Assembly: GCA_022843945.1 (NCBI GenBank)
Contig: JALHMR010000006.1
Coordinates: 1-64,000, forward strand
Origin: Rhodospirillaceae bacterium
GTDB lineage: Bacteria > Pseudomonadota > Alphaproteobacteria > CACIAM-22H2
DNA: 64,000 nt
Direction of reading: 5' to 3'
Positions 1-64,000 of this stretch are shown here, in pieces. The notes beneath the pieces were generated by a model, which had not been told where the DNA came from, did no database searches, and worked only from the letters and a program-made list of their open reading frames with translations. The position numbers and the translations under genes are program-made. Every line of letters starts with the position of its first letter. Positions within the stretch are counted from its first letter, which is position 1.

Positions 1-297
1 CGGCCGGGTACGCCCGCGTCGCGCATGAAGCCGGTGGCACAAGCGGTCGTGCAGGCGCGGGCCGCCGCCTTGCGGACGGCAGGCGCGGCGGCGCAACGGC
101 GCTTCCTCGCCCGCCAGGTCGGCCGCCTCGCCTCGGTGCTGGTCGAGCGCAGCGGGCGGCGCGGGCACACGGAGAACTTTGCCGCCGTGCGGCTCGACCG
201 GCCGGCCGTGCCGGGCACGCTGGTGGCGACGCGGATCACCGGCATCGACGGCGACACGGCGCTGGGCTCTGTCATTGCCACGGAGCAGGCGGCGTGA
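1..297 (+). CDS. mtaB: tRNA t6A37 methylthiotransferase MtaB, C-terminal end (partial)
   Basis: The frame is open from the window edge, so this is the 3' end of a gene that starts upstream. The visible 98 residues begin with RPGTPASRM, the linker that follows the radical-SAM barrel in MtaB/MiaB enzymes. A helical stretch and a small TRAM-like beta domain follow, containing RGHTENFAAVRL. MtaB is a radical-SAM enzyme that adds a methylthio group to N6-threonylcarbamoyladenosine at position 37 of ANN-decoding tRNAs. The radical-SAM cysteines lie outside the window. The stop codon overlaps the ftsY start by 4 bp, so the two are co-transcribed, and mtaB before ftsY is a common alphaproteobacterial order. 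MiaB is the other possibility, but the tail and the neighbour favour MtaB. Confidence 0.8.
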   Translation, partial: RPGTPASRMKPVAQAVVQARAAALRTAGAAAQRRFLARQVGRLASVLVERSGRRGHTENFAAVRLDRPAVPGTLVATRITGIDGDTALGSVIATEQAA

Positions 298-1217
298 GCT
301 GGTTCAAAAAACTCAAGGACGGATTGAGCAAGTCGTCCGGGCGGCTGGTCGACGGCATCGCGCGCGCCCTGGGCTCGGGCAAGCTCGACGCCGCGACCAT
401 CCAGGAGATCGAGGACGCGCTGATCGGCGCCGATCTCGGGCCGGCGGTGGCCGCCCGGCTGGCCGGCGGGCTGAAGCAGAAGAAATTTCCAGACGGCGTA
501 TCCGGTGACGCGGTGCGCGCCGCCCTGGCCGATGACGTGGCGGCGCTGCTGGCACCGGTGGCGAAGTCTTTCGCGCCGGATCCGGCGAAGCAGCCGCATG
601 TCGTGCTGGTGGTCGGCGTCAACGGCAGCGGCAAGACCACGACCATCGGCAAGCTCGCCCACCGGCTGACGCGCGAGAACCCGGCGCTCAAGCTGCTGCT
701 GGTGGCCGGCGACACGTTTCGGGCTGCCGCCGTCAGTCAGCTCAGGATCTGGGGCGAGCGCACCGGGGCCCCGGTGATCGCCGGCGCGGACGGCGCCGAT
801 GCCGCCGGCCTCGCCTTCGACGCGCTGAGCCGGGCGAAGGCCGAGGGCCTCGACCTGGTGCTCATCGACACCGCCGGCCGGCTGCACAACAAGGCCGACC
901 TGATGGCCGAGCTCGCCAAGATCGTGCGCGTGCTCAAGCGTCTTGATCCAGGGGCGCCGCACGACGTGCTGCTGGTGCTCGACGCCACCACCGGGCAGAA
1001 CGCCATCGCCCAGGTCGAGACCTTCAAGTCGATGGTCGCGGTCAGCGGCCTGGTGCTCACCAAGCTCGATGGCTCGGCGCGCGGCGGCGTGCTGGTCGCG
1101 CTGTCCGAGAAATTCGGGCTGCCGGTGGTCGCGGTCGGCGTCGGCGAGGGCCAGGAGGATCTGCAGCCCTTCGCCCCGCATGATTTTGCCCGCGGCCTGC
1201 TCGGTCTCGACTCCTAG
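294..1217 (+). CDS. ftsY: Signal recognition particle receptor FtsY
   Basis: FtsY is the membrane-associated GTPase that receives ribosome-nascent chain complexes from SRP (Ffh/4.5S RNA) and hands them to SecYEG. The 307-residue protein has an amphipathic N-terminus (MSWFKKLKDGLSKSSGRL) and a helical N domain to about residue 95, followed by the NG GTPase. It carries the P-loop GVNGSGKTTT at 108-117, DTAGR at 182-186, TKLDG at 256-260 and GVGE at 282-285. The long acidic A domain of E. coli FtsY is missing, as is normal in alphaproteobacteria. Translation starts at a GTG that overlaps the mtaB stop, which suggests translational coupling. No gene follows on the same strand for more than 500 bp, so ftsY ends the operon. 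Confidence 0.97.
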   Translation: MSWFKKLKDGLSKSSGRLVDGIARALGSGKLDAATIQEIEDALIGADLGPAVAARLAGGLKQKKFPDGVSGDAVRAALADDVAALLAPVAKSFAPDPAKQPHVVLVVGVNGSGKTTTIGKLAHRLTRENPALKLLLVAGDTFRAAAVSQLRIWGERTGAPVIAGADGADAAGLAFDALSRAKAEGLDLVLIDTAGRLHNKADLMAELAKIVRVLKRLDPGAPHDVLLVLDATTGQNAIAQVETFKSMVAVSGLVLTKLDGSARGGVLVALSEKFGLPVVAVGVGEGQEDLQPFAPHDFARGLLGLDS

Positions 1218-1223
1218 TTCTCG

Positions 1224-1362
1224 CGCCGCGCGCCGAATTTTTGTCGCCGACCCGGCGCGTGTGCGACTCGACATCCGCCAAACGGCCCGAGTCGTGAAAA
1301 AAATGCGTGACCGTGTCGCGCGCGCGGCCGCGGCCCGCGAAAAAAATTCGGCGCGGCGCGGC
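1224..1362. repeat. Imperfect inverted repeat downstream of ftsY
   Basis: GCGCCGAATTTTTGTCGC, at about 1233-1250, reappears in reverse complement as GCGAAAAAAATTCGGCGC, at about 1338-1355. Each copy sits in runs of CG dinucleotides. The arms are about 90 bp apart, too far for a simple terminator. The T-run after the first copy could still help end ftsY transcription. Confidence 0.45.
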
Positions 1363-1616
1363 CGGTTTTCCGGGGCCCGAGATGGCCGTGACGGGCGCCG
1401 GGACGCGCGACTCTTAGGTCTGGATTCGTAAGACCGCGCGCTGGTAACGGAGGTTAATTTTGCGCGGTTTTCCGCGGTTTTTGGACGCTTCTCGCCAGTC
1501 ACCCCGTCCTCGTCCCTACTAGCGCCGGGAATTGTGCGGGCTCGATTATCAAGACATGGTGGACGGCCCCACGATTAGTGGTGACTACTTGTCAACCCCC
1601 TGTCTATTGATTTTGC

Positions 1617-1646
1617 TTGACAGTTAGGCGGGGCAAATGATGTTCT
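1617..1646 (+). promoter_or_regulatory. Candidate promoter for the micro-ORF transcript
   Basis: A perfect -35 hexamer TTGACA lies at 1617-1622 in the only AT-richer part of the gap. About 18-19 bp downstream is a weak -10 (TGTTCT/GTTCTA). Transcription from here would give a leader of about 125 nt before the ATG at 1780 and end at the hairpin at 1881-1907, a transcript of roughly 260 nt. The -10 is poor, so the exact start is uncertain. Confidence 0.35.
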
Positions 1647-1779
1647 AGTCCTGTTCGGATCGATTTCAGGGAGGGTATTCACATCGTGCGGGATATAGTC
1701 GGCGGCGTTTCTTAGCGTCCCGCTCTCCTCGCGCGCAGCCCTCGACGATCACGGACCATCGGAACCAAGGAGTCACACC

Positions 1780-1827
1780 ATGGCAGCGAAGAAGAAAGCC
1801 AAGAAGAAGGCGAAGAAGAAGATCTAA
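1780..1827 (+). CDS. Lysine/alanine-rich 15-residue micro-protein
   Basis: The ATG is preceded by a strong Shine-Dalgarno (AAGGAG at about 1766-1771, 8 nt upstream). It encodes MAAKKKAKKKAKKKI and ends with TAA. Nine of the 15 residues are lysine, arranged as three KKK triplets separated by single alanines, with no acidic residue. The composition resembles the tails of bacterial histone H1-like proteins, so nucleic-acid or ribosome binding is plausible, but no family can be assigned to so short a chain. It stands alone between a promoter-like region and a strong terminator. The sequence after the stop has no lysine-rich continuation in any frame, so this does not look like a frameshifted longer gene. 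The other possibility is that the transcript is a small RNA and the ORF is incidental. Confidence 0.55.
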   Translation: MAAKKKAKKKAKKKI

Positions 1828-1880
1828 CCGCACTTCGGTGCGTCAGAACTAACAATTCTCTCCTGAGCAACTTTGATGTG

Positions 1881-1913
1881 GCGTTGGACGGTAATCCCGT
1901 CCAACGCTTTTTT
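1881..1913 (+). terminator. Strong intrinsic terminator after the micro-ORF
   Basis: A perfect 11-bp stem, GCGTTGGACGG pairing with CCGTCCAACGC, has a 5-nt loop (TAATC) and is followed by six T residues (1908-1913). The T-tract points to the plus strand and overlaps the stop codon of the convergent membrane-protein gene. Confidence 0.9.
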
Positions 1914-3619
1914 CATGGCGCCCGCGGCAGTTCGTAGAGCACGAGCGCGGGGTAGAGCAGCGGCCAGGCCTTGTCCTCCCAGCGCGCGACGGGGCGCAGG
2001 GTTATCGTCGTCGCCAGTCCGACCGCCGCCACCAGCGCGGCCAGCCGGTCGGGCGGCTCGCTCGCCGGCACCAGCAGAAAGAGGCGCAGGCCGGGCGCCA
2101 GGGCGAGGCGCCGGCGCTGCCGATAATCGGCCAGCGAGCCGTCGGCCTGGCGATCGCGCAGCGTACTCAAGGGCACATAGAGACGCGGGCCCCCGCCGCC
2201 GGCGCGGCGAAAGCTGTTGTAGAGGTGGCTGACCTGGTAGTCCCAGGGGATGAGCACCGCGCCCGCCGGCAGCAGCGCCTCGATCTCGGCCTGCGTCGGC
2301 GCCCAATCCCCCTGCCGGCTGAGATAATACTGCCAGCCCGCGACCCGCCCCGGCTCGCGCAGGCGCGGCGCTTCGCCGATGGCGTGCTGCACGCCGAGCA
2401 GCAGCGCCAGGCCCAGGGCGGGCAGCGCCCACAGCCGGCGCCGCTCGAGGAGCGCCGCCGCCGGCGCGGCGATCAGCCAGCCCGCCCCCAGGCAGAGAAA
2501 CGGCACGAGATAGGCCGAGGTGCGGTCGTACTGGGTGAAGCTCGGCACGGCCACCCCGCAGGCAAAATGGACCAGCGCCAGGATCAACGGGGCGCGGACC
2601 CCGCGCAGCGCCGCCAGCCCCAGCAGGCCGCCCAGGCCCAGCACCAGACCGGCCGGCGTCAAGATCTCGCTCTGCGCCACGAACCACAGCCGGGCGCGCT
2701 CCGGCACCGGCGTTACCGCGGCGCCGATCTCGCCGCCGCTCAGCGCCAGCTTGAGGTAGGCGACGATCCCCTGATCGGCCGAGCCGATATAGTCAGCCTG
2801 CTGCCCCAGCCAGGCCGCCGCCCCCAGCGGCAGCAGCAGCACCAAGGTCCAGAGCACCAGCCCAGCCACCCATTTCAATCGCCGGCCCAGCGGCAGCTGG
2901 TGCGCCGCCAGGATGGTCAGCGCCAGGACGGGCGGCGCGAGCAGCGTGCCGCCGTGATAGGTGAAAATCGTGAGGCTGTAGAGGAGCAGCGTCGCCGCGC
3001 CGGCGCCCCGCACGGCATCCTCGTCCGCGCGGCGCAGGCCGCCCAGCCAGCGCTCGCTCGCCGCGATCATCAGCACCAGCATCAGGATGGCGACGTTGTG
3101 CGGGCCCAGCGCCGAGAACACCCGCAGGAACGAGCTGCCGGCCGCAAAGGCGAAGACCGCGGCCGCGCCAAGCAGCGCCTCGCCGCGCGACCCGTGACGC
3201 CAGCCGATCGCCCAGGCCAGCACCGCCAGCGCCGCGATCGCCAGCGACGAGGCGATGACGCTGATCGTCACCTGCGCCGGCATCGACACGCCGACCGCAA
3301 AGGCCAGCAGCCCGTACCAGGCGAAGGCGCCGAGATCGAGCATGGCGAACGGCACGGCGTAGAGCTGGCGCGCCAGCACATGCAGCGCGCTGCGCTCATC
3401 CGCCTCCAGCGCCGCCCGCCAGCCCTCGCCCGCTTCCTGCCGCGGCAGGAATCGCTCCGCCTCGTGGAAGGCCCGGACCCATTGCGTGAACCAGGCATGG
3501 TCCTGGCGCGGCTCGAGCGAAGCGAACTCGGCGCTGCGCCAGAGCGCCAGCAGCGCCGTGAACCCGACAAGCAGGACGAGCGCGCCGACGGCCGAGCGCG
3601 GCAGGGCGGAAGGTCTCAT
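1913..3619 (-). CDS. Unrecognised polytopic membrane protein (568 aa)
   Basis: I do not recognise this protein. It begins with a hydrophobic segment (residues about 10-28) followed by a hydrophilic loop of roughly 80 residues that includes EPRQDHAWFTQW. Some nine to eleven further hydrophobic segments run to about residue 430. The last 130 residues are soluble and arginine-rich. One N-terminal membrane anchor, a large first periplasmic loop, many membrane spans and a soluble C-terminus is the general plan of GT-C glycosyltransferases, but the diagnostic acidic pair in the first loop is not clear. That reading is inference only. The gene stands alone, convergent with the micro-ORF and divergent from the DMT transporter at 3800. 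Codon use matches its neighbours. Confidence 0.75.
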   Translation of the reverse strand: MRPSALPRSAVGALVLLVGFTALLALWRSAEFASLEPRQDHAWFTQWVRAFHEAERFLPRQEAGEGWRAALEADERSALHVLARQLYAVPFAMLDLGAFAWYGLLAFAVGVSMPAQVTISVIASSLAIAALAVLAWAIGWRHGSRGEALLGAAAVFAFAAGSSFLRVFSALGPHNVAILMLVLMIAASERWLGGLRRADEDAVRGAGAATLLLYSLTIFTYHGGTLLAPPVLALTILAAHQLPLGRRLKWVAGLVLWTLVLLLPLGAAAWLGQQADYIGSADQGIVAYLKLALSGGEIGAAVTPVPERARLWFVAQSEILTPAGLVLGLGGLLGLAALRGVRAPLILALVHFACGVAVPSFTQYDRTSAYLVPFLCLGAGWLIAAPAAALLERRRLWALPALGLALLLGVQHAIGEAPRLREPGRVAGWQYYLSRQGDWAPTQAEIEALLPAGAVLIPWDYQVSHLYNSFRRAGGGGPRLYVPLSTLRDRQADGSLADYRQRRRLALAPGLRLFLLVPASEPPDRLAALVAAVGLATTITLRPVARWEDKAWPLLYPALVLYELPRAP

Positions 3620-3799
3620 GCCTCGGATCGCATCGTCATGAGGATCGGCGCGGAGCGCGCATCAGGGTTGCGGAGCAAGCGCGTAGATTTGTCACCGCCC
3701 CCCGGCTAAGGTCTAGCGCTTTTCGAGACGCCGCCCGCCCGACCCGCCATCGTTGCACGGCCCGGCACCCACTCCTGTCCGCCCGTTTCCCGCGCCACC

Positions 3800-4660
3800 A
3801 TGAAAATCGATCCGGGCGTCGCCGCCCTCGTCCTGTTCGCCGCCCTGCTCCACGCCAGCTGGAACGCCATCGTCAAATCCGACCGCGACCGCCTGGTCTC
3901 GTTCGGCATCGTCATGATGGCCGGCTGCCTGCTCGCCGTGCCCTTCATTCCCTTCGTCGCCTTCCCCGCCGAGGCGTCGTGGCCCTATCTCGCGGCCTCG
4001 GTGATCGTGCACAATTTCTATTACTACTACCTGCTGCGCGCCTACGCGCATGGCGACCTGAGCCACGTCTATCCCATCGCCCGCGGCCTGGGGCCGCTGC
4101 TGGTGGCGATCTTCTCCGGGCGGCTGGTCGGCGAGTATCTGAGCCTGGCCGAGGCCTGCGGTGTGGGCCTGCTCTCCTTCGGCATCGCCAGCCTCGCCTT
4201 TGGCCACGGCCTGCCGCGCGGCCGGCGCGAATGGCAGGCCGTGTACTACGCCGTCGGCACCGGCGTATTCATCGCCGGCTACACTCTGGCCGACGGGCTG
4301 GGCGTGCGCCACTCCGGCGACGCGCTGGGCTACATCGTCTGGCTCAACCTGCTGGAAGGCCCCTGGGTGCTGGTCCTGGCCTTCTGGCGCCGGGGTGCCG
4401 CCATCTATCCTTACCTGCAGCAGTACTGGTGGCGCGGTGCGGCCGGCGGCTTCATCGCCACGCTGGGCTACGGCATCGCCATCTGGGCGATGAGTGTCGG
4501 GGCGCTGGCCCATGTCGCAGCCCTGCGCGAGACCTCGGTCTTGTTCGCCACGGTGATGGGGGCCGTGCTGCTTCACGAAGGCTTCGGCACGCGGCGCATC
4601 CTGGCCGCGGCGCTGATCGTCGCCGGCCTGCTGCTGATGAACCTGCCGCTGTTCCGCTAG
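3800..4660 (+). CDS. EamA/DMT-family inner-membrane transporter
   Basis: This 286-residue protein has about ten hydrophobic segments in two halves of five, the duplicated EamA architecture of the drug/metabolite transporter superfamily. Typical features are a short N-terminus (residues 1-10) leading into LHASWNAIVK and an end of repeated small hydrophobic residues (VAGLLLMNLPLFR). DMT proteins usually export amino acids, nucleosides or other metabolites; nothing here fixes the substrate. It is a single gene, about 180 bp from the divergent membrane-protein gene and 99 bp before the antiporter gene on the same strand. Confidence 0.88.
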   Translation: MKIDPGVAALVLFAALLHASWNAIVKSDRDRLVSFGIVMMAGCLLAVPFIPFVAFPAEASWPYLAASVIVHNFYYYYLLRAYAHGDLSHVYPIARGLGPLLVAIFSGRLVGEYLSLAEACGVGLLSFGIASLAFGHGLPRGRREWQAVYYAVGTGVFIAGYTLADGLGVRHSGDALGYIVWLNLLEGPWVLVLAFWRRGAAIYPYLQQYWWRGAAGGFIATLGYGIAIWAMSVGALAHVAALRETSVLFATVMGAVLLHEGFGTRRILAAALIVAGLLLMNLPLFR

Positions 4661-4759
4661 AAGCCGCGTTTCGCGGTCGTAATAACCGGCACCTCTCGGT
4701 AATCCACGCTTTCGCCGGTGGAACCGCGCCGGGCATACTGACGTCCGGAAGGAATCAGC

Positions 4760-6448
4760 ATGCCGCATGAAGTCGGCCTTATCGCCTTGATCGCCGCCGG
4801 GCTCGGCCTGGCGATGGTCTTCGGCTTCCTGGCGACCAAGCTCAGGATTCCGGCGCTGGTCGGCTACCTGCTGGCCGGCGTCGTCATCGGCCCGGCCACG
4901 CCGGGCTTCGTCGCCGATGCCGGTCTCGCACAACAGCTCGCCGAGATCGGCGTCATGCTGCTGATGTTCGGCGTGGGCATGCATTTCTCGATCGACGACC
5001 TGCTCGCCGTGCGGCGTATCGCCGTGCCCGGCGCCGTCGCGCAGATTGCCGTAGCCACGGCGCTGGCCGCCGCGGTCGCCCTGTCGTGGGGCTGGAGCCT
5101 GGGGGCGGGCCTGGTCTTCGGCCTGGCCCTGTCGGTCGCCAGCACGGTGGTGCTGCTGCGTGCCCTGGAGGAGCGTGGCCTGCTGGATACGGTCAACGGC
5201 CGCATCGCCGTCGGCTGGCTGGTGGTCGAGGACCTCGCCATGGTCCTGGCGCTGGTGCTGCTGCCGCCGCTGGCCGGCTGGCTCGGCGGCAAGACGCCCG
5301 CGGCGAGCGACGGCAATCTTCTGCTCACGCTGGGCATCACCCTCGGCAAGGTCGCGGCCTTCGTCGCCCTGATGCTGATCGTCGGCAAGCGCTTCTTCCC
5401 CTGGCTACTGGCCCAGGTGGCGCGCACCGGCTCGCGCGAGCTCTTCACCCTGTGCGTGATCGCCGCCGCGGTGAGCATCGCCTTCGGCTCAGCCGAGCTG
5501 TTCGGCGTGTCCTTCGCGCTCGGCGCCTTCTTCGCCGGCGTGGTGCTGGCGGGCTCCGACCTCAGCCATCGCGCCGCCGAGGAGACGCTGCCCTTGCGCG
5601 ACGCCTTCGCCGTGCTGTTCTTCGTCTCGGTCGGCATGCTCTTCGACCCGGCGATCGTGCTGCGCGCGCCGTTCCAGGTCCTGGCGGTGGTCGGCATCAT
5701 CGTCATCGGCAAGTCGCTCGCCGCCTTCGCCATCGTGCTGGCCTTCCGCTACCCGCTCAACACCGCGCTCACCGTCTCCGCCAGCCTCGCCCAGATCGGC
5801 GAGTTCTCCTTCATCCTGGCCGGGCTCGGCGTGGCGCTCGGTCTGCTGCCGGTGGAGGGCCAGAACCTGGTCCTGGCCGGCGCGCTGCTCTCGATCGCGC
5901 TCAACCCGCTGGTCTTCCGCGCCATCGAGCCGGCCCAGGCCTGGGCCCGTCGCCGCTCGAAACTGGCGCAGATCGTCGAACGCAGCGACGATCCGCTGGC
6001 CGAGCTGCCGACCACCGTCGACGAGGCCCGGCTGAACGGCCATGTCGTGCTGGTCGGCTACGGCCGCGTCGGCCGGCGCATCGGCGAGGCGCTGGCCGAG
6101 AAAGGTGTGGCCGTCGTGGTGGTCGAGGAGAACCGTGAGATCGTCGAGGCCTTGCGTGCGGCCAGTATCCCGGCCGTCTCCGGCGACGCCGCCGAGCCGG
6201 CGGTGCTGATCCAGGCCCATATCGCGCGCGCCGGCATGCTCGTCATGGCCGTGCCCGAGGCCTTCCGCGCCCAGCGCATGGCGGCGATCGCGCGCCAGCT
6301 CAATGCGAAGATCGAGACCGTGGCGCGCAGCCACAATGACGACGAGACGGCGTTGCTCGAAGGCGACGGCATCGGCAAGGTCTTCATGGGCGAGCACGAG
6401 CTGGCGCTCGGCATGACCCGCCACATCCTGGCGCGGGCCGGGCGCTAG
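4760..6448 (+). CDS. ybaL: YbaL-type monovalent cation:proton antiporter (CPA2) with TrkA-N domain
   Basis: The 562-residue protein has an N-terminal Na/H-exchanger domain of about 12-13 membrane segments (residues 5-385) and, after a charged linker, a cytoplasmic TrkA-N (RCK) nucleotide-binding domain from about 428 to the end. The Rossmann motif GYGRVGRR is at 433-440. The N-terminal sequence (HEVGLIALIAAGLGLAMVFG, then LRIPALVGYLLAGVVIGP) is typical of the YbaL branch of the KefB/KefC family. By family it exchanges K+ or Na+ for protons, with the TrkA-N domain binding NAD(H) or a related ligand. KefC-specific glutathione regulation cannot be judged from sequence. The gene is monocistronic and is followed by a palindromic repeat. 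Confidence 0.88.
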   Translation: MPHEVGLIALIAAGLGLAMVFGFLATKLRIPALVGYLLAGVVIGPATPGFVADAGLAQQLAEIGVMLLMFGVGMHFSIDDLLAVRRIAVPGAVAQIAVATALAAAVALSWGWSLGAGLVFGLALSVASTVVLLRALEERGLLDTVNGRIAVGWLVVEDLAMVLALVLLPPLAGWLGGKTPAASDGNLLLTLGITLGKVAAFVALMLIVGKRFFPWLLAQVARTGSRELFTLCVIAAAVSIAFGSAELFGVSFALGAFFAGVVLAGSDLSHRAAEETLPLRDAFAVLFFVSVGMLFDPAIVLRAPFQVLAVVGIIVIGKSLAAFAIVLAFRYPLNTALTVSASLAQIGEFSFILAGLGVALGLLPVEGQNLVLAGALLSIALNPLVFRAIEPAQAWARRRSKLAQIVERSDDPLAELPTTVDEARLNGHVVLVGYGRVGRRIGEALAEKGVAVVVVEENREIVEALRAASIPAVSGDAAEPAVLIQAHIARAGMLVMAVPEAFRAQRMAAIARQLNAKIETVARSHNDDETALLEGDGIGKVFMGEHELALGMTRHILARAGR

Positions 6449-6460
6449 CGGACCGGGCCG

Positions 6461-6640
6461 CTAGAGCGCTTTTCGAATCACTCCCATTCCGTCACGGCCG
6501 GCCTCCGTGCCGGCCATCTACGGCATTGAGTCCGGAAAGCACGGACGTGGATGCCCGGCCCTTCTGGTGCCCGTGCGACTGCGCACGGGCAGAAGACTGG
6601 CCCGGGCATGACGCTATTTGATCGGAATCAGCGCTAGAGC
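6461..6640. repeat. Extragenic palindromic (REP/MITE-like) repeat between ybaL and modC
   Basis: The element is bounded by imperfect inverted ends: CTAGAGCGCTTTTCGAATCA at 6461-6480 and its partner ATCGGAATCAGCGCTAGAG near 6621-6639. Inside are two further inverted blocks (GTCACGGCCGG... against ...CCGGGCATGAC) and a hairpin GCCCGTGCG/CGCACGGGC. This layout matches dispersed palindromic elements common between genes in alphaproteobacteria. It has no coding capacity. The right end supplies the stop codon of modC. Confidence 0.75.
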
Positions 6641-7308
6641 CGGCCCATGATCTTGGCGGTCGGGCCGGCGGCCGCGATCTTCCCTTCGGACAGCACGACC
6701 ACCATCGTCGCCAGGCGGCTCACTTCCGCGACCGAGTGGCTGACATAGACGATGGGAATCTTCGTCACGTCACGCAGGCGTTCGATATAGGGCAGGATCT
6801 CCTGCTTGCGCGCCTCGTCGAGCGAGGCCAGCGGCTCGTCCAGCAGCAGCAGGCGCGGGCTGGCAAGCAGGGCGCGGCCGATGGCGACACGCTGCTTCTC
6901 GCCGCCCGACAGCGCGCCGGGACGGCGGTCGAGCAGCGCCGCGATCCCGAGCAGCTCCACCACCTGATCGAGCGTCGCGTAGCGGCGGTCACGTGGCGCG
7001 AACCACTCGCCGTAGCGCAGGTTCTGGCGCACCGAGAGATGCGGGAACAGGCGCCCCTCCTGGAAGACGTAGCCGACCCGACGCCGGTGCTTGGGCACGA
7101 AGATCCCCGCGGCGGTATCGACCAGCGTCTCGCCATCGACCAGCACCCGGCCGTGATCGGGCCGGATGAGACCGGCGACGACGTTGACCAGCGACGTCTT
7201 GCCGGCCCCCGAGCGCCCGAACAGCGCCGTCAGGTGGCCCTCGCTCGCGAAGCGGGCTTCAAGCGAGAAATCGCCGAGACGGTGACGGACATCGATATCC
7301 AGGCCCAT
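6634..7308 (-). CDS. modC: Molybdate ABC transporter ATPase ModC, short form without TOBE domain
   Basis: ModC powers high-affinity molybdate import with ModA and ModB. The 224-residue protein has Walker A GRSGAGKT at 31-38, the ABC signature LSGGE at 133-137, Walker B LLLLDEP at 153-159 and the switch His at 191. The chain ends right after the ABC domain (TAKIMGRL). Family members normally run to about 350 residues with a C-terminal TOBE/Mop domain that binds oxyanion, and that domain is absent here. The TAG stop lies inside the terminal GCGCTAGAGC of the adjacent palindromic repeat, so the tail may have been lost to the repeat. The start codon overlaps the modB stop (TGATG). The gene is the last of modABC. 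Confidence 0.9.
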
Positions 7309-8003
7309 CAGTCCGTCAGCCTCCGCCCGATGCGCCGCGCCAGCAGCTCCGAGGCGAGCAGGGCGGCCATCGAGACCACGACCGAGATCAGGGTCAGGCG
7401 CAGGGCGCCGGCATCGCCGCCCGGCACCTGAGTGAGACTGTAGATTGCCGAGGGCAGGGTCTGCGTCTGGCCGGGGATGTTGGAGACGAAGGTGATGGTG
7501 GCGCCGAACTCGCCCATCGCCTTGGCGAAGGACAGGATCATGCCGGCGAGGATGCCGGGCAGGATCAGCGGCAGGGTGACGGTGACGAAGACCCAGACCG
7601 GCGACGCGCCGAGCGTGCCCGCCGCATCCTCCAGCCGGCGATCGACGCCCTCGATCGCCAGGCGGATGGCGCGCACCAGCAGCGGAAAGCCCATGACGCC
7701 GCAGGCCAGCGCCGCCCCCGTCCAGTTGAAGGCGAAGACGATGCCGAAGCTCTGCTCGAGGAAGGCGCCGATCGGCCCGCGCCGGCCGAAGAGCAGGAGT
7801 AGGACATAGCCGGTGACCACCGGCGGCAGGATCAGCGGCAGATGGACGAGGCCGTTGAGCAGCGCGTGGCCCCAGAAGCGGCCGCGGGCCAGGACGAAAG
7901 CGATGACGATGCCGAACGGCAGGCTGACCAGCGTCGCCCAGAAGGCAACGCGCAGGCTGAGGCGAACAGCCGTCCACTCTTCGGGGGAGAGCGCGTCGAA
8001 CAC
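7308..8003 (-). CDS. modB: Molybdate ABC transporter permease ModB
   Basis: This 231-residue inner-membrane protein has five to six hydrophobic segments and the binding-protein-dependent permease loop ([20 protein letters not shown]), in which the EAA-x3-G motif docks to ModC. It starts with GTG (DALSPEEW follows) 8 bp after the modA stop, and its stop overlaps the modC start by one base. This is a tight modABC operon. Length and topology are normal for ModB. Confidence 0.95.
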
Positions 8004-8011
8004 GGCAGGCG

Positions 8012-8809
8012 TCAGGTGCTGCCCGGGCGGGTACCGGCGAGGACGGTGAAGCCCTGCTTCTCAAACAGGGATCGAACACCGGGAGAGCGGAGATAGGCGA
8101 GAACGCCCGGCGCCTCGGGATGCCGGGTGCGTGCCGTCAAGGCCACCGGGTAGACGATGGGCGGATGAGTCGTCTCCGGAAAGGCGTCGACGATTTTGAC
8201 GTTGGGGTCAGCCGCCGCGTCGGTCTGGTAGACGATGCCGAGCGGCGCCTCGCCGCGCGAGACGAAGAGCAGGGCGGCGCGCACGTTCTCGCTCTGCGCG
8301 ATCTTGCCCTGGATCGATGCCCAGACGCCCAGCGCCTCGAGCGCCGCCTTGCCGTACTTGCCGGCGGGCACGGCGTTGATGTCGGCCATCGCCAGGCGGC
8401 CGGTGCCCAGCAGACCTGCCAGGTTGAAGCCCGGCGCGATCGTCGCGGCTGCCGTCGAATCCTTCGGCGCGATCAGCACGATCCGGTTGCCGAGCAGGTT
8501 CGCGCGCGTAGCGGGTTTGATGAGGTCGCGCCGCTGGACGTAATCCATCCAGTCGAGATCGGCGGAGACGAACAGATCGGCCGGCGCCCCCTGCTCGATC
8601 TGCCGGGCCAGGGCCGGGCTGGCGGCGTAGGAGATCACGGCCTTCCTGCCGCCCTCCCGCTGCCATTGGACGTTGACCTCGTCGAGCGCGGTCTTGAGGC
8701 TGGCAGCGGCGAAGATCACCACGTCGTTGGTCTGCGACGACGCCGGGACAGCTGTGGCCGGGGCCAGGAGCCCGGCGAGAGCCAGGAGCGCGCGGCGGGA
8801 GACGGTCAT
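8012..8809 (-). CDS. modA: Periplasmic molybdate-binding protein ModA
   Basis: ModA captures molybdate (and tungstate) in the periplasm and delivers it to ModBC. I chose the ATG at 8809, which gives 265 residues beginning [17 protein letters not shown] with a signal peptide ending near residue 25. The frame is open for 12 more codons upstream, but a start there would run into the candidate Mo-box. The mature protein shows the family pattern: [16 protein letters not shown] at the start, where Ser and Ala main-chain groups hold the oxyanion, then [20 protein letters not shown] and a C-terminal helix. The signal resembles an SRRxLL Tat motif, but a Sec signal is equally possible. Confidence 0.93.
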
Positions 8810-8845
8810 GGGCTTGAAACTACAACGCGCGCCGGGCGCCGCCAA

Positions 8846-8871
8846 GCGTTGTATCCCGACGGATATTACGC
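8846..8871 (-). promoter_or_regulatory. Candidate ModE-type Mo-box upstream of modA
   Basis: Arms GCGTTGTATCC (8846-8856) and GGATATTACGC (8861-8871) are reverse complements at 9 of 11 positions around a 4-bp centre (CGAC). ModE and MopA/MopB operators are inverted repeats built on CGnTATA-like half-sites, which this resembles. It lies 37 bp upstream of the modA ATG, and its TAATAT could serve as a -10 element. Repression of modABC when molybdate is plentiful is the expected logic. Confidence 0.6.
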
Positions 8872-8878
8872 TTTCGCG

Positions 8879-9454
8879 TCAGAAATCGCCGGTCTCGCCC
8901 GCCGGATTGGTGCGCGCCGCGAAGCTCTCGGCGCCGGCGATCTCGCGATAGTGACCGAGCGCCCAGCGCACCGAGGGAAAGGCGAGCTCGCTCCACGGGA
9001 TCTCGTCCCAGTCGAAGAGCCGGGCGTCGAGGCTCTCGGCGCCGGCGGCGAAGGCGCCGTCGACCAGGCGGGCGCGGAAGATGAGCTGCACCTGCGACAG
9101 GCGCGGGATGTTGTAGACGGCGATCAGGCCTTCGAGCGCGATGCGCGCGCAGGCCTCTTCCCGGGCTTCGCGGAGCGCCCCGTCCTGAGCCGTTTCATTG
9201 AGCTCGAGATAGCCCGCCGGCAGGGTCCAGAAGCCATGGCGCGGATTGATCGCCCGCCGGCAGAGCAGGATCTTCTCCTGCCAGTACACGACCGAGCCGA
9301 CCACCACCTTGGGATTGGCGTATTCGATGAACCCGCAATCGGGACAGGTCAGGCGTTCGCGGTCGTCGCCTTCGGGAATGGCGGCGAGCCGCGGACCGAC
9401 GGTGCGCGGAAGACTCCGGCTTTGCGGAGGAGTGCCGGGCGGGGTCGAACTCAT
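8879..9454 (-). CDS. Nudix hydrolase with N-terminal zinc-ribbon-like Cys pair
   Basis: From the ATG at 9454 the protein has 191 residues. CPDC at 37-40 and the following aromatic GFIEYANPKVVVG mark the short ribbon that precedes the catalytic fold in one class of Nudix enzymes. The Nudix box runs from G81 through E87 to REAREE at 95-100, matching GX5EX7REXXEE. Enzymes of this shape hydrolyse ADP-ribose, NADH or related nucleoside diphosphates. The substrate cannot be told from sequence. Its stop lies just upstream of the modA control region, so it may be transcribed separately. Confidence 0.88.
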   Translation of the reverse strand: MSSTPPGTPPQSRSLPRTVGPRLAAIPEGDDRERLTCPDCGFIEYANPKVVVGSVVYWQEKILLCRRAINPRHGFWTLPAGYLELNETAQDGALREAREEACARIALEGLIAVYNIPRLSQVQLIFRARLVDGAFAAGAESLDARLFDWDEIPWSELAFPSVRWALGHYREIAGAESFAARTNPAGETGDF

Positions 9455-9525
9455 GGGGTCCAAAGTCTGGACCGCGCCCCGTTTTATGACAACCTGGGCC
9501 CTGACAACCTAGGCCGGTCGGCCTG

Positions 9526-9801
9526 TCAGACGAGGATGTTGAGGAAGCTGCCCCGCGGCATCGGCTTGGTCGGCGGGGTGGCCGGGAGCTGGGCGGGAGC
9601 CGGCTGATGGCCGCCGGACGCGGCTTGCGGAAGCTGGAAACCCTGGCCCGCGACGGCGGCCGGCCCCCTGATCTGCGCGAACACGGCCCGGGCCGCGGCT
9701 CGGGCGGCGTCGGCATTGCCGGAATTCGGGCGGGGGGCGGTAGCCGGATCGGCTGAGCGGGAAAGGGCGTGAAGAACAGCGGTACTGGGCGGGATCTGCA
9801 T
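9526..9801 (-). CDS. Small proline/alanine-rich hypothetical protein
   Basis: A 91-residue frame begins MQIPPSTAVLHALSRS (9 codons longer if the ATG at 9828 is used) and ends PRGSFLNILV. The middle is rich in Ala, Pro and Gln with no predicted membrane segment, so it is probably disordered. No domain is recognised and no strong ribosome-binding site is visible. It fills the gap between the Nudix gene and the ECF operon, divergent from the latter. The hydrophobic, Gly-containing C-terminus after a disordered linker looks like a short docking peptide, which is the main reason for calling it a gene at all. Confidence 0.4.
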   Translation of the reverse strand: MQIPPSTAVLHALSRSADPATAPRPNSGNADAARAAARAVFAQIRGPAAVAGQGFQLPQAASGGHQPAPAQLPATPPTKPMPRGSFLNILV

Positions 9802-9861
9802 GATAGGTAAAATTTGCCACGTATCCATTTAAAAAACTGTTAATTGCGGCATTTCCTTTGC

Positions 9862-9915
9862 GAAACACCGATCTGGAGCCATTCCAAGGAATACGGCTCC
9901 GCCCGCTGGTGTTTC
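9862..9915. promoter_or_regulatory. Nested palindrome between the divergent small ORF and the ECF sigma operon
   Basis: Three nested inverted pairs share one centre: GAAACACC/GGTGTTTC (outer), GGAGCC/GGCTCC (middle) and ATTCC/GGAAT (inner, forming the perfect 12-mer ATTCCAAGGAAT). No T-tract follows on either side, so it is not a normal terminator. It lies about 130 bp upstream of the sigma-factor start and could be a tandem operator or a structured leader. Confidence 0.5.
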
Positions 9916-10044
9916 TCCGCCGTCGTCATAAAACCGCCGCCGCCGTGAAGGCCGGGGCCAAGACGCGCCCGGCCCGCTACACTCTTGGTGGCCCGGCCGG
10001 GTTGGGCTACGGATCAGGCAGGTAACAGGCGGGATAGCGAGGGT

Positions 10045-10563
10045 ATGAGCAAGCCGGCAGAAGACCACCCTATTGTCGCGCAGATTCCGCATCTGCGGCG
10101 CTACGCCCGGGCCCTGCTCGGTGACCGCACCATGGCGGAAGACTTGGTCCAGGACTCGCTCGAGCGGGCCTGGAGCCGGTTCCACCTGTGGCGCGAGGGC
10201 AGCAATCTCCGGACCTGGCTCTTCACCATCATGCACAACCTTCACGCCAACCTCGCGCGCAACGCCAGCCGCCGCCCGCAGACCGCTCCGCTCGACGAGG
10301 ATTTCGCCGTCCCGGTGCGTGCCGACCAGGAAGACCGGCTCGAGGTCGCCGCCCTCGACGACGCGCTGTCGCGTCTGCCCGATGAGCAGCGCCAGGTCGT
10401 GCTGCTCGTCGGCCTCGAGGAGATGAGCTACCAGGAAGCGGCGGTGACGTTAGGCATTCCCGTGGGCACGGTGATGAGCCGGCTGCACCGCGGCCGCGAG
10501 CGCCTGCGCGACATGCTGATGGGTGCCGCCGGCGCCGGCGGCGGACTGCGGAGGGTCAAATGA
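10045..10563 (+). CDS. ECF-family RNA polymerase sigma factor
   Basis: From the ATG at 10045 the protein has 172 residues: sigma-70 region 2 at about 12-75 (LLGDRTMAEDLVQDSLERAW is the typical region 2.1-2.2) and region 4 at about 110-157, with the HTH in MSYQEAAVTLGIPVGTVMSR. There is no region 1.1 or 3, so it is an extracytoplasmic-function sigma factor. The frame is open for 20 codons upstream, but MSKPAEDHP is the natural start. It overlaps the downstream anti-sigma gene by 4 bp, the usual sigma/anti-sigma pair. The promoter it recognises and the signal cannot be told from the sequence. Confidence 0.93.
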   Translation: MSKPAEDHPIVAQIPHLRRYARALLGDRTMAEDLVQDSLERAWSRFHLWREGSNLRTWLFTIMHNLHANLARNASRRPQTAPLDEDFAVPVRADQEDRLEVAALDDALSRLPDEQRQVVLLVGLEEMSYQEAAVTLGIPVGTVMSRLHRGRERLRDMLMGAAGAGGGLRRVK

Positions 10564-11411
10564 CCACTCCCTCCGGCATGTCCGGTTCAGGCGGGGGCCC
10601 GCTCCTGCCGCCGGGCGACGATGATCTTCACGCCTATGTCGACCGGCAGCTCTCGCCCGAGCGCCAGGCCGAGGTCGAGCGCTGGCTTTCCGGCGACGGC
10701 GATGCCGCTTCGCGCGCCGCCTTCTTCGCCCGGCTGAACGCCGAGCTGCACCGACGCTACGACCACGTCCTGGCCGAGCCGATCCCGGCCGAGTTCCTGC
10801 CGCTGCCCACCGAGCGCCGCCGGCGCGCCGACCGCCGCGGCCCGGGCCTGCGCAGTTTCGCCATCGCCGCCAGCTGGCTGATCGCCGGCCTCTTCGCCGG
10901 CTGGTCGACGCATAGCCTGCTGATGCCGCCCAAGGTGATCGAGCGCGTGGTCGAAATCCCCGGTCCCGCCCCCACCCTCGCCCTGCAGGCCGCCGCCGCG
11001 CACGCCGTCTACACGCCCGAGGTCCGCCACCCGGTCGAGGTGCGGGCCGACGAGGCGCATCTCACGCGCTGGCTGTCCAACCGCATGGGCAAGCCGATCA
11101 AGGCGCCGATCCTCGACGACAGCGGCTGGCGCCTGATGGGCGGGCGGCTGCTGCCGGTCGCTGAGACCGGGCCCGCCGGCCCGGTGGCCTGCCAGTTCAT
11201 GTACGAGCACGCCGACGGCAGCCGCGTGACGCTGTACATGAAGTCGGTCGACGGCGCCGAGCCTTCGGCCTTCCGCTTCGCCCAGGAGCGCGAGGGCATG
11301 GGCGTGCTCTACTGGATGGACGCCAAGCTCGGCTACGCGCTGACCGGCAAGCTTCCTAAAGAGGATCTCAAGATCCTGGCCCGCAAGATCTACGACCAGT
11401 TCAATTCGTAA
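10560..11411 (+). CDS. Membrane-anchored anti-sigma factor
   Basis: The 283-residue protein has a cytoplasmic N-terminal helical domain (DDLHAYVDRQLSPERQAEVE at 21-40), a single membrane span at about 99-118 and a periplasmic domain of about 165 residues. The start matches the class of anti-sigma factors that pair with alphaproteobacterial ECF sigmas. The HxxxCxxC zinc motif is absent, so it is a zinc-free variant. It begins inside the sigma gene (ATGA overlap) and would hold that sigma factor at the membrane until a periplasmic signal releases it. A terminator-like hairpin lies inside the repeat just downstream. Confidence 0.85.
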   Translation: MTTPSGMSGSGGGPLLPPGDDDLHAYVDRQLSPERQAEVERWLSGDGDAASRAAFFARLNAELHRRYDHVLAEPIPAEFLPLPTERRRRADRRGPGLRSFAIAASWLIAGLFAGWSTHSLLMPPKVIERVVEIPGPAPTLALQAAAAHAVYTPEVRHPVEVRADEAHLTRWLSNRMGKPIKAPILDDSGWRLMGGRLLPVAETGPAGPVACQFMYEHADGSRVTLYMKSVDGAEPSAFRFAQEREGMGVLYWMDAKLGYALTGKLPKEDLKILARKIYDQFNS

Positions 11412-11415
11412 TTCT

Positions 11416-11519
11416 GTCACCCCCGCGAAAGCGGGGGTCCAGTCTTCCGAAAAATCGGACGGCCGTAGGCCGCCCTTTTTCTCATGAGGCCTGGATGCCC
11501 GCTTTCGCGGGCATGACAT
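11416..11519. repeat. Extragenic palindromic repeat with internal terminator-like hairpin
   Basis: The outer arms TGTCACCCCCGCGAAAGCGG (11416 onward, to 11443) and the matching block ending at 11519 are inverted copies with few mismatches, and each arm is itself a hairpin (CCCGCGAAAGCGGG). At the centre GGCC-GTA-GGCC is followed by TTTTT and can end the anti-sigma operon. The element lies between two convergent 3' ends. It is the widely dispersed 'CCCGCGAAAGCGGG' type, often mistranslated as a short protein. Confidence 0.8.
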
Positions 11520-11525
11520 ATTGGA

Positions 11526-12725
11526 TCAGCGCTTCAGCAGCGCGGCCACGCCGGGCAGCTCCTTGCCTTCCAGCCATTCGAGGAAGGCGCCGCCGGCCGT
11601 CGAGACGTAGGAGAACTTGTCCTCGACCCCGGCCGCGGCGAGGGCCGCCACCGTGTCGCCGCCGCCGGCCACGGTCAGCAGCTTGCCCTCCTTGGTGAGC
11701 TTCGCCGCTTCCCGGGCCACGGCATTGGTGCCCTTGTCGAAGGGCGGATACTCGAAGGCGCCCAGCGGCCCGTTCCAGACCAGGGTGCGCGAGCCGATCA
11801 GGGCGGACGCGATCGTGTCCCTGATCGATTCCGGGCCGACATCGAGGATCATCTGGTCCTCCGGCACGCGGCCGATGGGCACGGTCCGGGCCGCATCGCC
11901 GGCGGTCAGCGCCGGGGCGACGACCGCGTCGAGCGGCAGCACGATGCGTTTCCTGGCCGTGTCGGCCTCGGCCATGATGCGCCGGGCCGTGTCCGCCATC
12001 TCGCGCTCGCAGAGCGAACGTCCGACCGCGATGCCCTTGGCGTAAAGAAACGTGTTGGCCATGCCGCCGCCGATCACCAGGGCATCGACCTTGGCGAGCA
12101 GGTTGCTCAGCAGGTCGAGCTTGGTCGAGACCTTGGCGCCGCCGACGATGGCGGCCAGCGGGCGCTGCGGCGCGTCGAGCGCCTTCTGCAGGGCCTCGAG
12201 CTCGGCCTGCATCAGCCGGCCCGCCGCGGAGGGCAGCAGGCGGGCGAGGCCCTCGGTCGAGGCATGGGCGCGGTGCGCCGCCGAGAAGGCATCGTTGACA
12301 TAGACCTCGCCGAGTTTGGCCAGCGCCTTGGTGAAGCCAGCGTCGTTGGCCTCCTCGCCTGAATGAAAGCGCAGGTTCTCCAGCAGCAGGATCTCGCCGT
12401 CCTTGACCGCGGCCACCGCCGTCTCGGCCGCCGGGCCGACGCAGTCCTCGGCGAAACGCACGGGCTTGCCGACGGCCTTGCTCAGTGCAGGCGCGAGGGG
12501 AGCGAGCGACATCTCCGGCACGCGCCTGCCCTTCGGCCGGTCGAAATGCGACAGCACGATGACCTTCGCCCCCTGGTCCGACAACTCGCGCAAGGTCGGC
12601 ACGATGCGCTCGATGCGGGTCGCATCGCTGACCTTGCCGTCCTTCATCGGCACGTTGAGGTCGACGCGCACCAGCACGCGGCGACCGGCCACCTTGATGT
12701 CGTCGAGGGTGGCGAAGCTTTTCAT
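11526..12725 (-). CDS. pgk: Phosphoglycerate kinase
   Basis: This glycolytic and gluconeogenic enzyme interconverts 1,3-bisphosphoglycerate + ADP and 3-phosphoglycerate + ATP. It has 399 residues from the ATG at 12725, which follows the SD AGAGGAA. The N-terminal substrate domain has [11 protein letters not shown] and SHFDRPKG. The hinge and nucleotide domain have [20 protein letters not shown]-like sequence (here [17 protein letters not shown]), [10 protein letters not shown] and the C-terminal [11 protein letters not shown]. The open frame extends 25 codons further upstream, but only the chosen start matches the family N-terminus. It is a single gene here, not joined to gap. Confidence 0.98.
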
Positions 12726-12839
12726 GCGGGGATTCCTCTCAAACGGCGAAGGCGCGCTTTTGAACATAGGAAGGCGGGGCTTGGCAACAAATCCACCCAT
12801 TGGGGAGGGCCCGACTCCGTGCTGCCCGGGAAAAAGGCG

Positions 12840-12936
12840 TTTGTTCGAATGTCAAGGAAATGATAGGCTTGGCAGTCCTTTAAGGACGAAAAAAGTACAA
12901 AAACAACAAATAACAGTCGAACAGGAGAAGCTCCAC
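12840..12936 (+). promoter_or_regulatory. AT-rich leader of the cold-shock-domain gene
   Basis: A sharp drop in GC content precedes the gene. GTCCTT-T-AAGGAC (12875-12887) is a perfect small hairpin, followed by an A-rich, unstructured stretch (GAAAAAAGTACAAAAACAAC) and the SD CAGGAGAAG. Cold-shock genes typically have such AT-rich 5' UTRs whose folding controls translation. The sequence TTGGCA at about 12869-12874 is a possible -35. Confidence 0.4.
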
Positions 12937-13521
12937 ATGATGCCGCAGGGGGATGGCGCGCCTACTCGCGCCACCGTGAAGTGGTTCAATACGGCTAAGG
13001 GGTTCGGGTTCGTAACGCCGGCGGATGGGTCGCCGGAAGCGTTCCTGCATCTCTCGGCCCTCAAGCAGGCCGGTTTCGAGTCAGTGGGCGAAGGCGCGGG
13101 CATGGTCGTGGAAATCGGCCAGAGCCCGAAGGGACGCCAGGTCGTTCGCGTCATCGAAGTCGACAACAGCATGGCGCGGGCACCCGCTCCACGCATGCGA
13201 CCCGGTCCCGGACCCGGCGGTCCGATGGGCATGGGCGGCGGCGGTCACGCCCCGGTTTCGACCGAGGGTGCCGTCGATGTCGACGGCGTGGTCAAGTGGT
13301 TCAGCTCGCTCAAGGGCTACGGCTTCGTCTCGCCCAACGACGGCGGCAAGGACGTGTTCGTGCATATCACGATCCTGCGCAACGCCGGCGTCGAGACGCT
13401 GATGCCCGGACAGCCGGTGCGGATGAAGGTGGTGACGGCGCGCAAGGGACCCGAGGCGGTCGCCGTGCAGATCACCGGCCCGACTCCCGCCGACCCCGAT
13501 GGCGGGGGCGGCTACCGCTAG
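12937..13521 (+). CDS. Cold-shock protein with two cold-shock domains
   Basis: The 194-residue protein has two nucleic-acid-binding cold-shock domains. CSD1 (about 9-75) has VKWFNTAKGFGFVTP with RNP1 KGFGFVTP at 21-28 and a variant RNP2 (AFLHLSAL at 35-42). CSD2 (about 114-182) has VVKWFSSLKGYGFVSP with RNP1 at 126-133 and a canonical RNP2 VFVHITIL at 140-147. The linker at about 82-108 is rich in Gly, Pro and Met. The two-domain form is typical of alphaproteobacteria. By family it binds RNA or single-stranded DNA and acts as a chaperone or antiterminator. The start is fixed by the SD CAGGAG. The gene stands alone. Confidence 0.93.
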   Translation: MMPQGDGAPTRATVKWFNTAKGFGFVTPADGSPEAFLHLSALKQAGFESVGEGAGMVVEIGQSPKGRQVVRVIEVDNSMARAPAPRMRPGPGPGGPMGMGGGGHAPVSTEGAVDVDGVVKWFSSLKGYGFVSPNDGGKDVFVHITILRNAGVETLMPGQPVRMKVVTARKGPEAVAVQITGPTPADPDGGGGYR

Positions 13522-13568
13522 CGCCGCGCCCGCAAGGGCGGCAAGCTTCCGAAACGAGCGCGGCGCCT

Positions 13569-14357
13569 TCACACCAGGCGCCGGGTTTCGTATTGGCCGA
13601 TCGGCACCGTGTGGGTGACGAGCGGCCCGCCTTTCTGCCAGACATGGAGCTGAAAGCCCGGCGGCTCGAGCGCGTAGTCGAGCCGCTCGCCGGGATTGAG
13701 ATCGAGCACGAACTGGTGCGCCGTCGACGGGCAGGTCGAGGCCATCGTCCCGGCCCAGCGCGCCTGCGTCGAGCGGTGCACGTGGCCAGCCAGCACCCGC
13801 TCGATATTGGGATGGCGCTCGACGATCGCCGCGAGCGAGAAGGCGCCGTCCAGCGGCTGCCCGTCCATGTGACCCATGCCGGTGAGGTACGGGGGATGGT
13901 GGACGAAGATCACCGTCGGCCGGTCCGAGGTCGCCAGCATGCGCTCGAGCCAGGCGAGGCGGTCGCGGCACAGCCGGCCCGGCACCTTGCCGTCATCCAG
14001 GCTGTCGAGACCGATGAGGCGCAGGGCAAACGAATCATCGACATACTGGATAAAGCCCGAGGTGCCGAGATAGTCGTGATCGGGGAAGGCCGCGCGCAAG
14101 CTGTCGCGGGCGTCGTGGTTGCCGGGAATCAGCCGATAGGGGAAGGGCAGCCGCTCGAGCTCGGCGCGCAAGCGCGCGTATTCGGCCGGTGAGCCGGCAT
14201 TGACCAGATCGCCGGTGACCAGCGCCACGTCGGGCGTCGGCTTGAGCGTGGCCAGCGCATCGACGGCCCGCGCCAGGTAGCCGGCCGTGTCGAGCGCGCC
14301 GTAGAGCTGCTTGCCCGGCGCCACGACATGCATATCGGAGATCTGGGCGATGATCAT
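13569..14357 (-). CDS. Calcineurin-like phosphodiesterase (CpdA/GpdQ type)
   Basis: From the ATG at 14357 it has 262 residues. The binuclear metal site of class III phosphodiesterases is intact: D8 and H10 in QISDMH, D50 in VTGD, N80 and H81 in GNHD, then FVHHPPY and GHVH. This set is shared by cyclic-AMP phosphodiesterase CpdA and glycerophosphodiesterase GpdQ, and sequence alone does not separate them. The SDMHVVAPGKQLYGALDT start is more GpdQ-like. It lies 8 bp downstream of rlmJ and is probably co-transcribed with it, with no evident functional link. Confidence 0.85.
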   Translation of the reverse strand: MIIAQISDMHVVAPGKQLYGALDTAGYLARAVDALATLKPTPDVALVTGDLVNAGSPAEYARLRAELERLPFPYRLIPGNHDARDSLRAAFPDHDYLGTSGFIQYVDDSFALRLIGLDSLDDGKVPGRLCRDRLAWLERMLATSDRPTVIFVHHPPYLTGMGHMDGQPLDGAFSLAAIVERHPNIERVLAGHVHRSTQARWAGTMASTCPSTAHQFVLDLNPGERLDYALEPPGFQLHVWQKGGPLVTHTVPIGQYETRRLV

Positions 14358-14365
14358 GGCCGCCA

Positions 14366-15214
14366 CTATAGCGCCGGCACCAGCCACTCGACACGGGCCC
14401 CGCCGCCCTTTTCGGCGCCGAGAATACCGGCCAGCGCCGAGAGCAGCTCCTCAAGCGTGGCGTCGAGCTTCCACGGCGGGTTGATCAGCACCAGGCCGCA
14501 GCCGTTGAGGCGCTCGGCATCGTCGTCGGGGCGCAGCAGGAACTCGGCGATCAGCACCCGCTCGATGCCCGATGCTTTGAGGGCCTGGTGAAATTCCGCG
14601 ACCGGCGCCCGGTCCTTGATCGGATACCAGACCAGATACTGCCCGGTCGCCCAGCGGCGATGGGCCTGGCGCAGGCCGCGCAGCAGCGTCTCGAACTCGT
14701 CGCGCTTCTCGAACGGTGGATCAATCAGCACCAGGCCGCGGCGCTGCGGCGGTGGCAGCACGGCCTTGAGGCCGATGTAGCCGTCGGCCTGGCGCACGGT
14801 GACCTGGCGGTCGCGGGCGAAGAGCTCGCTGAGCGCCGCCGCGTCCTCGGGATGAAGCTCGAACAGGATGAGCTGGTCCTGACCGCGCATCAGCGAGCGC
14901 ACCAGCCGCGGGCTGCCGGGATACCAGCGCAAGCCTCCCGAGCCGTTGAGCGCCCGCACCGCGCCGAGATAGGGCTTGAGCTCGGCCGGCAGGCTGCGGG
15001 TCTCGCGCTCCAGCAGGCGGCCGATGCCGGATTTGAACTCGCCGGTCTTCTGCGCCGGCACCGAGCGCAGGTCGTAGCGGCCGATGCCCGCATGGGTATC
15101 GAGCACGCAGAAGGCCGAGTCCTTGGCCTTCAGCCGATCGACGAGCAGGGCCAGCACCGCGTGCTTGACGACGTCGGCGAAATTGCCGGCATGATAGGCG
15201 TGACGGTAGTTCAC
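14366..15214 (-). CDS. rlmJ: 23S rRNA (adenine-2030-N6)-methyltransferase RlmJ
   Basis: RlmJ methylates A2030 of 23S rRNA using S-adenosylmethionine; older names are YhiR and ComJ. The 282-residue protein begins with the family signature MNYRHAYHAGNFADVVKH. The SAM-binding region is VLDTHAGIGRYDL at about 37-49, and the catalytic N6-methyltransferase motif DPPF is at 165-168. Length and start match the family. It is the first gene of a two-gene unit with the phosphodiesterase. Confidence 0.96.
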   Translation of the reverse strand: MNYRHAYHAGNFADVVKHAVLALLVDRLKAKDSAFCVLDTHAGIGRYDLRSVPAQKTGEFKSGIGRLLERETRSLPAELKPYLGAVRALNGSGGLRWYPGSPRLVRSLMRGQDQLILFELHPEDAAALSELFARDRQVTVRQADGYIGLKAVLPPPQRRGLVLIDPPFEKRDEFETLLRGLRQAHRRWATGQYLVWYPIKDRAPVAEFHQALKASGIERVLIAEFLLRPDDDAERLNGCGLVLINPPWKLDATLEELLSALAGILGAEKGGGARVEWLVPAL

Positions 15215-15265
15215 GGTAGACTTCGCTAATCAGTAAACGCGATGCCGGATATCAGGGAACCCACG

Positions 15266-15906
15266 ATGATCATCATCCACCATTTGGGCATATCACAGTC
15301 GGACCGCTCGTGTGGCTTATGGAAGAGCTCGGCCTGCCGTACGAGCTGAAGTGGTACTCGCGCGGGAAGGACCGGCTGGCGCCGCCGGCCTATCTGGAGC
15401 TCCATCCGGCCGCAACGGCGCCGGTGATCGAAGACGGCGATAAGGTCCTCACCGAATCAGCCGTTATCCTGGAGTACATCTGCCATCGCTACGCGGGCGG
15501 ACGGCTGACGGTTGGGCCGCGTGATCCGAACTACACCGACTATCTCTACTGGATGCACTTCAACAACAATGTCCTGGGAATGTTTTTTGCCCAAAACGCG
15601 CTGAAGGCTGGAAGCGCCGCCGGCCCCGATGCGGAGCGATACACCAGACTCGTAAAACGACGGCAGGACAAGTACTACGGCTATCTGGATCAGACGCTGA
15701 GCGATCGACCGTACCTGGCAGGACCTGAGCTGACCTGCGCCGATATCATGGTGACGTTCGCTCTTACGGAATTGCCGCTCTTTGGCGGCCGGCCGATCGA
15801 GGGTCTCAAGAACGTCGCCGCCTATGTCGATCGCATTCGCGAACGTCCCGCCCACGCCAAAGCCATGACGATCGCCGGCCCGAATGCGAAGCCGCCGACG
15901 GGGTAA
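15266..15906 (+). pseudogene. Glutathione S-transferase with N-terminal frameshift
   Basis: An ATG at 15266 starts the typical GST N-terminus IIIHHLGISQSDR, but that frame then fails. The main frame resumes as VWLMEELGLPYELKWY at 15310. Restoring one missing base near 15305-15309 would give one continuous protein of about 213 residues. The rest is a complete GST: the thioredoxin-fold N-domain keeps the PVIEDGDKVLTESAVI glutathione-binding loop (ESA), and the helical C-domain ends at a normal length. Translation from the GTG at 15310 would lack the first beta strand and the catalytic Ser/Cys region. This is either a recent one-base deletion or a sequencing error. No programmed slip site is visible. 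Confidence 0.8.
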
Positions 15907-15909
15907 AGG

Positions 15910-16608
15910 TCAGGCGAGATCGAAGAGCAGAAGCTCCGCGCCGTCAACGCCGGCGATGTCGAGGCGCTTCTCGTTCGACACGGCGATCCCGTCGCCTTCG
16001 GCCACCGGCTTGCCGTTCACGCTGGCCTTGCCGCGCGCCATCTGGATCCAGACGTGGCGGTCCGGCCGGATCTCGTGCGTCACGGTCTGTCCCTTGTCGA
16101 GCAAGGCGGTGTAGAGGTCGAGATCCTGGTAGATGGTCACCGTCCCCTCGCGGCCGTCGCGCGAGCCGACCAGCCGCAGCCGGCCGTTGCGCTCGGCGGC
16201 GCTGAACTCCTTCTGGTCGTAGCGCGGCTTGAGGCCGGGCTTCTCGGGCAGCATCCAGATCTGCAGCAGGTGCAAGGGCTCGGTCTTCGAGGGATTGAAC
16301 TCGGAATGGTGGATGCCGGTCCCGGCACTCATGATCTGCACCTCGCCCGGCCGGATGGTCGAGCCCGTGCCCAGGCTGTCGCGATGCGCCACCGCCCCCT
16401 CGAGCACGTAGGTGAGGATCTCCATGTCGCGGTGGCCGTGCGTCGGGAAGCCGGCGCCGGCCGCGATGCGGTCGTCGTTGATCACCCGCAAGCTCCGGAA
16501 GCCCATGTGGCGCGGGTCGTGGTATTCCGCGAACGAGAAGCTGTGCTTGCTGTCGAGCCAGTCGATCCGGGTGGCGCCGCGCTCGGCGGCAGGGCGGAGG
16601 GTGATCAT
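15910..16608 (-). CDS. Pirin-family protein (YhhW-like bicupin)
   Basis: The 232-residue protein starts ITLRPAAERG and has the N-terminal cupin with metal ligands H57 and H59 (FPTHGHRDMEI) and H101 and E103 (GIHHSEFN), the positions that bind iron in pirin and YhhW. Family members show quercetin 2,3-dioxygenase activity in vitro; the physiological role in bacteria is unsettled. It is convergent with the GST gene (3 bp between the ends) and divergent from the iron permease at 16689. Confidence 0.92.
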   Translation of the reverse strand: MITLRPAAERGATRIDWLDSKHSFSFAEYHDPRHMGFRSLRVINDDRIAAGAGFPTHGHRDMEILTYVLEGAVAHRDSLGTGSTIRPGEVQIMSAGTGIHHSEFNPSKTEPLHLLQIWMLPEKPGLKPRYDQKEFSAAERNGRLRLVGSRDGREGTVTIYQDLDLYTALLDKGQTVTHEIRPDRHVWIQMARGKASVNGKPVAEGDGIAVSNEKRLDIAGVDGAELLLFDLA

Positions 16609-16688
16609 GACGGTTCCTTGTTAGTCCCCGCAGAGATGATGCTAAAACCCTTGCCAGGCAAGACGTTTCCCCGCTCCGAGCGACTTAC

Positions 16689-18365
16689 ATGGCAGTAACC
16701 ACCTCCGTCCTCGCCGCCCCGCCGACCCGCCTGTCGCCGCTGACCCTGGCGGCGCTGGCCGTCGCCGCCATCGTCGCCGCCCCGGTGCTGATCGTCGCCG
16801 CGCACGTCTTCCTGCCCTCGCAAGGGGCCTGGACTCATCTCGCCTCGACCACCCTGCCCGCCCAGATCGCCAATACCCTGGCGCTGTCCCTCGGAGTCGG
16901 CCTCGCCTGCATCGTCGGCGGTACGGCCACCGCCTGGCTGGTCACCATGTGCCGTTTCCCCGGCAGCCGGATCCTCGAATGGGCGCTGCTGCTGCCCATG
17001 GCCATGCCGGCCTACATCATGGCCTACGCCTATACCGACCTGTTGCAATTCGCCGGACCGGTGCAGACGGGCTTGCGCGAGCTCATGGGCTGGCGCCGCG
17101 GCGATTACTGGTTTCCCGACATCCATTCGCTGGGCGGGGCGATCAGCATCCTCAGCCTGGCGCTCTACCCTTACGTCTATCTCCTCGCCCGCGCCGCCTT
17201 CCTCGAGCAGTCGATCTGCGCCATCGAGGTGGCGCGTACGCTGTGCCACGGGCCGTGGGCGACCTTCTTCCGCGTCGCGGTGCCGCTGGCGCGCCCGGCG
17301 CTGGCCGGCGGCACGGCGCTGGTGCTGATGGAGGCGGTCGCCGACTTCGGCACGGTGCAGTATTTCGCCGTCGATACCTTCACCACCGGCATCTACCGGA
17401 CCTGGTTCGGCATGGGCAACAAGGTGGCGGCAGCCCAGCTCGCCGCCGTGCTGATGCTCTTCGTGCTCGTGGTGCTGACCCTGGAGCGCGTCAGCCGCGG
17501 ACAGGCGCGCTATCATCACACCTCGCGCCGCTGGCAGCGGATCGTCCCGGCCACGCTGGGCGGCTGGCGCGGCCTGCTGGCCTTCGCCGTCTGCGCCCTG
17601 CCGATCGGCTTGGGGTTCGCGCTGCCCGCCCTGGCGCTGATCGGCTTGAGCATCGAGGGAGGCGATCCGCTGTTCGGCCGGCGCTTCCTGACCTACGCCT
17701 GGAACTCCTTCATCCTGTCGGGCCTGGGGGCGATCGTCACCGTCGGTGCCGCCCTGCTCGTCGCCTACGCGCTGCGCCTGCAACCCACGCCCACGGTGCG
17801 GATCAGCGCCCGCATCGCCGGCCTGGGCTACGCCATCCCGGGATCGGTGATCGCGGTGGGCATGCTGATCCCGCTGGCCACCTTCGACAACGCGATCGAC
17901 GCCTGGCTGCGCGCCACCTTCGGCGTCAGCAGCGGCCTCCTGCTCTCGGGCTCGATCGTCGCCATCCTCTTCGCCTACATGGCGCGCTTCCTGGCGCTGG
18001 GCCTGAGCAGCGTCGAATCCGGGCTGAGCCGGGTGACACCCAGCATGGATGAAGCGGCCCGCACCCTGGGCGCCGGTCCGGCGGCGACCCTGGCGCGCGT
18101 CCATGCGCCCGTGCTGCGCGGCTCGGTGCTGACCGCCGCGATCCTGGTCTTCGTCGATGTCCTGAAGGAGTTGCCGGCGACCCTGATCATCCGGCCGTTC
18201 AACTTCGACACGCTGGCGATCCGCGTCTACCACCTGGCCTCGGACGAGCGCCTGGCCCAGGCCTCGACGGGTGCGCTGACCATCGTGGCGGTGGGCCTCG
18301 TGCCGGTGATCTTCCTCAGCCTGATGATCACGCGCTCGCGGCCAGGCCACCACTCGGCCTCTTAG
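16689..18365 (+). CDS. fbpB: Fe(III) ABC transporter permease, fused two-domain (FbpB/SfuB type)
   Basis: The 558-residue inner-membrane protein has twelve or so hydrophobic segments in two homologous halves, each with a binding-protein-dependent permease loop. EVARTLCHGPWATFFRVAVP is in the first half and EAARTLGAGPAATLARVHAP in the second, where the EAA-type loops contact the ATPase. This duplicated form is characteristic of ferric-iron importers (FbpB, SfuB, HitB, FutB). The matching binding protein lies tail-to-tail just downstream on the opposite strand. No FbpC-type ATPase gene is present in the window. Confidence 0.92.
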   Translation: MAVTTSVLAAPPTRLSPLTLAALAVAAIVAAPVLIVAAHVFLPSQGAWTHLASTTLPAQIANTLALSLGVGLACIVGGTATAWLVTMCRFPGSRILEWALLLPMAMPAYIMAYAYTDLLQFAGPVQTGLRELMGWRRGDYWFPDIHSLGGAISILSLALYPYVYLLARAAFLEQSICAIEVARTLCHGPWATFFRVAVPLARPALAGGTALVLMEAVADFGTVQYFAVDTFTTGIYRTWFGMGNKVAAAQLAAVLMLFVLVVLTLERVSRGQARYHHTSRRWQRIVPATLGGWRGLLAFAVCALPIGLGFALPALALIGLSIEGGDPLFGRRFLTYAWNSFILSGLGAIVTVGAALLVAYALRLQPTPTVRISARIAGLGYAIPGSVIAVGMLIPLATFDNAIDAWLRATFGVSSGLLLSGSIVAILFAYMARFLALGLSSVESGLSRVTPSMDEAARTLGAGPAATLARVHAPVLRGSVLTAAILVFVDVLKELPATLIIRPFNFDTLAIRVYHLASDERLAQASTGALTIVAVGLVPVIFLSLMITRSRPGHHSAS

Positions 18366-18421
18366 CCCCGAAAAAGTTCGGGGCGCGCCTCCCGGTCTGG
18401 CGGACCGGGAGAACGCGCCCC
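18365..18421. terminator. Overlapping hairpins between convergent fbpB and fbpA
   Basis: A long stem pairs GGGGCGCG (18380-18387) and CTCCCGGTC (18389-18397) with GACCGGGAG (18403-18411) and CGCGCCCC (18414-18421). On the minus strand it is followed by GAACTTTTT, so it can end fbpA. A second stem CCCCGAA/TTCGGGG (18366-18383) uses the same GGGG, so the two folds exclude each other. Confidence 0.7.
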
Positions 18422-18477
18422 TTGGACCGAGACAGCGACAGTTGGGAGGTCTGTCGCCGCCGCGATCGCGCGCTCCG

Positions 18478-19512
18478 TTATTTCCAGCCGGCGCGGTCCA
18501 TGATCTTGAGTGCCTCGGCGTTGTTCTTGCCGAACGTCGCCGCGTTGAGCTGGTCTTCTTTGAACTCACCCCACTGCGCCAGGAGCGGCCCGGGCTTGGC
18601 ACCCTTGACGATGGGGAACTCGTTGTTGCCTTCGGCGAAGACGGCCTGCGCCTCGGCCGTCGTCAGGTATTCGAGGAACTTGATGGCCGCCGCCTTGTTC
18701 GGCGCGTTGGCGGCCACGCCGGCGCCGCTGATGTTGATATGCGTGCCGCGGTCGCTTTGGTTGGGGAAGAAGATGCCGACCTTGTCGGCCACCGCCTTCT
18801 CGTCAGCCTTCGACGAACGGACGAGGCGCGCGTAGTAGTAGTTGTTGACGATGGCGACGTCGCCCTCACCGGCCGCGATCGCCTTGATCTGGTCGGTGTC
18901 GCCGCCGCGCGGCGGACGCGAGAAGTTCGCCGCCAGGCCCTTGGCCCAGGCTTCGGTCGCCGCTTCGCCCCTGGCGGCGAGGATCGAGCCGGTCAGCGAC
19001 TGGTTGTAGACGTTGGTCGAGCTGCGCACCGTGATGCGGCCCTTCCACTTCGGATCGGCCAGATCCTCGTAGGTCGAGAGATCGGACGGCTTGACCTTGT
19101 CCTTGTTGTAGACGAGGACGCGCACGCGCTTCGAGAAGCCGTACCAGTTGCCGTTCGGATCGCGGAAGTTCGCCGGGATGGCATCGGTAAGGACCTTCGA
19201 CTGCACCGGCTGGAACAGGCCAGCTTCGGTGGCGCGGGCGAGGCGGCCGGCGTCGACGGTGATGAAGACATCGGCGGGGCTGTTGCGGCCCTCGGCACGC
19301 ATGCGCTCCATCAGCTTGTCTTCGCTGTCCTCGATCCGGTTGATCTTGATCCCGGTCGCCTTGGTGAAGTTCGTGTACAGCGCCTCGTCGGTATCGTAGT
19401 GGCGCGAATTGTAGAGGTTGAGTTCCTGCGCCATGGCCGGCACGGCGCCCCCAATCATCGAACCAAGGGGCGCAAGTACGGCGGCGGCAAGGAGGAGGCG
19501 GAAGTGGCTCAT
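18478..19512 (-). CDS. fbpA: Periplasmic Fe(III)-binding protein (FbpA/FutA family)
   Basis: This is the substrate-binding component of a ferric-iron ABC importer. It has 344 residues with a signal peptide ending about residue 28 (PAMA-QELNLY). The mature start LNLYNSRHYDTDEALY and the tyrosine cluster NNYYYARL are hallmarks of the FutA/FbpA branch, in which several Tyr and one His hold Fe(III). The C-terminus (IMDRAGWK) is also typical. It is transcribed toward fbpB, so the two cannot share a promoter. A Fur-type operator lies about 55 bp upstream, consistent with induction under iron limitation. Confidence 0.93.
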   Translation of the reverse strand: MSHFRLLLAAAVLAPLGSMIGGAVPAMAQELNLYNSRHYDTDEALYTNFTKATGIKINRIEDSEDKLMERMRAEGRNSPADVFITVDAGRLARATEAGLFQPVQSKVLTDAIPANFRDPNGNWYGFSKRVRVLVYNKDKVKPSDLSTYEDLADPKWKGRITVRSSTNVYNQSLTGSILAARGEAATEAWAKGLAANFSRPPRGGDTDQIKAIAAGEGDVAIVNNYYYARLVRSSKADEKAVADKVGIFFPNQSDRGTHINISGAGVAANAPNKAAAIKFLEYLTTAEAQAVFAEGNNEFPIVKGAKPGPLLAQWGEFKEDQLNAATFGKNNAEALKIMDRAGWK

Positions 19513-19567
19513 CGATCGGGGCTCCCAAAATCATCAGCGTTGCGGCTCATCATCGGCAATTCCCAAT

Positions 19568-19582
19568 TGCGAATGACTTGCA
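19568..19582 (-). promoter_or_regulatory. Candidate Fur/Irr-type box upstream of fbpA
   Basis: TGCGAATGACTTGCA is a near-palindrome matching its own reverse complement at 11 of 15 positions. It fits the TGCnAATnATTnGCA-like pattern of alphaproteobacterial Fur-family operators and lies in a local AT-rich patch (CATTTTCATTG follows). It is 56 bp upstream of the fbpA ATG, within promoter range. Confidence 0.55.
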
Positions 19583-19666
19583 TTTTCATTGACCGGGCCG
19601 GGACTATGACGTAAAGCCGCAGGGCGTGCAACTGATACTTACTCGCAAAACAGGATATAGCCATAA

Positions 19667-20119
19667 ATGGTTTGTGGTCATTTATCCGTAGCCTCGCTGG
19701 CCTTCTCCGAGCAACTGGTTGTTTGGGCCCTGCGCCAGTGGACCACCAGCCGCGAGAGCTGGCCCTGCGTCGAGCGGGAATTCCGGCGGGTTTGCCGGGG
19801 GGCCGCCGGCGTCATTGCGGCCCAGGCGATGGCCGAGACGGTAGGGCTGATCGCGGCCCGCTCTCACCGGCAGGTGGAGTGTCACTCCCTGGCCTGCCGC
19901 CGGGTTTCAGCCGACGAGGCCGGGATCCTGACGCTGATCGCCGCCTCGCAGATCTACGATCGTCACACGGCCGAGGCCCGCGCGCGCGAACTGGTGCCCG
20001 ACAGGCTCGTGCCCGTGCTGCTGGAGAGCATCGCGGTGCTCGGCGCCGCTCTTGCTGCCGCCGACCGTTCGCTGCCGCCGCGTTATGCCATGCCTGGAAG
20101 CGGCACGACCATTCACTGA
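19667..20119 (+). CDS. Conserved-looking hypothetical protein (150 aa)
   Basis: The protein is mostly helical with no membrane span. It includes SEQLVVWALRQWTTS near the N-terminus and VEREFRRVCRGAAGVIAAQAM, then a cysteine-containing segment (VECHSLACRRVSADEAGILTLIAA). This pattern (WALR, VEREFRRVC, SADE) recalls short uncharacterised alphaproteobacterial proteins, but I cannot name a family. The ATG has only a weak SD. It lies 154 bp from the divergent fbpA and 51 bp before the tRNA gene. Confidence 0.6.
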   Translation: MVCGHLSVASLAFSEQLVVWALRQWTTSRESWPCVEREFRRVCRGAAGVIAAQAMAETVGLIAARSHRQVECHSLACRRVSADEAGILTLIAASQIYDRHTAEARARELVPDRLVPVLLESIAVLGAALAAADRSLPPRYAMPGSGTTIH

Positions 20120-20170
20120 GCACGATACACGGCTCCGGCAATTTTTGCTAAACAGGCCCGGCGTGAGCCT

Positions 20171-20247
20171 GTCCCCGTAGCTCAGCTGGATAGAGCGACG
20201 GTTTCCTAAACCGTAGGTCGGAGGTTCGAGTCCTCTCGGGGACGCCA
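20171..20247 (+). tRNA. tRNA-Arg (anticodon CCU)
   Basis: The 77-nt cloverleaf has acceptor stem GTCCCCG pairing with CGGGGAC, D-arm AGCTCAGCTGGATAGAGC, anticodon arm ACGGT-TTCCTAA-ACCGT with anticodon CCT, and T-arm GGAGG-TTCGAGT-CCTCT. The CCA end is encoded. The anticodon reads AGG arginine codons. No integrase or duplicated 3' end is seen next to it, so it is not marked as an attachment site. Confidence 0.97.
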
Positions 20248-20428
20248 CGCCCCACCGCGCTCGCCCCCGTTTCAAGCCCGGGCAGCGGAAGGGTGGATAG
20301 ATCCTATAACTGTTTCATTTTTATAAAGAATCCGGCCGAGTTCGGCGAATTTGGTCATGGCGGCGAGCCGGCGTTGGGTTTAGGATTTACCACCTCCGCC
20401 AGAAGGGCGGCCTGGGAGCAAGGGGTCG

Positions 20429-21886
20429 ATGGCCGACGCGCCGAAAGCCGATTCGCCGAAAGTCGATTCGACGAAAGTCGACGAAACCGAATTTCCCGAC
20501 GAGATCGCTACCAACTGGAAGCCGATCGCGCTGCAGGACATGGAGCGGCAGATCCGCCTCCATGAGCGCTTCGTGAAAGGGCAGACCGGCGGCGCACGCG
20601 CCAATTTCGGCTTCCGCGATCTCGCCCGCCGCGACCTGTCGAAGCGCCTGCTCGATGGCGCCGACTTCACCGGGGCGCGGCTGCACGGCGCCAAGATGGC
20701 CGGCACGAAGCTCAAGGGCGCCATCTTCTTCGCCACCGATCTGCGCGACTGCGATCTCACCGGCGCCGAGATGAACCAGTGCGACCTGCGCGGCGCCTGT
20801 ATCCGTGGCGCCGACCTCACCGGCGCCTCGCTCAACGAGTGCGACCTGCGCGCCGGGGTGCTGCTGCGCTCCGACGGCCGCGGCAACCTGGTGAAGACCG
20901 TGTTCGACAAGGAAGAGACGGACATGAGCGGCGCCACGGTGAAGAAGGCCGACTTCAGCCGCGCGCGGATGTCCAACTCGTTCATCATGCAGACCGACTT
21001 CACCGACGCCATCCTGCGCGACGTGAAGCTGATCCGGGCGGATCTCAGCCAGTGCAACATGACGGGCTCGATCCTCGAGGGGACCGATCTTTCGGAGGCC
21101 AATCTCAGCGGCGCCATCTTCCACGGCGCCATCCTCAGGCGCGTCATCCTCTCGGGCGCCAATCTTGAAGGCGCCGACCTGGTCGGCGCGGTTTTCGATT
21201 CGGTCGATACCTCGAAGACCGACATGACCAAGGCGGTCCTGCCGCGAAGCATCGAATCCCTGGGCGCGCCGATCCGCAAGATCATCGAGGACCACGCCAA
21301 GTGGATCAACACATCCGGTCAGATGGGGGTCCGCGCGGATTTCTCCCGCGTCGACATGGCCAAGCAGAACCTGACCAGCGTCAACCTCTCCGCCGCCAAT
21401 CTGCAATACGTGGTGCTGCGTGAGAGCGATCTCGGCCAGTCGAATTTCGTCATGGCCGAGCTGGCCTTCGCCGATCTGACCGCGGCCGACCTGCGCTATT
21501 CCGACCTGCGCGGCGCCCGGCTGCAGCGGGCCAATTTGTCGCATGCCAACCTGACCGGCGCACGGGCCGGACCGGTCGACATCTCGTTTGCCGGCGCCCA
21601 GACCTGGCCGACCAACCTCGAGCACGCCAAGTGCTTCGAGACCAACCTGGCGGGCGTCGAGCTGCGCAAGGCCAAGTGCATGGGCGCCAACTTCACCAAG
21701 GCCAACCTGCAGGAGACCGACCTGCGCGGCGCCGACCTGCGTGATGCGATCTTCACCCATGCCGACCTGCGCGGGGCCAAGATGGACAACGCCGACCTCC
21801 GCGGGGCCAAGGGCGTCCCCGAGGAATTCTACGAGGACGCCAAAGAGACAAAAGAACCAAAAAAGACAAAGGAACCAGAAGACTAG
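20429..21886 (+). CDS. Pentapeptide-repeat protein (485 aa)
   Basis: After a charged, low-complexity N-terminus (ADAPKADSPKVDSTKVDE) and a short conserved helix (WKPIALQDMERQIRLHERFV), nearly the whole chain consists of A(D/N)LxG pentapeptide repeats in two blocks, about 65-270 and 310-460, with a 40-residue non-repeat insert (RSIESLGAPIRKIIEDHAKW). Each block should form a right-handed quadrilateral beta-helix. The C-terminal tail is Lys/Glu-rich (AKETKEPKKTKEPED). There is no signal peptide. Pentapeptide proteins serve as scaffolds, and some mimic DNA to protect gyrase; no specific role follows here. It is followed 44 bp later by the DUF2336 gene on the same strand and is probably in one transcript with it. 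Confidence 0.93.
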   Translation: MADAPKADSPKVDSTKVDETEFPDEIATNWKPIALQDMERQIRLHERFVKGQTGGARANFGFRDLARRDLSKRLLDGADFTGARLHGAKMAGTKLKGAIFFATDLRDCDLTGAEMNQCDLRGACIRGADLTGASLNECDLRAGVLLRSDGRGNLVKTVFDKEETDMSGATVKKADFSRARMSNSFIMQTDFTDAILRDVKLIRADLSQCNMTGSILEGTDLSEANLSGAIFHGAILRRVILSGANLEGADLVGAVFDSVDTSKTDMTKAVLPRSIESLGAPIRKIIEDHAKWINTSGQMGVRADFSRVDMAKQNLTSVNLSAANLQYVVLRESDLGQSNFVMAELAFADLTAADLRYSDLRGARLQRANLSHANLTGARAGPVDISFAGAQTWPTNLEHAKCFETNLAGVELRKAKCMGANFTKANLQETDLRGADLRDAIFTHADLRGAKMDNADLRGAKGVPEEFYEDAKETKEPKKTKEPED

Positions 21887-21930
21887 GCGATTCTCCCGTT
21901 TTAACCGGAACGGTGTAAAATCGCCCCCGC

Positions 21931-23028
21931 ATGACCGATACCGTGATCCAGCAGAAGATCGAGGCGCTGCTTGACCTCGCCCGGGCCGAGGCGGCCGAGG
22001 CCAAGGACCGCATCGCCGACGACCTGTCGGAAATCATCTATGTCGACGGCGCGCCGCTCTCCCCGCGCGAGATGGATATCGCCACCGACATCCTGCGCAA
22101 GCTCGTCCGCGAGGCCGAGATCGCCGTGCGCCAGCGCATGTCCGAGCGCCTGGCCCGCGACCGGCGGGCGCCGCGCGATCTCGTACTGGCGCTGGCCCGA
22201 GACGACATCATGGTGGCACGGCCGGTGCTGGCCATGAGCGCCGCCCTGCGCGACCGCGATCTCATCGAGATCGTCCGCCACAAGACCAAGCAGCACCAGC
22301 TGGCGGTGGCCGCCCGCGAAGGGGTGGGCAAGGGTGTCGCCGCCGTCATCGCCGAAACCGGCGACAGCGATGTCGTCACCGAGCTTCTCCACAATCCCAG
22401 CGCGCGCATCGCCGAGGCGACCTACGCCTACATCGCCGAGCGCTCCAAGAAAGAGGTGCAGCTCCAGGCGCCGCTGCTGACGCGTGACGACCTGCCGGGC
22501 GAGATCGCCGCCCGCATGTACGGCTGGGTGGCGACGGAACTGCGCACCGTCATCGAGCAGAAGTACAAGGTCGCCGCCCAGATCCTCGATGCGCCGCTGC
22601 TCGAAAGCCTGACCGAGGTCGCCGGCGAGCACGGGCCCGAGGTCCCGTGGAACGAGGCCGAGCGCGGTCTCGCCGAAGCCATCAAGGCCGAACGGCTCAA
22701 CGATCCCGCGGTGCTCGTGCGCCTGCTCAAGAGCGGCCACGTGTCACTGTTCGAAGCCTTGTTCGCCCGCTACCTCAATGTCGGCATCCGCCTGGCGCGG
22801 CGGATCCTCTACCAGGCCGACGGGCGCGCCCTGGTGGTCGCCTGCAGGTCGGTGGGCATCGAGCGGCCGGTGGTCGCAGCCCTGCTCGACACCCTGCCGG
22901 TCGAGGGCAATGGCCGTGGCGAAGAGCGACGCGAATCGGCGCTCGACCTCTTCCGCCGCATCTCGGCGCAGGAAAGCCTGGACGTGGTCGCGCAGTGGCG
23001 CGTACGCGCCGCCAATCTTTTCGCCTGA
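21931..23028 (+). CDS. DUF2336 family protein (365 aa)
   Basis: This is an all-helical cytoplasmic protein of the alphaproteobacterial DUF2336 family, with HEAT-like helical repeats. Segments include RDLVLALARDDIMVARPVL, then SAALRDRDLIEIVRHKTKQH and AAVIAETGDSDVVTELLHNP, patterns seen in multihelical repeat proteins that evaluate pairs of helices as a solenoid. DUF2336 members occur beside motility, signalling or cell-envelope genes, and the function is unknown. The gene lies directly after the pentapeptide-repeat gene and is convergent with the PagL-like gene; a hairpin separates the two. Confidence 0.88.
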   Translation: MTDTVIQQKIEALLDLARAEAAEAKDRIADDLSEIIYVDGAPLSPREMDIATDILRKLVREAEIAVRQRMSERLARDRRAPRDLVLALARDDIMVARPVLAMSAALRDRDLIEIVRHKTKQHQLAVAAREGVGKGVAAVIAETGDSDVVTELLHNPSARIAEATYAYIAERSKKEVQLQAPLLTRDDLPGEIAARMYGWVATELRTVIEQKYKVAAQILDAPLLESLTEVAGEHGPEVPWNEAERGLAEAIKAERLNDPAVLVRLLKSGHVSLFEALFARYLNVGIRLARRILYQADGRALVVACRSVGIERPVVAALLDTLPVEGNGRGEERRESALDLFRRISAQESLDVVAQWRVRAANLFA

Positions 23029-23048
23029 ATTGCTATTCGCCTGACGAC

Positions 23049-23065
23049 GGGCGGCTGAGCCGCCC
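23049..23065. terminator. Hairpin between convergent DUF2336 and pagL
   Basis: GGGCGGC-TGA-GCCGCCC is a 7-bp perfect stem in the 43-bp space between the two stops. It lacks a clear T-tract, so it is a weak bidirectional terminator at best. Confidence 0.45.
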
Positions 23066-23071
23066 CGCCCC

Positions 23072-23599
23072 TTATTTGCCGAAGAGCCTGTCGATCGGGA
23101 TCGCGTAGGTCAGGGTCAGCGATTCCTCGCCCGGATTCTTGTCGCCGAGATGGGCGTTCGACAGGTGGTAGAACTCGATGCCGAGGCGCGAGCGGTTGTC
23201 GAACCGCCAGGCGAGCTCGGCGGCGGAGCGGAACTCCACCACGTGGCCGAGGTCGTAGCCCTTGCCCTTGGCGTAGAGGCCCGGCGCGAAGCTCGGGCGG
23301 AAGACCAGCCGGTTGCCGAGGAAGATGTCGAGGCTGATTCCGCCATAGACGTAGCCGGCCCCGTCGAAAGTGGCCATGGCGCCGGCCATGGGCTGGAAGA
23401 TCCACAGCTTCTCGGAGCCGCGCCATTGGACGCCGACCTCGACGGCCGTGTCCTTCTGCCGGTTCATATCGAAATAGCCTGCCGAGAAGGAAAGGAAGGA
23501 GGGATCCTGGGCCAGCGCCGGCCCCGAGAGGCCGGTGAGCATGACAATGGCCGCGGCCAGGCACCGCAAGCCCTTGGACAAACGAACGATGTCGGCCAA
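23072..23599 (-). CDS. pagL: PagL-like lipid A 3-O-deacylase (outer membrane)
   Basis: PagL removes the 3-O-linked acyl chain of lipid A at the outer membrane, which alters endotoxin activity and peptide resistance. The 175-residue protein has a signal peptide (1-30, ending GPALA-QD) and alternating amphipathic strands typical of a small beta-barrel. The catalytic triad is visible as H145 and S147 (YHLSNAHLG) and E159 (NPGEES). The His-to-Ser spacing of 2 and Ser-to-Glu spacing of 12 equal those of Pseudomonas PagL. The C-terminal aromatic (RLFGK) is somewhat degenerate for a barrel-insertion signal. It is monocistronic. Confidence 0.88.
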   Translation of the reverse strand: MADIVRLSKGLRCLAAAIVMLTGLSGPALAQDPSFLSFSAGYFDMNRQKDTAVEVGVQWRGSEKLWIFQPMAGAMATFDGAGYVYGGISLDIFLGNRLVFRPSFAPGLYAKGKGYDLGHVVEFRSAAELAWRFDNRSRLGIEFYHLSNAHLGDKNPGEESLTLTYAIPIDRLFGK

Positions 23600-23751
23600 A
23601 CCCCACCCCCTGCGAAGACTAACCTAGGCTATACCAACCGGCCCTGATTGGCGCAAGCTGCCGCACAATTGGCTGAATTTGGCACCCTCCGGGACTATTT
23701 ACAGGATTGGGCCGTTATCGGCCTAATACAGCAGAGCTTCGGCCCCAGAGC

Positions 23752-24165
23752 ATGATGCACCGGACACGCTGGCTTTCCCTCTCTCTCCGCGTGACAGCGG
23801 CCGCCTTCGCCGCCGCCCTGTTCACGGGCACCCATCCCGCAGCCGCCGACTCGGTTTTCTTCGGCTTCAGTTCCGGCCACGGCCACCGGCATCACCACGG
23901 CCACCACCGGCATCACCACCACCGTTACCACTACGGCTACTATCACTATCCGCCGGTCTATTATCCGCCTCCACCGCCGCGCGTCGTCTACATGCCCGCG
24001 CCACCGCCGGTGCTGTCGGCGGTACCAACCTCGCCGGTCTACCGCGCCCCGAGCGGCCAGTACTGCCGCGAATACCAGTCGACGGTGACTGTGGGCGGCC
24101 AGCCGCAGCCAAGCTACGGCACCGCCTGCCTGCAGCCCGACGGCAGCTGGCGCGTGGTGAACTGA
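23752..24165 (+). CDS. Secreted His/Tyr/Pro-rich protein with a surface-antigen-like C-terminus
   Basis: The gene starts at ATG-ATG (23752/23755) with no strong SD and encodes 137 residues. A signal peptide ends near residue 32 (AAAD). A low-complexity region of about 45 residues follows, dominated by His, Tyr and Gly with [13 protein letters not shown], then Pro/Tyr repeats. The C-terminal domain ([14 protein letters not shown], with a second Cys in [15 protein letters not shown]) resembles the end of RT0821/Lpp0805-type surface antigens and has two cysteines that could pair. The His-rich stretch should bind Ni2+, Zn2+ or Cu2+. A periplasmic or outer-membrane metal buffer is a reasonable guess. 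Confidence 0.75.
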
Positions 24166-24168
24166 CCC

Positions 24169-25131
24169 TCAGAGAGTCTTGTAGCGTTCCATGGCCGCGA
24201 CGAGGGCGGCCCGGATTCCCGGCTCCATCGCCGAGTGGCCGGCATCGGGAACGACCATGTAAGTCGCTTCCGGCCAGGCCCTCACGAGATCGTCGGCGCT
24301 GACGATCGGACAGACCATGTCGTAACGGCCCTGGACGATGGTGGCCGGAATGCCCGCGAGCTTGCGCGCGCCGCGCAGCAGCTGGTCGTCCTCGAGGAAG
24401 CTGTTGTGGCGGAAATAATGCGCCTCGATGCGCGCCAGCCCCAGCGCCATGCGGTCCTCGGCGAAGGCCGATACCGTCTCGGGGCTGGGCAGCAGCGTGG
24501 AGCAGGCTCCTTCGTAGGTGCTCCAGGCGCGCGCTGCCGGCATATGAATCCCGGGATCGGGATGGGTCAGGCGGCGAAAATACGCTTCCAGCAGATCGCC
24601 ACGCTCGCTCTCGGGCAGGAATCCGGCAAAGGCGCGCCACGCCTCGGGGAAGACATGGCGCAGGCCGTAGAGAAACCAGTCGATCTCCACCTTGCGGCAT
24701 AAAAAAATGCCGCGCAGCACGAGGGCGCGGCAGCGCGCGGCATGGGTCTCGGCATAGGCCAGGGCGAGCGTCGAGCCCCAGGAGCCGCCAAACACCAGCC
24801 ATGAATCGATGCCGAGATGACGGCGCAGCCGCTCGATATCCTCGATCAGGTGGGGGGTGGTATTGTCGACCAGGTCGCCATGCGGCCGCGAGCGGCCCGC
24901 CCCGCGCTGGTCGAAAATGACGATGCGGTAGTGGCTGGGGTCGAAAAAACGGCGATGGGCAGGGGTCGAGCCCGCACCGGGCCCGCCGTGCAGGAACACC
25001 ACGGGCGCACCCTTCGGGTTGCCGCTCTGTTCCCAGTACATGGAGTGGCGGCCGTCGAGATCGAGCATCCCGGCGGCAAAGGGTTCGACGGGAGGATAGA
25101 GGTCGCTGCGGGAGGTCGAGACGTCGGGCAT
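24169..25131 (-). CDS. pip: Proline iminopeptidase
   Basis: This alpha/beta-hydrolase releases N-terminal proline from peptides (S33 peptidase family). From the ATG at 25131 it has 320 residues beginning PDVSTSRSDLYPP, followed by the conserved LDLDGRHSMYWEQSGNP. The oxyanion loop is FLHGGPGAGS, the nucleophile elbow GGSWGS, and DQRGAGRS is the usual strand-3 motif. The charge-relay Asp (GRYD) and His (DAGHS) sit near the C-terminus. The open frame runs 79 codons further upstream only because it reads through the divergent nuclease gene. Its ATG overlaps the ATG of that gene (CATG). Confidence 0.95.
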   Translation of the reverse strand: MPDVSTSRSDLYPPVEPFAAGMLDLDGRHSMYWEQSGNPKGAPVVFLHGGPGAGSTPAHRRFFDPSHYRIVIFDQRGAGRSRPHGDLVDNTTPHLIEDIERLRRHLGIDSWLVFGGSWGSTLALAYAETHAARCRALVLRGIFLCRKVEIDWFLYGLRHVFPEAWRAFAGFLPESERGDLLEAYFRRLTHPDPGIHMPAARAWSTYEGACSTLLPSPETVSAFAEDRMALGLARIEAHYFRHNSFLEDDQLLRGARKLAGIPATIVQGRYDMVCPIVSADDLVRAWPEATYMVVPDAGHSAMEPGIRAALVAAMERYKTL

Positions 25132-25975
25132 GACCCCAGAATCACCATCACTCAGCCCCCCGTCAACCGGCTTGCGCATTACAGTTTTTGCCGTGGCGAT
25201 CATGGCCGCGCTCACGGCCCATTCCGTGGGCGGAGCGGTCGAGGGCGGACGGGACCCCGCCTGGCCGGATGAGGGTGAGATCGTGGGGCTGGCCCGGGCC
25301 CTCGACGGCGAAACGCTGCGCACCAACGACGGGCGGGACGTCCGCCTGGTCGGGCTGGCGACACCCAAACCGGCCCGTGCCGACCGGGCCCTGGAGGCCC
25401 TGCAGAAAGCCGCGCATGACAGCCTGGCGGCCGCCGCCGAGAACCGGCGCGGCCGGCTTCATTTCGAGCGCTCGCGCCAGGATCGCCACGGCCGTCTGCT
25501 GGCCCATGTCGTGATCGAGGACGGCACATGGCTGCAGGCGCATCTGGTTGCGGCAGGCCTGGCTCGGGTGGAGACGCCTGCCGACGCGGCGACCCAGGCA
25601 GCGCTCCTGCTGCAGCTGGAGGCCAAGGCGCGCGACGCCAGGCGCGGACTCTGGAGCCATGCCGCCTTTCGAGTCCTGGCGCCGCATGAGGCCGGGCGGC
25701 GCCTCGGCACATTTCAGCTGATCGAAGGCACGGCGCAGGCCATCGAGGGGAAGCGGCCATCGACCCGCTTTGCGCTGACCGGCGGCGGCGACGCGGCGTT
25801 GACGGTGTCGCTGGGCGCCGCGGCGCGAAGCCAATGGCGGCAGAATGGCGGCGACCCGGCCGCGCTCCTCGGCCGGCCGTTGCGCGTGCGCGGCTGGATC
25901 CGCTGGCAGAACGGCGCCGTCATCGACGTGACGCACGCCGTGCAGATCGAGGCCCTCGACGAAGCCGCGAAATAA
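25130..25975 (+). CDS. Thermonuclease (SNase-like) family protein
   Basis: The 281-residue frame has a hydrophobic N-terminus (about residues 15-33), probably a signal or anchor. An SNase-like OB-fold follows: VGLARALDGETLRTNDGRDVRLVGLATPKP, then LHFERSRQDRHGRLLAHVV and a strand with LQAHLVAAGLARVE. The nuclease Arg/Glu pattern of staphylococcal nuclease (RL-G-D-PE, E, R) is only partly kept: the usual PE is PK, so catalysis is uncertain. The C-terminal 90 residues form a separate small domain. The TTG at 25172 is an alternative start just before the hydrophobic segment, and it would leave room for divergent promoters. Confidence 0.8.
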   Translation: MTPESPSLSPPSTGLRITVFAVAIMAALTAHSVGGAVEGGRDPAWPDEGEIVGLARALDGETLRTNDGRDVRLVGLATPKPARADRALEALQKAAHDSLAAAAENRRGRLHFERSRQDRHGRLLAHVVIEDGTWLQAHLVAAGLARVETPADAATQAALLLQLEAKARDARRGLWSHAAFRVLAPHEAGRRLGTFQLIEGTAQAIEGKRPSTRFALTGGGDAALTVSLGAAARSQWRQNGGDPAALLGRPLRVRGWIRWQNGAVIDVTHAVQIEALDEAAK

Positions 25976-26037
25976 CCCGCGCTATTGATCGAGCACGCAA
26001 GACCGGGAAGCCACGCTGCGGACGTTGACGGAGAGCT

Positions 26038-26877
26038 CTACGCCTCGAGGCGCTCGATCACCTGGCCGGTGGCGGCGTCCAGGCAGGCCGCGACAAGCGG
26101 GCCGCCGAAGCCGCAGCCGCCGTCCAGGGTCAGTGCATGCGGCCCCGGATCGCCGTCTTCGCCCGGGCCATAGCCGCGGACGACGCAGCGGAAGCCGCCG
26201 TAGGGCGCCTTGAGTTTCGACCAGGCGAGATGGCCCCACCACAGCGCGTCGCCCTGTTCGTCGAGGGCGCGGCGCGGATCCAGCCCGGCATGCACGAAAA
26301 GCAGCCGCTCCTCGTCCGTATAAGCGGCGCGGCGCAGCGCCGACATCAGCTCGCGATGCCCGGGTTGCGCCGTCATCGCCTGGCGCAAGGCGCCGGTCCA
26401 GCGGCCGATGGCGACCGCCCCCTCGCGCATCGCTCCGCGGCCGCGCGCCGGGTCGCCGCCGTAGGCGCGGATCGTCGCCTCAACCCCCTGCCCGAGCATC
26501 CATTCGAGGACCTCGCCGGGATTCACCGCGAACTGGAGCTGGAGGAGCTTGTGCCACATCTCCTCCTGGCTGCCGCGCAGGTAGACGATATCGGATGAGA
26601 ACACGCGCGGCCGGGCGATGATTTCGCGCCGCAGGCGGAGCAGCTCGTCAACGGTCGCGGTGATGGCGGCGCCGTGCCCGACGTAGTTGCCGAGATAGAC
26701 GATCCGGTCGCCCTCGGCGAACCGCGCTTCGAGAGCGTCGTGGATGGCGGCGAGCCGCTCGACCTCGCCGTGGATCGCGGCCACGGCCCAGACCCGCGTT
26801 GCACGGCGCAAGACCGAGAATTTGTTCTCGGCGGGACTCGCGGTGGATTGGGGTGCGACTCGACGGGATTGCTGCAT
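26038..26877 (-). CDS. Degenerate PPP-type serine/threonine phosphatase homologue
   Basis: The 279-residue protein aligns by eye with bacterial PPP phosphatases, but the metal-binding motifs are altered. GDxHG is AAIHGE (Asp lost), GDxxDRG is GNYVGHG, and GNHE is GSQE. Downstream, FVHAGLDP keeps the His of the HGGL motif. Order and spacing of the motifs are preserved over the whole chain (about residues 32, 63 and 100). Most metal ligands are gone, so normal phosphatase activity is unlikely and a binding or regulatory role is probable. It lies directly downstream of carD on the same strand, behind a strong terminator, so it has its own promoter or depends on readthrough. Confidence 0.8.
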   Translation of the reverse strand: MQQSRRVAPQSTASPAENKFSVLRRATRVWAVAAIHGEVERLAAIHDALEARFAEGDRIVYLGNYVGHGAAITATVDELLRLRREIIARPRVFSSDIVYLRGSQEEMWHKLLQLQFAVNPGEVLEWMLGQGVEATIRAYGGDPARGRGAMREGAVAIGRWTGALRQAMTAQPGHRELMSALRRAAYTDEERLLFVHAGLDPRRALDEQGDALWWGHLAWSKLKAPYGGFRCVVRGYGPGEDGDPGPHALTLDGGCGFGGPLVAACLDAATGQVIERLEA

Positions 26878-26920
26878 CGCCGGACGAGCTTATAGCGGTG
26901 GGGCACCGCCCCGTTGCAAT

Positions 26921-26950
26921 AAAAAAAGGGCAGGCCTGGCGGCCTGCCCT
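26921..26950 (-). terminator. Intrinsic terminator of carD
   Basis: On the minus strand AGGGCAGGCC pairs with GGCCTGCCCT around a 4-nt loop and is followed by seven T residues (plus-strand A-run at 26921-26927). It lies 23 bp after the carD stop. Confidence 0.92.
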
Positions 26951-26972
26951 TAATTTCTCGCGTGTTAACCGC

Positions 26973-27518
26973 TTACGCGGCCTTGAGCATCGCCTCGAGA
27001 CGCTGCGTGGCGACGTCTTCGGGGATCCGCTCGACAGCGGCAAACTCCCGCGCCAGGCGATCAAGCGCCGCCTGGTACATCTGGCGCTCGCTGAAGGACT
27101 GGTCCGGCTGTCCGGCATTGCGATAGAGATCGCGCACGACCTCGGCGATCGAGCGCGGATCGCCCGAGTTGATCTTCGCCTCGTATTCCTGCGCCCGGCG
27201 GCTCCACATGGTGCGCTTGATGCGCGACCGGCCCTTGAGCGTGACCAGGGCGGCCTGCATCTCCTTGCGGGTGCACAGCCGGCGCAGGCCGGACGACTTC
27301 GCCTTGGCCACGGGCACGCGCAGGGTCATCCGGTCCTTGTCGAACTGGATGACCAGCAGCCGGAGCTTCTGGCCGACGATTTCCTGGGTCTCGATGCTGG
27401 TGATCTTGCCGACCCCATGGGTCGGGTAGACCACATGGTCACCGGTCGCGAAGCCGACCTCGTCGGTCTCCCGCGCTACCTTCTTGATGCCCGTCTTGGT
27501 CGTCTTGCTCGCGCTCAT
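26973..27518 (-). CDS. carD: CarD family transcriptional regulator
   Basis: CarD proteins bind the RNA polymerase beta subunit through an N-terminal Tudor-like RID domain and stabilise open complexes at rRNA and other promoters. From the ATG at 27518 (SD AGGTG) it has 181 residues: a Lys/Thr-rich N-terminus, the RID domain at about 20-85 (FATGDHVVYPTHGVGKI is the signature), and a helical DNA-binding C-domain with MWSRRAQEYEAKINSGDP. The two ATGs just upstream would add 4 or 9 residues without an SD. The next gene upstream is fdxA, a conserved alphaproteobacterial pairing, with about 280 bp between the genes. Confidence 0.95.
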   Translation of the reverse strand: MSASKTTKTGIKKVARETDEVGFATGDHVVYPTHGVGKITSIETQEIVGQKLRLLVIQFDKDRMTLRVPVAKAKSSGLRRLCTRKEMQAALVTLKGRSRIKRTMWSRRAQEYEAKINSGDPRSIAEVVRDLYRNAGQPDQSFSERQMYQAALDRLAREFAAVERIPEDVATQRLEAMLKAA

Positions 27519-27708
27519 TCCAACCATCACCTTTCCCTCGTGCAACTGGCGGCGCCTGACTTGGCGAAAGGGAAATTCCGTGGCCTGACCGCCGGACCAA
27601 TTCCGGCGACACCGAGCAGGACTTCCATTTTCGCGGGCTAGGCTGCCCGATGCGGTCCCTCAGGCATCCCTAAAGGGCCACTCGGGCGCGTTCAGGCTCA
27701 CCCGATAA

Positions 27709-27737
27709 TGTTGTAATCCTACCACAGAATTACAACA
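27709..27737 (-). promoter_or_regulatory. Perfect 9-bp dyad in the fdxA-carD intergenic region
   Basis: TGTTGTAAT (27709-27717) and ATTACAACA (27729-27737) are perfect reverse complements separated by 11 bp, in an AT-rich island of otherwise GC-rich DNA. It lies about 190 bp upstream of the carD start. No T-tract follows, so it is more likely a protein-binding site than a terminator. The TTGTAA on the minus strand could also form part of a -35. Confidence 0.5.
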
Positions 27738-27762
27738 AATGCACGATTGGTCCCCAGGCCTT

Positions 27763-27798
27763 TGGACCTAAGGTTAAGACTTTAAATGAAGTCTTAGG
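27763..27798 (-). terminator. Hairpin immediately after fdxA
   Basis: GACCTAAG and AAGACTT on one side pair with AAGTCTT and AGGTC on the other around a small AT loop, directly behind the fdxA stop on the minus strand. The stem is AT-rich with a 3-nt bulge and no long T-run. It is a likely but imperfect terminator. Confidence 0.5.
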
Positions 27799-28134
27799 TC
27801 AGCGCGCCGAAGGTTTAGGACTGAAATGCTTTTCAAATTTATCTGGGACGTCTTTCCAGGTGTCAGCGTCCCCGGGGGCGTCCCCCTTCCGGGTAATATT
27901 CGGCCATTCCTCGGCGTACTGGGTATTGATTGTTACCCACTTCTCCGCGCCGGGGTCCGTATCCGGGATGATCGCCTCGGCCGGACATTCGGGCTCGCAC
28001 ACGCCGCAATCGATGCATTCCGACGGCTTGATGACCAGCATGTTGTCGCCCTCGTAGAAGCAGTCCACGGGGCAGACTTCGACGCAGTCCATGTACTTGC
28101 ACTTGATGCACGCTTCGGTGACGACGTAGGTCAT
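27799..28134 (-). CDS. fdxA: Seven-iron ferredoxin FdxA
   Basis: This is a low-potential electron carrier with one 3Fe-4S and one 4Fe-4S cluster. From the ATG at 28134 it has 111 residues. The cysteines are at 9, 17 and 21-25 (CPVDC) and at 40, 43, 46 and 50 ([11 protein letters not shown]), the FdxA arrangement, with an extra Cys at 12. The C-terminal extension ([20 protein letters not shown]) is also family-typical. The frame extends 25 codons upstream without a matching sequence. It lies between the TerC-UspA gene and carD on the same strand. Confidence 0.97.
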
Positions 28135-28233
28135 CGTCGAGTAACTCCGGACGACAGGATGAAGATGGCCGCTGCGTAACACGGTGATTCCGCCCGTGCA
28201 ACCCCGCATGAATTGGGGGCAAACCCGCCTGTC

Positions 28234-29409
28234 TTACTTCACCAGGGTGACCGGAACCGGTGCCCGCTGGATGACCTCGGTCGCCGAATTGCCAAGCAGG
28301 AGCCCGCCGAGGGGACTGGCCGCCCGCGTCCCCATGACGATGCGGTCAGCATGGAGCTCGGCGGCCAGCCGGGCCACCGTCTCGCCCAGCGGGCCGACAA
28401 GGACATGGGTGGCCGCCTTGAGGCCCAGCTCGTCCAGCAGCCGGCGGATCGGCGCCAGCGCCTTTTCCGCCTCCTGGCGGTGGAAATCCTGCACCGCGTC
28501 CTTGCCGGCATAGGTCCGGGCGCTGCCAATCGGCGGTTGCACGTTGAGGATATGCAGTTCGACCGGCGTGGCGTTCTCGCGCACCAGCTCCGCAATTTCG
28601 CGCACCGCGCGTTCGGCGCTGGCCGAGCCATTGACCGGGATCAGGACCTTGAGCGGCGTGCCGGGGACGAGCGCCGGGGTCACGTGGCCGCCGACCGCCG
28701 CCGCGCGGGCGCGCCGGCGGCTGACCAGCACGTTGAGCGATTCGACCAGGATCGAGAAGGCCATCGCCGTGTAGAGGTAGCCCTTGGGGATGTGGAATTG
28801 GAAGCCGTCGGCGATCAGTGCCATGCCAATGAGCAGCACGAAAGCCAGGGCCAGCATCTTCACCGTGGGATGCGCGTGGATGAAGCGCATGATCGGTCCC
28901 GACGCGAACAGCATCACGGCCATGGCGACGATGATCGCCGCGACCATGACCCAGATGTCGCGCGCCATGCCGACGGCGGTGATCACGGAATCGAAGGAGA
29001 ACACGACGTCGAGCAGGACGATCTGGGCGATCGCCGCCGAGAAGCTGCCGACCGGCGGCTTCTGCCCGGGGCGGCCGGCCTCCTCCACGGCGGCGTGCAT
29101 CTCATGGACGGCTTTCCACAGAAGGAAGAGGCCGCCGCCGAGCATGATCAGGTCGCGGCCGGAAAAGGACTGGCCGAGGACTGTGAACAGCGGCTGGACC
29201 AGGCCGGCGACCCAGCTGATGATGAACAGCAGAATGAGCCGCGTAAACAGCGCCAAGCCCAGGCCGACCAGCCGGGCGCGCTCGCGCTGGGCGGGCGGCA
29301 GCGCATTGGCGATGACCGCGATCATCACGATGTTGTCGATGCCCAGGACGATTTCGAGCGCCGTCAAGGTGACGAGGCTGGCCAGGATTTCCGGGGTGAA
29401 AAGATCCAA
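28234..29409 (-). CDS. TerC-family membrane protein fused to a UspA domain
   Basis: The 391-residue protein joins two domains. Residues 1-240 are a TerC/YgdQ-type membrane domain with seven or so spans. The metal-site acidic residues sit in ALEIVLGIDNIV near the start and in the second-half LLDVVFSFDSVI, as in TerC, Alx and MntP-like Mn2+ exporters. Residues about 253-391 are a universal-stress-protein fold (LKVLIPVNGSASAERAVREI) with the nucleotide loop GTRAASPLGGLLLGNSA near the end. A UspA tail suggests ATP-dependent or stress-dependent control of metal export. It begins with TTG, with AGGCGG about 7 nt upstream, and only 14 nt after the T-tract of a strong hairpin. A second TerC gene lies upstream. 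Confidence 0.85.
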   Translation of the reverse strand: MDLFTPEILASLVTLTALEIVLGIDNIVMIAVIANALPPAQRERARLVGLGLALFTRLILLFIISWVAGLVQPLFTVLGQSFSGRDLIMLGGGLFLLWKAVHEMHAAVEEAGRPGQKPPVGSFSAAIAQIVLLDVVFSFDSVITAVGMARDIWVMVAAIIVAMAVMLFASGPIMRFIHAHPTVKMLALAFVLLIGMALIADGFQFHIPKGYLYTAMAFSILVESLNVLVSRRRARAAAVGGHVTPALVPGTPLKVLIPVNGSASAERAVREIAELVRENATPVELHILNVQPPIGSARTYAGKDAVQDFHRQEAEKALAPIRRLLDELGLKAATHVLVGPLGETVARLAAELHADRIVMGTRAASPLGGLLLGNSATEVIQRAPVPVTLVK

Positions 29410-29422
29410 GGTCGATCCGCCT

Positions 29423-29465
29423 AAAGAAAACGCGCCGCCGACATATAGGGTGTCGGCGGCGCGTT
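29423..29465 (-). terminator. Strong hairpin between the two TerC genes
   Basis: A perfect 15-bp stem (AACGCGCCGCCGACA with TGTCGGCGGCGCGTT, 7-nt loop) is followed on the minus strand by TTTTCTTT. It begins 14 nt after the stop of the upstream TerC gene, and its T-tract ends just before the ribosome-binding site of the TerC-UspA gene. It must either end the transcript or act as an attenuator for TerC-UspA. Confidence 0.9.
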
Positions 29466-29478
29466 CAGAAGAGCCCGG

Positions 29479-30450
29479 TCAGGGCGCCGAGTGGCTGGCT
29501 GCCGGCGCCCCCCGCATCCGGCGTGCGGCCCAGCCGACGATCTCGCCGATCAGCACGGCAATCACCGCCGCGAAGACCGGACGAACGGCGAGCATGGTGG
29601 TCACCATGGTGCTCGGATCGGTGCCGCTCGGATCGAATCCGGCGTTGTAGCCCAAGGCACTCGCCCCGGTGGCGACCAGCAGCGGGGCCCGCGTTATCAG
29701 GATACGGGCGAGCAGCTGGAAGCCAATCGCGGCACCGGCCAGAGCGGCCGCGCCGGCCGCTTCGCCGGCAACCGTTGCCGCGCTGGGCGCAGGCGGCGGC
29801 GCCACGAACCGGCCCAGGGCCACGATGCCGACGGCGCCAAGCAGCGGACCCCAGTCGTGCAGCCAGTGGGCGTTGGCCATAATCCACGGCTCGATGGCCA
29901 GGTCGGTGATCATCACCTCGGCGCCGATATAGCCGATCAGCGCCGCTCCGCCGGGGATGATGACCGGCCAGCGGTTGATCAGGGTGATCAGCAGCGTGGC
30001 GCCATAGACGACGAGCGGCACGCTGATGACGAGGCCGATGACCAGGAGGGCGATGCTGCCCTTGGCAGCGGCTGCCACGGCAAGGACGTTGTCCAGGCTC
30101 ATCACGGCGTCGGCGATCAGCACGATGCGCACCGCCGCCATGAGATTGGCGCCGGCGTCGACCTCGCCGTGATCGTCCTGCGGCATCATCAGCTTGTAGC
30201 CGATCCAGAAGAGCAGCAGGCCGCCGACGAATTTGAGATAGGGAACCGTCATCAGGTAGACGATGAAGATCGTGAAGATGACGCGCAGCACGACGGCGGC
30301 GCCGGCGCCGAAAATGATGCCCCACTTTTGCTGCTTGGGTGGGAGGTTTCGGCACGCCAGGGCGATAACCACGGCGTTGTCGCCCGACAGGATGAGGTTG
30401 ATGCCGATGATCTGGAGCAGCGCCAGCCAAAATTGCGCGTCGAGTTCCAC
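29479..30450 (-). CDS. TerC/YjbE-family integral membrane protein with C-terminal extension
   Basis: The first 210 residues are the YjbE branch of TerC. FWLALLQIIGINLILSGDNA is the family start, with the acidic pair in SGDNAVVIAL and again in IADAVMSLDNVLAVAAA. Known relatives export Mn2+ or support loading of metal onto exported enzymes. Here an extra 110 residues follow: a Pro/Ala-rich linker and two or three more hydrophobic segments (GAAIGFQLLARILITRAP, then MLAVRPVFAAVIAVLIGEIV). This extension is not part of the standard 200-220 residue YjbE. It lies 40 bp after the S4-domain gene and before a strong terminator. Confidence 0.85.
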   Translation of the reverse strand: MELDAQFWLALLQIIGINLILSGDNAVVIALACRNLPPKQQKWGIIFGAGAAVVLRVIFTIFIVYLMTVPYLKFVGGLLLFWIGYKLMMPQDDHGEVDAGANLMAAVRIVLIADAVMSLDNVLAVAAAAKGSIALLVIGLVISVPLVVYGATLLITLINRWPVIIPGGAALIGYIGAEVMITDLAIEPWIMANAHWLHDWGPLLGAVGIVALGRFVAPPPAPSAATVAGEAAGAAALAGAAIGFQLLARILITRAPLLVATGASALGYNAGFDPSGTDPSTMVTTMLAVRPVFAAVIAVLIGEIVGWAARRMRGAPAASHSAP

Positions 30451-30490
30451 TACAATTCTCCCTTAGCCGACAGTCACCCGTCGCCCACAG

Positions 30491-30883
30491 TTATTCATCG
30501 GCAGAGCGATTGCCCCGCAAACGATCGATTGCGCGGCGGTCGGCCTTGGTCGGCCGCCCGGTCCCCGAATCGCGGCGGCCAATTTCCGGGTTCGGGGCCG
30601 CCGAATCAAGCGAAACCGGACAAGCCAGATCATCATAAAGTGCCTGGGCCTCGGGCGCCGGCCCCCGCCGCTCGGCCAGGGCCACGATCTTGATCACCCG
30701 GATATGCGGCCCCAGGGGAAAGGTTAAGACATCGCCCGGACGCACGGCGTAGTGCGCCTTATGCGTGACCTGACCGGACACCCGCAGCTTACCCTCGTCG
30801 CAGAACCGGGCCGCCAGGCTGCGCGATTTGAAAAAGCGCGCGCACCACAGCCACTTGTCGAGGCGCTGGCTGGCTTCGCTCAC
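30491..30883 (-). CDS. S4-domain RNA-binding protein (HslR type)
   Basis: The 130-residue protein begins at a GTG that overlaps the helicase stop (GTGA). The S4 domain is at about 7-65 (QRLDKWLWCARFFKSRSLAA, then GKLRVSGQVTHKAHYAVRPGD), and a basic tail follows (RRDSGTGRPTKADRRAIDRL). This matches HslR-like heat-shock proteins that bind free 50S subunits with stuck peptidyl-tRNA. Pairing with the SUV3-like helicase is common in alphaproteobacteria and suggests a joint role in RNA or ribosome handling. Confidence 0.9.
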   Translation of the reverse strand: MSEASQRLDKWLWCARFFKSRSLAARFCDEGKLRVSGQVTHKAHYAVRPGDVLTFPLGPHIRVIKIVALAERRGPAPEAQALYDDLACPVSLDSAAPNPEIGRRDSGTGRPTKADRRAIDRLRGNRSADE

Positions 30884-33390
30884 CGCGTCTTGAGCCGGCT
30901 GAGGCTGGCGAAAGGCGATGCGTGGTCGGGTTTTTCCGCCACGCGGGAAACCCGCTTGCCGGAACGCGGCACGAAGACCATCCCGGGCATCGCGCGATAG
31001 CCGAGCGCCGCCAGCACGCCGGCGAGGTCGCGGGATGGCACGCCGATGGCGGCGGCGAAATCGTCGGTCGCGGCGAAGGGCCCGCGCTTGGCAAGGCCGC
31101 GCAGCCGGGCGGCCAGCCCTTCCACCCGATCGACGCGCGCGAATACCGGCCCCACCGGCAGATAAAGGCAAGCGGCGTAGAAGCCCACGGGAAGCCGCGT
31201 CTCGTTGCGCGACAGGGAGCGCTCGCGGGGGATGGCGCCGACCGCCGCCGCGGTATCGTGATTGCGGGCGCAGGCCCAGAGAATGACGCGCAGCACCGTG
31301 CTTTCGCGGGCGCGCAACACCGGCAGAAAAATCGCCATCTGCCCGGTATGGACGCCGAGAGCGGCCAGGGCGCGACGGTCGTCCTTGCTGAGCGCTTCGA
31401 TCTGCGTCGCGACCGTGCGTCGCGCCACGCAGCCCAGGTGAAGCGCGAGTTCGAAAGCGAGACCGCGGGCGGCACCCTTGAGCGGCGCGTCGCGCAGCGC
31501 CAGCAGAGGGCCAAGATGCCGGCTGATATGGGCCGCGAGCCAGTCCTGCAGGCGGCGGCGGACATCGTCGCGATGCCGGGGCTCGAGCAGATCCGCGGGC
31601 AGCGCCTCGACCCGCGGCGCCAGCGGCGTGTCCCCCGCCACCAGGCGGCCGACCGGCTGGCCCTGCCAGCGCACGAAGCCGCGTTCGTCGAGTGCAAATT
31701 CGTCGTTCGAAGCCGCCAGGAAGCGGCGCACGCGCTCGCCCGCATCGCGGCGCAGGGCGGTGTTGGCGGCCGCCAGGAAATCGCGCGACCCGTCGCGGGC
31801 CTGGGCATCGGCGACGAAATTGAAGCCCTCGAGTTTGCCGGCGACCTCGCCCTCGACCGTAACCTCGCCCTGGTCGTCGACCGCCGCCGCCAGCTCGTTG
31901 CCCGCCCTGCGGGCGCGGGCCAGCGCCGCGGCCCGCCGGTCGACGAAGCGCTGGGTCAATCTCTCGTGCAGGACATCGGACAGGCGGTCCTCGACCTCGC
32001 GCGCGCGCGCCTGCCAATGCGCCGCATCCTCCAGCCAGTGCGGGCGGTGCGAGACATAGGTCCAGGTGCGGATACGCGCGATGCGCTCGAGCAGCGCATC
32101 GATATCGCCGTCGACATTGTCGAGGCGGGCAACCTGGCTCGCCACCCAGTCGGTCGGCAGGCGCCCGTCGTCGCGCAAATGCCGGAACACACGGGTTACC
32201 AGATGGACATGGGCGTCACCCAGACCTTTGCGGAAGTCCGGGATCTGGCAGGTCTCCCACAGGAGGCGGACATCGCGGTTGTCGCGCATGGCGCCGATGG
32301 CCGTATCGCGCGCCAGGGCGGCCAGCGTCAGATGATCGTCCGCGTCGCGGGTGCGGAACAGCGCCGGCGACGGCGTGGGCGCGTCGAGACTGGCGAGCAA
32401 GGCGCCCGGCGAGCGGAAATCGAGATCGGCGTTGCGCCACTGGAAGGCGGTGAGCGGCGGGAAGCGGTGCTCCTCGATGGCCGTGACCGTCTCGGCATCG
32501 AGCGCGCCGATCTCATGACCGCCCACACCTGTGGTCGTGCCGAAGGTGCCGTCGTTCATGTGCCGCCCGGCGCGGCCGGCGATCTGGCCGAGCTCGGCCG
32601 CGGTCAGCCGGCGCATGCCGCGGCCGTCGAACTTCACCAGCTGGGCGAAGGCGACGTGATCGATGTCCATGTTGAGGCCCATGCCGATGGCATCGGTCGC
32701 CACCAGGAAGTCGACCTCGCCGGCCTGGTACATCGCCACCTGCGCGTTGCGGGTGCGTGGGCTGAGCGCGCCGAACACCACCGCGGCACCGCCGCGCTGC
32801 CGGCGCACCAGCTCGGCCATGCCGTAGACCTCGGCCGCCGAGAAGGCGACAGCAGCGGAGCGGCGCGGCAGGCGGGTGATCTTCTTGGGGCCGGTATAGG
32901 TCAGGGTCGAGAACCGGGGCCGGGCGACGAACTCGACGCCGGGGACGAGCGCCCGGATCAGGCGCTTGGCCGTCTCGGCGCCGAGGAACATGGTCTCGGC
33001 GTAGCCCCGGGCATGCAGCAGCCGGTCGGTGAAGACATGGCCGCGCTCGCGGTCGGCGCACATCTGGATCTCGTCGATGGCCAGGAAGGCGACCTCGCGG
33101 TCCAGCGGCATGGCCTCGACCGTGCAGACGAACCAGCGCGGGTGGGGCGGAATGATCCGTTCCTCGCCGGTGACCAGGGCGACCGTGTCGCGGCCCTTGA
33201 GGCGGGCGATCTTGTCGTAGTTCTCGCGGGCAAGGAGACGCAGCGGGAAGCCGATCATGCCGCTGCGATGGCCGAGCATGCGCTCGAGCGCGAGGTGCGT
33301 CTTGCCGGTGTTGGTCGGGCCCAACACCGCGACGATGCGCGGTTCCCCGGAGGGTAACCGCGCGGACCCGCCGGTCGTGTTCACGACCAT
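30880..33390 (-). CDS. SUV3/MgpS-like ATP-dependent RNA helicase
   Basis: From the ATG at 33390 it has 836 residues; the frame is open 33 codons further upstream with no family similarity. The superfamily 2 helicase core shows motif I GPTNTGKT at 24-31, motif II DEIQ (FLAIDEIQMCADRERG), VATDAIGMGLNMDI and QIAGRAGRH. These are the signatures of the mitochondrial degradosome helicase SUV3 and its alphaproteobacterial relatives. The C-terminal half is a long helical region ending in a basic tail. By family it unwinds RNA, probably during decay or rRNA processing. It is translationally coupled to the S4 gene and divergent from htpG. Confidence 0.92.
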   Translation of the reverse strand: MVVNTTGGSARLPSGEPRIVAVLGPTNTGKTHLALERMLGHRSGMIGFPLRLLARENYDKIARLKGRDTVALVTGEERIIPPHPRWFVCTVEAMPLDREVAFLAIDEIQMCADRERGHVFTDRLLHARGYAETMFLGAETAKRLIRALVPGVEFVARPRFSTLTYTGPKKITRLPRRSAAVAFSAAEVYGMAELVRRQRGGAAVVFGALSPRTRNAQVAMYQAGEVDFLVATDAIGMGLNMDIDHVAFAQLVKFDGRGMRRLTAAELGQIAGRAGRHMNDGTFGTTTGVGGHEIGALDAETVTAIEEHRFPPLTAFQWRNADLDFRSPGALLASLDAPTPSPALFRTRDADDHLTLAALARDTAIGAMRDNRDVRLLWETCQIPDFRKGLGDAHVHLVTRVFRHLRDDGRLPTDWVASQVARLDNVDGDIDALLERIARIRTWTYVSHRPHWLEDAAHWQARAREVEDRLSDVLHERLTQRFVDRRAAALARARRAGNELAAAVDDQGEVTVEGEVAGKLEGFNFVADAQARDGSRDFLAAANTALRRDAGERVRRFLAASNDEFALDERGFVRWQGQPVGRLVAGDTPLAPRVEALPADLLEPRHRDDVRRRLQDWLAAHISRHLGPLLALRDAPLKGAARGLAFELALHLGCVARRTVATQIEALSKDDRRALAALGVHTGQMAIFLPVLRARESTVLRVILWACARNHDTAAAVGAIPRERSLSRNETRLPVGFYAACLYLPVGPVFARVDRVEGLAARLRGLAKRGPFAATDDFAAAIGVPSRDLAGVLAALGYRAMPGMVFVPRSGKRVSRVAEKPDHASPFASLSRLKTR

Positions 33391-33528
33391 AGAATTGGTC
33401 GATTCGGCCCGCGAGTTCAAGCGCGTATCCCCTTGCCGCGCGGCCAAGACATGCCTAAATGCTGGCCGCCCGGTCCGCTTGCGGGCCAATAATCGTCATC
33501 CGCAGGGTAAACACCCCGAAGGTTAACC

Positions 33529-35412
33529 ATGGCCGATACCGCAACCCCAGCCGGCGAGACCCTCGCCTTCCAGGCCGAAGTCGGGCGCCTGCTCGACATC
33601 GTCGCCCACTCGCTCTACAGCGACCGCCGCGTCTTCCTGCGCGAGCTGATCTCCAACGCCTCGGATGCCTGCGACCGGCTGCGCTACGAGGCGCTGACCC
33701 GCCCGGATCTCGCGGCCCCGGATACCGAGTTCCGCATCGAGCTGCTGATCGATACCGCGGCGCGCACCCTGACGGTCGCTGATAACGGCATCGGCATGAA
33801 CCGCGCCGAGCTCATCGAGAACCTGGGCACCATCGCGCGCTCGGGCACCGCGGCCTTCGTCAAGTCGCTGACCGGTGACGCCAAGAAGGACGTGCCGCTG
33901 ATCGGCCAGTTCGGCGTGGGCTTCTACTCGGCCTTCATGGTGGCGGATGGGGTCACCGTCGAAACCCGCCATGCCGGCGAGGAACAGGGCTGGCGCTGGG
34001 CCTCCGACGGCAAAGGCGAATTCACCCTCTCGCCGATCGCCCGGACGACGCCGGGCACCTCGGTCATCCTCCACATGCGCGAGGACGCCGGCGAGTTCCT
34101 CGAGCCCGAGAACCTGCGCGGCATCGTGCGCCAGTACTCCGACCACGTCGCCATCCCGATCAAGCTGGGCGGCGAGCGCGGCGAGACCCTCAACCAGGCC
34201 TCGGCCCTGTGGGTGCGCCCGAAGAGCGAGGTGACGCCGGAGCAATACAAGGATTTCTACCATCACGTCAGTCACGGTTTCGACGAGCCGTGGCTGACCC
34301 TGCACTGGCGGGCCGAAGGCAAGATCGAGTACAGCGGCCTGCTTTTCGTGCCGGGCTCGCGGCCGATGGATCTCTACCACCCCGAGCGCAAGCACGCGGT
34401 GAAGCTCTACGTGCGCCGGGTGTTCATCACCGACGGCGAGAAGGACCTGCTGCCGGGCTACCTGCGCTTCCTGCGCGGCGTCGTCGATTCAGAAGACCTG
34501 CCGCTCAACATCAGCCGCGAGATGCTGCAGAACAACCCGGTGCTCTCGCTGATCCGCGCCGGCGTGGTCAACCGGGTGCTCGGCGAGCTCGCCAAGAAAG
34601 CCATCGACGCGCCGGAGGGCTACGCCCAGTTCTGGGAAAATTTCGGCACCGTCCTCAAGGAAGGCCTCTACGAGGATCCGATCCATCGCGACAAGCTGTT
34701 CGCCCTGCTGCGCTTCGGCTCGACGCACGGGGCCGGCCTGCATTCGCTGCCCGACTACGTCAGCCGCCTGAAGCCGGGCCAGGACGCGATCTACTACCTG
34801 GCCGGCGAGGACCTCAAGGCGCTGGAGGCGAGCCCGCAGCTCGAAGGCTACAGGAAGCGCGGCGTCGAGGTGCTGCTGCTCACCGATCCGGTCGACGAGT
34901 TCTGGATCGCCCAGGTGCCCGAGTATCAGGGCAAGAAGTTCAAGTCCGTCACCCGCGGATCGGCGGACCTGTCGAAGATGCCGTTGCCCGAAGGCGCCAC
35001 GGAGGCCACGCCGGACGCCACGGCGGAGTCCGAGATCACGCCGCTGCTGGCCCTCTTCCGCCTGGCGCTGCAGGATTCGGTGAAAGACGTGCGGGTGTCG
35101 CAGCGACTGACCGACAGTCCGGTCTGCCTGGTGGCCGACGAGAACGATCTCGACATCCATATCGAGCGCATGCTGCGTCTGCATAAGCAGCTCAACCAGG
35201 CGTCCAAGCGCATCCTGGAGATCAATGCCGCGCATCCGGTGATCAAGGCACTCGCCGCCGATCTCGGCAAAGGTGGAGCGTCCGACCGGCTCAACGACGC
35301 GGCCTTCCTGCTGCTCGACCAGGCGCGGCTGCTAGAAGGTGAAGCGATTCCCGACACGGCGGCCTTCGCGCGACGGCTGACCGCGGCGCTCAGCCGCAGC
35401 GTCGGCAGTTAA
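33529..35412 (+). CDS. htpG: Molecular chaperone HtpG (Hsp90)
   Basis: Bacterial Hsp90 is a dimeric ATP-driven chaperone. The 627-residue protein has the GHKL ATPase at about 1-230 (LRELISNASDACDRLRYEA holds the catalytic Glu and Asn, followed by DNGIGM and GQFGVGFYSAF), the middle domain to about 500 (containing the conserved YVRRVFITD) and the C-terminal dimerisation domain. The start and length match the family. A clear sigma-32 promoter is not visible in the 138-bp divergent region. The stop codon overlaps that of the convergent DUF1223 gene. Confidence 0.98.
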   Translation: MADTATPAGETLAFQAEVGRLLDIVAHSLYSDRRVFLRELISNASDACDRLRYEALTRPDLAAPDTEFRIELLIDTAARTLTVADNGIGMNRAELIENLGTIARSGTAAFVKSLTGDAKKDVPLIGQFGVGFYSAFMVADGVTVETRHAGEEQGWRWASDGKGEFTLSPIARTTPGTSVILHMREDAGEFLEPENLRGIVRQYSDHVAIPIKLGGERGETLNQASALWVRPKSEVTPEQYKDFYHHVSHGFDEPWLTLHWRAEGKIEYSGLLFVPGSRPMDLYHPERKHAVKLYVRRVFITDGEKDLLPGYLRFLRGVVDSEDLPLNISREMLQNNPVLSLIRAGVVNRVLGELAKKAIDAPEGYAQFWENFGTVLKEGLYEDPIHRDKLFALLRFGSTHGAGLHSLPDYVSRLKPGQDAIYYLAGEDLKALEASPQLEGYRKRGVEVLLLTDPVDEFWIAQVPEYQGKKFKSVTRGSADLSKMPLPEGATEATPDATAESEITPLLALFRLALQDSVKDVRVSQRLTDSPVCLVADENDLDIHIERMLRLHKQLNQASKRILEINAAHPVIKALAADLGKGGASDRLNDAAFLLLDQARLLEGEAIPDTAAFARRLTAALSRSVGS

Positions 35413-36134
35413 CGGGCGGGATCGAGGACCAGCGAAGCGAGAACCGGACCCGGTCCGCTCGGGGTCTGCATCTGCACGACGACGGCGCGCCCCGCCGTCG
35501 AGGCGGCGGCCTCGATCGGCAGGCGCATCGGCCTCCCGTCGTAGCGCCCGAGGACGCGCCAGTCGCGCACGACGTTGTGGTTGGCGAGCTTCTTGCCAGC
35601 ATTCTCGCCGCGTCGCACGGCCGTCTGGTGCGCCGGTTCGTAGACCGCCAGCCAGACGGCGGCGCTCGTGCCCGGCGCCAGCTGACCGCCCTCGATGCGC
35701 AGCGTGTCACCGTCAACACTCAGGATCGGCCGGTTCACCAGGGTGTTGCGCTGGTGCGCCGCCTTGGCGATCAGCCCGTCGATGGTGGCGCGTTCGGAGC
35801 CCACGCCCTGCAGGTGGCCGTCGACCACCATCTGCGGCGTGTAGATATAGCGTTGCGCGAGAACCCGCTGGTAGTCGCGCTGGCGCGCGGTGAACGCCGC
35901 CTGCGCGAAGGGATCCTTCCAGCCGATATAGTCCCAGTAGTCGACGTGCAGCGACAGAGCGAGCACGTCCGGCCGCCTGGCCAGCTCGGCGAGGAAGGCA
36001 TCGGCCGGCGGGCAGGAGTTACAGCCCTGGCTGGTGAACAGCTCGACCACGATCCGCTCGCCGGCGGTGGCCGGCGCCGTCAGGCCCATCAGCATCAGGC
36101 CCATCAGCATCGAGGAAGCGAAACCAACTCTCAT
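35409..36134 (-). CDS. DUF1223 secreted thioredoxin-like protein
   Basis: The 241-residue protein has a signal peptide (about 1-24, ending APATAG) and the DUF1223 start VVELFTSQGCNSCPPADAFL. There CNSC occupies the position of a thioredoxin CxxC, and LALSLHVDYWDYIGWKDPFA follows. DUF1223 proteins are widespread periplasmic proteins in alphaproteobacteria with an unproven redox role and often sit next to aconitase genes, as here with one small gene between. It ends convergent with htpG, sharing 4 bp at the stops (GTTAAC). Confidence 0.93.
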   Translation of the reverse strand: MRVGFASSMLMGLMLMGLTAPATAGERIVVELFTSQGCNSCPPADAFLAELARRPDVLALSLHVDYWDYIGWKDPFAQAAFTARQRDYQRVLAQRYIYTPQMVVDGHLQGVGSERATIDGLIAKAAHQRNTLVNRPILSVDGDTLRIEGGQLAPGTSAAVWLAVYEPAHQTAVRRGENAGKKLANHNVVRDWRVLGRYDGRPMRLPIEAAASTAGRAVVVQMQTPSGPGPVLASLVLDPAR

Positions 36135-36257
36135 GCCGGAAGTCTACGCGCGGCGAGGCGCTGGCCGGCATCACCTCGCGGTGATCATCGGTCACAGGGT
36201 CGTGAATAAACCGGCCGGTATCGCGTTATGATAGGCCATCCAACCCAGAGGCTCGTC

Positions 36258-36545
36258 ATGACGAACCTGGCCTACGCCCTTGTCCTGAGTGCCGCTTTGG
36301 CCGCGGCCACCGGGCCGGCAGCCGCCCAGACCCCGCCGGCCCCTGCCCCGCAGGAGCAGACGCCGGAAGCGCTGCTGCGCTCGGGGATCGAGAACATGCT
36401 GCGGGCGCTGGGCCTGGCCCTGCAGAACCTGCCGCATTACGAGATGCCGCAGGTGAACGAGTACGGAGATATCGTCATCCGGCGGGTGAACCCGCTGAAG
36501 CCGCGGCCCGGCACGCCGTCCGGGGAGGAGCCGCGACGGCTCTAA
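36258..36545 (+). CDS. Small secreted hypothetical protein (95 aa)
   Basis: From the ATG at 36258 (preceded by AGAGG) the protein has a signal peptide (about 1-24, ending GPAAAQ), a Pro-rich linker, and a compact C-terminal part: ALLRSGIENMLRALGLALQNLPHYE, then EYGDIVIRRVNPL. Small secreted proteins of this form (amphipathic helix followed by P-x-Y-E and GDIIIRR) are common in alphaproteobacteria and are sometimes mislabelled as AAA-family ATPases. There is no P-loop here. Function is unknown. It lies between DUF1223 (divergent) and acnA (convergent). Confidence 0.7.
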   Translation: MTNLAYALVLSAALAAATGPAAAQTPPAPAPQEQTPEALLRSGIENMLRALGLALQNLPHYEMPQVNEYGDIVIRRVNPLKPRPGTPSGEEPRRL

Positions 36546-36552
36546 CTCTTCA

Positions 36553-36668
36553 CCTCTCCCGAGGGGAGAGGTCGTGCGCAACGGCGGGTGAGGGGCACCT
36601 CTCTGGCGCTCGGCCACGCCCCTCACCCGGCTCGCTATCGCTCGCCACCCTCTCCCCTCGGGAGAGGG
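36553..36668. repeat. Extragenic palindromic repeat (CTCTCCC type)
   Basis: Three paired elements are arranged symmetrically: hairpin CCTCTCCC/GGGGAGAGG at 36553-36571, hairpin CCCTCTCCC/GGGAGAGGG at 36649-36668, and GGGTGAGGGGC (36586-36596) pairing with GCCCCTCACCC (36618-36628). This is the dispersed repeat often found near convergent 3' ends in Proteobacteria. It may serve as a terminator for both acnA and the small secreted gene. Confidence 0.8.
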
Positions 36669-36677
36669 TCAGCTTAC

Positions 36678-39368
<2,691 letters not shown>

Positions 39369-39501
39369 GGGAAAGCTCCTTCTCCCAAAACCAGGAACAT
39401 CAGGTGGCGACGCTATGCGGCGCGTCGCGAGCCGTCACGGAAGCCGCTGATCTAGCATGCCAAGCGTTAATTTTGGTGAATTTTGAATCGGCCGTCCGAG
39501 G

Positions 39502-39741
39502 TCAGCGCGAGGCCAGGGCTTGGCGTTCCAGGGCGGCGCGACCGGCGGGCGTCAGACAGACCAGCGTCTGGCGGTCCTCGCCGCCTTCGAGCCGGACCAA
39601 GCCGTCGAGATTGGCGTCCTCCCACACCGACAGGCGCGGACAGCTGGTCCGCCAGGCCTCCATGGTCTCGGCGTAGCTGCGCGGGCGTTCCGCGATCCAG
39701 GCAAGGAATTGCAGGGTCAGCAGGGCGGCGGGGTTATGCAT
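39502..39741 (-). CDS. Small winged-helix-like protein (79 aa)
   Basis: From the ATG at 39741 the protein reads as a compact helix-turn-helix/winged-helix: LTLQFLAWIAERPRSYAETMEAW, RTSCPRLSVWEDANLDGLV, then a wing and VCLTPAGRAALERQ. Proteins of this size and pattern are common but uncharacterised in Proteobacteria. It is divergent from the LysR gene with a 53-bp shared control region containing a perfect dyad. It could be a DNA-binding partner or a product regulated by LysR. Confidence 0.7.
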   Translation of the reverse strand: MHNPAALLTLQFLAWIAERPRSYAETMEAWRTSCPRLSVWEDANLDGLVRLEGGEDRQTLVCLTPAGRAALERQALASR

Positions 39742-39752
39742 GACCGTTACTT

Positions 39753-39767
39753 TAGGGCCGGGCCCTA
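39753..39767. promoter_or_regulatory. Perfect 15-bp dyad in the LysR divergent region
   Basis: TAGGGCC-G-GGCCCTA is a perfect 7-1-7 inverted repeat in the 53-bp space between the winged-helix gene and the LysR gene. LysR-type regulators commonly bind dyads in such shared regions to repress themselves and control the divergent gene. Confidence 0.5.
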
Positions 39768-39794
39768 CATGCGTCCAATATATGTTTAGGGGGC

Positions 39795-40730
39795 ATGGCA
39801 TATGCTATGGATATGCAGATGGAACTGCGCCATCTCCGCTATTTCGTGGCCGTGGCCGAAGAGGGCCACATCACCCGCGCTGCCGAGCGTCTCGGCCTGC
39901 AGCAGCCGCCGCTGAGCCAGCAGATCAAGGCGCTGGAGACCGAGCTCGAGGCCCAGCTTTTCGTGCGCAAGCCGCGCGGCGTCGAGCTGACCCAGGCCGG
40001 GCAGGCGCTTCTGGTCGAGGCGCGCGCCATCCTGGCCCGTGTCGGGCACGCCGCTGCCGCTACGAAGCGCGCGGCGCGCGGTGAGCAGGGGCGCATCGCC
40101 GTCGGCTTCACCAGCTCGGTCCCCTTTCATCCGTTCATGCCGCGGGTGATCCGCGGCTTCCGCGAGAGCGCGCCGCTGATTTCGCTGGTGCTCGAGGAAG
40201 GCGGCACCACCGAGCTGGTGGATGCGCTGCGCCAGGAGCGGATCGACGCCGCCTTCATCCGTTCTCCGGTCGCCGATCCGCAGGACATCGTCGTGCGTCC
40301 GCTGCTCGAGGAAGGCATGGTCGCCGCCTTGCCCGCCGATCACGCGCTCGCCCGCAAGGAAGCCCCCATCGCCCTGCCCGCGCTGGCCGGCGAGCCGTTC
40401 ATCCTCTATCGCAGGCCATCGGGCCCCGGTCTTTACGACGCGATCCTCGCGGCCTGCCACCGGGCCGGTTTCAGCCCGCGCATCGGACAGGAAGCGCCGC
40501 GCATGCTGTCGACTCTCAACCTGGTTGGCGCCGGGCTGGGAGTTTCGATCGTGCCTGAGTCGATGCGCCGGCTGCACATGGACGGCGTGGCCTTCTGCCG
40601 GCTCAAGGATCGCCCCCCACTTAAGGCGCCCCTCCACTTCGCTCATCGGCGTGATGAGAAATCGCCGGTGGTTCAGCGGTTTATCGATGTGGTCGTGGCG
40701 ACGGCCGCAAACCCGCGCAAGAACCGGTGA
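39795..40730 (+). CDS. LysR-family transcriptional regulator
   Basis: The 311-residue protein has an N-terminal winged HTH (about 10-70: LRYFVAVAEEGHITRAAERL, then PPLSQQIKALETELEAQLF) and a periplasmic-binding-like effector domain to the end. HITRAAERLGLQQPPLSQQI places it near the BenM/CatM and AlsR group, which often respond to aromatic or organic acids. The start could be the ATG at 39795, 39807, 39813 or 39819. The G-rich SD (AGGGGG, ending 39793) fits the second best. It lies next to the box cluster but may control something else. Confidence 0.9.
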   Translation: MAYAMDMQMELRHLRYFVAVAEEGHITRAAERLGLQQPPLSQQIKALETELEAQLFVRKPRGVELTQAGQALLVEARAILARVGHAAAATKRAARGEQGRIAVGFTSSVPFHPFMPRVIRGFRESAPLISLVLEEGGTTELVDALRQERIDAAFIRSPVADPQDIVVRPLLEEGMVAALPADHALARKEAPIALPALAGEPFILYRRPSGPGLYDAILAACHRAGFSPRIGQEAPRMLSTLNLVGAGLGVSIVPESMRRLHMDGVAFCRLKDRPPLKAPLHFAHRRDEKSPVVQRFIDVVVATAANPRKNR

Positions 40731-40780
40731 CAACTGATACTTGTGTTATTTATGGTGGCCCGCGAGACGAGGAGCCGAGC

Positions 40781-41134
40781 ATGAGCAACTGGAAGACCGA
40801 AGCCGAAGTCCGCGCCGAGAAGGCCAAGAACGCGCCGCCGCCCAAGATGGATGCGGTGCGCAAGCAGGAGCTCGACGCCGTCCTGCAGCGCATCGGTTCG
40901 GTGACGGCCGTCTTCCAGATGCGCGCCGAAGCCCTGCCGGTGAAAGCCTTCGGCCGCATCCGCGAACTCATGGACATCTATATCGCGGGTGGCATCCGGG
41001 CCAACAACGAGGGCCAGGATTTCGTCCACGAGGGCATCAAGCTGTCCGAGGAAGAGACGCGCGACCTGCATCGCCTGATGCGCGACATCTTCAACATCGA
41101 CATGGCGGTCGAAGAGACGCCGGCCAAGAAGTAG
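40781..41134 (+). CDS. Hypothetical cytoplasmic protein (117 aa)
   Basis: A clear SD (ACGAGGAG) precedes the ATG at 40781. The protein is charged and helical: SNWKTEAEVRAEKAKNAPPP, then MDAVRKQELDAVLQRIGSVT and a C-terminal EEETRDLHRLMRDIFNID. No domain is recognised. It lies 50 bp after the LysR gene on the same strand and converges (adjacent stops) with the secreted-protein gene. Helical content and length suggest a small binding or adaptor protein, but nothing more can be said. Confidence 0.65.
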   Translation: MSNWKTEAEVRAEKAKNAPPPKMDAVRKQELDAVLQRIGSVTAVFQMRAEALPVKAFGRIRELMDIYIAGGIRANNEGQDFVHEGIKLSEEETRDLHRLMRDIFNIDMAVEETPAKK

Positions 41135-41875
41135 CTAGCGCCCGCCGAGCTCCGTACGGCGGGCCCGCAAGCGTTCCACCGTCGCCAGGGCTGGCCCGAT
41201 CAGGCCCGTATAGGCCTCGCGCTCGACCAGCTTCGCGGCGGCGCGGCCGCTCGACACCGTGGCGATACCGCCAAAGGCCGCCGACGCGCGCTGCAGCGCC
41301 GCGACGAAGGCCTCGTCATCGAGGCCACTCAGCGGCTTCCCGTCCCGGCCGCGCAGATTGATGAAGACCAGCGCGTTGCCGCGCGCGGTGAAGCCGCCAG
41401 CCAATTTCGGCTCGACCGCCGCCGCGTGTCGAAAAAAATGATCGGCGAGGTTCGGCGTCACGGCCGGAAGCTGCACCGAGGCGGCCAGCGTGTCGCCGGT
41501 CCCGTCGCGCCAGACCAGCACCGCCTGCTGGTGGAAGACATGGCCGAAAGCAGCGGCTGCCCGATCGGCCGCCGCCTCGTCACCATCGATGGTCAGCAGC
41601 ACCGACGGGTTCGTCCGCGCCTGATAGCCCCCGACCGTGATCTCGGCATCGAAGCTCCCGGGATCCAGGCCGATCGCGGCAAGCACGGCGGGCGCCAGCT
41701 CCGAGGCCAGCACCGCCGTGGTTTCGGCGCGGCTGCCATACGGCACGCTGTCGTCGTGCGGCACCGCCTCGAAGGCCAGGAGCCACGGCTCTGCCGCGTG
41801 CAGCGGCGCCGCCGCGAGCCAGAGGGCCGCGACGAGGGCGAGAAAATGCCGGCGGGTGAGCGAAACGGTACGAAT
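41135..41875 (-). CDS. Putative Tat-exported hypothetical protein lacking a canonical start codon
   Basis: The frame encodes a recognisable signal peptide: LTRRHFLALVAALWLAAAPL, then HAAEPW. A twin-arginine (TRRHFLA) precedes the hydrophobic core. No ATG, GTG or TTG lies between the upstream TAA and this signal. The only plausible in-frame start is the ATT at 41875. A GTG at 41764 would omit the whole signal. The mature part (about 215 residues) has no recognised domain; it contains DAEITVGGYQARTNPSVLLT and ANHFFRH-like sequence (LADHFFRHAAAVEPKLAGGF). It lies 30 bp downstream of boxB on the same strand, so it belongs to the box transcript or is a decayed passenger. Confidence 0.55.
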   Translation of the reverse strand: MRTVSLTRRHFLALVAALWLAAAPLHAAEPWLLAFEAVPHDDSVPYGSRAETTAVLASELAPAVLAAIGLDPGSFDAEITVGGYQARTNPSVLLTIDGDEAAADRAAAAFGHVFHQQAVLVWRDGTGDTLAASVQLPAVTPNLADHFFRHAAAVEPKLAGGFTARGNALVFINLRGRDGKPLSGLDDEAFVAALQRASAAFGGIATVSSGRAAAKLVEREAYTGLIGPALATVERLRARRTELGGR

Positions 41876-41905
41876 AGGCCGACTGTAGCGCCGACAGGAA
41901 CCGGA

Positions 41906-43333
41906 TTACAGCCGGACGTATTCGTAATCCGGCGGGTGGGTGCCGACACCGCGCTCCGGCGGGGCGATCCAGCCGGCGACCTTGCCGGGCTCGGTGACCC
42001 GCTTCATCAGGCCCTTCACATAGGCGCGGTCGCTTTCTGACGGCAGCCAGCCAGCCTTGCGCTGCGCCCAGGCCTCGTTCGACATCCGTTCGCCGGACGG
42101 ATCGACGGGATTGCCGGCCCAGACGCCCACGGTGCGGTTGAAGCGCGAGCTCGGCAGGCGGATCTCGAACTGGATGTTCGCCCTGCTCAGCGTGCGGTTC
42201 CAGAGCCGCAAGCCCACCTCGCAGTCCCCGATATAGGCCCCGCGGACAATTTCGTTGACCGCGTTGCGCATCGGCACGTCCTCGCGGCGCACGCCGGTCT
42301 CGCCGTCCGGCGACTCAAGCGCGAAGGTCGCGTTGCGGATTTCGTGATCCTCGAAGGCCGTGGTCTCGTCCGGCCGGCCCTTGATGCCGTTGGCGAAGGT
42401 CGTGGCCGCGTTGCTGGACACTTCGGAGCCGAAGAGATCGAGCGAGGAGCTGTACCAGAAATTGAGATAGCGCTGGAACGTCGGCAGGTCGATGGCGCCG
42501 GCCCGGCGCACGGCCTCCGGATCGTCGCTGCCGATCTCCTTCATCACCTCGGCGGTGCGCTTGATCACGCGGCCGAGACCGAGCATGCCGACCGACATGT
42601 GATAGGCCTCCTCGGTCAGCATGAAGCGGCAGGTCCGCGCCAGCGGATCGAACCCGCTCTCGGCCAGACACTTGAGCTGGTACTTGCCGTCGCGGTCGGT
42701 GAAGTAGGTGAACATGAACAGGCTGAGCCAGTCCTCGACCGGCTCGTTGAACGTGTTGAGGATGCGAGGATTGTCGCGGTTGCCGGAGTGGCGCTCGAGC
42801 AGCGCCTCGGCCTCCTCGCGGCCGTCGCGGCCGAAATAGGCGTGGAGGAGATAGACCATCGCCCAGAGGTGGCGGCCCTCCTCGACATTGATCTGGAACA
42901 GCGAGCGCAGATCGTAGATCGACGGCGCGACGTGGCCGAGCAGGCGCTGCTGCTCGACCGAGGCGGGCTCGGTGTCGCCCTGGGTGACGATCAGCCGGCG
43001 CAGGGTCGAGCGGTGCTCGCCCGGCACCTGGTGCCAGACCGGCTGGCCGAGGAGATCGCCGAAGCCGATCTTGCGCTCAGGGATCTGGTCGGCGAGGAAG
43101 ATGCCCCACCGGTAGTCCGGCATCATGACGCTGCCGTAGGTCGCCCAGCCCTTGGCGTCGACGCTGGTCGCCGTGCGCAAGTAGACCTCGGCGGCATTGA
43201 AGTCGCTCGGCCCCATTTCTTTCCACCATGAAAGAAAGCGCGGCTGCCAGTGCTCCAGCGCGCGCTGCAGCACCTTGTTGTCGGCCAGGGCGACATTGTT
43301 GGGGATGCGTTCGCCGTAGGCGATGCTGGTCAT
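41906..43333 (-). CDS. boxB: Benzoyl-CoA 2,3-epoxidase subunit BoxB
   Basis: BoxB is the diiron oxygenase that converts benzoyl-CoA to its 2,3-epoxide with O2 and electrons from BoxA, the key step of aerobic CoA-dependent benzoate breakdown. It has 475 residues from the ATG at 43333, which overlaps the boxC stop (TGATG). Diiron ligands are visible at E122, E152 and H155 (NVEEGRH), D213, and E242 and H245 (TEEAYH), the same spacing as in Azoarcus BoxB. The C-terminus (DYEYVRL) is also typical. It is the second gene of boxC-boxB. The boxA reductase gene is not next to it. Confidence 0.97.
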   Translation of the reverse strand: MTSIAYGERIPNNVALADNKVLQRALEHWQPRFLSWWKEMGPSDFNAAEVYLRTATSVDAKGWATYGSVMMPDYRWGIFLADQIPERKIGFGDLLGQPVWHQVPGEHRSTLRRLIVTQGDTEPASVEQQRLLGHVAPSIYDLRSLFQINVEEGRHLWAMVYLLHAYFGRDGREEAEALLERHSGNRDNPRILNTFNEPVEDWLSLFMFTYFTDRDGKYQLKCLAESGFDPLARTCRFMLTEEAYHMSVGMLGLGRVIKRTAEVMKEIGSDDPEAVRRAGAIDLPTFQRYLNFWYSSSLDLFGSEVSSNAATTFANGIKGRPDETTAFEDHEIRNATFALESPDGETGVRREDVPMRNAVNEIVRGAYIGDCEVGLRLWNRTLSRANIQFEIRLPSSRFNRTVGVWAGNPVDPSGERMSNEAWAQRKAGWLPSESDRAYVKGLMKRVTEPGKVAGWIAPPERGVGTHPPDYEYVRL

Positions 43334-44970
43334 CACACTCTCTCCCAGTCGAAGCGCGCCTTGCTGCCGCTACCGAAAAGCTTGAGCGCGCCCTTCTCGC
43401 CGACCGCGTTGGGCCGGTTGAAAATCCAGTTCTGCCAGGCCGAGAGCCGGCCGAAGATGCGGGTCAGCATGGTCTCGGCCCCGCCGAAGCGCAAATTTGC
43501 CTCCAGCCCGGTCAGCGCATCGGGCGACAGCGCCGTGCGCTCCTCGAAGGCCAAGCGGATCTCGTCTTCCCAGTCGAGCTCGTCCGGCGCGAAGGTGATC
43601 AGGCCCAGCTTGAGCGCTTCCGAGGCGGACAGCGCCTGGCCGAGTCGCGCCCGGCAGGCGGCCACGGCATCGGCGTCGTCCTGATAGCGCAGCGCCAGGC
43701 GCGTGCGGGCGGCGACCGTGGTCAGCAGATTGTTGAAGCTGAACTCGTCGATGACCACCGCGGGCGCATCCTCGGCCGCGTCGAGCATGTAGCTGCGGTC
43801 GCCGGTCAGCGCGATTTCGAAGAACAGGCCGGCGAAGCACGAGCCGCGATCGATCACTGTGAAAAGGCTACGTGAAGACACGTCGAGGCGCTGCAGGGTT
43901 CGCCGCCACAGGCCGATGGTCTCGCGCACCAGCCAGTGATCCGTGTGCCGGAGCATCGCGCTGCCGGCGGCGAGCACGGCGTCGGCGTCGCCGCTCGACT
44001 TGAGAACCCACAGCCCGATCTCGGCGTGGTCGACACGCAGGGTGAGGATGGCGTCATCGAGCTCGCGGGCGAAGCGCAGCGGCCACCACTCGGCGCCCGC
44101 GGCGACGATGCCGTCGATGTCGGCGGCGGGTGCCTTCTCGGGCGCCTTGAGGGTCAAGGTCGCGACACGGCCCGCAGGATCGAGCGCCACGTCGAGCGAG
44201 GAATAGCGATAGCCGGCCGCGTCGGCCTGGCGCTGCAGCGGCGTGAGCGCCACACCCTTGGCGTTGGCCGGGCGCAGGCTGGTCGCCGCGAGCGCCCGGG
44301 CGCGCTCCTGCACGGCCTTGGCGAAATCGGCCGGCTTGGCGATGTGATCGACCAGCTTCCACTCGCGGGCCCGCTCGGCACGCACGCCGTCGGCCGAGGT
44401 GCAGAACACGTCAGCGAGGTCGCGGCGCACCTTGCGCTTGTCGGTCAGGCGGGTGAGGCCGCCGGTGCCCGGCAGCACGCCGAGCAGCGGCACTTCCGGC
44501 AGGCTGACCGTGGTGGAGCGGTCGTCGACCATCAGGATCTCGTCACAGGCCAGCGCGATCTCGTAGCCACCGCCGGCACAGGAACCGTTCACCGCGCAGA
44601 GGAACTTGAGGCCGGAGCTGGCGCTGGAATCCTCCAGCCCGTTACGCGTCTCGTTGGTGAACTTGCAGAAATTGACCTTCCAGCCGTGGCTGGAGGTGCC
44701 GAGCATGTAGATGTTGGCGCCGGCGCAGAACATGCGCTCACGCGCACTGGTCAGCACGACGGTGCGGACCTGCGGGTGCTCGAAGCGGATGCGCTGCACG
44801 GCGTCGTGGAACTCGATGTCGACGCCGAGGTCGTAGGAGTTGAGCTTGAGCTTGTAGCCGTCGCGCAGGCCGCCATCCTCGTCGACATGCATCGCCAGGG
44901 TGGCGACGGCGCCGTCGACGCTCAGCCGCCAGTGGCGATAGCGCGACGGGTCGGTCTCGAAACTGACCAT
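43333..44970 (-). CDS. boxC: 2,3-epoxybenzoyl-CoA dihydrolase BoxC
   Basis: BoxC opens and cleaves the epoxide ring, releasing formate and giving 3,4-dehydroadipyl-CoA semialdehyde. From the ATG at 44970 the 545-residue protein has two crotonase-type halves. The first has CAGANIYMLGTSSHGWKVNF and an oxyanion-hole loop in CAVNGSCAGGGYEIALACDE. The second has FTVIDRGSCFAGLFFEIALT. This double-domain length is specific to BoxC. The frame extends 16 codons further upstream into the operator region, so the chosen start (after GGGAGAGAAACG) is better. A good promoter with a BoxR-type operator lies immediately upstream. Confidence 0.97.
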   Translation of the reverse strand: MVSFETDPSRYRHWRLSVDGAVATLAMHVDEDGGLRDGYKLKLNSYDLGVDIEFHDAVQRIRFEHPQVRTVVLTSARERMFCAGANIYMLGTSSHGWKVNFCKFTNETRNGLEDSSASSGLKFLCAVNGSCAGGGYEIALACDEILMVDDRSTTVSLPEVPLLGVLPGTGGLTRLTDKRKVRRDLADVFCTSADGVRAERAREWKLVDHIAKPADFAKAVQERARALAATSLRPANAKGVALTPLQRQADAAGYRYSSLDVALDPAGRVATLTLKAPEKAPAADIDGIVAAGAEWWPLRFARELDDAILTLRVDHAEIGLWVLKSSGDADAVLAAGSAMLRHTDHWLVRETIGLWRRTLQRLDVSSRSLFTVIDRGSCFAGLFFEIALTGDRSYMLDAAEDAPAVVIDEFSFNNLLTTVAARTRLALRYQDDADAVAACRARLGQALSASEALKLGLITFAPDELDWEDEIRLAFEERTALSPDALTGLEANLRFGGAETMLTRIFGRLSAWQNWIFNRPNAVGEKGALKLFGSGSKARFDWERV

Positions 44971-44993
44971 CGTTTCTCTCCCGGTTGCCCTCG

Positions 44994-45038
44994 GATATAC
45001 CCGCCCAGGGACCAACATGCAAGATAATGCATGTTGGT
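44994..45038 (-). promoter_or_regulatory. boxC promoter overlapped by a TGCA-N6-TGCA operator
   Basis: On the minus strand a -35 TTGCAT (45022-45017) and a -10 TATATC (44999-44994) are spaced exactly 17 bp. Across the -35 lies a perfect 11-bp dyad, ACCAACATGCA (45011-45021) and TGCATGTTGGT (45028-45038), whose inner edges form TGCA-N6-TGCA. BoxR and its anaerobic relative BzdR are reported to bind TGCA repeats. Occupation here would block RNA polymerase, giving repression relieved by benzoyl-CoA. Confidence 0.75.
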
Positions 45039-45044
45039 CGGAAC

Positions 45045-45980
45045 TCAGCCGGCAGGATCTCCCAGGAGGGGCCGTGCCGCCGCCAGCAGGGCGGCGAAGC
45101 TGTCATCCGCGTCCTTGCCCGAGGTATCGACGACGGCCTCGGCCCGGCCGTAGAGCTCGCGGCGGTTCTCCAGGATGCGCTTGAGGTCGGCCATGGCCTC
45201 GCGGCTGGCCTTCATTGGCCGCAGATCGCCCTGGGCCATCACCCGGCCCATGTGATCGGCCGGGCTGGCCGCGATCCAGATCGTGTGACAGGCGCGCAGC
45301 AGGAGCTCGTAGGTGGCCGGCTCCGACACCAGACTGCCGCCGGTGGCGATCACCGCCCGCTCGTGCTCGGCGATGACGCGCTCCACCGCGCGCCGCTCGT
45401 AGCGGCGGTAGGCCGCTTGTCCGTAGAGCGAGAAGATCTCGCTGAGCGTGGTGCCTGATTCGGCGGCGACGAGGTCGGCGATTTCGACGAACGGCACGCC
45501 GAGCCGCTCGGCCAGACGCCGGCCGAGCGTGGTTTTCCCTGCGCCGCGCAGGCCTATCAGCGCGATGCGCCCGGCGCGCGAGGGATGCGCCGTCGTGCCC
45601 ATGGTCTGCGCCAGCGCGCGATACGCCGGCGCGAGCTCGGCCGCCGGCAGGGCATCCAGGATCTGGCGGGCGAGGGTGTACTCGACCGGACGCTCAGGGC
45701 CCTCCTGCAGGAGATCGCCGAGCGGCATCCCCATGGCGGCGGCGACGCGGCGCAGCAGCAGAATCGAGATGTTGCCGTGCCCGGTTTCGAGCTGGGCGAG
45801 GTAGCGCTCGGAGACGCCTGAGTCGCGCGCCAGGATCTTGCGTGTCATGCCGCGCCGGGCGCGGAACTGGCGCACACGCTCGCCGAGGCCGGTCAGGTAG
45901 GCCTCATCGGTGAGGGGGCCTCCGGGACGAAGCCTGGTCTCGCGGGCCGCGCTGCGGCCGGGGCTGCGGGCTGAGCTCAT
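45045..45980 (-). CDS. boxR: BoxR: XRE-type repressor fused to a shikimate-kinase-like domain
   Basis: This regulator of benzoate catabolism senses benzoyl-CoA through a domain derived from shikimate kinase. From the ATG at 45980 it has 311 residues. The XRE helix-turn-helix is at about 35-90 (RGMTRKILARDSGVSERYLAQLETG), and the kinase-like domain from about 130 has the P-loop GLRGAGKTTLG and the shikimate-kinase segments FVEIADLVAAESG and FSLYGQAAYRRYE. It lies between boxC (74 bp downstream, same strand) and the divergent benzoate-CoA ligase, with TGCA-type sites on both sides. Confidence 0.95.
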   Translation of the reverse strand: MSSARSPGRSAARETRLRPGGPLTDEAYLTGLGERVRQFRARRGMTRKILARDSGVSERYLAQLETGHGNISILLLRRVAAAMGMPLGDLLQEGPERPVEYTLARQILDALPAAELAPAYRALAQTMGTTAHPSRAGRIALIGLRGAGKTTLGRRLAERLGVPFVEIADLVAAESGTTLSEIFSLYGQAAYRRYERRAVERVIAEHERAVIATGGSLVSEPATYELLLRACHTIWIAASPADHMGRVMAQGDLRPMKASREAMADLKRILENRRELYGRAEAVVDTSGKDADDSFAALLAAARPLLGDPAG

Positions 45981-46015
45981 GGGTCTTTGCCTACATAGCA
46001 CGAAGCCGGCCGCGA

Positions 46016-46098
46016 TGCATTATCGCGCATCGCACCCCTGGCATAAGTGCAGAATATTGCCGATTAGCGCTTGACCTCAGGCCGGCGAAGCGCAGAAT
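46016..46098 (+). promoter_or_regulatory. Benzoate-CoA ligase promoter with two TGCA-type half-matching sites
   Basis: TGCA-N6-CGCA at 46016-46029 and TGCA-N6-TGCC at 46048-46061 resemble the perfect TGCA-N6-TGCA site upstream of boxC, each with one changed base. Just downstream, -35 TTGACC (46071-46076) and -10 CAGAAT (46093-46098) are 16 bp apart and would start a short leader before the ribosome-binding site GGGGAGG. The arrangement suggests BoxR control of the ligase and of boxR itself. Confidence 0.6.
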
Positions 46099-46142
46099 GG
46101 CCGCCAATCGCCCGAGAGAGGCGCCGTCCAGGGGAGGAATGG

Positions 46143-47846
<1,704 letters not shown>

Positions 47847-47874
47847 ATGACCTTTGCGTCAAGGAGGAGGAACA

Positions 47875-49086
47875 ATGAGCCCAACCACTCGTAGCCTGAT
47901 GTCACGGCCGGTCTCGCGCCGTGCCGTGCTCGGCGGTGCCGCGGCAGCGGCCGCCGCCAGCACGCTGAATGCGCCGTTCGTGCTTGCCCAGCCGGCCCGG
48001 CTGAAGGTCGGCCTGATGCTGCCCTATAGCGGCACGTTCGCGGCGCTGGGCAACAACATCACCGACGCCATGACCCTGGCGATCAACGAGAAGGGCGGCA
48101 AGCTCGGCGGGCGCGAGGTGCAGTACGTGCGCGTCGACGACGAGAGCGAGCCGTCCAAGGGCGCCCAGAACACCAACAAGCTGGTGGTCGGCGAGAAGGT
48201 CGACATCCTGGTCGGCACCGTGCATTCGGGCGTCGCCATGGCCATGGTCCAGGTGGTGCGCGAGGAAGGCACGACGCTGCTCATCCCCAATGCCGGGGCG
48301 GGTGCCGCCACCGGCGCGCTGTGCGCCGCCAACATCTTCCGCACCTCGTTCTCGAACTGGCAGCCCTCCTTCCCGATGGCCAAGGTCATGTATGACCTCG
48401 GCCACCGCAACGTCGTCACCATGACTTGGAAATACGCGGCCGGCGACGAGGCGATCGGCGGCTTCAAGGACGGCTTCACGGCGCTGGGCGGCAAGATCGT
48501 CAAGGACATCGCCGTGCCGTTCCCGGACGTCGAGTTCCAGGCGCATCTGACCGAGATCGCCAGCCTCAAGCCCGATGCAGTGTTCGTGTTCTTCGCCGGC
48601 GGCGGCGCGGTCAAGTTCGTCAAGGATTACGACGCGGCCGGCCTGCGCAAGACCATCCCGCTCTACGGCTCGGGCTTCCTCACCGACGGCGTGCTCAAGG
48701 CGCAGGGGCCGGCGGCGGAAGGGCTGCTGACCACGCTGCACTATGTCGAGGACCTGCCCAATCCGGTGAACCGGAAGTTCAGCGCCGATTTCAAGAAGGC
48801 GACGACCCGCGACGTCGACGTCTACGCCGTCCAGGGCTACGACACCGGCCAGCTGCTGGTGCAGGCGCTCGACGCGGTGAAGGGCGACGTGCGCGCCAAG
48901 AGCGCCCTGCACGCGGCGATGCGCAACGCCAAGATCATCAGCCCGCGTGGCGAGTGGACGTTCTCCAAGGCGCAGAACCCGGTGCAGGACATCTACCTGC
49001 GCAAGGTCGTGAACGGCGAGAACAAGTACCAGTCGGTGGCGCACAAGGGGCTCGCCGATCCGGCGACCGGCTGCAAGCTGGCCTGA
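47875..49086 (+). CDS. Liv-type ABC transporter substrate-binding protein (box cluster)
   Basis: This 403-residue periplasmic protein has a twin-arginine signal (SRPVSRRAVLGGAAAAAAA) and the type I Leu/Ile/Val-binding fold (LKVGLMLPYSGTFAALGNNI, then LAINEKGGKLGGREVQYV). The start is fixed by AAGGAGGAGG. Homologues in box and other aromatic clusters bind benzoate or related acids. It is 28 bp after the ligase gene and is followed by a terminator-like hairpin before livH, so it may be made in excess over the permeases, as is usual for binding proteins. Confidence 0.93.
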   Translation: MSPTTRSLMSRPVSRRAVLGGAAAAAAASTLNAPFVLAQPARLKVGLMLPYSGTFAALGNNITDAMTLAINEKGGKLGGREVQYVRVDDESEPSKGAQNTNKLVVGEKVDILVGTVHSGVAMAMVQVVREEGTTLLIPNAGAGAATGALCAANIFRTSFSNWQPSFPMAKVMYDLGHRNVVTMTWKYAAGDEAIGGFKDGFTALGGKIVKDIAVPFPDVEFQAHLTEIASLKPDAVFVFFAGGGAVKFVKDYDAAGLRKTIPLYGSGFLTDGVLKAQGPAAEGLLTTLHYVEDLPNPVNRKFSADFKKATTRDVDVYAVQGYDTGQLLVQALDAVKGDVRAKSALHAAMRNAKIISPRGEWTFSKAQNPVQDIYLRKVVNGENKYQSVAHKGLADPATGCKLA

Positions 49087-49110
49087 CCCCGCGCCCTTGG
49101 CGATAATCCG

Positions 49111-49150
49111 GCCCGGCCCTTCGATCCCGAGGGGCCGGGCTTCCTTTTCC
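49111..49150 (+). terminator. Attenuator-like hairpin between binding protein and livH
   Basis: GCCCGGCCC (49111-49119) pairs with GGGCCGGGC (49132-49140), followed by TTCCTTTTCC. Positioned inside the operon it would lower livHMG expression relative to the binding protein. Confidence 0.75.
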
Positions 49151-49167
49151 GGCACCGCGATCGCTCC

Positions 49168-50034
49168 ATGGACCCGTTGTTCGTCTCGCTCCAGATCCTC
49201 AACGGGATCCAGTACGGCCTGCTGCTGTTCCTGATCGCCAGCGGCCTGACGCTGGTCTTCGGCATCCTCCAGGTCATCAACCTGGCGCACGGCTCGTTCT
49301 ACATGATCGGCGCCTACCTGGCCTTCTGGCTGACTTCGCGCACCGGCAGCCTCGGCACGGCCATCCTTGTCGGCCTGCCGCTCGCCCTGCTTCTCGGCCT
49401 GGCGGTCGAGCGGCTGATGATCCGCCTGCTCTATGCGCGCGATCACCTGACCCAGGTCCTGCTGACCTACGGGCTGATCCTGGTGTTCAACGAGGCCCAG
49501 CGCCTGCTCTTCGGCAACGACGTGCACGGCGTACCGGTGCCCGAGATCTTCAACGCTTCGATCCGCCTCACCGACACGCTGTCTTATCCGGTCTACCGGC
49601 TGGTGGTCTCGGCCGTCTGCCTGGCCCTGGTCTTCGCCATGTACCTGGTGATCCAGAAGACGCGGCTCGGCATGCACATCCGCGCCGGCGCCGTCGACCG
49701 CGAAACCGTGCAGCTCCTGGGCATCAACATCAAGGCGCTCAGCATGTTCGTCTTTGCCGCGGGTGCGGGCCTCGCCGCCCTGGCCGGGATGATCGCGGCG
49801 CCGCTCTCGTCGGTCTATCCCGGGATCGGCGAGCACATCCTGATCATCTGCTTCGTGGTCGTGGTCATCGGCGGCATCGGCTCGATCAAGGGCGCCTTCA
49901 TCGCCGCCATCCTGGTCGGCCTGGCCGACACCTTCGGCAAGGTCCTGATCCCGGAATTCGCCAGTGTCGCGGTCTACGCGGTGATGGCGCTGATCCTGCT
50001 GTGGCGGCCGCAGGGCCTGTTCGGACGGGCCTGA
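49168..50034 (+). CDS. livH: Liv-type ABC permease LivH (first cassette)
   Basis: This 288-residue inner-membrane permease has eight or so spans. It starts LFVSLQILNGIQYGLLLF and has the conserved FGILQVINLAHGSFYMIGAY and the C-terminal VYAVMALILLWRPQGLFG of LivH proteins. It pairs with LivM and binds the ATPases through cytoplasmic loops. Its stop overlaps the livM start (TGATG), so the two are translationally coupled. Confidence 0.94.
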   Translation: MDPLFVSLQILNGIQYGLLLFLIASGLTLVFGILQVINLAHGSFYMIGAYLAFWLTSRTGSLGTAILVGLPLALLLGLAVERLMIRLLYARDHLTQVLLTYGLILVFNEAQRLLFGNDVHGVPVPEIFNASIRLTDTLSYPVYRLVVSAVCLALVFAMYLVIQKTRLGMHIRAGAVDRETVQLLGINIKALSMFVFAAGAGLAALAGMIAAPLSSVYPGIGEHILIICFVVVVIGGIGSIKGAFIAAILVGLADTFGKVLIPEFASVAVYAVMALILLWRPQGLFGRA

Positions 50035-51005
50035 TGGACCGCAATCCGCGCCTGCTCACCATCCTTGCCGTGGTCGCCGTGCTGGCGCTGGCGCTCGTGC
50101 CTCTGTTCGCCGAGCGCTACACCATCCAGCTCTTCACCAAGATCATGACCATGGCAATCTTCGCCATGAGTCTCGGCCTGCTGGTCAGCGGCGTCGGGCT
50201 GGTCAGCCTCGGCCACGCCGCCTTCTTCGGCCTTGGCGCCTACGTGCTGGCGCTGACCTCGCCGGCCAATGAAGGCGCCAGCCTGTGGTGGGCGCTGCCC
50301 CTCGTCGTGCTGGTCACGGCGGCGGTCGCCGCCGCCATCGGCGCGCTCGTCGTACGCACCTCGGGCATCTACTTCATCATGCTGACCCTGGCCTTCGGAC
50401 AGATGCTCTTCTACCTGTTCCACGACGCCAAGTTCGCCGGCGGCTCGGACGGGCGCTATCTCAACTTCCGCCCGACGGTGGAACTGCTGGGCAGCGAGCT
50501 GCTGTCGCTCAACGATCGCCCGACCCTGTTCTACGTCGCCCTCGTCTTCATGGTGGCGACCTACGGGATCATCAGCATGATCCTCAACGCGCCGTTCGGG
50601 CGGGCGATCGTCGGCATCCGGGTCAACGAGCCGCGCATGAAGGCGCTCGGCTACAACACCTATGCCTACAAGCTCGCGGCCTTCGTCATTGCCGGGGGCT
50701 TGTGCGCCGTCGCCGGGTTTCTCTACGCCACACAATACCGGGCGGTGAACCCGGCCTTGTTCAGCTGGCGGGAATCGGGGCTGGTGCTGATGATGGTGAT
50801 CCTCGGCGGCCTGCGCTCGCGCCTCGGCCCGGCCATCGGCGCTTTCGGCCTGGTGCTGTTCGAGGAGACCGTGCAGGCGCTGACCGACCATTGGCTCCTG
50901 GCTACCGGCGTCTTTGTCATCGTCGTCGTCCTGCTGCTGCCCGATGGGCTCGCCAGCCTGTTCCAGCGCAAACAGCCCACCGCCGCGGAGGCAGACGATG
51001 GCTGA
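50034..51005 (+). CDS. livM: Liv-type ABC permease LivM (first cassette)
   Basis: From the ATG at 50034 the protein has 323 residues and about nine to ten spans. LivM hallmarks are MSLGLLVSGVGLVSLGHAAF near the N-terminus, GIYFIMLTLAFGQMLFYLFH, and VGIRVNEPRMKALGYNTYAY, the loop that contacts the ATPase. It overlaps livG by 8 bp. Together with LivH it forms the channel for the probable aromatic-acid substrate. Confidence 0.94.
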   Translation: MDRNPRLLTILAVVAVLALALVPLFAERYTIQLFTKIMTMAIFAMSLGLLVSGVGLVSLGHAAFFGLGAYVLALTSPANEGASLWWALPLVVLVTAAVAAAIGALVVRTSGIYFIMLTLAFGQMLFYLFHDAKFAGGSDGRYLNFRPTVELLGSELLSLNDRPTLFYVALVFMVATYGIISMILNAPFGRAIVGIRVNEPRMKALGYNTYAYKLAAFVIAGGLCAVAGFLYATQYRAVNPALFSWRESGLVLMMVILGGLRSRLGPAIGAFGLVLFEETVQALTDHWLLATGVFVIVVVLLLPDGLASLFQRKQPTAAEADDG

Positions 51006-51750
51006 AGCGGTCCTGGTCACGGAGTCATTGTCGAAGCGCTTCGGCGGTCTCGTGGCCGTCAATGACGTCAGCCTCACGGTGCAGACCGGCGACGTGCACT
51101 GCGTCATCGGCCCCAACGGCGCCGGCAAGACGACGCTGCTCAACCTGCTGTCGGGCGCCCTGCCGCCGACCGCTGGCCAGATCCGCTTCGGCGGCCAGGA
51201 GGTCACCAGCCTGCCCGCGCATCGCCGCGCCCGGCTCGGCATCGGACGCAGCTTCCAGCGCACCAATATCTTTCCCGAGTTCACGGTCTATGAGAACTGC
51301 CGCCTCGGCGCGCAGGCCAAGCTGCGCAGCTCGATGCATTTCGTGCGCCCGGCCGAGCGCGATGTCGGCGTGCGCGAGCGTGCCGAGCGGGCGATGGAGC
51401 TGGTCGGCCTGACCGGCCGGCGCCAGGCGCTGGCCTCGGCGCTCAGCCACGGCGAGCAGCGCCAGCTGGAGATCGGCGTCATGCTGGCGACCGAGCCCTC
51501 CCTGCTCCTGCTCGACGAACCGATGGCCGGCATGAGCGCCGACGAGACGACGCGCATGGTGGCCCTCATCCGCCGCCTCAAGGCCGGGCACACGCTGGTG
51601 CTGATCGAGCACGACATGGACGCCGTCTTCGCCGTGGCCGACATCATCACCGTGATGGTCAACGGCGCCGTGCTGGCCAGCGGCAAGCCGGACGAGATCC
51701 GCCGCAGCCAGGCGGTGCAGGACGCCTATCTCGGCAGCGACGACGCGTAG
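50998..51750 (+). CDS. livG: Liv-type ABC ATPase LivG (first cassette)
   Basis: The 250-residue ABC ATPase has Walker A GPNGAGKT at about 38-45, signature LSHGEQRQLEI (a common LivG variant of LSGGQ), Walker B LLLLDEP and the switch His in LIEHDM. The extended Q-loop region with RTNIFPEFTVYENC marks it as LivG rather than LivF. No livF follows; the next gene is a hydrolase. The ATPase must form a homodimer or pair with a LivF encoded elsewhere, possibly the one at 59006. Confidence 0.94.
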   Translation: MAEAVLVTESLSKRFGGLVAVNDVSLTVQTGDVHCVIGPNGAGKTTLLNLLSGALPPTAGQIRFGGQEVTSLPAHRRARLGIGRSFQRTNIFPEFTVYENCRLGAQAKLRSSMHFVRPAERDVGVRERAERAMELVGLTGRRQALASALSHGEQRQLEIGVMLATEPSLLLLDEPMAGMSADETTRMVALIRRLKAGHTLVLIEHDMDAVFAVADIITVMVNGAVLASGKPDEIRRSQAVQDAYLGSDDA

Positions 51751-51767
51751 ACGGAGCTTGGTTGCCC

Positions 51768-52538
51768 ATGATCAGCGGTGAGTATGTCGAGATCGGCGAT
51801 GCGCGGCTCGAATACAAGCGCATCCCTGCCACGCGGCAGGGCCTGCCACCGATCGTTCTGCTTCACGAAGGCCTGGGCAGCATCGCCATGTGGCGCGATT
51901 TTCCCGAGCGCGTCGCGGCAACGACCGGCACTGAAACGGTCGTCTACAGCCGCCGCGGCTACGGCCGCTCGACGCCGCTCAAGGCCAAGCGCGAAGTCGA
52001 CTACATGCATGTCGAGGCCCGCGAGGTGCTGCCCAAGGTCCTGGAGCGGCTCGGTATCCAGCGCCCGGTTCTCCTCGGCCACAGCGACGGCGGCTCGATC
52101 GCCCTGATCCACGCGGCCAGCGGCCACGCGACGGCCGGGCTGGTGGTCATGGCGCCGCACATCTTCGTCGAGGACCTGACCGTCGCCTCGATCGAAGCCG
52201 CCCGGGAGACCTACCGATCGACCGATCTCGGCCAGAAGCTCGGCCGCTATCACGACGACCCGGACCACACTTTCTGGGGCTGGAACGATATCTGGCTCGA
52301 CCCGGCTTTCCGGGCCTGGAACATCGAGGCGCTGGTTCCCCGGATCACGGTCCCCATTCTTGCCGTACAGGGCGAGGACGATGAATACGGGACCCGGGCG
52401 CAGGTCGACGGCATCAAGCGCCTGGCGAAAGCTCCTTGCGAGGTGGTTCTCCTTCCCGCCTGCCGGCACTCCCCCCATCGCGACCAGCCCGAGGCGACCC
52501 TGGGACTGGTTGACCGGTTCGTCGCCGCGCGGGCCTGA
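51768..52538 (+). CDS. Alpha/beta hydrolase of the box cluster
   Basis: The 256-residue protein (ATG at 51768; a TTG at 51762 is an alternative) is a complete alpha/beta hydrolase. The oxyanion strand is PIVLLHEGLGSIAMW, YSRRGYGRS follows, the nucleophile Ser is in GHSDGGS, the acid is in QGEDDEYG, and the catalytic His is in CRHSPHRDQP. HEGLGSIAMWRDFP is typical of hydrolases found in aromatic-acid clusters. It could act as a thioesterase that releases CoA from stalled benzoyl-CoA or as an esterase that frees benzoate. Co-location is the only evidence. It lies 17 bp after livG. Confidence 0.88.
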   Translation: MISGEYVEIGDARLEYKRIPATRQGLPPIVLLHEGLGSIAMWRDFPERVAATTGTETVVYSRRGYGRSTPLKAKREVDYMHVEAREVLPKVLERLGIQRPVLLGHSDGGSIALIHAASGHATAGLVVMAPHIFVEDLTVASIEAARETYRSTDLGQKLGRYHDDPDHTFWGWNDIWLDPAFRAWNIEALVPRITVPILAVQGEDDEYGTRAQVDGIKRLAKAPCEVVLLPACRHSPHRDQPEATLGLVDRFVAARA

Positions 52539-52742
52539 ATACGCGTCAACCCACGGTCGGATCATAAGAATTTTCCTGGTTCCGTGGCTTGACCGAACCC
52601 GGGGTTCGGGCTACGCAGAGATGGTCCACCCGGACAAAAGTATCGGCACCTTAACGACGCCGCGGCCGGGATGGATGGGGCTGAGCGGATCTTAGGGAGA
52701 CACCGTTGGTCATTGCCACCAAGGCATTAGAAGGCGTCGGCC

Positions 52743-54740
52743 ATGGCTGACGCATCGGCAACGGTTGGCTCGACAGCGGCCGCGCACGGCCTGCCGGATA
52801 CGTTCCCCAAGCTTCTCGAGCGTAACGCGCGCGAGTTCGGCGATCGTCCCTCGATCCGCGAGAAGGACTACGGCATCTGGCAGACTTGGACCTGGAAGCA
52901 GGTCCACCAGGAAGTGCGCCAGCTCGCCGCCGGCCTGGCCTCGTTCGGCGTCAAGCGCGGCGACAAGATCGCCATCGTCGGCGACAACCGCCCGCATCTC
53001 TACTGGGCGATGTGCGCCGCCCAGATGCTCGGCGCCGTCCCGGTCCCGGTCTACCAGGACTCGGTGGCGGAGGAGATGGGCTTCGTCATCGACCACGCCG
53101 AGGCCGACCTCGCCATCGCCGAGGACCAGGAGCAGGTCGACAAGCTGCTGGTCATCCGCGAGAAGCACAACCGGCCGGGCCGCATCGTCTACAAGGACTC
53201 CCGCGGCATGCGGGATTACAACCAGTCGGGCATCGTCTCCCTGGCCGACATCGCCACGCGCGGCGCCGAATTCATGAAGCAGCATCCCGGCTTCCTCGAC
53301 GCCGAGATCGCCAAGGGCAAGGGCTCGGACGTCTCGGTGATGCTCTACACCTCGGGCACGACGGGCCAGCCCAAGGGCGTGATGCTGAGCTACGACAACG
53401 TCATCGTCTCCGGCCATAACGGCATCAAGTTCGACGGCCTGACGCGCGACGACGAGGTCCTTGCCTACCTGCCGATGGCCTGGGTCGGCGACCACATCTA
53501 CTCCTACGGCGAATCCTTCATCGCCGGCTTCTGCCTGTCCTGCCCGGAGAGCGGCGCCACCGTGCTCACCGACCTGCGCGAGATCGGCCCGACCTTCTTC
53601 TTCGCGCCGCCGCGCATCTTCGAGAACCTGCTCACCACCGTCTCCATCCGCATGGAGGATGCGGGCTGGGTGAAGCGCTCGATGTACAAGTATTTCATGG
53701 AGCTGGCGCGCCGCACCGGCATCGCCATCCTCGACAAGCGCCCGGTCTCCGCCACCGACCGCTTCCTCTACTGGCTGGGCGGCTACCTGGTCTATGGCCC
53801 CCTCAAGAACGCGCTGGGTTTCAGCCGCATCCGGCTGGGCTACACCGCGGGCGAGGCGATCGGCCCGGACATCTTCGATTTCTACCGCTCGCTGGGGCTC
53901 AACCTGAAGCAGCTCTACGGCATGACAGAGACCAGCGTGTTCATCTGCATGCAGCCGGACGGCCAGGTGAAGGCCGACACGGTCGGCGTGCCCGCCCCCC
54001 AGGTCGAGATCAAGATCGCCGAATCGGGCGAGGTGCTGGTCAAGAGCCCGGGCGTCTTCCTCACCTACTACAAGAACGACGCCGCGACGGCGGAGACCAA
54101 GACACCGGATGGCTGGGTCCACACGGGCGATGCCGGCTTCTTCGACAAGGACGGCCATCTCAAGATCATCGACCGCGCCAAGGATGTCGGCCGCCTGCGA
54201 GACGGCACGCTGTTCGCGCCGAAATACATCGAGAACAAGCTGAAGTTCTTCCCCTATATCCGGGAAGCGGTCGCCTTCGGCGACGGGCGTGACTACGTCG
54301 CCTGCTTCATCAATATCGACCTGGAGGCGACAGGCAACTGGGCCGAGCGCCGCGCCGTCTCCTACGGCAGTTACCAGGAGCTGGCCGCCAAGCCGGAGGT
54401 CTACGACCTGTTGCAGGAATGCGTCGAGAAAGTGAACCGCGACCTCGCGGCCGATCCCAACGTCGCCGGTTCCCAGATCAAGCGTTTCCTGATCCTGCAT
54501 AAGGAGCTCGACGCCGACGACGGCGAGCTGACCCGCACGCGCAAGGTGCGCCGCCGCTTCATCGGCGACCGCTACGCGCCGCTGATCGAGGGCCTCTACT
54601 CCGACCGCGACCGGACCTTCATCAAGACCACGGTCACCTTCGAAGACGGCCGTACCGGCACGATCGAGGCCGATCTCGCCATCCGCGAGGCCAAGCGCCA
54701 GCCGGCCACCGCCACGACAACACACAAGACGGCGGCATGA
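52743..54740 (+). CDS. Long AMP-forming acyl-CoA synthetase (FadD/FAA1 type)
   Basis: The 665-residue adenylate-forming enzyme belongs to the long-chain acyl-CoA synthetase group. The ATP motif is [16 protein letters not shown], and [26 protein letters not shown] and [18 protein letters not shown] follow. The C-terminal domain is longer than in short-chain ligases, with the ribose-binding Asp and the variant [11 protein letters not shown] in place of the usual DR-K-E hinge. Genes of this type commonly head Liv cassettes in Alpha- and Betaproteobacteria. The substrate is unknown, with a fatty or aromatic acid likely. It overlaps livG by 4 bp. Confidence 0.92.
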
Positions 54741-55528
54741 CCTCATCAGGCCGCGTCATCGGCGACACGTTGCTGAAGATCGAGAACATCACGCTCTCGT
54801 TCGGCGGTGTGCGCGCCCTGTCGGACGTGTCCTTCGACGTGCGCAAGGGTGAGATCCGCGCCATCATCGGCCCGAACGGCGCCGGCAAGTCGTCGATGCT
54901 CAACTGCATCAATGGCTTCTACCACCCGCAGAAAGGCCAGATCACCTACAAGGGGACCGTGCGCCAGCAGATGCGGCCGCACGAGGCGGCGGCCCAGGGC
55001 ATCGCCCGCACCTTCCAGAACATCGCCCTGTTCAAGGGCATGTCGACCCTCGACAACATCATGAGCGGCCGGCTGCTCAAGATGAAGCGCGGCTTCTTCT
55101 GGCAGGCGCTCTACTGGGGGCCGGCGGAGCGCGAGGAGCTCGAGCACCGCGAGGCGGTGGAGAAGATCATCGATTTCCTCGAGATCCAGGCGATCCGCAA
55201 GATGCCGGTCGGCAAGCTGCCCTACGGCCTGCAGAAGCGTGTCGAGCTCGGCCGGGCGCTCGCCGCCGAGCCGGACCTGCTGCTGCTCGACGAGCCGATG
55301 GCCGGCATGAATGTCGAGGAGAAGGAAGACATGTGCCGCTTCATCCTCGACGTCAACGACCAGTTCGGCACGACCATCGCCCTCATCGAGCATGACATGG
55401 GCGTGGTCATGGATCTTTCCGACCGCGTCGTCGTGCTCGAATACGGCCAGAAGATCGCCGACGGCACGCCCGATGAGGTGCGGTCCAACCAAAAGGTCAT
55501 CGACGCCTATCTCGGGGTCCCGCACTGA
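54737..55528 (+). CDS. livG: Liv-type ABC ATPase LivG (second cassette)
   Basis: The 263-residue ATPase has Walker [10 protein letters not shown], Walker [12 protein letters not shown] and switch His in LIEHDM, with the long Q-loop insert [20 protein letters not shown] typical of LivG. Its signature is weak: [17 protein letters not shown] replaces LSGGQ with LPYGLQ, the form usual in this subgroup. It starts inside the ligase gene (ATGA) and its stop overlaps livH by one base. Confidence 0.94.
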
Positions 55529-56424
55529 TGGCGTTCTTCTTCGAAGTCGTCCTGGGCGGCCTGCTCGCCGGCGTTCTCTACTCCCTGGTGGCGCTGGGCT
55601 TCGTGCTGATCTTCAAGGCCTCGGGCGTGTTCAACTTCGCGCAGGGTGCGATGGTGCTGTTCGCTGCCCTGACGCTGGTCCGCTTGATGGGCTGGGTGCC
55701 ATTCTGGATCGCCTTTCCCATCACCTGCGTGGTGATGATCGCGCTCGCCTTCATCATCGAGCGCGTCGTCCTGCGCCCGCTGGTCAACCAGGAAGGCATC
55801 ATCCTGTTCATGGCGACGCTCGGCATCGCCTTCTTCCTCGAGGGCTTCGGCCAGACGGTGTGGGGCAGCGACATCTACACACTCGACCTCGGCATCCCCA
55901 AGGATCCGATGTTCATCCTCGAATCGGTCTTCGACGGCGGCCTGCTGGTCGACAAGCTCGATGTTTTCGCCGCAGCCGTTGCCGGCGCCCTGGTCGTGGG
56001 CCTCGCCCTCTTCTTCCAGAAGACCAAGGTCGGGCTGGCGTTACGCGCGGTCGCCGACGATCACCAGGCGGCCCAGTCGATCGGCGTGCCGCTCAACTAC
56101 ATCTGGCTGGTGGTCTGGTCGGCCGCCGGCATCGTCGCCCTGGTCGCCGGCATGGTCTGGGGCGCCAAGCTCGGCGTGCAGTTCTCCATCGCGCTCGTCG
56201 CCCTCAAGGCGCTGCCGGTGCTGATCCTCGGCGGTTTCACCTCGGTTCCGGGCGCCATCATCGGCGGCCTGATCATCGGCATGGGCGAGAAGATCTCCGA
56301 GGTCTATCTCGGTCCGATCATCGGCGGCGGCATCGAGAACTGGTTCGCCTACATGCTGGCGCTCATCTTCCTGCTGTTCCGGCCGCAGGGCCTGTTCGGC
56401 GACAAGATCATCGAGCGCGTGTAA
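55528..56424 (+). CDS. livH: Liv-type ABC permease LivH (second cassette)
   Basis: This 298-residue permease has eight or more spans: FFEVVLGGLLAGVLYSLVAL at the start, FKASGVFNFAQGAMVLFAAL (the LivH NxAxG variant), and LIFLLFRPQGLFGDKIIERV at the end. It follows livG with a one-base overlap and lies 9 bp before livM. It is clearly diverged from the first-cassette LivH, so the two importers probably have different substrates. Confidence 0.94.
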   Translation: MAFFFEVVLGGLLAGVLYSLVALGFVLIFKASGVFNFAQGAMVLFAALTLVRLMGWVPFWIAFPITCVVMIALAFIIERVVLRPLVNQEGIILFMATLGIAFFLEGFGQTVWGSDIYTLDLGIPKDPMFILESVFDGGLLVDKLDVFAAAVAGALVVGLALFFQKTKVGLALRAVADDHQAAQSIGVPLNYIWLVVWSAAGIVALVAGMVWGAKLGVQFSIALVALKALPVLILGGFTSVPGAIIGGLIIGMGEKISEVYLGPIIGGGIENWFAYMLALIFLLFRPQGLFGDKIIERV

Positions 56425-56433
56425 GAGGGCCGC

Positions 56434-57492
56434 ATGCTTTACCGCGAGACCGGCCAATACAAGACGAGCTACTCCGCCGATCAGGCGATGTTCCCGATCC
56501 TGCAGGATCGCGTCGGTCTGGTGCTGATCCTCATCGTGGCCTTCGTCGGCGTGCCGATGGTGGCCACGCAATACACCTACACCGGCATCCTCATCCCCTT
56601 CCTGATCCTGGCGCTGGCGGCCATCGGCCTCAATCTCCTGACCGGCTATTGCGGCCAGGTTTCGCTTGGCACGGGCGGGTTCATGGCAGTGGGCGCCTAT
56701 GCCGCCTACAACCTCGTCATCCGCGTTCCCGACATCAACATCCTGCTGGCCATCTTCCTCGGCGGCGGCATCTCGGCCCTGGTCGGCGTGCTCTTCGGCC
56801 TGCCCAGCCTGCGCATCAAGGGCTTCTACCTCGCGGTGGCCACGCTGGCGGCACAGTTCTTCCTCGACTGGCTGTTCATCCGCATCAAGTGGTTCTCCAA
56901 CTACGCTCCCAATGCCAACGCCCCCGACCTCGTCATCTTCGGCGTGTCCTTCAGCTCGCCGCTGGAACGCTATCTCTTCGTGCTGACCATCGTCTGCTTC
57001 ATGGCCCTGCTCGCCAAGAACCTGGTGCGCAGCCGGGTGGGCCGCGCCTGGATGGCGGTGCGTGACATGGACATCGCCGCCGAGATCATCGGCATCCGCC
57101 TGCTGCACACCAAGCTGCTCGCCTTCGCCGTCAGCTCGTTCTATTGCGGTGTCGCCGGCGCGCTCTGGGCCTTCGTGCATCTCGGCGCCTGGGAGCCCCT
57201 GACCTTCGACGTCAACCGCTCCTTCCAGGTCCTGTTCATGGTGATCATCGGCGGGCTGGGATCGATCCTGGGCTCGATCCTCGGGGCTGCCTTCATCTTC
57301 GCGATACCGATCCTGATCAACCAGGTCCCCGCCACCTTCGGCATGCCGATCTCCACGGCGCTGGCGGCGCACCTCGAAGGCATGATCTTCGGCTCGCTCA
57401 TCATCTTCTTCCTGATCGCCGAGCCGCACGGCTTCGCCCGGCTCTGGCAGATCGGCAAGGAAAAGCTGCGTCTCTGGCCGTTTCCGCACTAG
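56434..57492 (+). CDS. livM: Liv-type ABC permease LivM (second cassette)
   Basis: The 352-residue permease begins with a hydrophilic N-terminal tail of about 30 residues (YRETGQYKTSYSADQAMFPI) before the first span. LivM motifs are GLNLLTGYCGQVSLGTGGFM, GFYLAVATLAAQFFLDWLF and AVRDMDIAAEIIGIRLLHTK. The N-terminal tail is characteristic of this ligase-associated cassette. About 118 bp separate it from the binding-protein gene. Confidence 0.94.
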   Translation: MLYRETGQYKTSYSADQAMFPILQDRVGLVLILIVAFVGVPMVATQYTYTGILIPFLILALAAIGLNLLTGYCGQVSLGTGGFMAVGAYAAYNLVIRVPDINILLAIFLGGGISALVGVLFGLPSLRIKGFYLAVATLAAQFFLDWLFIRIKWFSNYAPNANAPDLVIFGVSFSSPLERYLFVLTIVCFMALLAKNLVRSRVGRAWMAVRDMDIAAEIIGIRLLHTKLLAFAVSSFYCGVAGALWAFVHLGAWEPLTFDVNRSFQVLFMVIIGGLGSILGSILGAAFIFAIPILINQVPATFGMPISTALAAHLEGMIFGSLIIFFLIAEPHGFARLWQIGKEKLRLWPFPH

Positions 57493-57609
57493 GAACAGCG
57501 GGATTTCCGGGGCCCCGCGCGTTTGCCTGCCCCCGGGTTTGTTGCTAGGGTTTCGACAACGCCATGCGCCGTTAACCGGTTGACTGGCAAAGCATTAAGG
57601 GAGGTAGCG

Positions 57610-58932
57610 ATGCAATTCACACGACTGGCCTTGGGACTGGCGGGCGCGGCTTCGATCGCGGCCCCGCTGGCCTTCTCCGCACCGGCGCAGGCCCAGAACG
57701 AGCAGTTCGTTCCGGCGCTCGTCTACCGGACCGGCGCCTACGCGCCCAACGGCATTCCGTTCGCCAACGGCCGCAAGGACTATTTCGCGCTGCTCAACGC
57801 GCGTGACGGCGGTATCAACGGCGTCAAGATCGTCTACGAGGAATGCGAGACTGGTTACGCCACCGACCGCGGCGTGGAATGCTACGAGCGTCTCAAGGGC
57901 AAGGGCCCGACCGGCGCCGCGGCCTTCTCGCCGCTTTCCACCGGCATCACCTTCGCCCTCACCGAGAAGGCGCCCGCCGACAAGATCCCGCTGCTCACCA
58001 TGGGGTATGGGCGCGCCGATTCGGTCGACGGCAGCGTGTTCCAGTGGAACTTCCCGCTCACCGGCAGCTACTGGGACGCCGCCAACATCCTGATGCAGCA
58101 CATCGCCCGCCAGGCCGGCGGCGCCGATAAGCTCAAGGGCAAGCGCCTGGCGCTCGTCTATCACGACTCGCCGTACGGCAAGGAGCCGATCGCGGTCCTC
58201 GAGGAAGCCTCCAAGCGCCTGGGCTTCAAGTTCGACGCCATGCCGGTGACGCATCCCGGCGTCGAGCAGAAGTCGACCTGGCTGCAGATCCGCCAGAACC
58301 GCCCCGACTGGGTGTTCCTCTGGGGCTGGGGCGTGATGAACTCGACCTCGATCAAGGAAGCGGTCGCCGTCAACTACCCGCGCGAGAAGATGTTCGGCGT
58401 GTGGTGGTCGGGTGCCGAGCCTGACGTCCTGCCGGCCGGTGACGGCGCCAAGGGCTACTACTCGCTCGCCCTGCATGTCGCGGGCGCGGTCGCGCCGGTG
58501 CATCAGGAGATGATCAAGCACGTCTATGACAAGGGTCAGGGCGCGGGCAAGAAGGAGGAGATCGGCGAAGTCCTCTACAACCGCGGCCTGATGGACGGGC
58601 TGTTCGTCGCCGAAGCCATCCGCACCGCGATGGGCAAGTTCGGCAACAAGCCGATGACCGGCGAGCAGGTGCGCTGGGGCTTCGAGAACCTCAACCTGAC
58701 CAACGAGCGCATCAAGCAGTTGGGCTACGAAGGCCTGGCGCAGCCGGTCAAGGTCTCGTGCCAGGACCACGCTGGCGTGCACAGCGCCCGCGTCCAGCAG
58801 TGGGACGGGAAGAAGTGGAACTTCGTCTCCGATGTGTACCGCGCCAACCAGGACCTGCTGCGGCCAATGATCAAGGAATCGGCCGACAAGTACGCCAAAG
58901 AGAAGAACATCAAGGCGGGTTGCGTATCGTAA
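57610..58932 (+). CDS. Liv-type ABC substrate-binding protein (second cassette)
   Basis: The 440-residue periplasmic protein has a Sec signal (QFTRLALGLAGAASIAAPLA, cleaved after APAQAQ). The start is set by the SD GGGAGGT. The mature fold is type I, with FANGRKDYFALLNARDGGIN, then VYEECETGYATDRGVECYER and QKSTWLQIRQNRPDWVFLWG. It is longer than LivK-type proteins and typical of cassettes that accompany acyl-CoA ligases. The ligand cannot be told from sequence. A strong hairpin follows before livF. Confidence 0.93.
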   Translation: MQFTRLALGLAGAASIAAPLAFSAPAQAQNEQFVPALVYRTGAYAPNGIPFANGRKDYFALLNARDGGINGVKIVYEECETGYATDRGVECYERLKGKGPTGAAAFSPLSTGITFALTEKAPADKIPLLTMGYGRADSVDGSVFQWNFPLTGSYWDAANILMQHIARQAGGADKLKGKRLALVYHDSPYGKEPIAVLEEASKRLGFKFDAMPVTHPGVEQKSTWLQIRQNRPDWVFLWGWGVMNSTSIKEAVAVNYPREKMFGVWWSGAEPDVLPAGDGAKGYYSLALHVAGAVAPVHQEMIKHVYDKGQGAGKKEEIGEVLYNRGLMDGLFVAEAIRTAMGKFGNKPMTGEQVRWGFENLNLTNERIKQLGYEGLAQPVKVSCQDHAGVHSARVQQWDGKKWNFVSDVYRANQDLLRPMIKESADKYAKEKNIKAGCVS

Positions 58933-58961
58933 CCCTCCGTGTCGATCTGAACGCGTAACGA

Positions 58962-58994
58962 GGGGCGGGCGCCGACGCCCGCCCCTTTCTTCTT
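58962..58994 (+). terminator. Strong hairpin between the second binding protein and livF
   Basis: A perfect 10-bp GC stem (GGGGCGGGCG with CGCCCGCCCC, loop CCGA) is followed by TTTCTTCTT. It lies in the 73-bp gap before livF and can act as a partial terminator. Confidence 0.88.
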
Positions 58995-59005
58995 CCGGAT
59001 AAAGC

Positions 59006-59845
59006 ATGACCGCCATTCCTGCCGCCCCTAAGGCCGACACCGCGGCGCCGCTGCTGCGGGTCAACAACATCGAGGTCATCTACGACCACGTCATCCTCGT
59101 GCTCAAGGGCGTGAGCCTGGTGCTGCCGGCCGGCGGCATCGTGGCGCTGCTGGGCGCCAATGGCGCCGGCAAGACGACGACTCTCAAGGCCATCTCCAAC
59201 CTGCTCAAGGCCGAGCGCGGCAACGTCACCAAGGGCTCGATCGAGGCCTTCGGCGAGCGCATCGACCAACTCACCGCTTCCGACCTCGTCCGGAAGGGCA
59301 TCATCCAGGTGATGGAAGGCCGCCACTGTTTCGGCCACCTCACGGTCGAGGAGAACCTGATGACCGGCGCCTTCTCGCGCCGCGACGGCCGCGGCGCCGT
59401 CGCCGCCGACATCGAGCGCTGCTACAGCTATTTCCCGCGCCTTAAGGAACGGCGCAAATCGCAGGCCGGCTACACCTCGGGCGGCGAACAGCAGATGACG
59501 GCCATCGCCCGCGCCCTGATGAGCCGGCCCAAGGTGATCCTGCTCGACGAACCGTCGATGGGCCTGGCCCCGCAGCTGGTGGAAGAAATCTTCGAGATCG
59601 TCGTGCGCCTCAACCGCGACGAAGGCGTGTCGATCCTGCTGGCCGAGCAGAACACCAACATGGCGCTGCGCTACTCGCATTACGGCTACATCCTGGAGAA
59701 CGGCCGCGTGGTCATGGACGGCGACGCCGCCGAGCTGCGCCAGAACGAGGACGTCAAGGAGTTCTATCTCGGCCTCTCGGCGTCCGGCCGCAAGAGCTAC
59801 CGCGAGGTCAAGCACTACAAGCGCCGCAAGCGCTGGCTGGCCTGA
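59006..59845 (+). CDS. livF: Liv-type ABC ATPase LivF (second cassette)
   Basis: The 279-residue ATPase has Walker A GANGAGKTT, Q-loop MEGRHCFGHLTVEENLMTGA, signature TSGGEQQM, Walker B VILLDEPSMGLAPQ and EQNTNMAL, all LivF-like. The C-terminus has a basic tail (REVKHYKRRKRWLA). It is the only livF in the window and could serve both Liv cassettes. It lies 4 bp before the PaaK-like ligase gene. Confidence 0.94.
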   Translation: MTAIPAAPKADTAAPLLRVNNIEVIYDHVILVLKGVSLVLPAGGIVALLGANGAGKTTTLKAISNLLKAERGNVTKGSIEAFGERIDQLTASDLVRKGIIQVMEGRHCFGHLTVEENLMTGAFSRRDGRGAVAADIERCYSYFPRLKERRKSQAGYTSGGEQQMTAIARALMSRPKVILLDEPSMGLAPQLVEEIFEIVVRLNRDEGVSILLAEQNTNMALRYSHYGYILENGRVVMDGDAAELRQNEDVKEFYLGLSASGRKSYREVKHYKRRKRWLA

Positions 59846-59849
59846 TCCC

Positions 59850-61109
59850 GTGAGCGACACCTTCGAATATTTCGACGAGCTCGAGACCCGCGACCCGGAC
59901 CTGCGCGAGCAGGCCCAGTTCGACGCGCTGGTCGAGCAGATCGCCAACGCCAAGACCAACGCGCCGGGCTACGCCGAGATCCTCAAGGGCATCGAGCCCG
60001 CGGATGTCCGGGACCGCGCCGCGCTGGCGAGACTGCCGATCGTGCGCAAGTCCGAGCTGATCGAGCGGCAGAAGAAGCTGTTCGCGGGCCACGACCCCTT
60101 CGGCGGGCTCACCGCGGTCAAGACCGGGCGGCTGGCCCGCATCTTCGCCTCGCCCGGGCCGATCTACGATCCCGAGGCGATGCGGCCGGATTACTGGCGG
60201 CTGGCGCGTGCCCTGTTCGGCGCCGGCTTCCGCCGCGGCGACATCATCCACAACAGCTTCGCCTATCACCTGACGCCGGCGGGCTCGATGCTCGAATCGG
60301 GCTGCCACGCGCTGGGCTGCGCCGTGGTGCCGGCGGGCACCGGCAATACCGAGCTCCAGGTGCGCACCATCGCCGACGTCAAGCCCAAGGGCTATACCGG
60401 CACGCCGTCCTTCCTCAAGATCCTGCTCGACAAGGGGCGCGAGCTCGGCGTCGACATCCGGACGATGAAGCGCGCGCTGGTCTCGGGCGAGGCGCTGCCG
60501 CCCTCCTTGCGCAACGACATCAAGATGATGGGTGTGAAGGTCAAGCAGTGTTACGCCAGCGCCGATCTCGGCCTCATCGCCTACGAGACGGTGGTCGGCG
60601 AAGGCATGGTGGCCGACGAGTGGATCATCGTCGAGATCGTGCGCCCGGGAACCGGCGACCCCGTGCCCGATGGCGAGGCCGGCGAGGTGGTGATCACCAC
60701 GCTCAATCCCGAATACCCGCTGATCCGCTTCGCCACCGGCGATCTCTCGGCGGTGATGCTGGGCATGAGCCCGTGCGGCCGCACCAATGTGCGGCTCAAG
60801 GGCTGGATGGGCCGCGCCGACCAGACGACCAAGGTCAAGGGCATGTTCGTCCATCCCGGCCAGATCGCCGAGGTGATGAAGCGCCACAAGTTCGCCGGCC
60901 GCTACCGTCTGGTCGTCGACCGCGTCCAGGACAACGACGTCATGACCCTCAAATGCGAAAGCCCCGCCGGTCGCGACGAGGCGCTGGCCGCCAAGATCGG
61001 CGACACCCTGCAGGCGGTGACCAAGATGCGCGGCACGGTCGAGCTGCTGCCGCCCGGCACCCTGCCCAACGACGGCAAGGTGATCGAGGACATCCGCAGC
61101 TACGACTGA
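59850..61109 (+). CDS. PaaK-like AMP-dependent ligase
   Basis: The 419-residue protein starts with GTG and belongs to the phenylacetate-CoA ligase family of short adenylating enzymes. The N-terminal FEYFDELETRDPDLREQAQF, the core QCYASADLGLIAYETVVGEG, IRFATGDLSAVM and the C-terminal domain (RVQDNDVMTLKCESP) are typical. The Ser/Gly-rich ATP loop of standard PaaK (SSGTTGKPT) is not evident: the equivalent region reads RIFASPGPIYDPEAM. Activity could be altered. It is the last gene of the second Liv cassette, so two ligases of different families bracket one transporter. Confidence 0.88.
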   Translation: MSDTFEYFDELETRDPDLREQAQFDALVEQIANAKTNAPGYAEILKGIEPADVRDRAALARLPIVRKSELIERQKKLFAGHDPFGGLTAVKTGRLARIFASPGPIYDPEAMRPDYWRLARALFGAGFRRGDIIHNSFAYHLTPAGSMLESGCHALGCAVVPAGTGNTELQVRTIADVKPKGYTGTPSFLKILLDKGRELGVDIRTMKRALVSGEALPPSLRNDIKMMGVKVKQCYASADLGLIAYETVVGEGMVADEWIIVEIVRPGTGDPVPDGEAGEVVITTLNPEYPLIRFATGDLSAVMLGMSPCGRTNVRLKGWMGRADQTTKVKGMFVHPGQIAEVMKRHKFAGRYRLVVDRVQDNDVMTLKCESPAGRDEALAAKIGDTLQAVTKMRGTVELLPPGTLPNDGKVIEDIRSYD

Positions 61110-61120
61110 TCGGACGGCGC

Positions 61121-62377
61121 CTAGGCGAGCTCCTGCCTGGCCGTCTCGCGCTGGGTCAGCACCACCAGGAACGACAGCGAAGCGGCCGCCATCAGGTAGA
61201 AGGCCGGCGCCAGGTCGTAATGCGTGCGGCTGATCAGGTAGGCGGCGACCATCGGCGTGGTGCCGCCGATCAGGCCGAGGCAGAGGTTGTAGCCGATCGA
61301 CAGCGCCGAGCAACGGCGGCGGGCCTCGAACATCTCGACCATGGCCGCAGGCCCGACTCCCAGGAAAGCGCCGATCAGCAGCGCGAAGGCAAAATGCGCC
61401 AGCAGGATCGCGCTGAACTCCGGCGTATGCATGACCCAGAACAGCGGCCAGGACAGCAACACCAGCCCGCCGGTCGAGGCCAGCAGCACCGGCCGGCGGC
61501 CGATACGGTCGGACAGCGCGCCGGCCAGCGGCATGACCAGCACCATGATCGCCATGTTGATGGTGTTGATCTCGAAGGCTTCGCCCGAGGGGATGCCGTC
61601 GACCATCGGCAGGTAGGTCGTGATGTAGACGAACATCATGTAGAAGGCGACGCCGTTGAGCGCCGTCAGGCCGAAGACGCGCAGCATGCCCGGCCATTCG
61701 TGCTGCAGCGCCTCGGCGATCGGGTTGGCGGGAGCTGAAGCAGCGGCGGGCGCCGTCTCCGGCAGGCCGCGGCGCAGCCACAACGCGAACAGCGCGATCG
61801 GCAGGCCGAGCAGGAAAGCCAGGCGCCAGCCCCAGTCGCCCAGCGCCTGCGCCGGCATCTCGGCACTGAGCAGCGTGGCCACCGCCGAACCGAGCAGCAC
61901 GCCGGCCACCGAGCTCGACACCGCCAGGCTGCCGGCGAAGCCGCGTTTCCCGGGGCCGGCATGCTCGACCATGTAGATGACCGAGCTCGTGTACTCGCCG
62001 CCCACGGCCACACCCTGCGCCAGGCGCAACAGCACCATGGCGGCGGGCGCGAGCAGGCCGATGGTCGCGTAGCCCGGCAGCACGCCGATCAGGAAGGTCG
62101 GCAGCACCATGGCCGCCACCGAGATCAGCAGGCTGGCGCGCCGGCCGAAGCGGTCGCCGATATGGCCGAAGACGAAGCCGCCGAGCGGCCGGGCAAGGAA
62201 GCCGACGGCAAAGACGCCGAAGGAGGCGAGCAGCGAGACAGACGGATCGCTGGCCGGGAAGAACTCGCGCCCGATCGCCGCCGCGAAGAAGCCGTAGACG
62301 GCGAAGTCGTACCACTCCATGGCATTGCCGACCACGCCGGCCGTCGTGACGCGCCAGCGCCCCACCCGCTCGCTCAT
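61121..62377 (-). CDS. MFS transporter, metabolite:H+ symporter (MHS) family
   Basis: The 418-residue protein has twelve spans. MHS signatures are TTAGVVGNAMEWYDFAVYGF at the N-terminus, GHIGDRFGRR between spans 2 and 3, and LLRLAQGVAVGGEYTSSVIY in span 4. Relatives import organic acids such as alpha-ketoglutarate, shikimate, benzoate-type acids or proline/betaine. The start is the ATG at 62377; the frame stays open far upstream only because it shadows the amidase gene. It lies 35 bp downstream of the amidase gene and converges with the PaaK-like gene. Confidence 0.93.
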   Translation of the reverse strand: MSERVGRWRVTTAGVVGNAMEWYDFAVYGFFAAAIGREFFPASDPSVSLLASFGVFAVGFLARPLGGFVFGHIGDRFGRRASLLISVAAMVLPTFLIGVLPGYATIGLLAPAAMVLLRLAQGVAVGGEYTSSVIYMVEHAGPGKRGFAGSLAVSSSVAGVLLGSAVATLLSAEMPAQALGDWGWRLAFLLGLPIALFALWLRRGLPETAPAAASAPANPIAEALQHEWPGMLRVFGLTALNGVAFYMMFVYITTYLPMVDGIPSGEAFEINTINMAIMVLVMPLAGALSDRIGRRPVLLASTGGLVLLSWPLFWVMHTPEFSAILLAHFAFALLIGAFLGVGPAAMVEMFEARRRCSALSIGYNLCLGLIGGTTPMVAAYLISRTHYDLAPAFYLMAAASLSFLVVLTQRETARQELA

Positions 62378-62412
62378 TGAATCTGCCCCCCGAAAGAAAT
62401 CCCCGCCGTAAC

Positions 62413-63216
62413 TTACAGGACCTTGTGCTGGTGCACCGGGATCATCTGCCGCACCTCGCGCTGGTAGCCGAAGTCGAGCCGCGCCGTGACGAAGCCCGGC
62501 TTGTCGTAGGCCTTGGCGATGACGTGGCCCCAGGGGTTGACCACCAGGCTGTGGCCGTAGGTCGTGCGGTTGCCGTTGGCATAGGTGCCGCATTGGGCGG
62601 CCGCCAGCACGTAGGTCTCGGTCTCGATGGCCCGCGCGCGCAACAGGACCTCCCAATGGTCCTTGCCGGTCTGCAGAGTGAAAGCCGCCGGCACCATGAT
62701 GATCTCCGCGCCCTTCTTGGCCAGCGCCTGGTAGAGCTCGGGGAAGCGCACGTCGTAGCAGATCGAGGCGCCGATCTCGTGCCCCTCGGCCCTGTAGGTC
62801 ACCACCTCGCCGCCGCGCGCGAAAGTCGCCGATTCCCGGTATTCCTTGCCGTCGGGCGTCACCACATCGAAGAGATGGATCTTGCGATAGCGCGCGATCT
62901 CCGTGCCGTCGCGGTCGAAGACGCAGGTCGTGTTGTAGAGCTTGTCGCCGTCGGCCTCGAGCAGGCTGCCGCCATGCACGACGATCCGGTGCTGGCGGGC
63001 GAGGTCGCGCAGCAGAGTCCAGGCCTCGCCGCCCGGCAAGGTCTCGGCGGCCGCCTTCTTGGCCTCCCGGCTCTCGCTCAGATGGGTGAACATCTCGGGC
63101 AGCAGGACGAGGTCGGGATGGTCGGCCGCCACCGCTTCGTCGATCAGGCGCTTGGCCTGGGCGAGGTTCGCCGCTTTGTTCTCCTGCGAGTTCATCTGGA
63201 TCAGCGAGACTTTCAT
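62413..63216 (-). CDS. Nit2-like carbon-nitrogen hydrolase (omega-amidase type)
   Basis: The 267-residue protein is a nitrilase-superfamily member with the triad E41 (LLPEMF), K112 (RKIHLFD) and C153 (SICYDVRFPELY). MNSQENKAANLAQAKRLIDE and YDVRFPELYQ fit the Nit1/Nit2 branch, whose members hydrolyse alpha-ketoglutaramate or deaminated glutathione. It is probably co-transcribed with the MFS gene and divergent from ccmA. No direct connection to benzoate breakdown is apparent. Confidence 0.92.
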   Translation of the reverse strand: MKVSLIQMNSQENKAANLAQAKRLIDEAVAADHPDLVLLPEMFTHLSESREAKKAAAETLPGGEAWTLLRDLARQHRIVVHGGSLLEADGDKLYNTTCVFDRDGTEIARYRKIHLFDVVTPDGKEYRESATFARGGEVVTYRAEGHEIGASICYDVRFPELYQALAKKGAEIIMVPAAFTLQTGKDHWEVLLRARAIETETYVLAAAQCGTYANGNRTTYGHSLVVNPWGHVIAKAYDKPGFVTARLDFGYQREVRQMIPVHQHKVL

Positions 63217-63278
63217 CGGCGCCCTTTACGTCTAAAATCCTAGTGGACGCAAGCGCCGCGCTTCGTGTCAATAGGGGG

Positions 63279-63917
63279 GTGATCGATTCGCTGCCCGCCC
63301 GGCTGACCGCCGCCGATCTGACCTGCGACCGCGGCGAGCGTCGTGTGTTCTCGGGCGTGCGCTTCGATATCTCCGGCGGCGACGCGCTGGCCGTGGTCGG
63401 GCCCAACGGGGCCGGCAAGTCGACCCTGCTGCGCCTGATCGCCGGCCTGCTGCCGGCCGCCGACGGGGCCTTGCGCTGGAACGGCGACCTGGTCACAGAC
63501 GATCCCGAACGCCATCGGGCACGCCTCCACTATCTTGGCCACCAGGATGCGGTGAAACCGGCGCTGACCCCGCTGGAGACACTGGGTTTCAATGCCCGGC
63601 TGCGCGGCAGCGTTCCCAACGCCGCAAGCCTGCATGCCGCCCTCGAGGCGCTGGGTCTCGCGCCCCTTGCCGACCTGCCCGGCCGTTTCCTGTCGCAGGG
63701 CCAGCGCCGCCGCGTGGCCCTCGCCCGCCTGCTGGCCAGCCCGGCCCCGCTCTGGCTGCTCGACGAGCCGACACTCGGCCTCGATGCCGAGGCGCTCGGC
63801 CGGCTCGCCGATCTCATTGATACCCATCGCTCGCGCGGCGGCATGGTGCTGGTCGCCACGCATGGCGGGCTCGATCTCGGCGCCCACGCCACCCTTGATC
63901 TGGGGGACCGCGCATGA
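63279..63917 (+). CDS. ccmA: Heme exporter ATP-binding protein CcmA
   Basis: CcmA is the ATPase of the CcmABCD complex that releases haem-loaded CcmE in cytochrome c maturation system I. With the GTG at 63279 it has 212 residues: Walker [10 protein letters not shown], the signature FLSQGQRRRVALARLL (Q-G-Q variant usual in CcmA) and Walker B LWLLDEPTLGLD. The short length is typical of CcmA. The frame is also open to a GTG at 63243. The stop overlaps the ccmB start (ATGA). Confidence 0.93.
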   Translation: MIDSLPARLTAADLTCDRGERRVFSGVRFDISGGDALAVVGPNGAGKSTLLRLIAGLLPAADGALRWNGDLVTDDPERHRARLHYLGHQDAVKPALTPLETLGFNARLRGSVPNAASLHAALEALGLAPLADLPGRFLSQGQRRRVALARLLASPAPLWLLDEPTLGLDAEALGRLADLIDTHRSRGGMVLVATHGGLDLGAHATLDLGDRA

Positions 63918-64000
63918 GCGCGCTGGCGGCCGTCCTGCGGCGCGAGCTGCGTCTCGCCTGGCGCAGCCCGGGCGACAGTCTCAACGTGCTGCTGTTCTTC
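63914..64000 (+). CDS. ccmB: Heme exporter permease CcmB, N-terminal start (partial)
   Basis: The first 29 codons are visible before the window ends. SALAAVLRRELRLAWRSPGD followed by hydrophobic sequence is the standard CcmB N-terminus. It overlaps ccmA by 4 bp, so the ccm operon continues beyond the window. Confidence 0.88.
   Translation, partial: MSALAAVLRRELRLAWRSPGDSLNVLLFF

Follow-up and report, generated by a model that had tools for sequence, protein, structure and literature searches.

A conserved 15-codon, lysine-rich gene downstream of ftsY and its probable role as a minimal H1-like polycation

Can an open reading frame of only 15 codons, most of them for lysine, be a gene in its own right, and what could so small a product do in a bacterial cell? 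This question is raised by a locus near the start of the window, by which we mean the whole 64,000-nucleotide stretch analyzed here (Rhodospirillaceae bacterium, contig JALHMR010000006.1). The frame opens with an ATG at 1780, 562 nt downstream of ftsY, runs for 15 codons and ends with TAA at 1825–1827. Nine of its 15 residues are lysine by direct reading of the sequence, proline is absent and the charge is about +9. The following features were assigned at the locus.

294–1217, plus strand: ftsY (SRP receptor GTPase; Pfam SRP54/SRP54_N and synteny), the upstream neighbor kept in the family
1605–1622, plus strand: UP-like ATTGATTTTG with the -35 box CTTGACA (1616–1622), the most conserved block 5' of the Shine-Dalgarno (SD) sequence, retained also in a genus with a different peptide
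1639–1646, plus strand: -10-like GATGTTCT (GATGTT, 1639–1644), kept as GAT(G/C)TTCT in most relatives
1669–1675, plus strand: GGGAGGG element of the early 5'UTR, kept in most family members
1767–1772, plus strand: SD sequence AAGGAG, 7 nt upstream of the ATG
1780–1827, plus strand: 15-codon gene, MAAKKKAKKKAKKKI followed by a stop, with 8/8 variable sites in codons 1–10 of 19 genomes at third positions
1829–1842, plus strand: small hairpin CGCAC-TTCG-GTGCG directly 3' of the stop codon, read from the sequence
1881–1913, plus strand: intrinsic terminator, an 11-bp perfect stem with T6 (sequence and fold)
1913–3619, minus strand: convergent gene for a 568-aa protein, directly beyond the terminator, without Pfam match
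3800–4660, plus strand: EamA-type transporter (Pfam EamA and synteny), the downstream neighbor in much of the family

These assignments bear out the original prediction, which had described nine lysines among the 15 residues, AAGGAG before the frame, a possible promoter upstream, a perfect 11-bp terminator and a transcript of about 260 nt. The promoter corresponds to CTTGACA and GATGTT, both conserved in relatives, with the -10-like element diverged in three of them (G002, G007 and G010), and transcription would start near 1651. Together, the promoter and terminator positions predict a transcript of the proposed length. The terminator arms are GCGTTGGACGG (1881–1891) and CCGTCCAACGC (1897–1907), followed by T6 at 1908–1913, and the computed fold contains 12 pairs if a closing G-U is counted. 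GGGAGGG lies just 3' of the predicted transcription start, and no conserved open reading frame uses it as its SD. Some relatives carry small hairpins similar to the one behind the stop codon, with altered stems. Searching the promoter motif in eight family genomes placed it at the micro-gene locus in 6 and at two other sites, from which no regulon could be defined. The 568-aa minus-strand protein separates the micro-gene from the EamA gene, and a homologue of it was absent from the other family loci compared. Within the 64-kb window, the frame is the sole ATG-initiated one of 10–40 codons with at least 30% lysine, and no comparable frame arose under the same criteria in 40 first-order Markov replicas of the window. 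Among 398 genomes drawn from the phylum, a pattern of SD, MxxxKKxKKK and stop was matched in one only, that of the window itself, and the reversed control gave 0 matches.

The window comes from an uncultured alphaproteobacterium, to whose relatives Tagaea sp. CACIAM 22H2 (L087) belongs. A DNA search recovered the locus in relatives, and the alignment contains three conserved blocks, namely the promoter, the SD and the reading frame, separated by divergent 5'UTR whose middle part falls to 30–46% pairwise identity, the reading frame being the best conserved part. Orthologous loci were then fetched with FtsY and not with the peptide, so that no selection on peptide sequence was introduced. From 23 family genomes we obtained 22 loci, 21 of them with enough downstream sequence, and a stand-alone lysine-rich micro-ORF with an SD was present in 21/21, 275–562 nt 3' of ftsY; at the 22nd locus (G001) it was found on another contig. 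The peptide starts with MAAKKKAKKK in 18 of the 21 loci and reads MPVKKAAAKKPAKKT(V/M)AKKPAAKKTAKKK in the remaining three, all from genus g4. Across codons 1–10 of the 19 MAAKKKAKKK genomes (the 18 FtsY-anchored ones and G001), there were 8 variable sites and all 8 fell at codon position 3 (p = 8e-6). Judged by these comparisons, it is well supported that the frame at 1780–1827 is a genuine protein-coding gene under purifying selection and no chance reading frame. The original prediction had proposed a stand-alone, expressed lysine-rich micro-protein that gene callers would overlook, and the third-position changes in a frame kept by its relatives speak for it; the pattern that it had set against a gene, conserved RNA around a frame without synonymous excess, was the opposite of what we found, the frame being kept and the middle 5'UTR divergent.

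Genus g4 carries a different peptide, MPVKKAAAKKPAKKTVAKKPAAKKTAKKK, with the promoter (ATATTGAATTTTCTTGACA...GATCTTCT) and the position retained, and its SD is AGGAGGT, compared with (A)AGGAGT in family genomes with the window-type peptide. Because the promoter is kept in front of a different peptide, selection appears to preserve composition and charge over exact sequence. The g4 29-mer is of PAKK type and resembles the tails of H1 and HU proteins; it stays below threshold against the HC2 model (15.1 bits, E = 0.026, cut-off 40), and a PDB search with it gave a histone match at chance level only. No full-length H1-like member was found at the FtsY-anchored loci of the window's family. Over about 380 kb of loci from three groups, SD-preceded lysine-rich micro-ORFs occurred only at the expected site, save in G016, a homologue fetched from another family. 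The sequence comparisons show a coding gene under purifying selection, with its promoter, SD and stand-alone arrangement maintained, a terminator kept as a feature and the lysine-rich composition preserved.

Micro-forms of the window type matched no model in NCBIfam, Pfam or PHROGs, and the window peptide itself matched neither the HC2/H1 models (PF07382, NF038053) nor HU/IHF (PF00216), an HU domain being present only in longer fusions elsewhere. Literature searches retrieved no paper in which AKKKAKKK or MAAKKKA appears and, more broadly among small lysine-rich proteins, no description of this gene. Individual micro-form sequences may already be listed in the small-protein catalogue GMSC, in which ORFs are called from 30 nt upward (PMC11364881). 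In composition, the micro-forms are HC2-like: rich in lysine and alanine (and in part proline), of low complexity and without globular domain. Proline occurs in the variants of genus g4, Terriglobia and Burkholderiales. HC2-type H1-like proteins (PF07382, NF038053; Chlamydia Hc2, Bordetella BpH1) likewise combine lysine and alanine without a folded domain and maintain composition over sequence, and in Burkholderiales their long forms share with micro-forms the locus downstream of lysA. In contrast to the 11–30 residues of the micro-forms, they are well over 100 aa long (Chlamydia Hc2 has 165–237 aa; PMC2848022), and the window peptide differs further in its lack of proline and its ftsY-linked stand-alone locus. 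We therefore liken the micro-form to an H1/HC2 tail; since it matches no HC2 model, it is not a filed HC2 member. The C-terminal KPAA tails of AlgP and PhaF in Pseudomonas are also disordered lysine/alanine repeats, but they follow a folded N-terminal domain, whereas in the window gene the tail is the entire protein. MAAKKKAKKK itself stands at the N-terminus of HU in several gammaproteobacterial MAGs, from which the window peptide differs in having no HU domain.

To find other clades, genome contigs were scanned for MAAKKKAKKK codons with a stop, a search selective for that very sequence and used for this purpose only, and at least 118 loci were returned. Many of the matches listed are stand-alone frames of 11–30 codons, as a rule accompanied by an SD and by a hairpin resembling a terminator; they come from Alpha-, Beta-, Gamma- and Deltaproteobacteria, Acidobacteria, Patescibacteria and a few archaeal MAGs; the genomes compared are mostly MAGs. 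Neighbors are constant inside a clade and differ between clades (ftsY, lysA, rmuC, an NrdJ-type TSCPD protein and LysRS, of which the TSCPD protein and LysRS were identified by eye) and therefore point to no particular pathway. As the scan had selected the sequence, conservation in two further clades was re-examined through neighboring genes. In an order of Terriglobia (Acidobacteria), a version of 11–25 aa facing rmuC was present in 22/30 loci, with peptides such as MAAKKKAKKKR, MPAKKKAKKKR and MAAKKAKPKAKAKAKAKKR, and in the aligned loci the frame stands between a TTGACA-N17-TATACA promoter and a terminator that is likewise strong. This promoter is very strong and lies within about 150 nt 5' of the micro-ORF (L211–L240), and the 5'UTR of these loci contains a conserved ACGCGCTCCGCCAG...CTGGCG hairpin.

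In Burkholderiales, 13/29 loci contained a Lys/Ala/Pro-rich frame downstream of lysA, of 16–34 aa in seven and 128–212 aa in six. Three of the long forms were scanned; two exceeded the Pfam HC2 cut-off of 40 bits, scoring 66 and 103, and also came close to NCBIfam hist_H1_lk_Burk. A 5'UTR element, GG(G/T)AGTGC, located 60–66 nt 5' of the ATG, is common to 16/19 micro-forms and a 154-aa form and absent from lysA loci lacking the frame (5/13 versus 0/16, p = 0.011). Synteny thus places micro-forms and full H1-like HC2 proteins at one and the same locus, a continuum seen only in this order; the two may be orthologous there, as locus and common 5'UTR element suggest, and the window's family has no full-length form behind ftsY. 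A conserved hairpin-like element, GGGAGTGCAG...CTGTTTGCAC, was observed 60–66 nt before the start codon in L173, L176, L183, L188, L197, L028, L033 and others (97 nt before it in L197), in front of 16-aa and 154-aa products alike. Among the matches listed, long proteins with the same N-terminus include HU (PF00216), DksA and phosphofructokinase; these fusions (L032, L056, L096 and L053) come from gammaproteobacterial MAGs and suggest a portable polycation tail. For sequence of such low complexity homology between phyla is unprovable, and convergent origin is possible.

What, then, could the product do? In the reading that we favor, with some confidence, 1780–1827 is a monocistronic gene for a 15-residue polycation that probably works like a minimal, domain-less H1/HC2-like tail, as a counter-ion or condenser of nucleic acid. 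This reading draws on the syntenic continuum to HC2 in Burkholderiales, on the HU fusions and on the literature on polycation binding: KPAA peptides taken from the tail of AlgP, an H1-like protein, bind DNA in vitro (PMC9239181), and RNA and a K9 peptide together form coacervates (PMC8979813). With a charge of about +9 and no hydrophobic core, the 15-mer should be disordered and diffusible, and a Lys/Ala peptide is expected to bind phosphate backbones non-specifically, in which case nucleoid DNA and/or rRNA would be neutralized or condensed. The peptide would be translated in vivo, presumably at high level, with DNA, rRNA or polyphosphate as its target polyanion. Since H1-like proteins carry many more charges, the 15-mer would have to be present in high copy number. 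Against a nucleic-acid role, the MAAKKKAKKK stretch is also fused to phosphofructokinase, which is no nucleic-acid protein.

Two alternatives place the function in the RNA or in the act of translation, and both are disfavored. If the transcript were mainly a regulatory small RNA with an incidental or merely RNA-stabilizing frame, one would understand its shortness, its conserved early GGGAGGG, the hairpin behind the stop and the conserved 5'UTR elements of Terriglobia and Burkholderiales. The reading frame is, however, the part that is best conserved, with variation at third positions only, and RNAalifold found no consensus structure in the divergent middle 5'UTR of the family alignment. Rfam, too, gave no match in 1200–1950 at E ≤ 1 and none at the gathering threshold. 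A structured RNA was rejected on these two grounds, and we regard the small-RNA explanation as very improbable. A leader peptide whose stalling at lysine codons controls the terminator, and hence the downstream gene, would account for a run of such codons 5' of a terminator, for the same-strand EamA transporter downstream in several relatives and for lysA (Burkholderiales) or a class I lysyl-tRNA synthetase (Micavibrio-like) nearby. Yet the next gene is convergent in the window (1913–3619), which rules out a lysine attenuator there; the downstream gene is convergent in Terriglobia and most Burkholderiales as well, and for most other clades attenuation was rejected on this same ground. Moreover, lysA lies upstream of the micro-gene and not downstream, and the micro-forms grade into proteins of about 200 aa; as a general explanation, attenuation has next to no likelihood.

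The eukaryotic ribosomal protein eL41 has about 25 residues, is extremely basic, is encoded by its own gene, contains arginine and tryptophan, has a fixed sequence and is ribosome-bound. Small size, high basicity and an independent gene are shared with the window peptide, whereas the arginine and tryptophan content, the fixed sequence and the ribosome-bound state are those of eL41. A comparable micro-protein stabilizing rRNA or aiding ribosome assembly would agree with the size and charge, with the high expression suggested by a strong SD and a housekeeping-type promoter, and with the occurrence of polyphosphate-binding bacterial lysine-rich segments in ribosome-biogenesis proteins (PMC12345225). 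Unlike a protein fitted to an rRNA pocket, though, the relatives vary freely in length and proline content; presence is patchy (13/29 in Burkholderiales) and no ribosomal protein genes were recognized among the neighbors inspected, which leaves ribosome association unlikely. A peptide organizing polyphosphate granules or buffering polyphosphate is quite unlikely as well. Lysine stretches bind polyphosphate non-covalently, according to work cited in PMC12345225, and the H1-like AlgP associates with polyphosphate granules and spaces them (PMC9239181). Besides its tail, however, AlgP has a folded N-terminal domain, and the neighbors inspected included no recognizable polyphosphate genes.

If the minimal H1-like tail is the correct reading, such a tail can be a gene by itself at 11–30 residues, under the usual size limits of annotation, which suggests that many genome annotations may miss a class of highly charged micro-proteins. 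With a fixed locus, a promoter that is conserved and length variants that are plentiful in nature, the gene would offer a clean system for the role of a bare polycation in cells, as well as for how linker-histone-like proteins arise or shrink. We put forward only tentatively, with somewhat more doubt than confidence, the wider proposal that stand-alone polycation micro-genes of 11–30 codons are widespread, overlooked chromosomal 'micro-histones' of Alpha-, Beta- and Gammaproteobacteria, Acidobacteria and, by pattern matches, several further lineages of bacteria and archaea, maintained for their charge and composition, driven by strong housekeeping promoters and interconvertible with full H1-like proteins. 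Were this true, few known conserved structural proteins of the chromosome would be as small as the 11-residue form. Two observations may be added. The micro-gene lies 3' of lysA in Burkholderiales (L033, 2651–3895, and other loci) and near a class I LysRS, recognized by eye, in Micavibrio-like genomes (L123), a proximity that may be fortuitous or may reflect a connection with lysine supply. Finally, one Acidobacteria genome (G764) harbors two micro-genes (L036 and L072) in different contexts, encoding MAAKKKAKKKR and MAAKKKAKKKKR.
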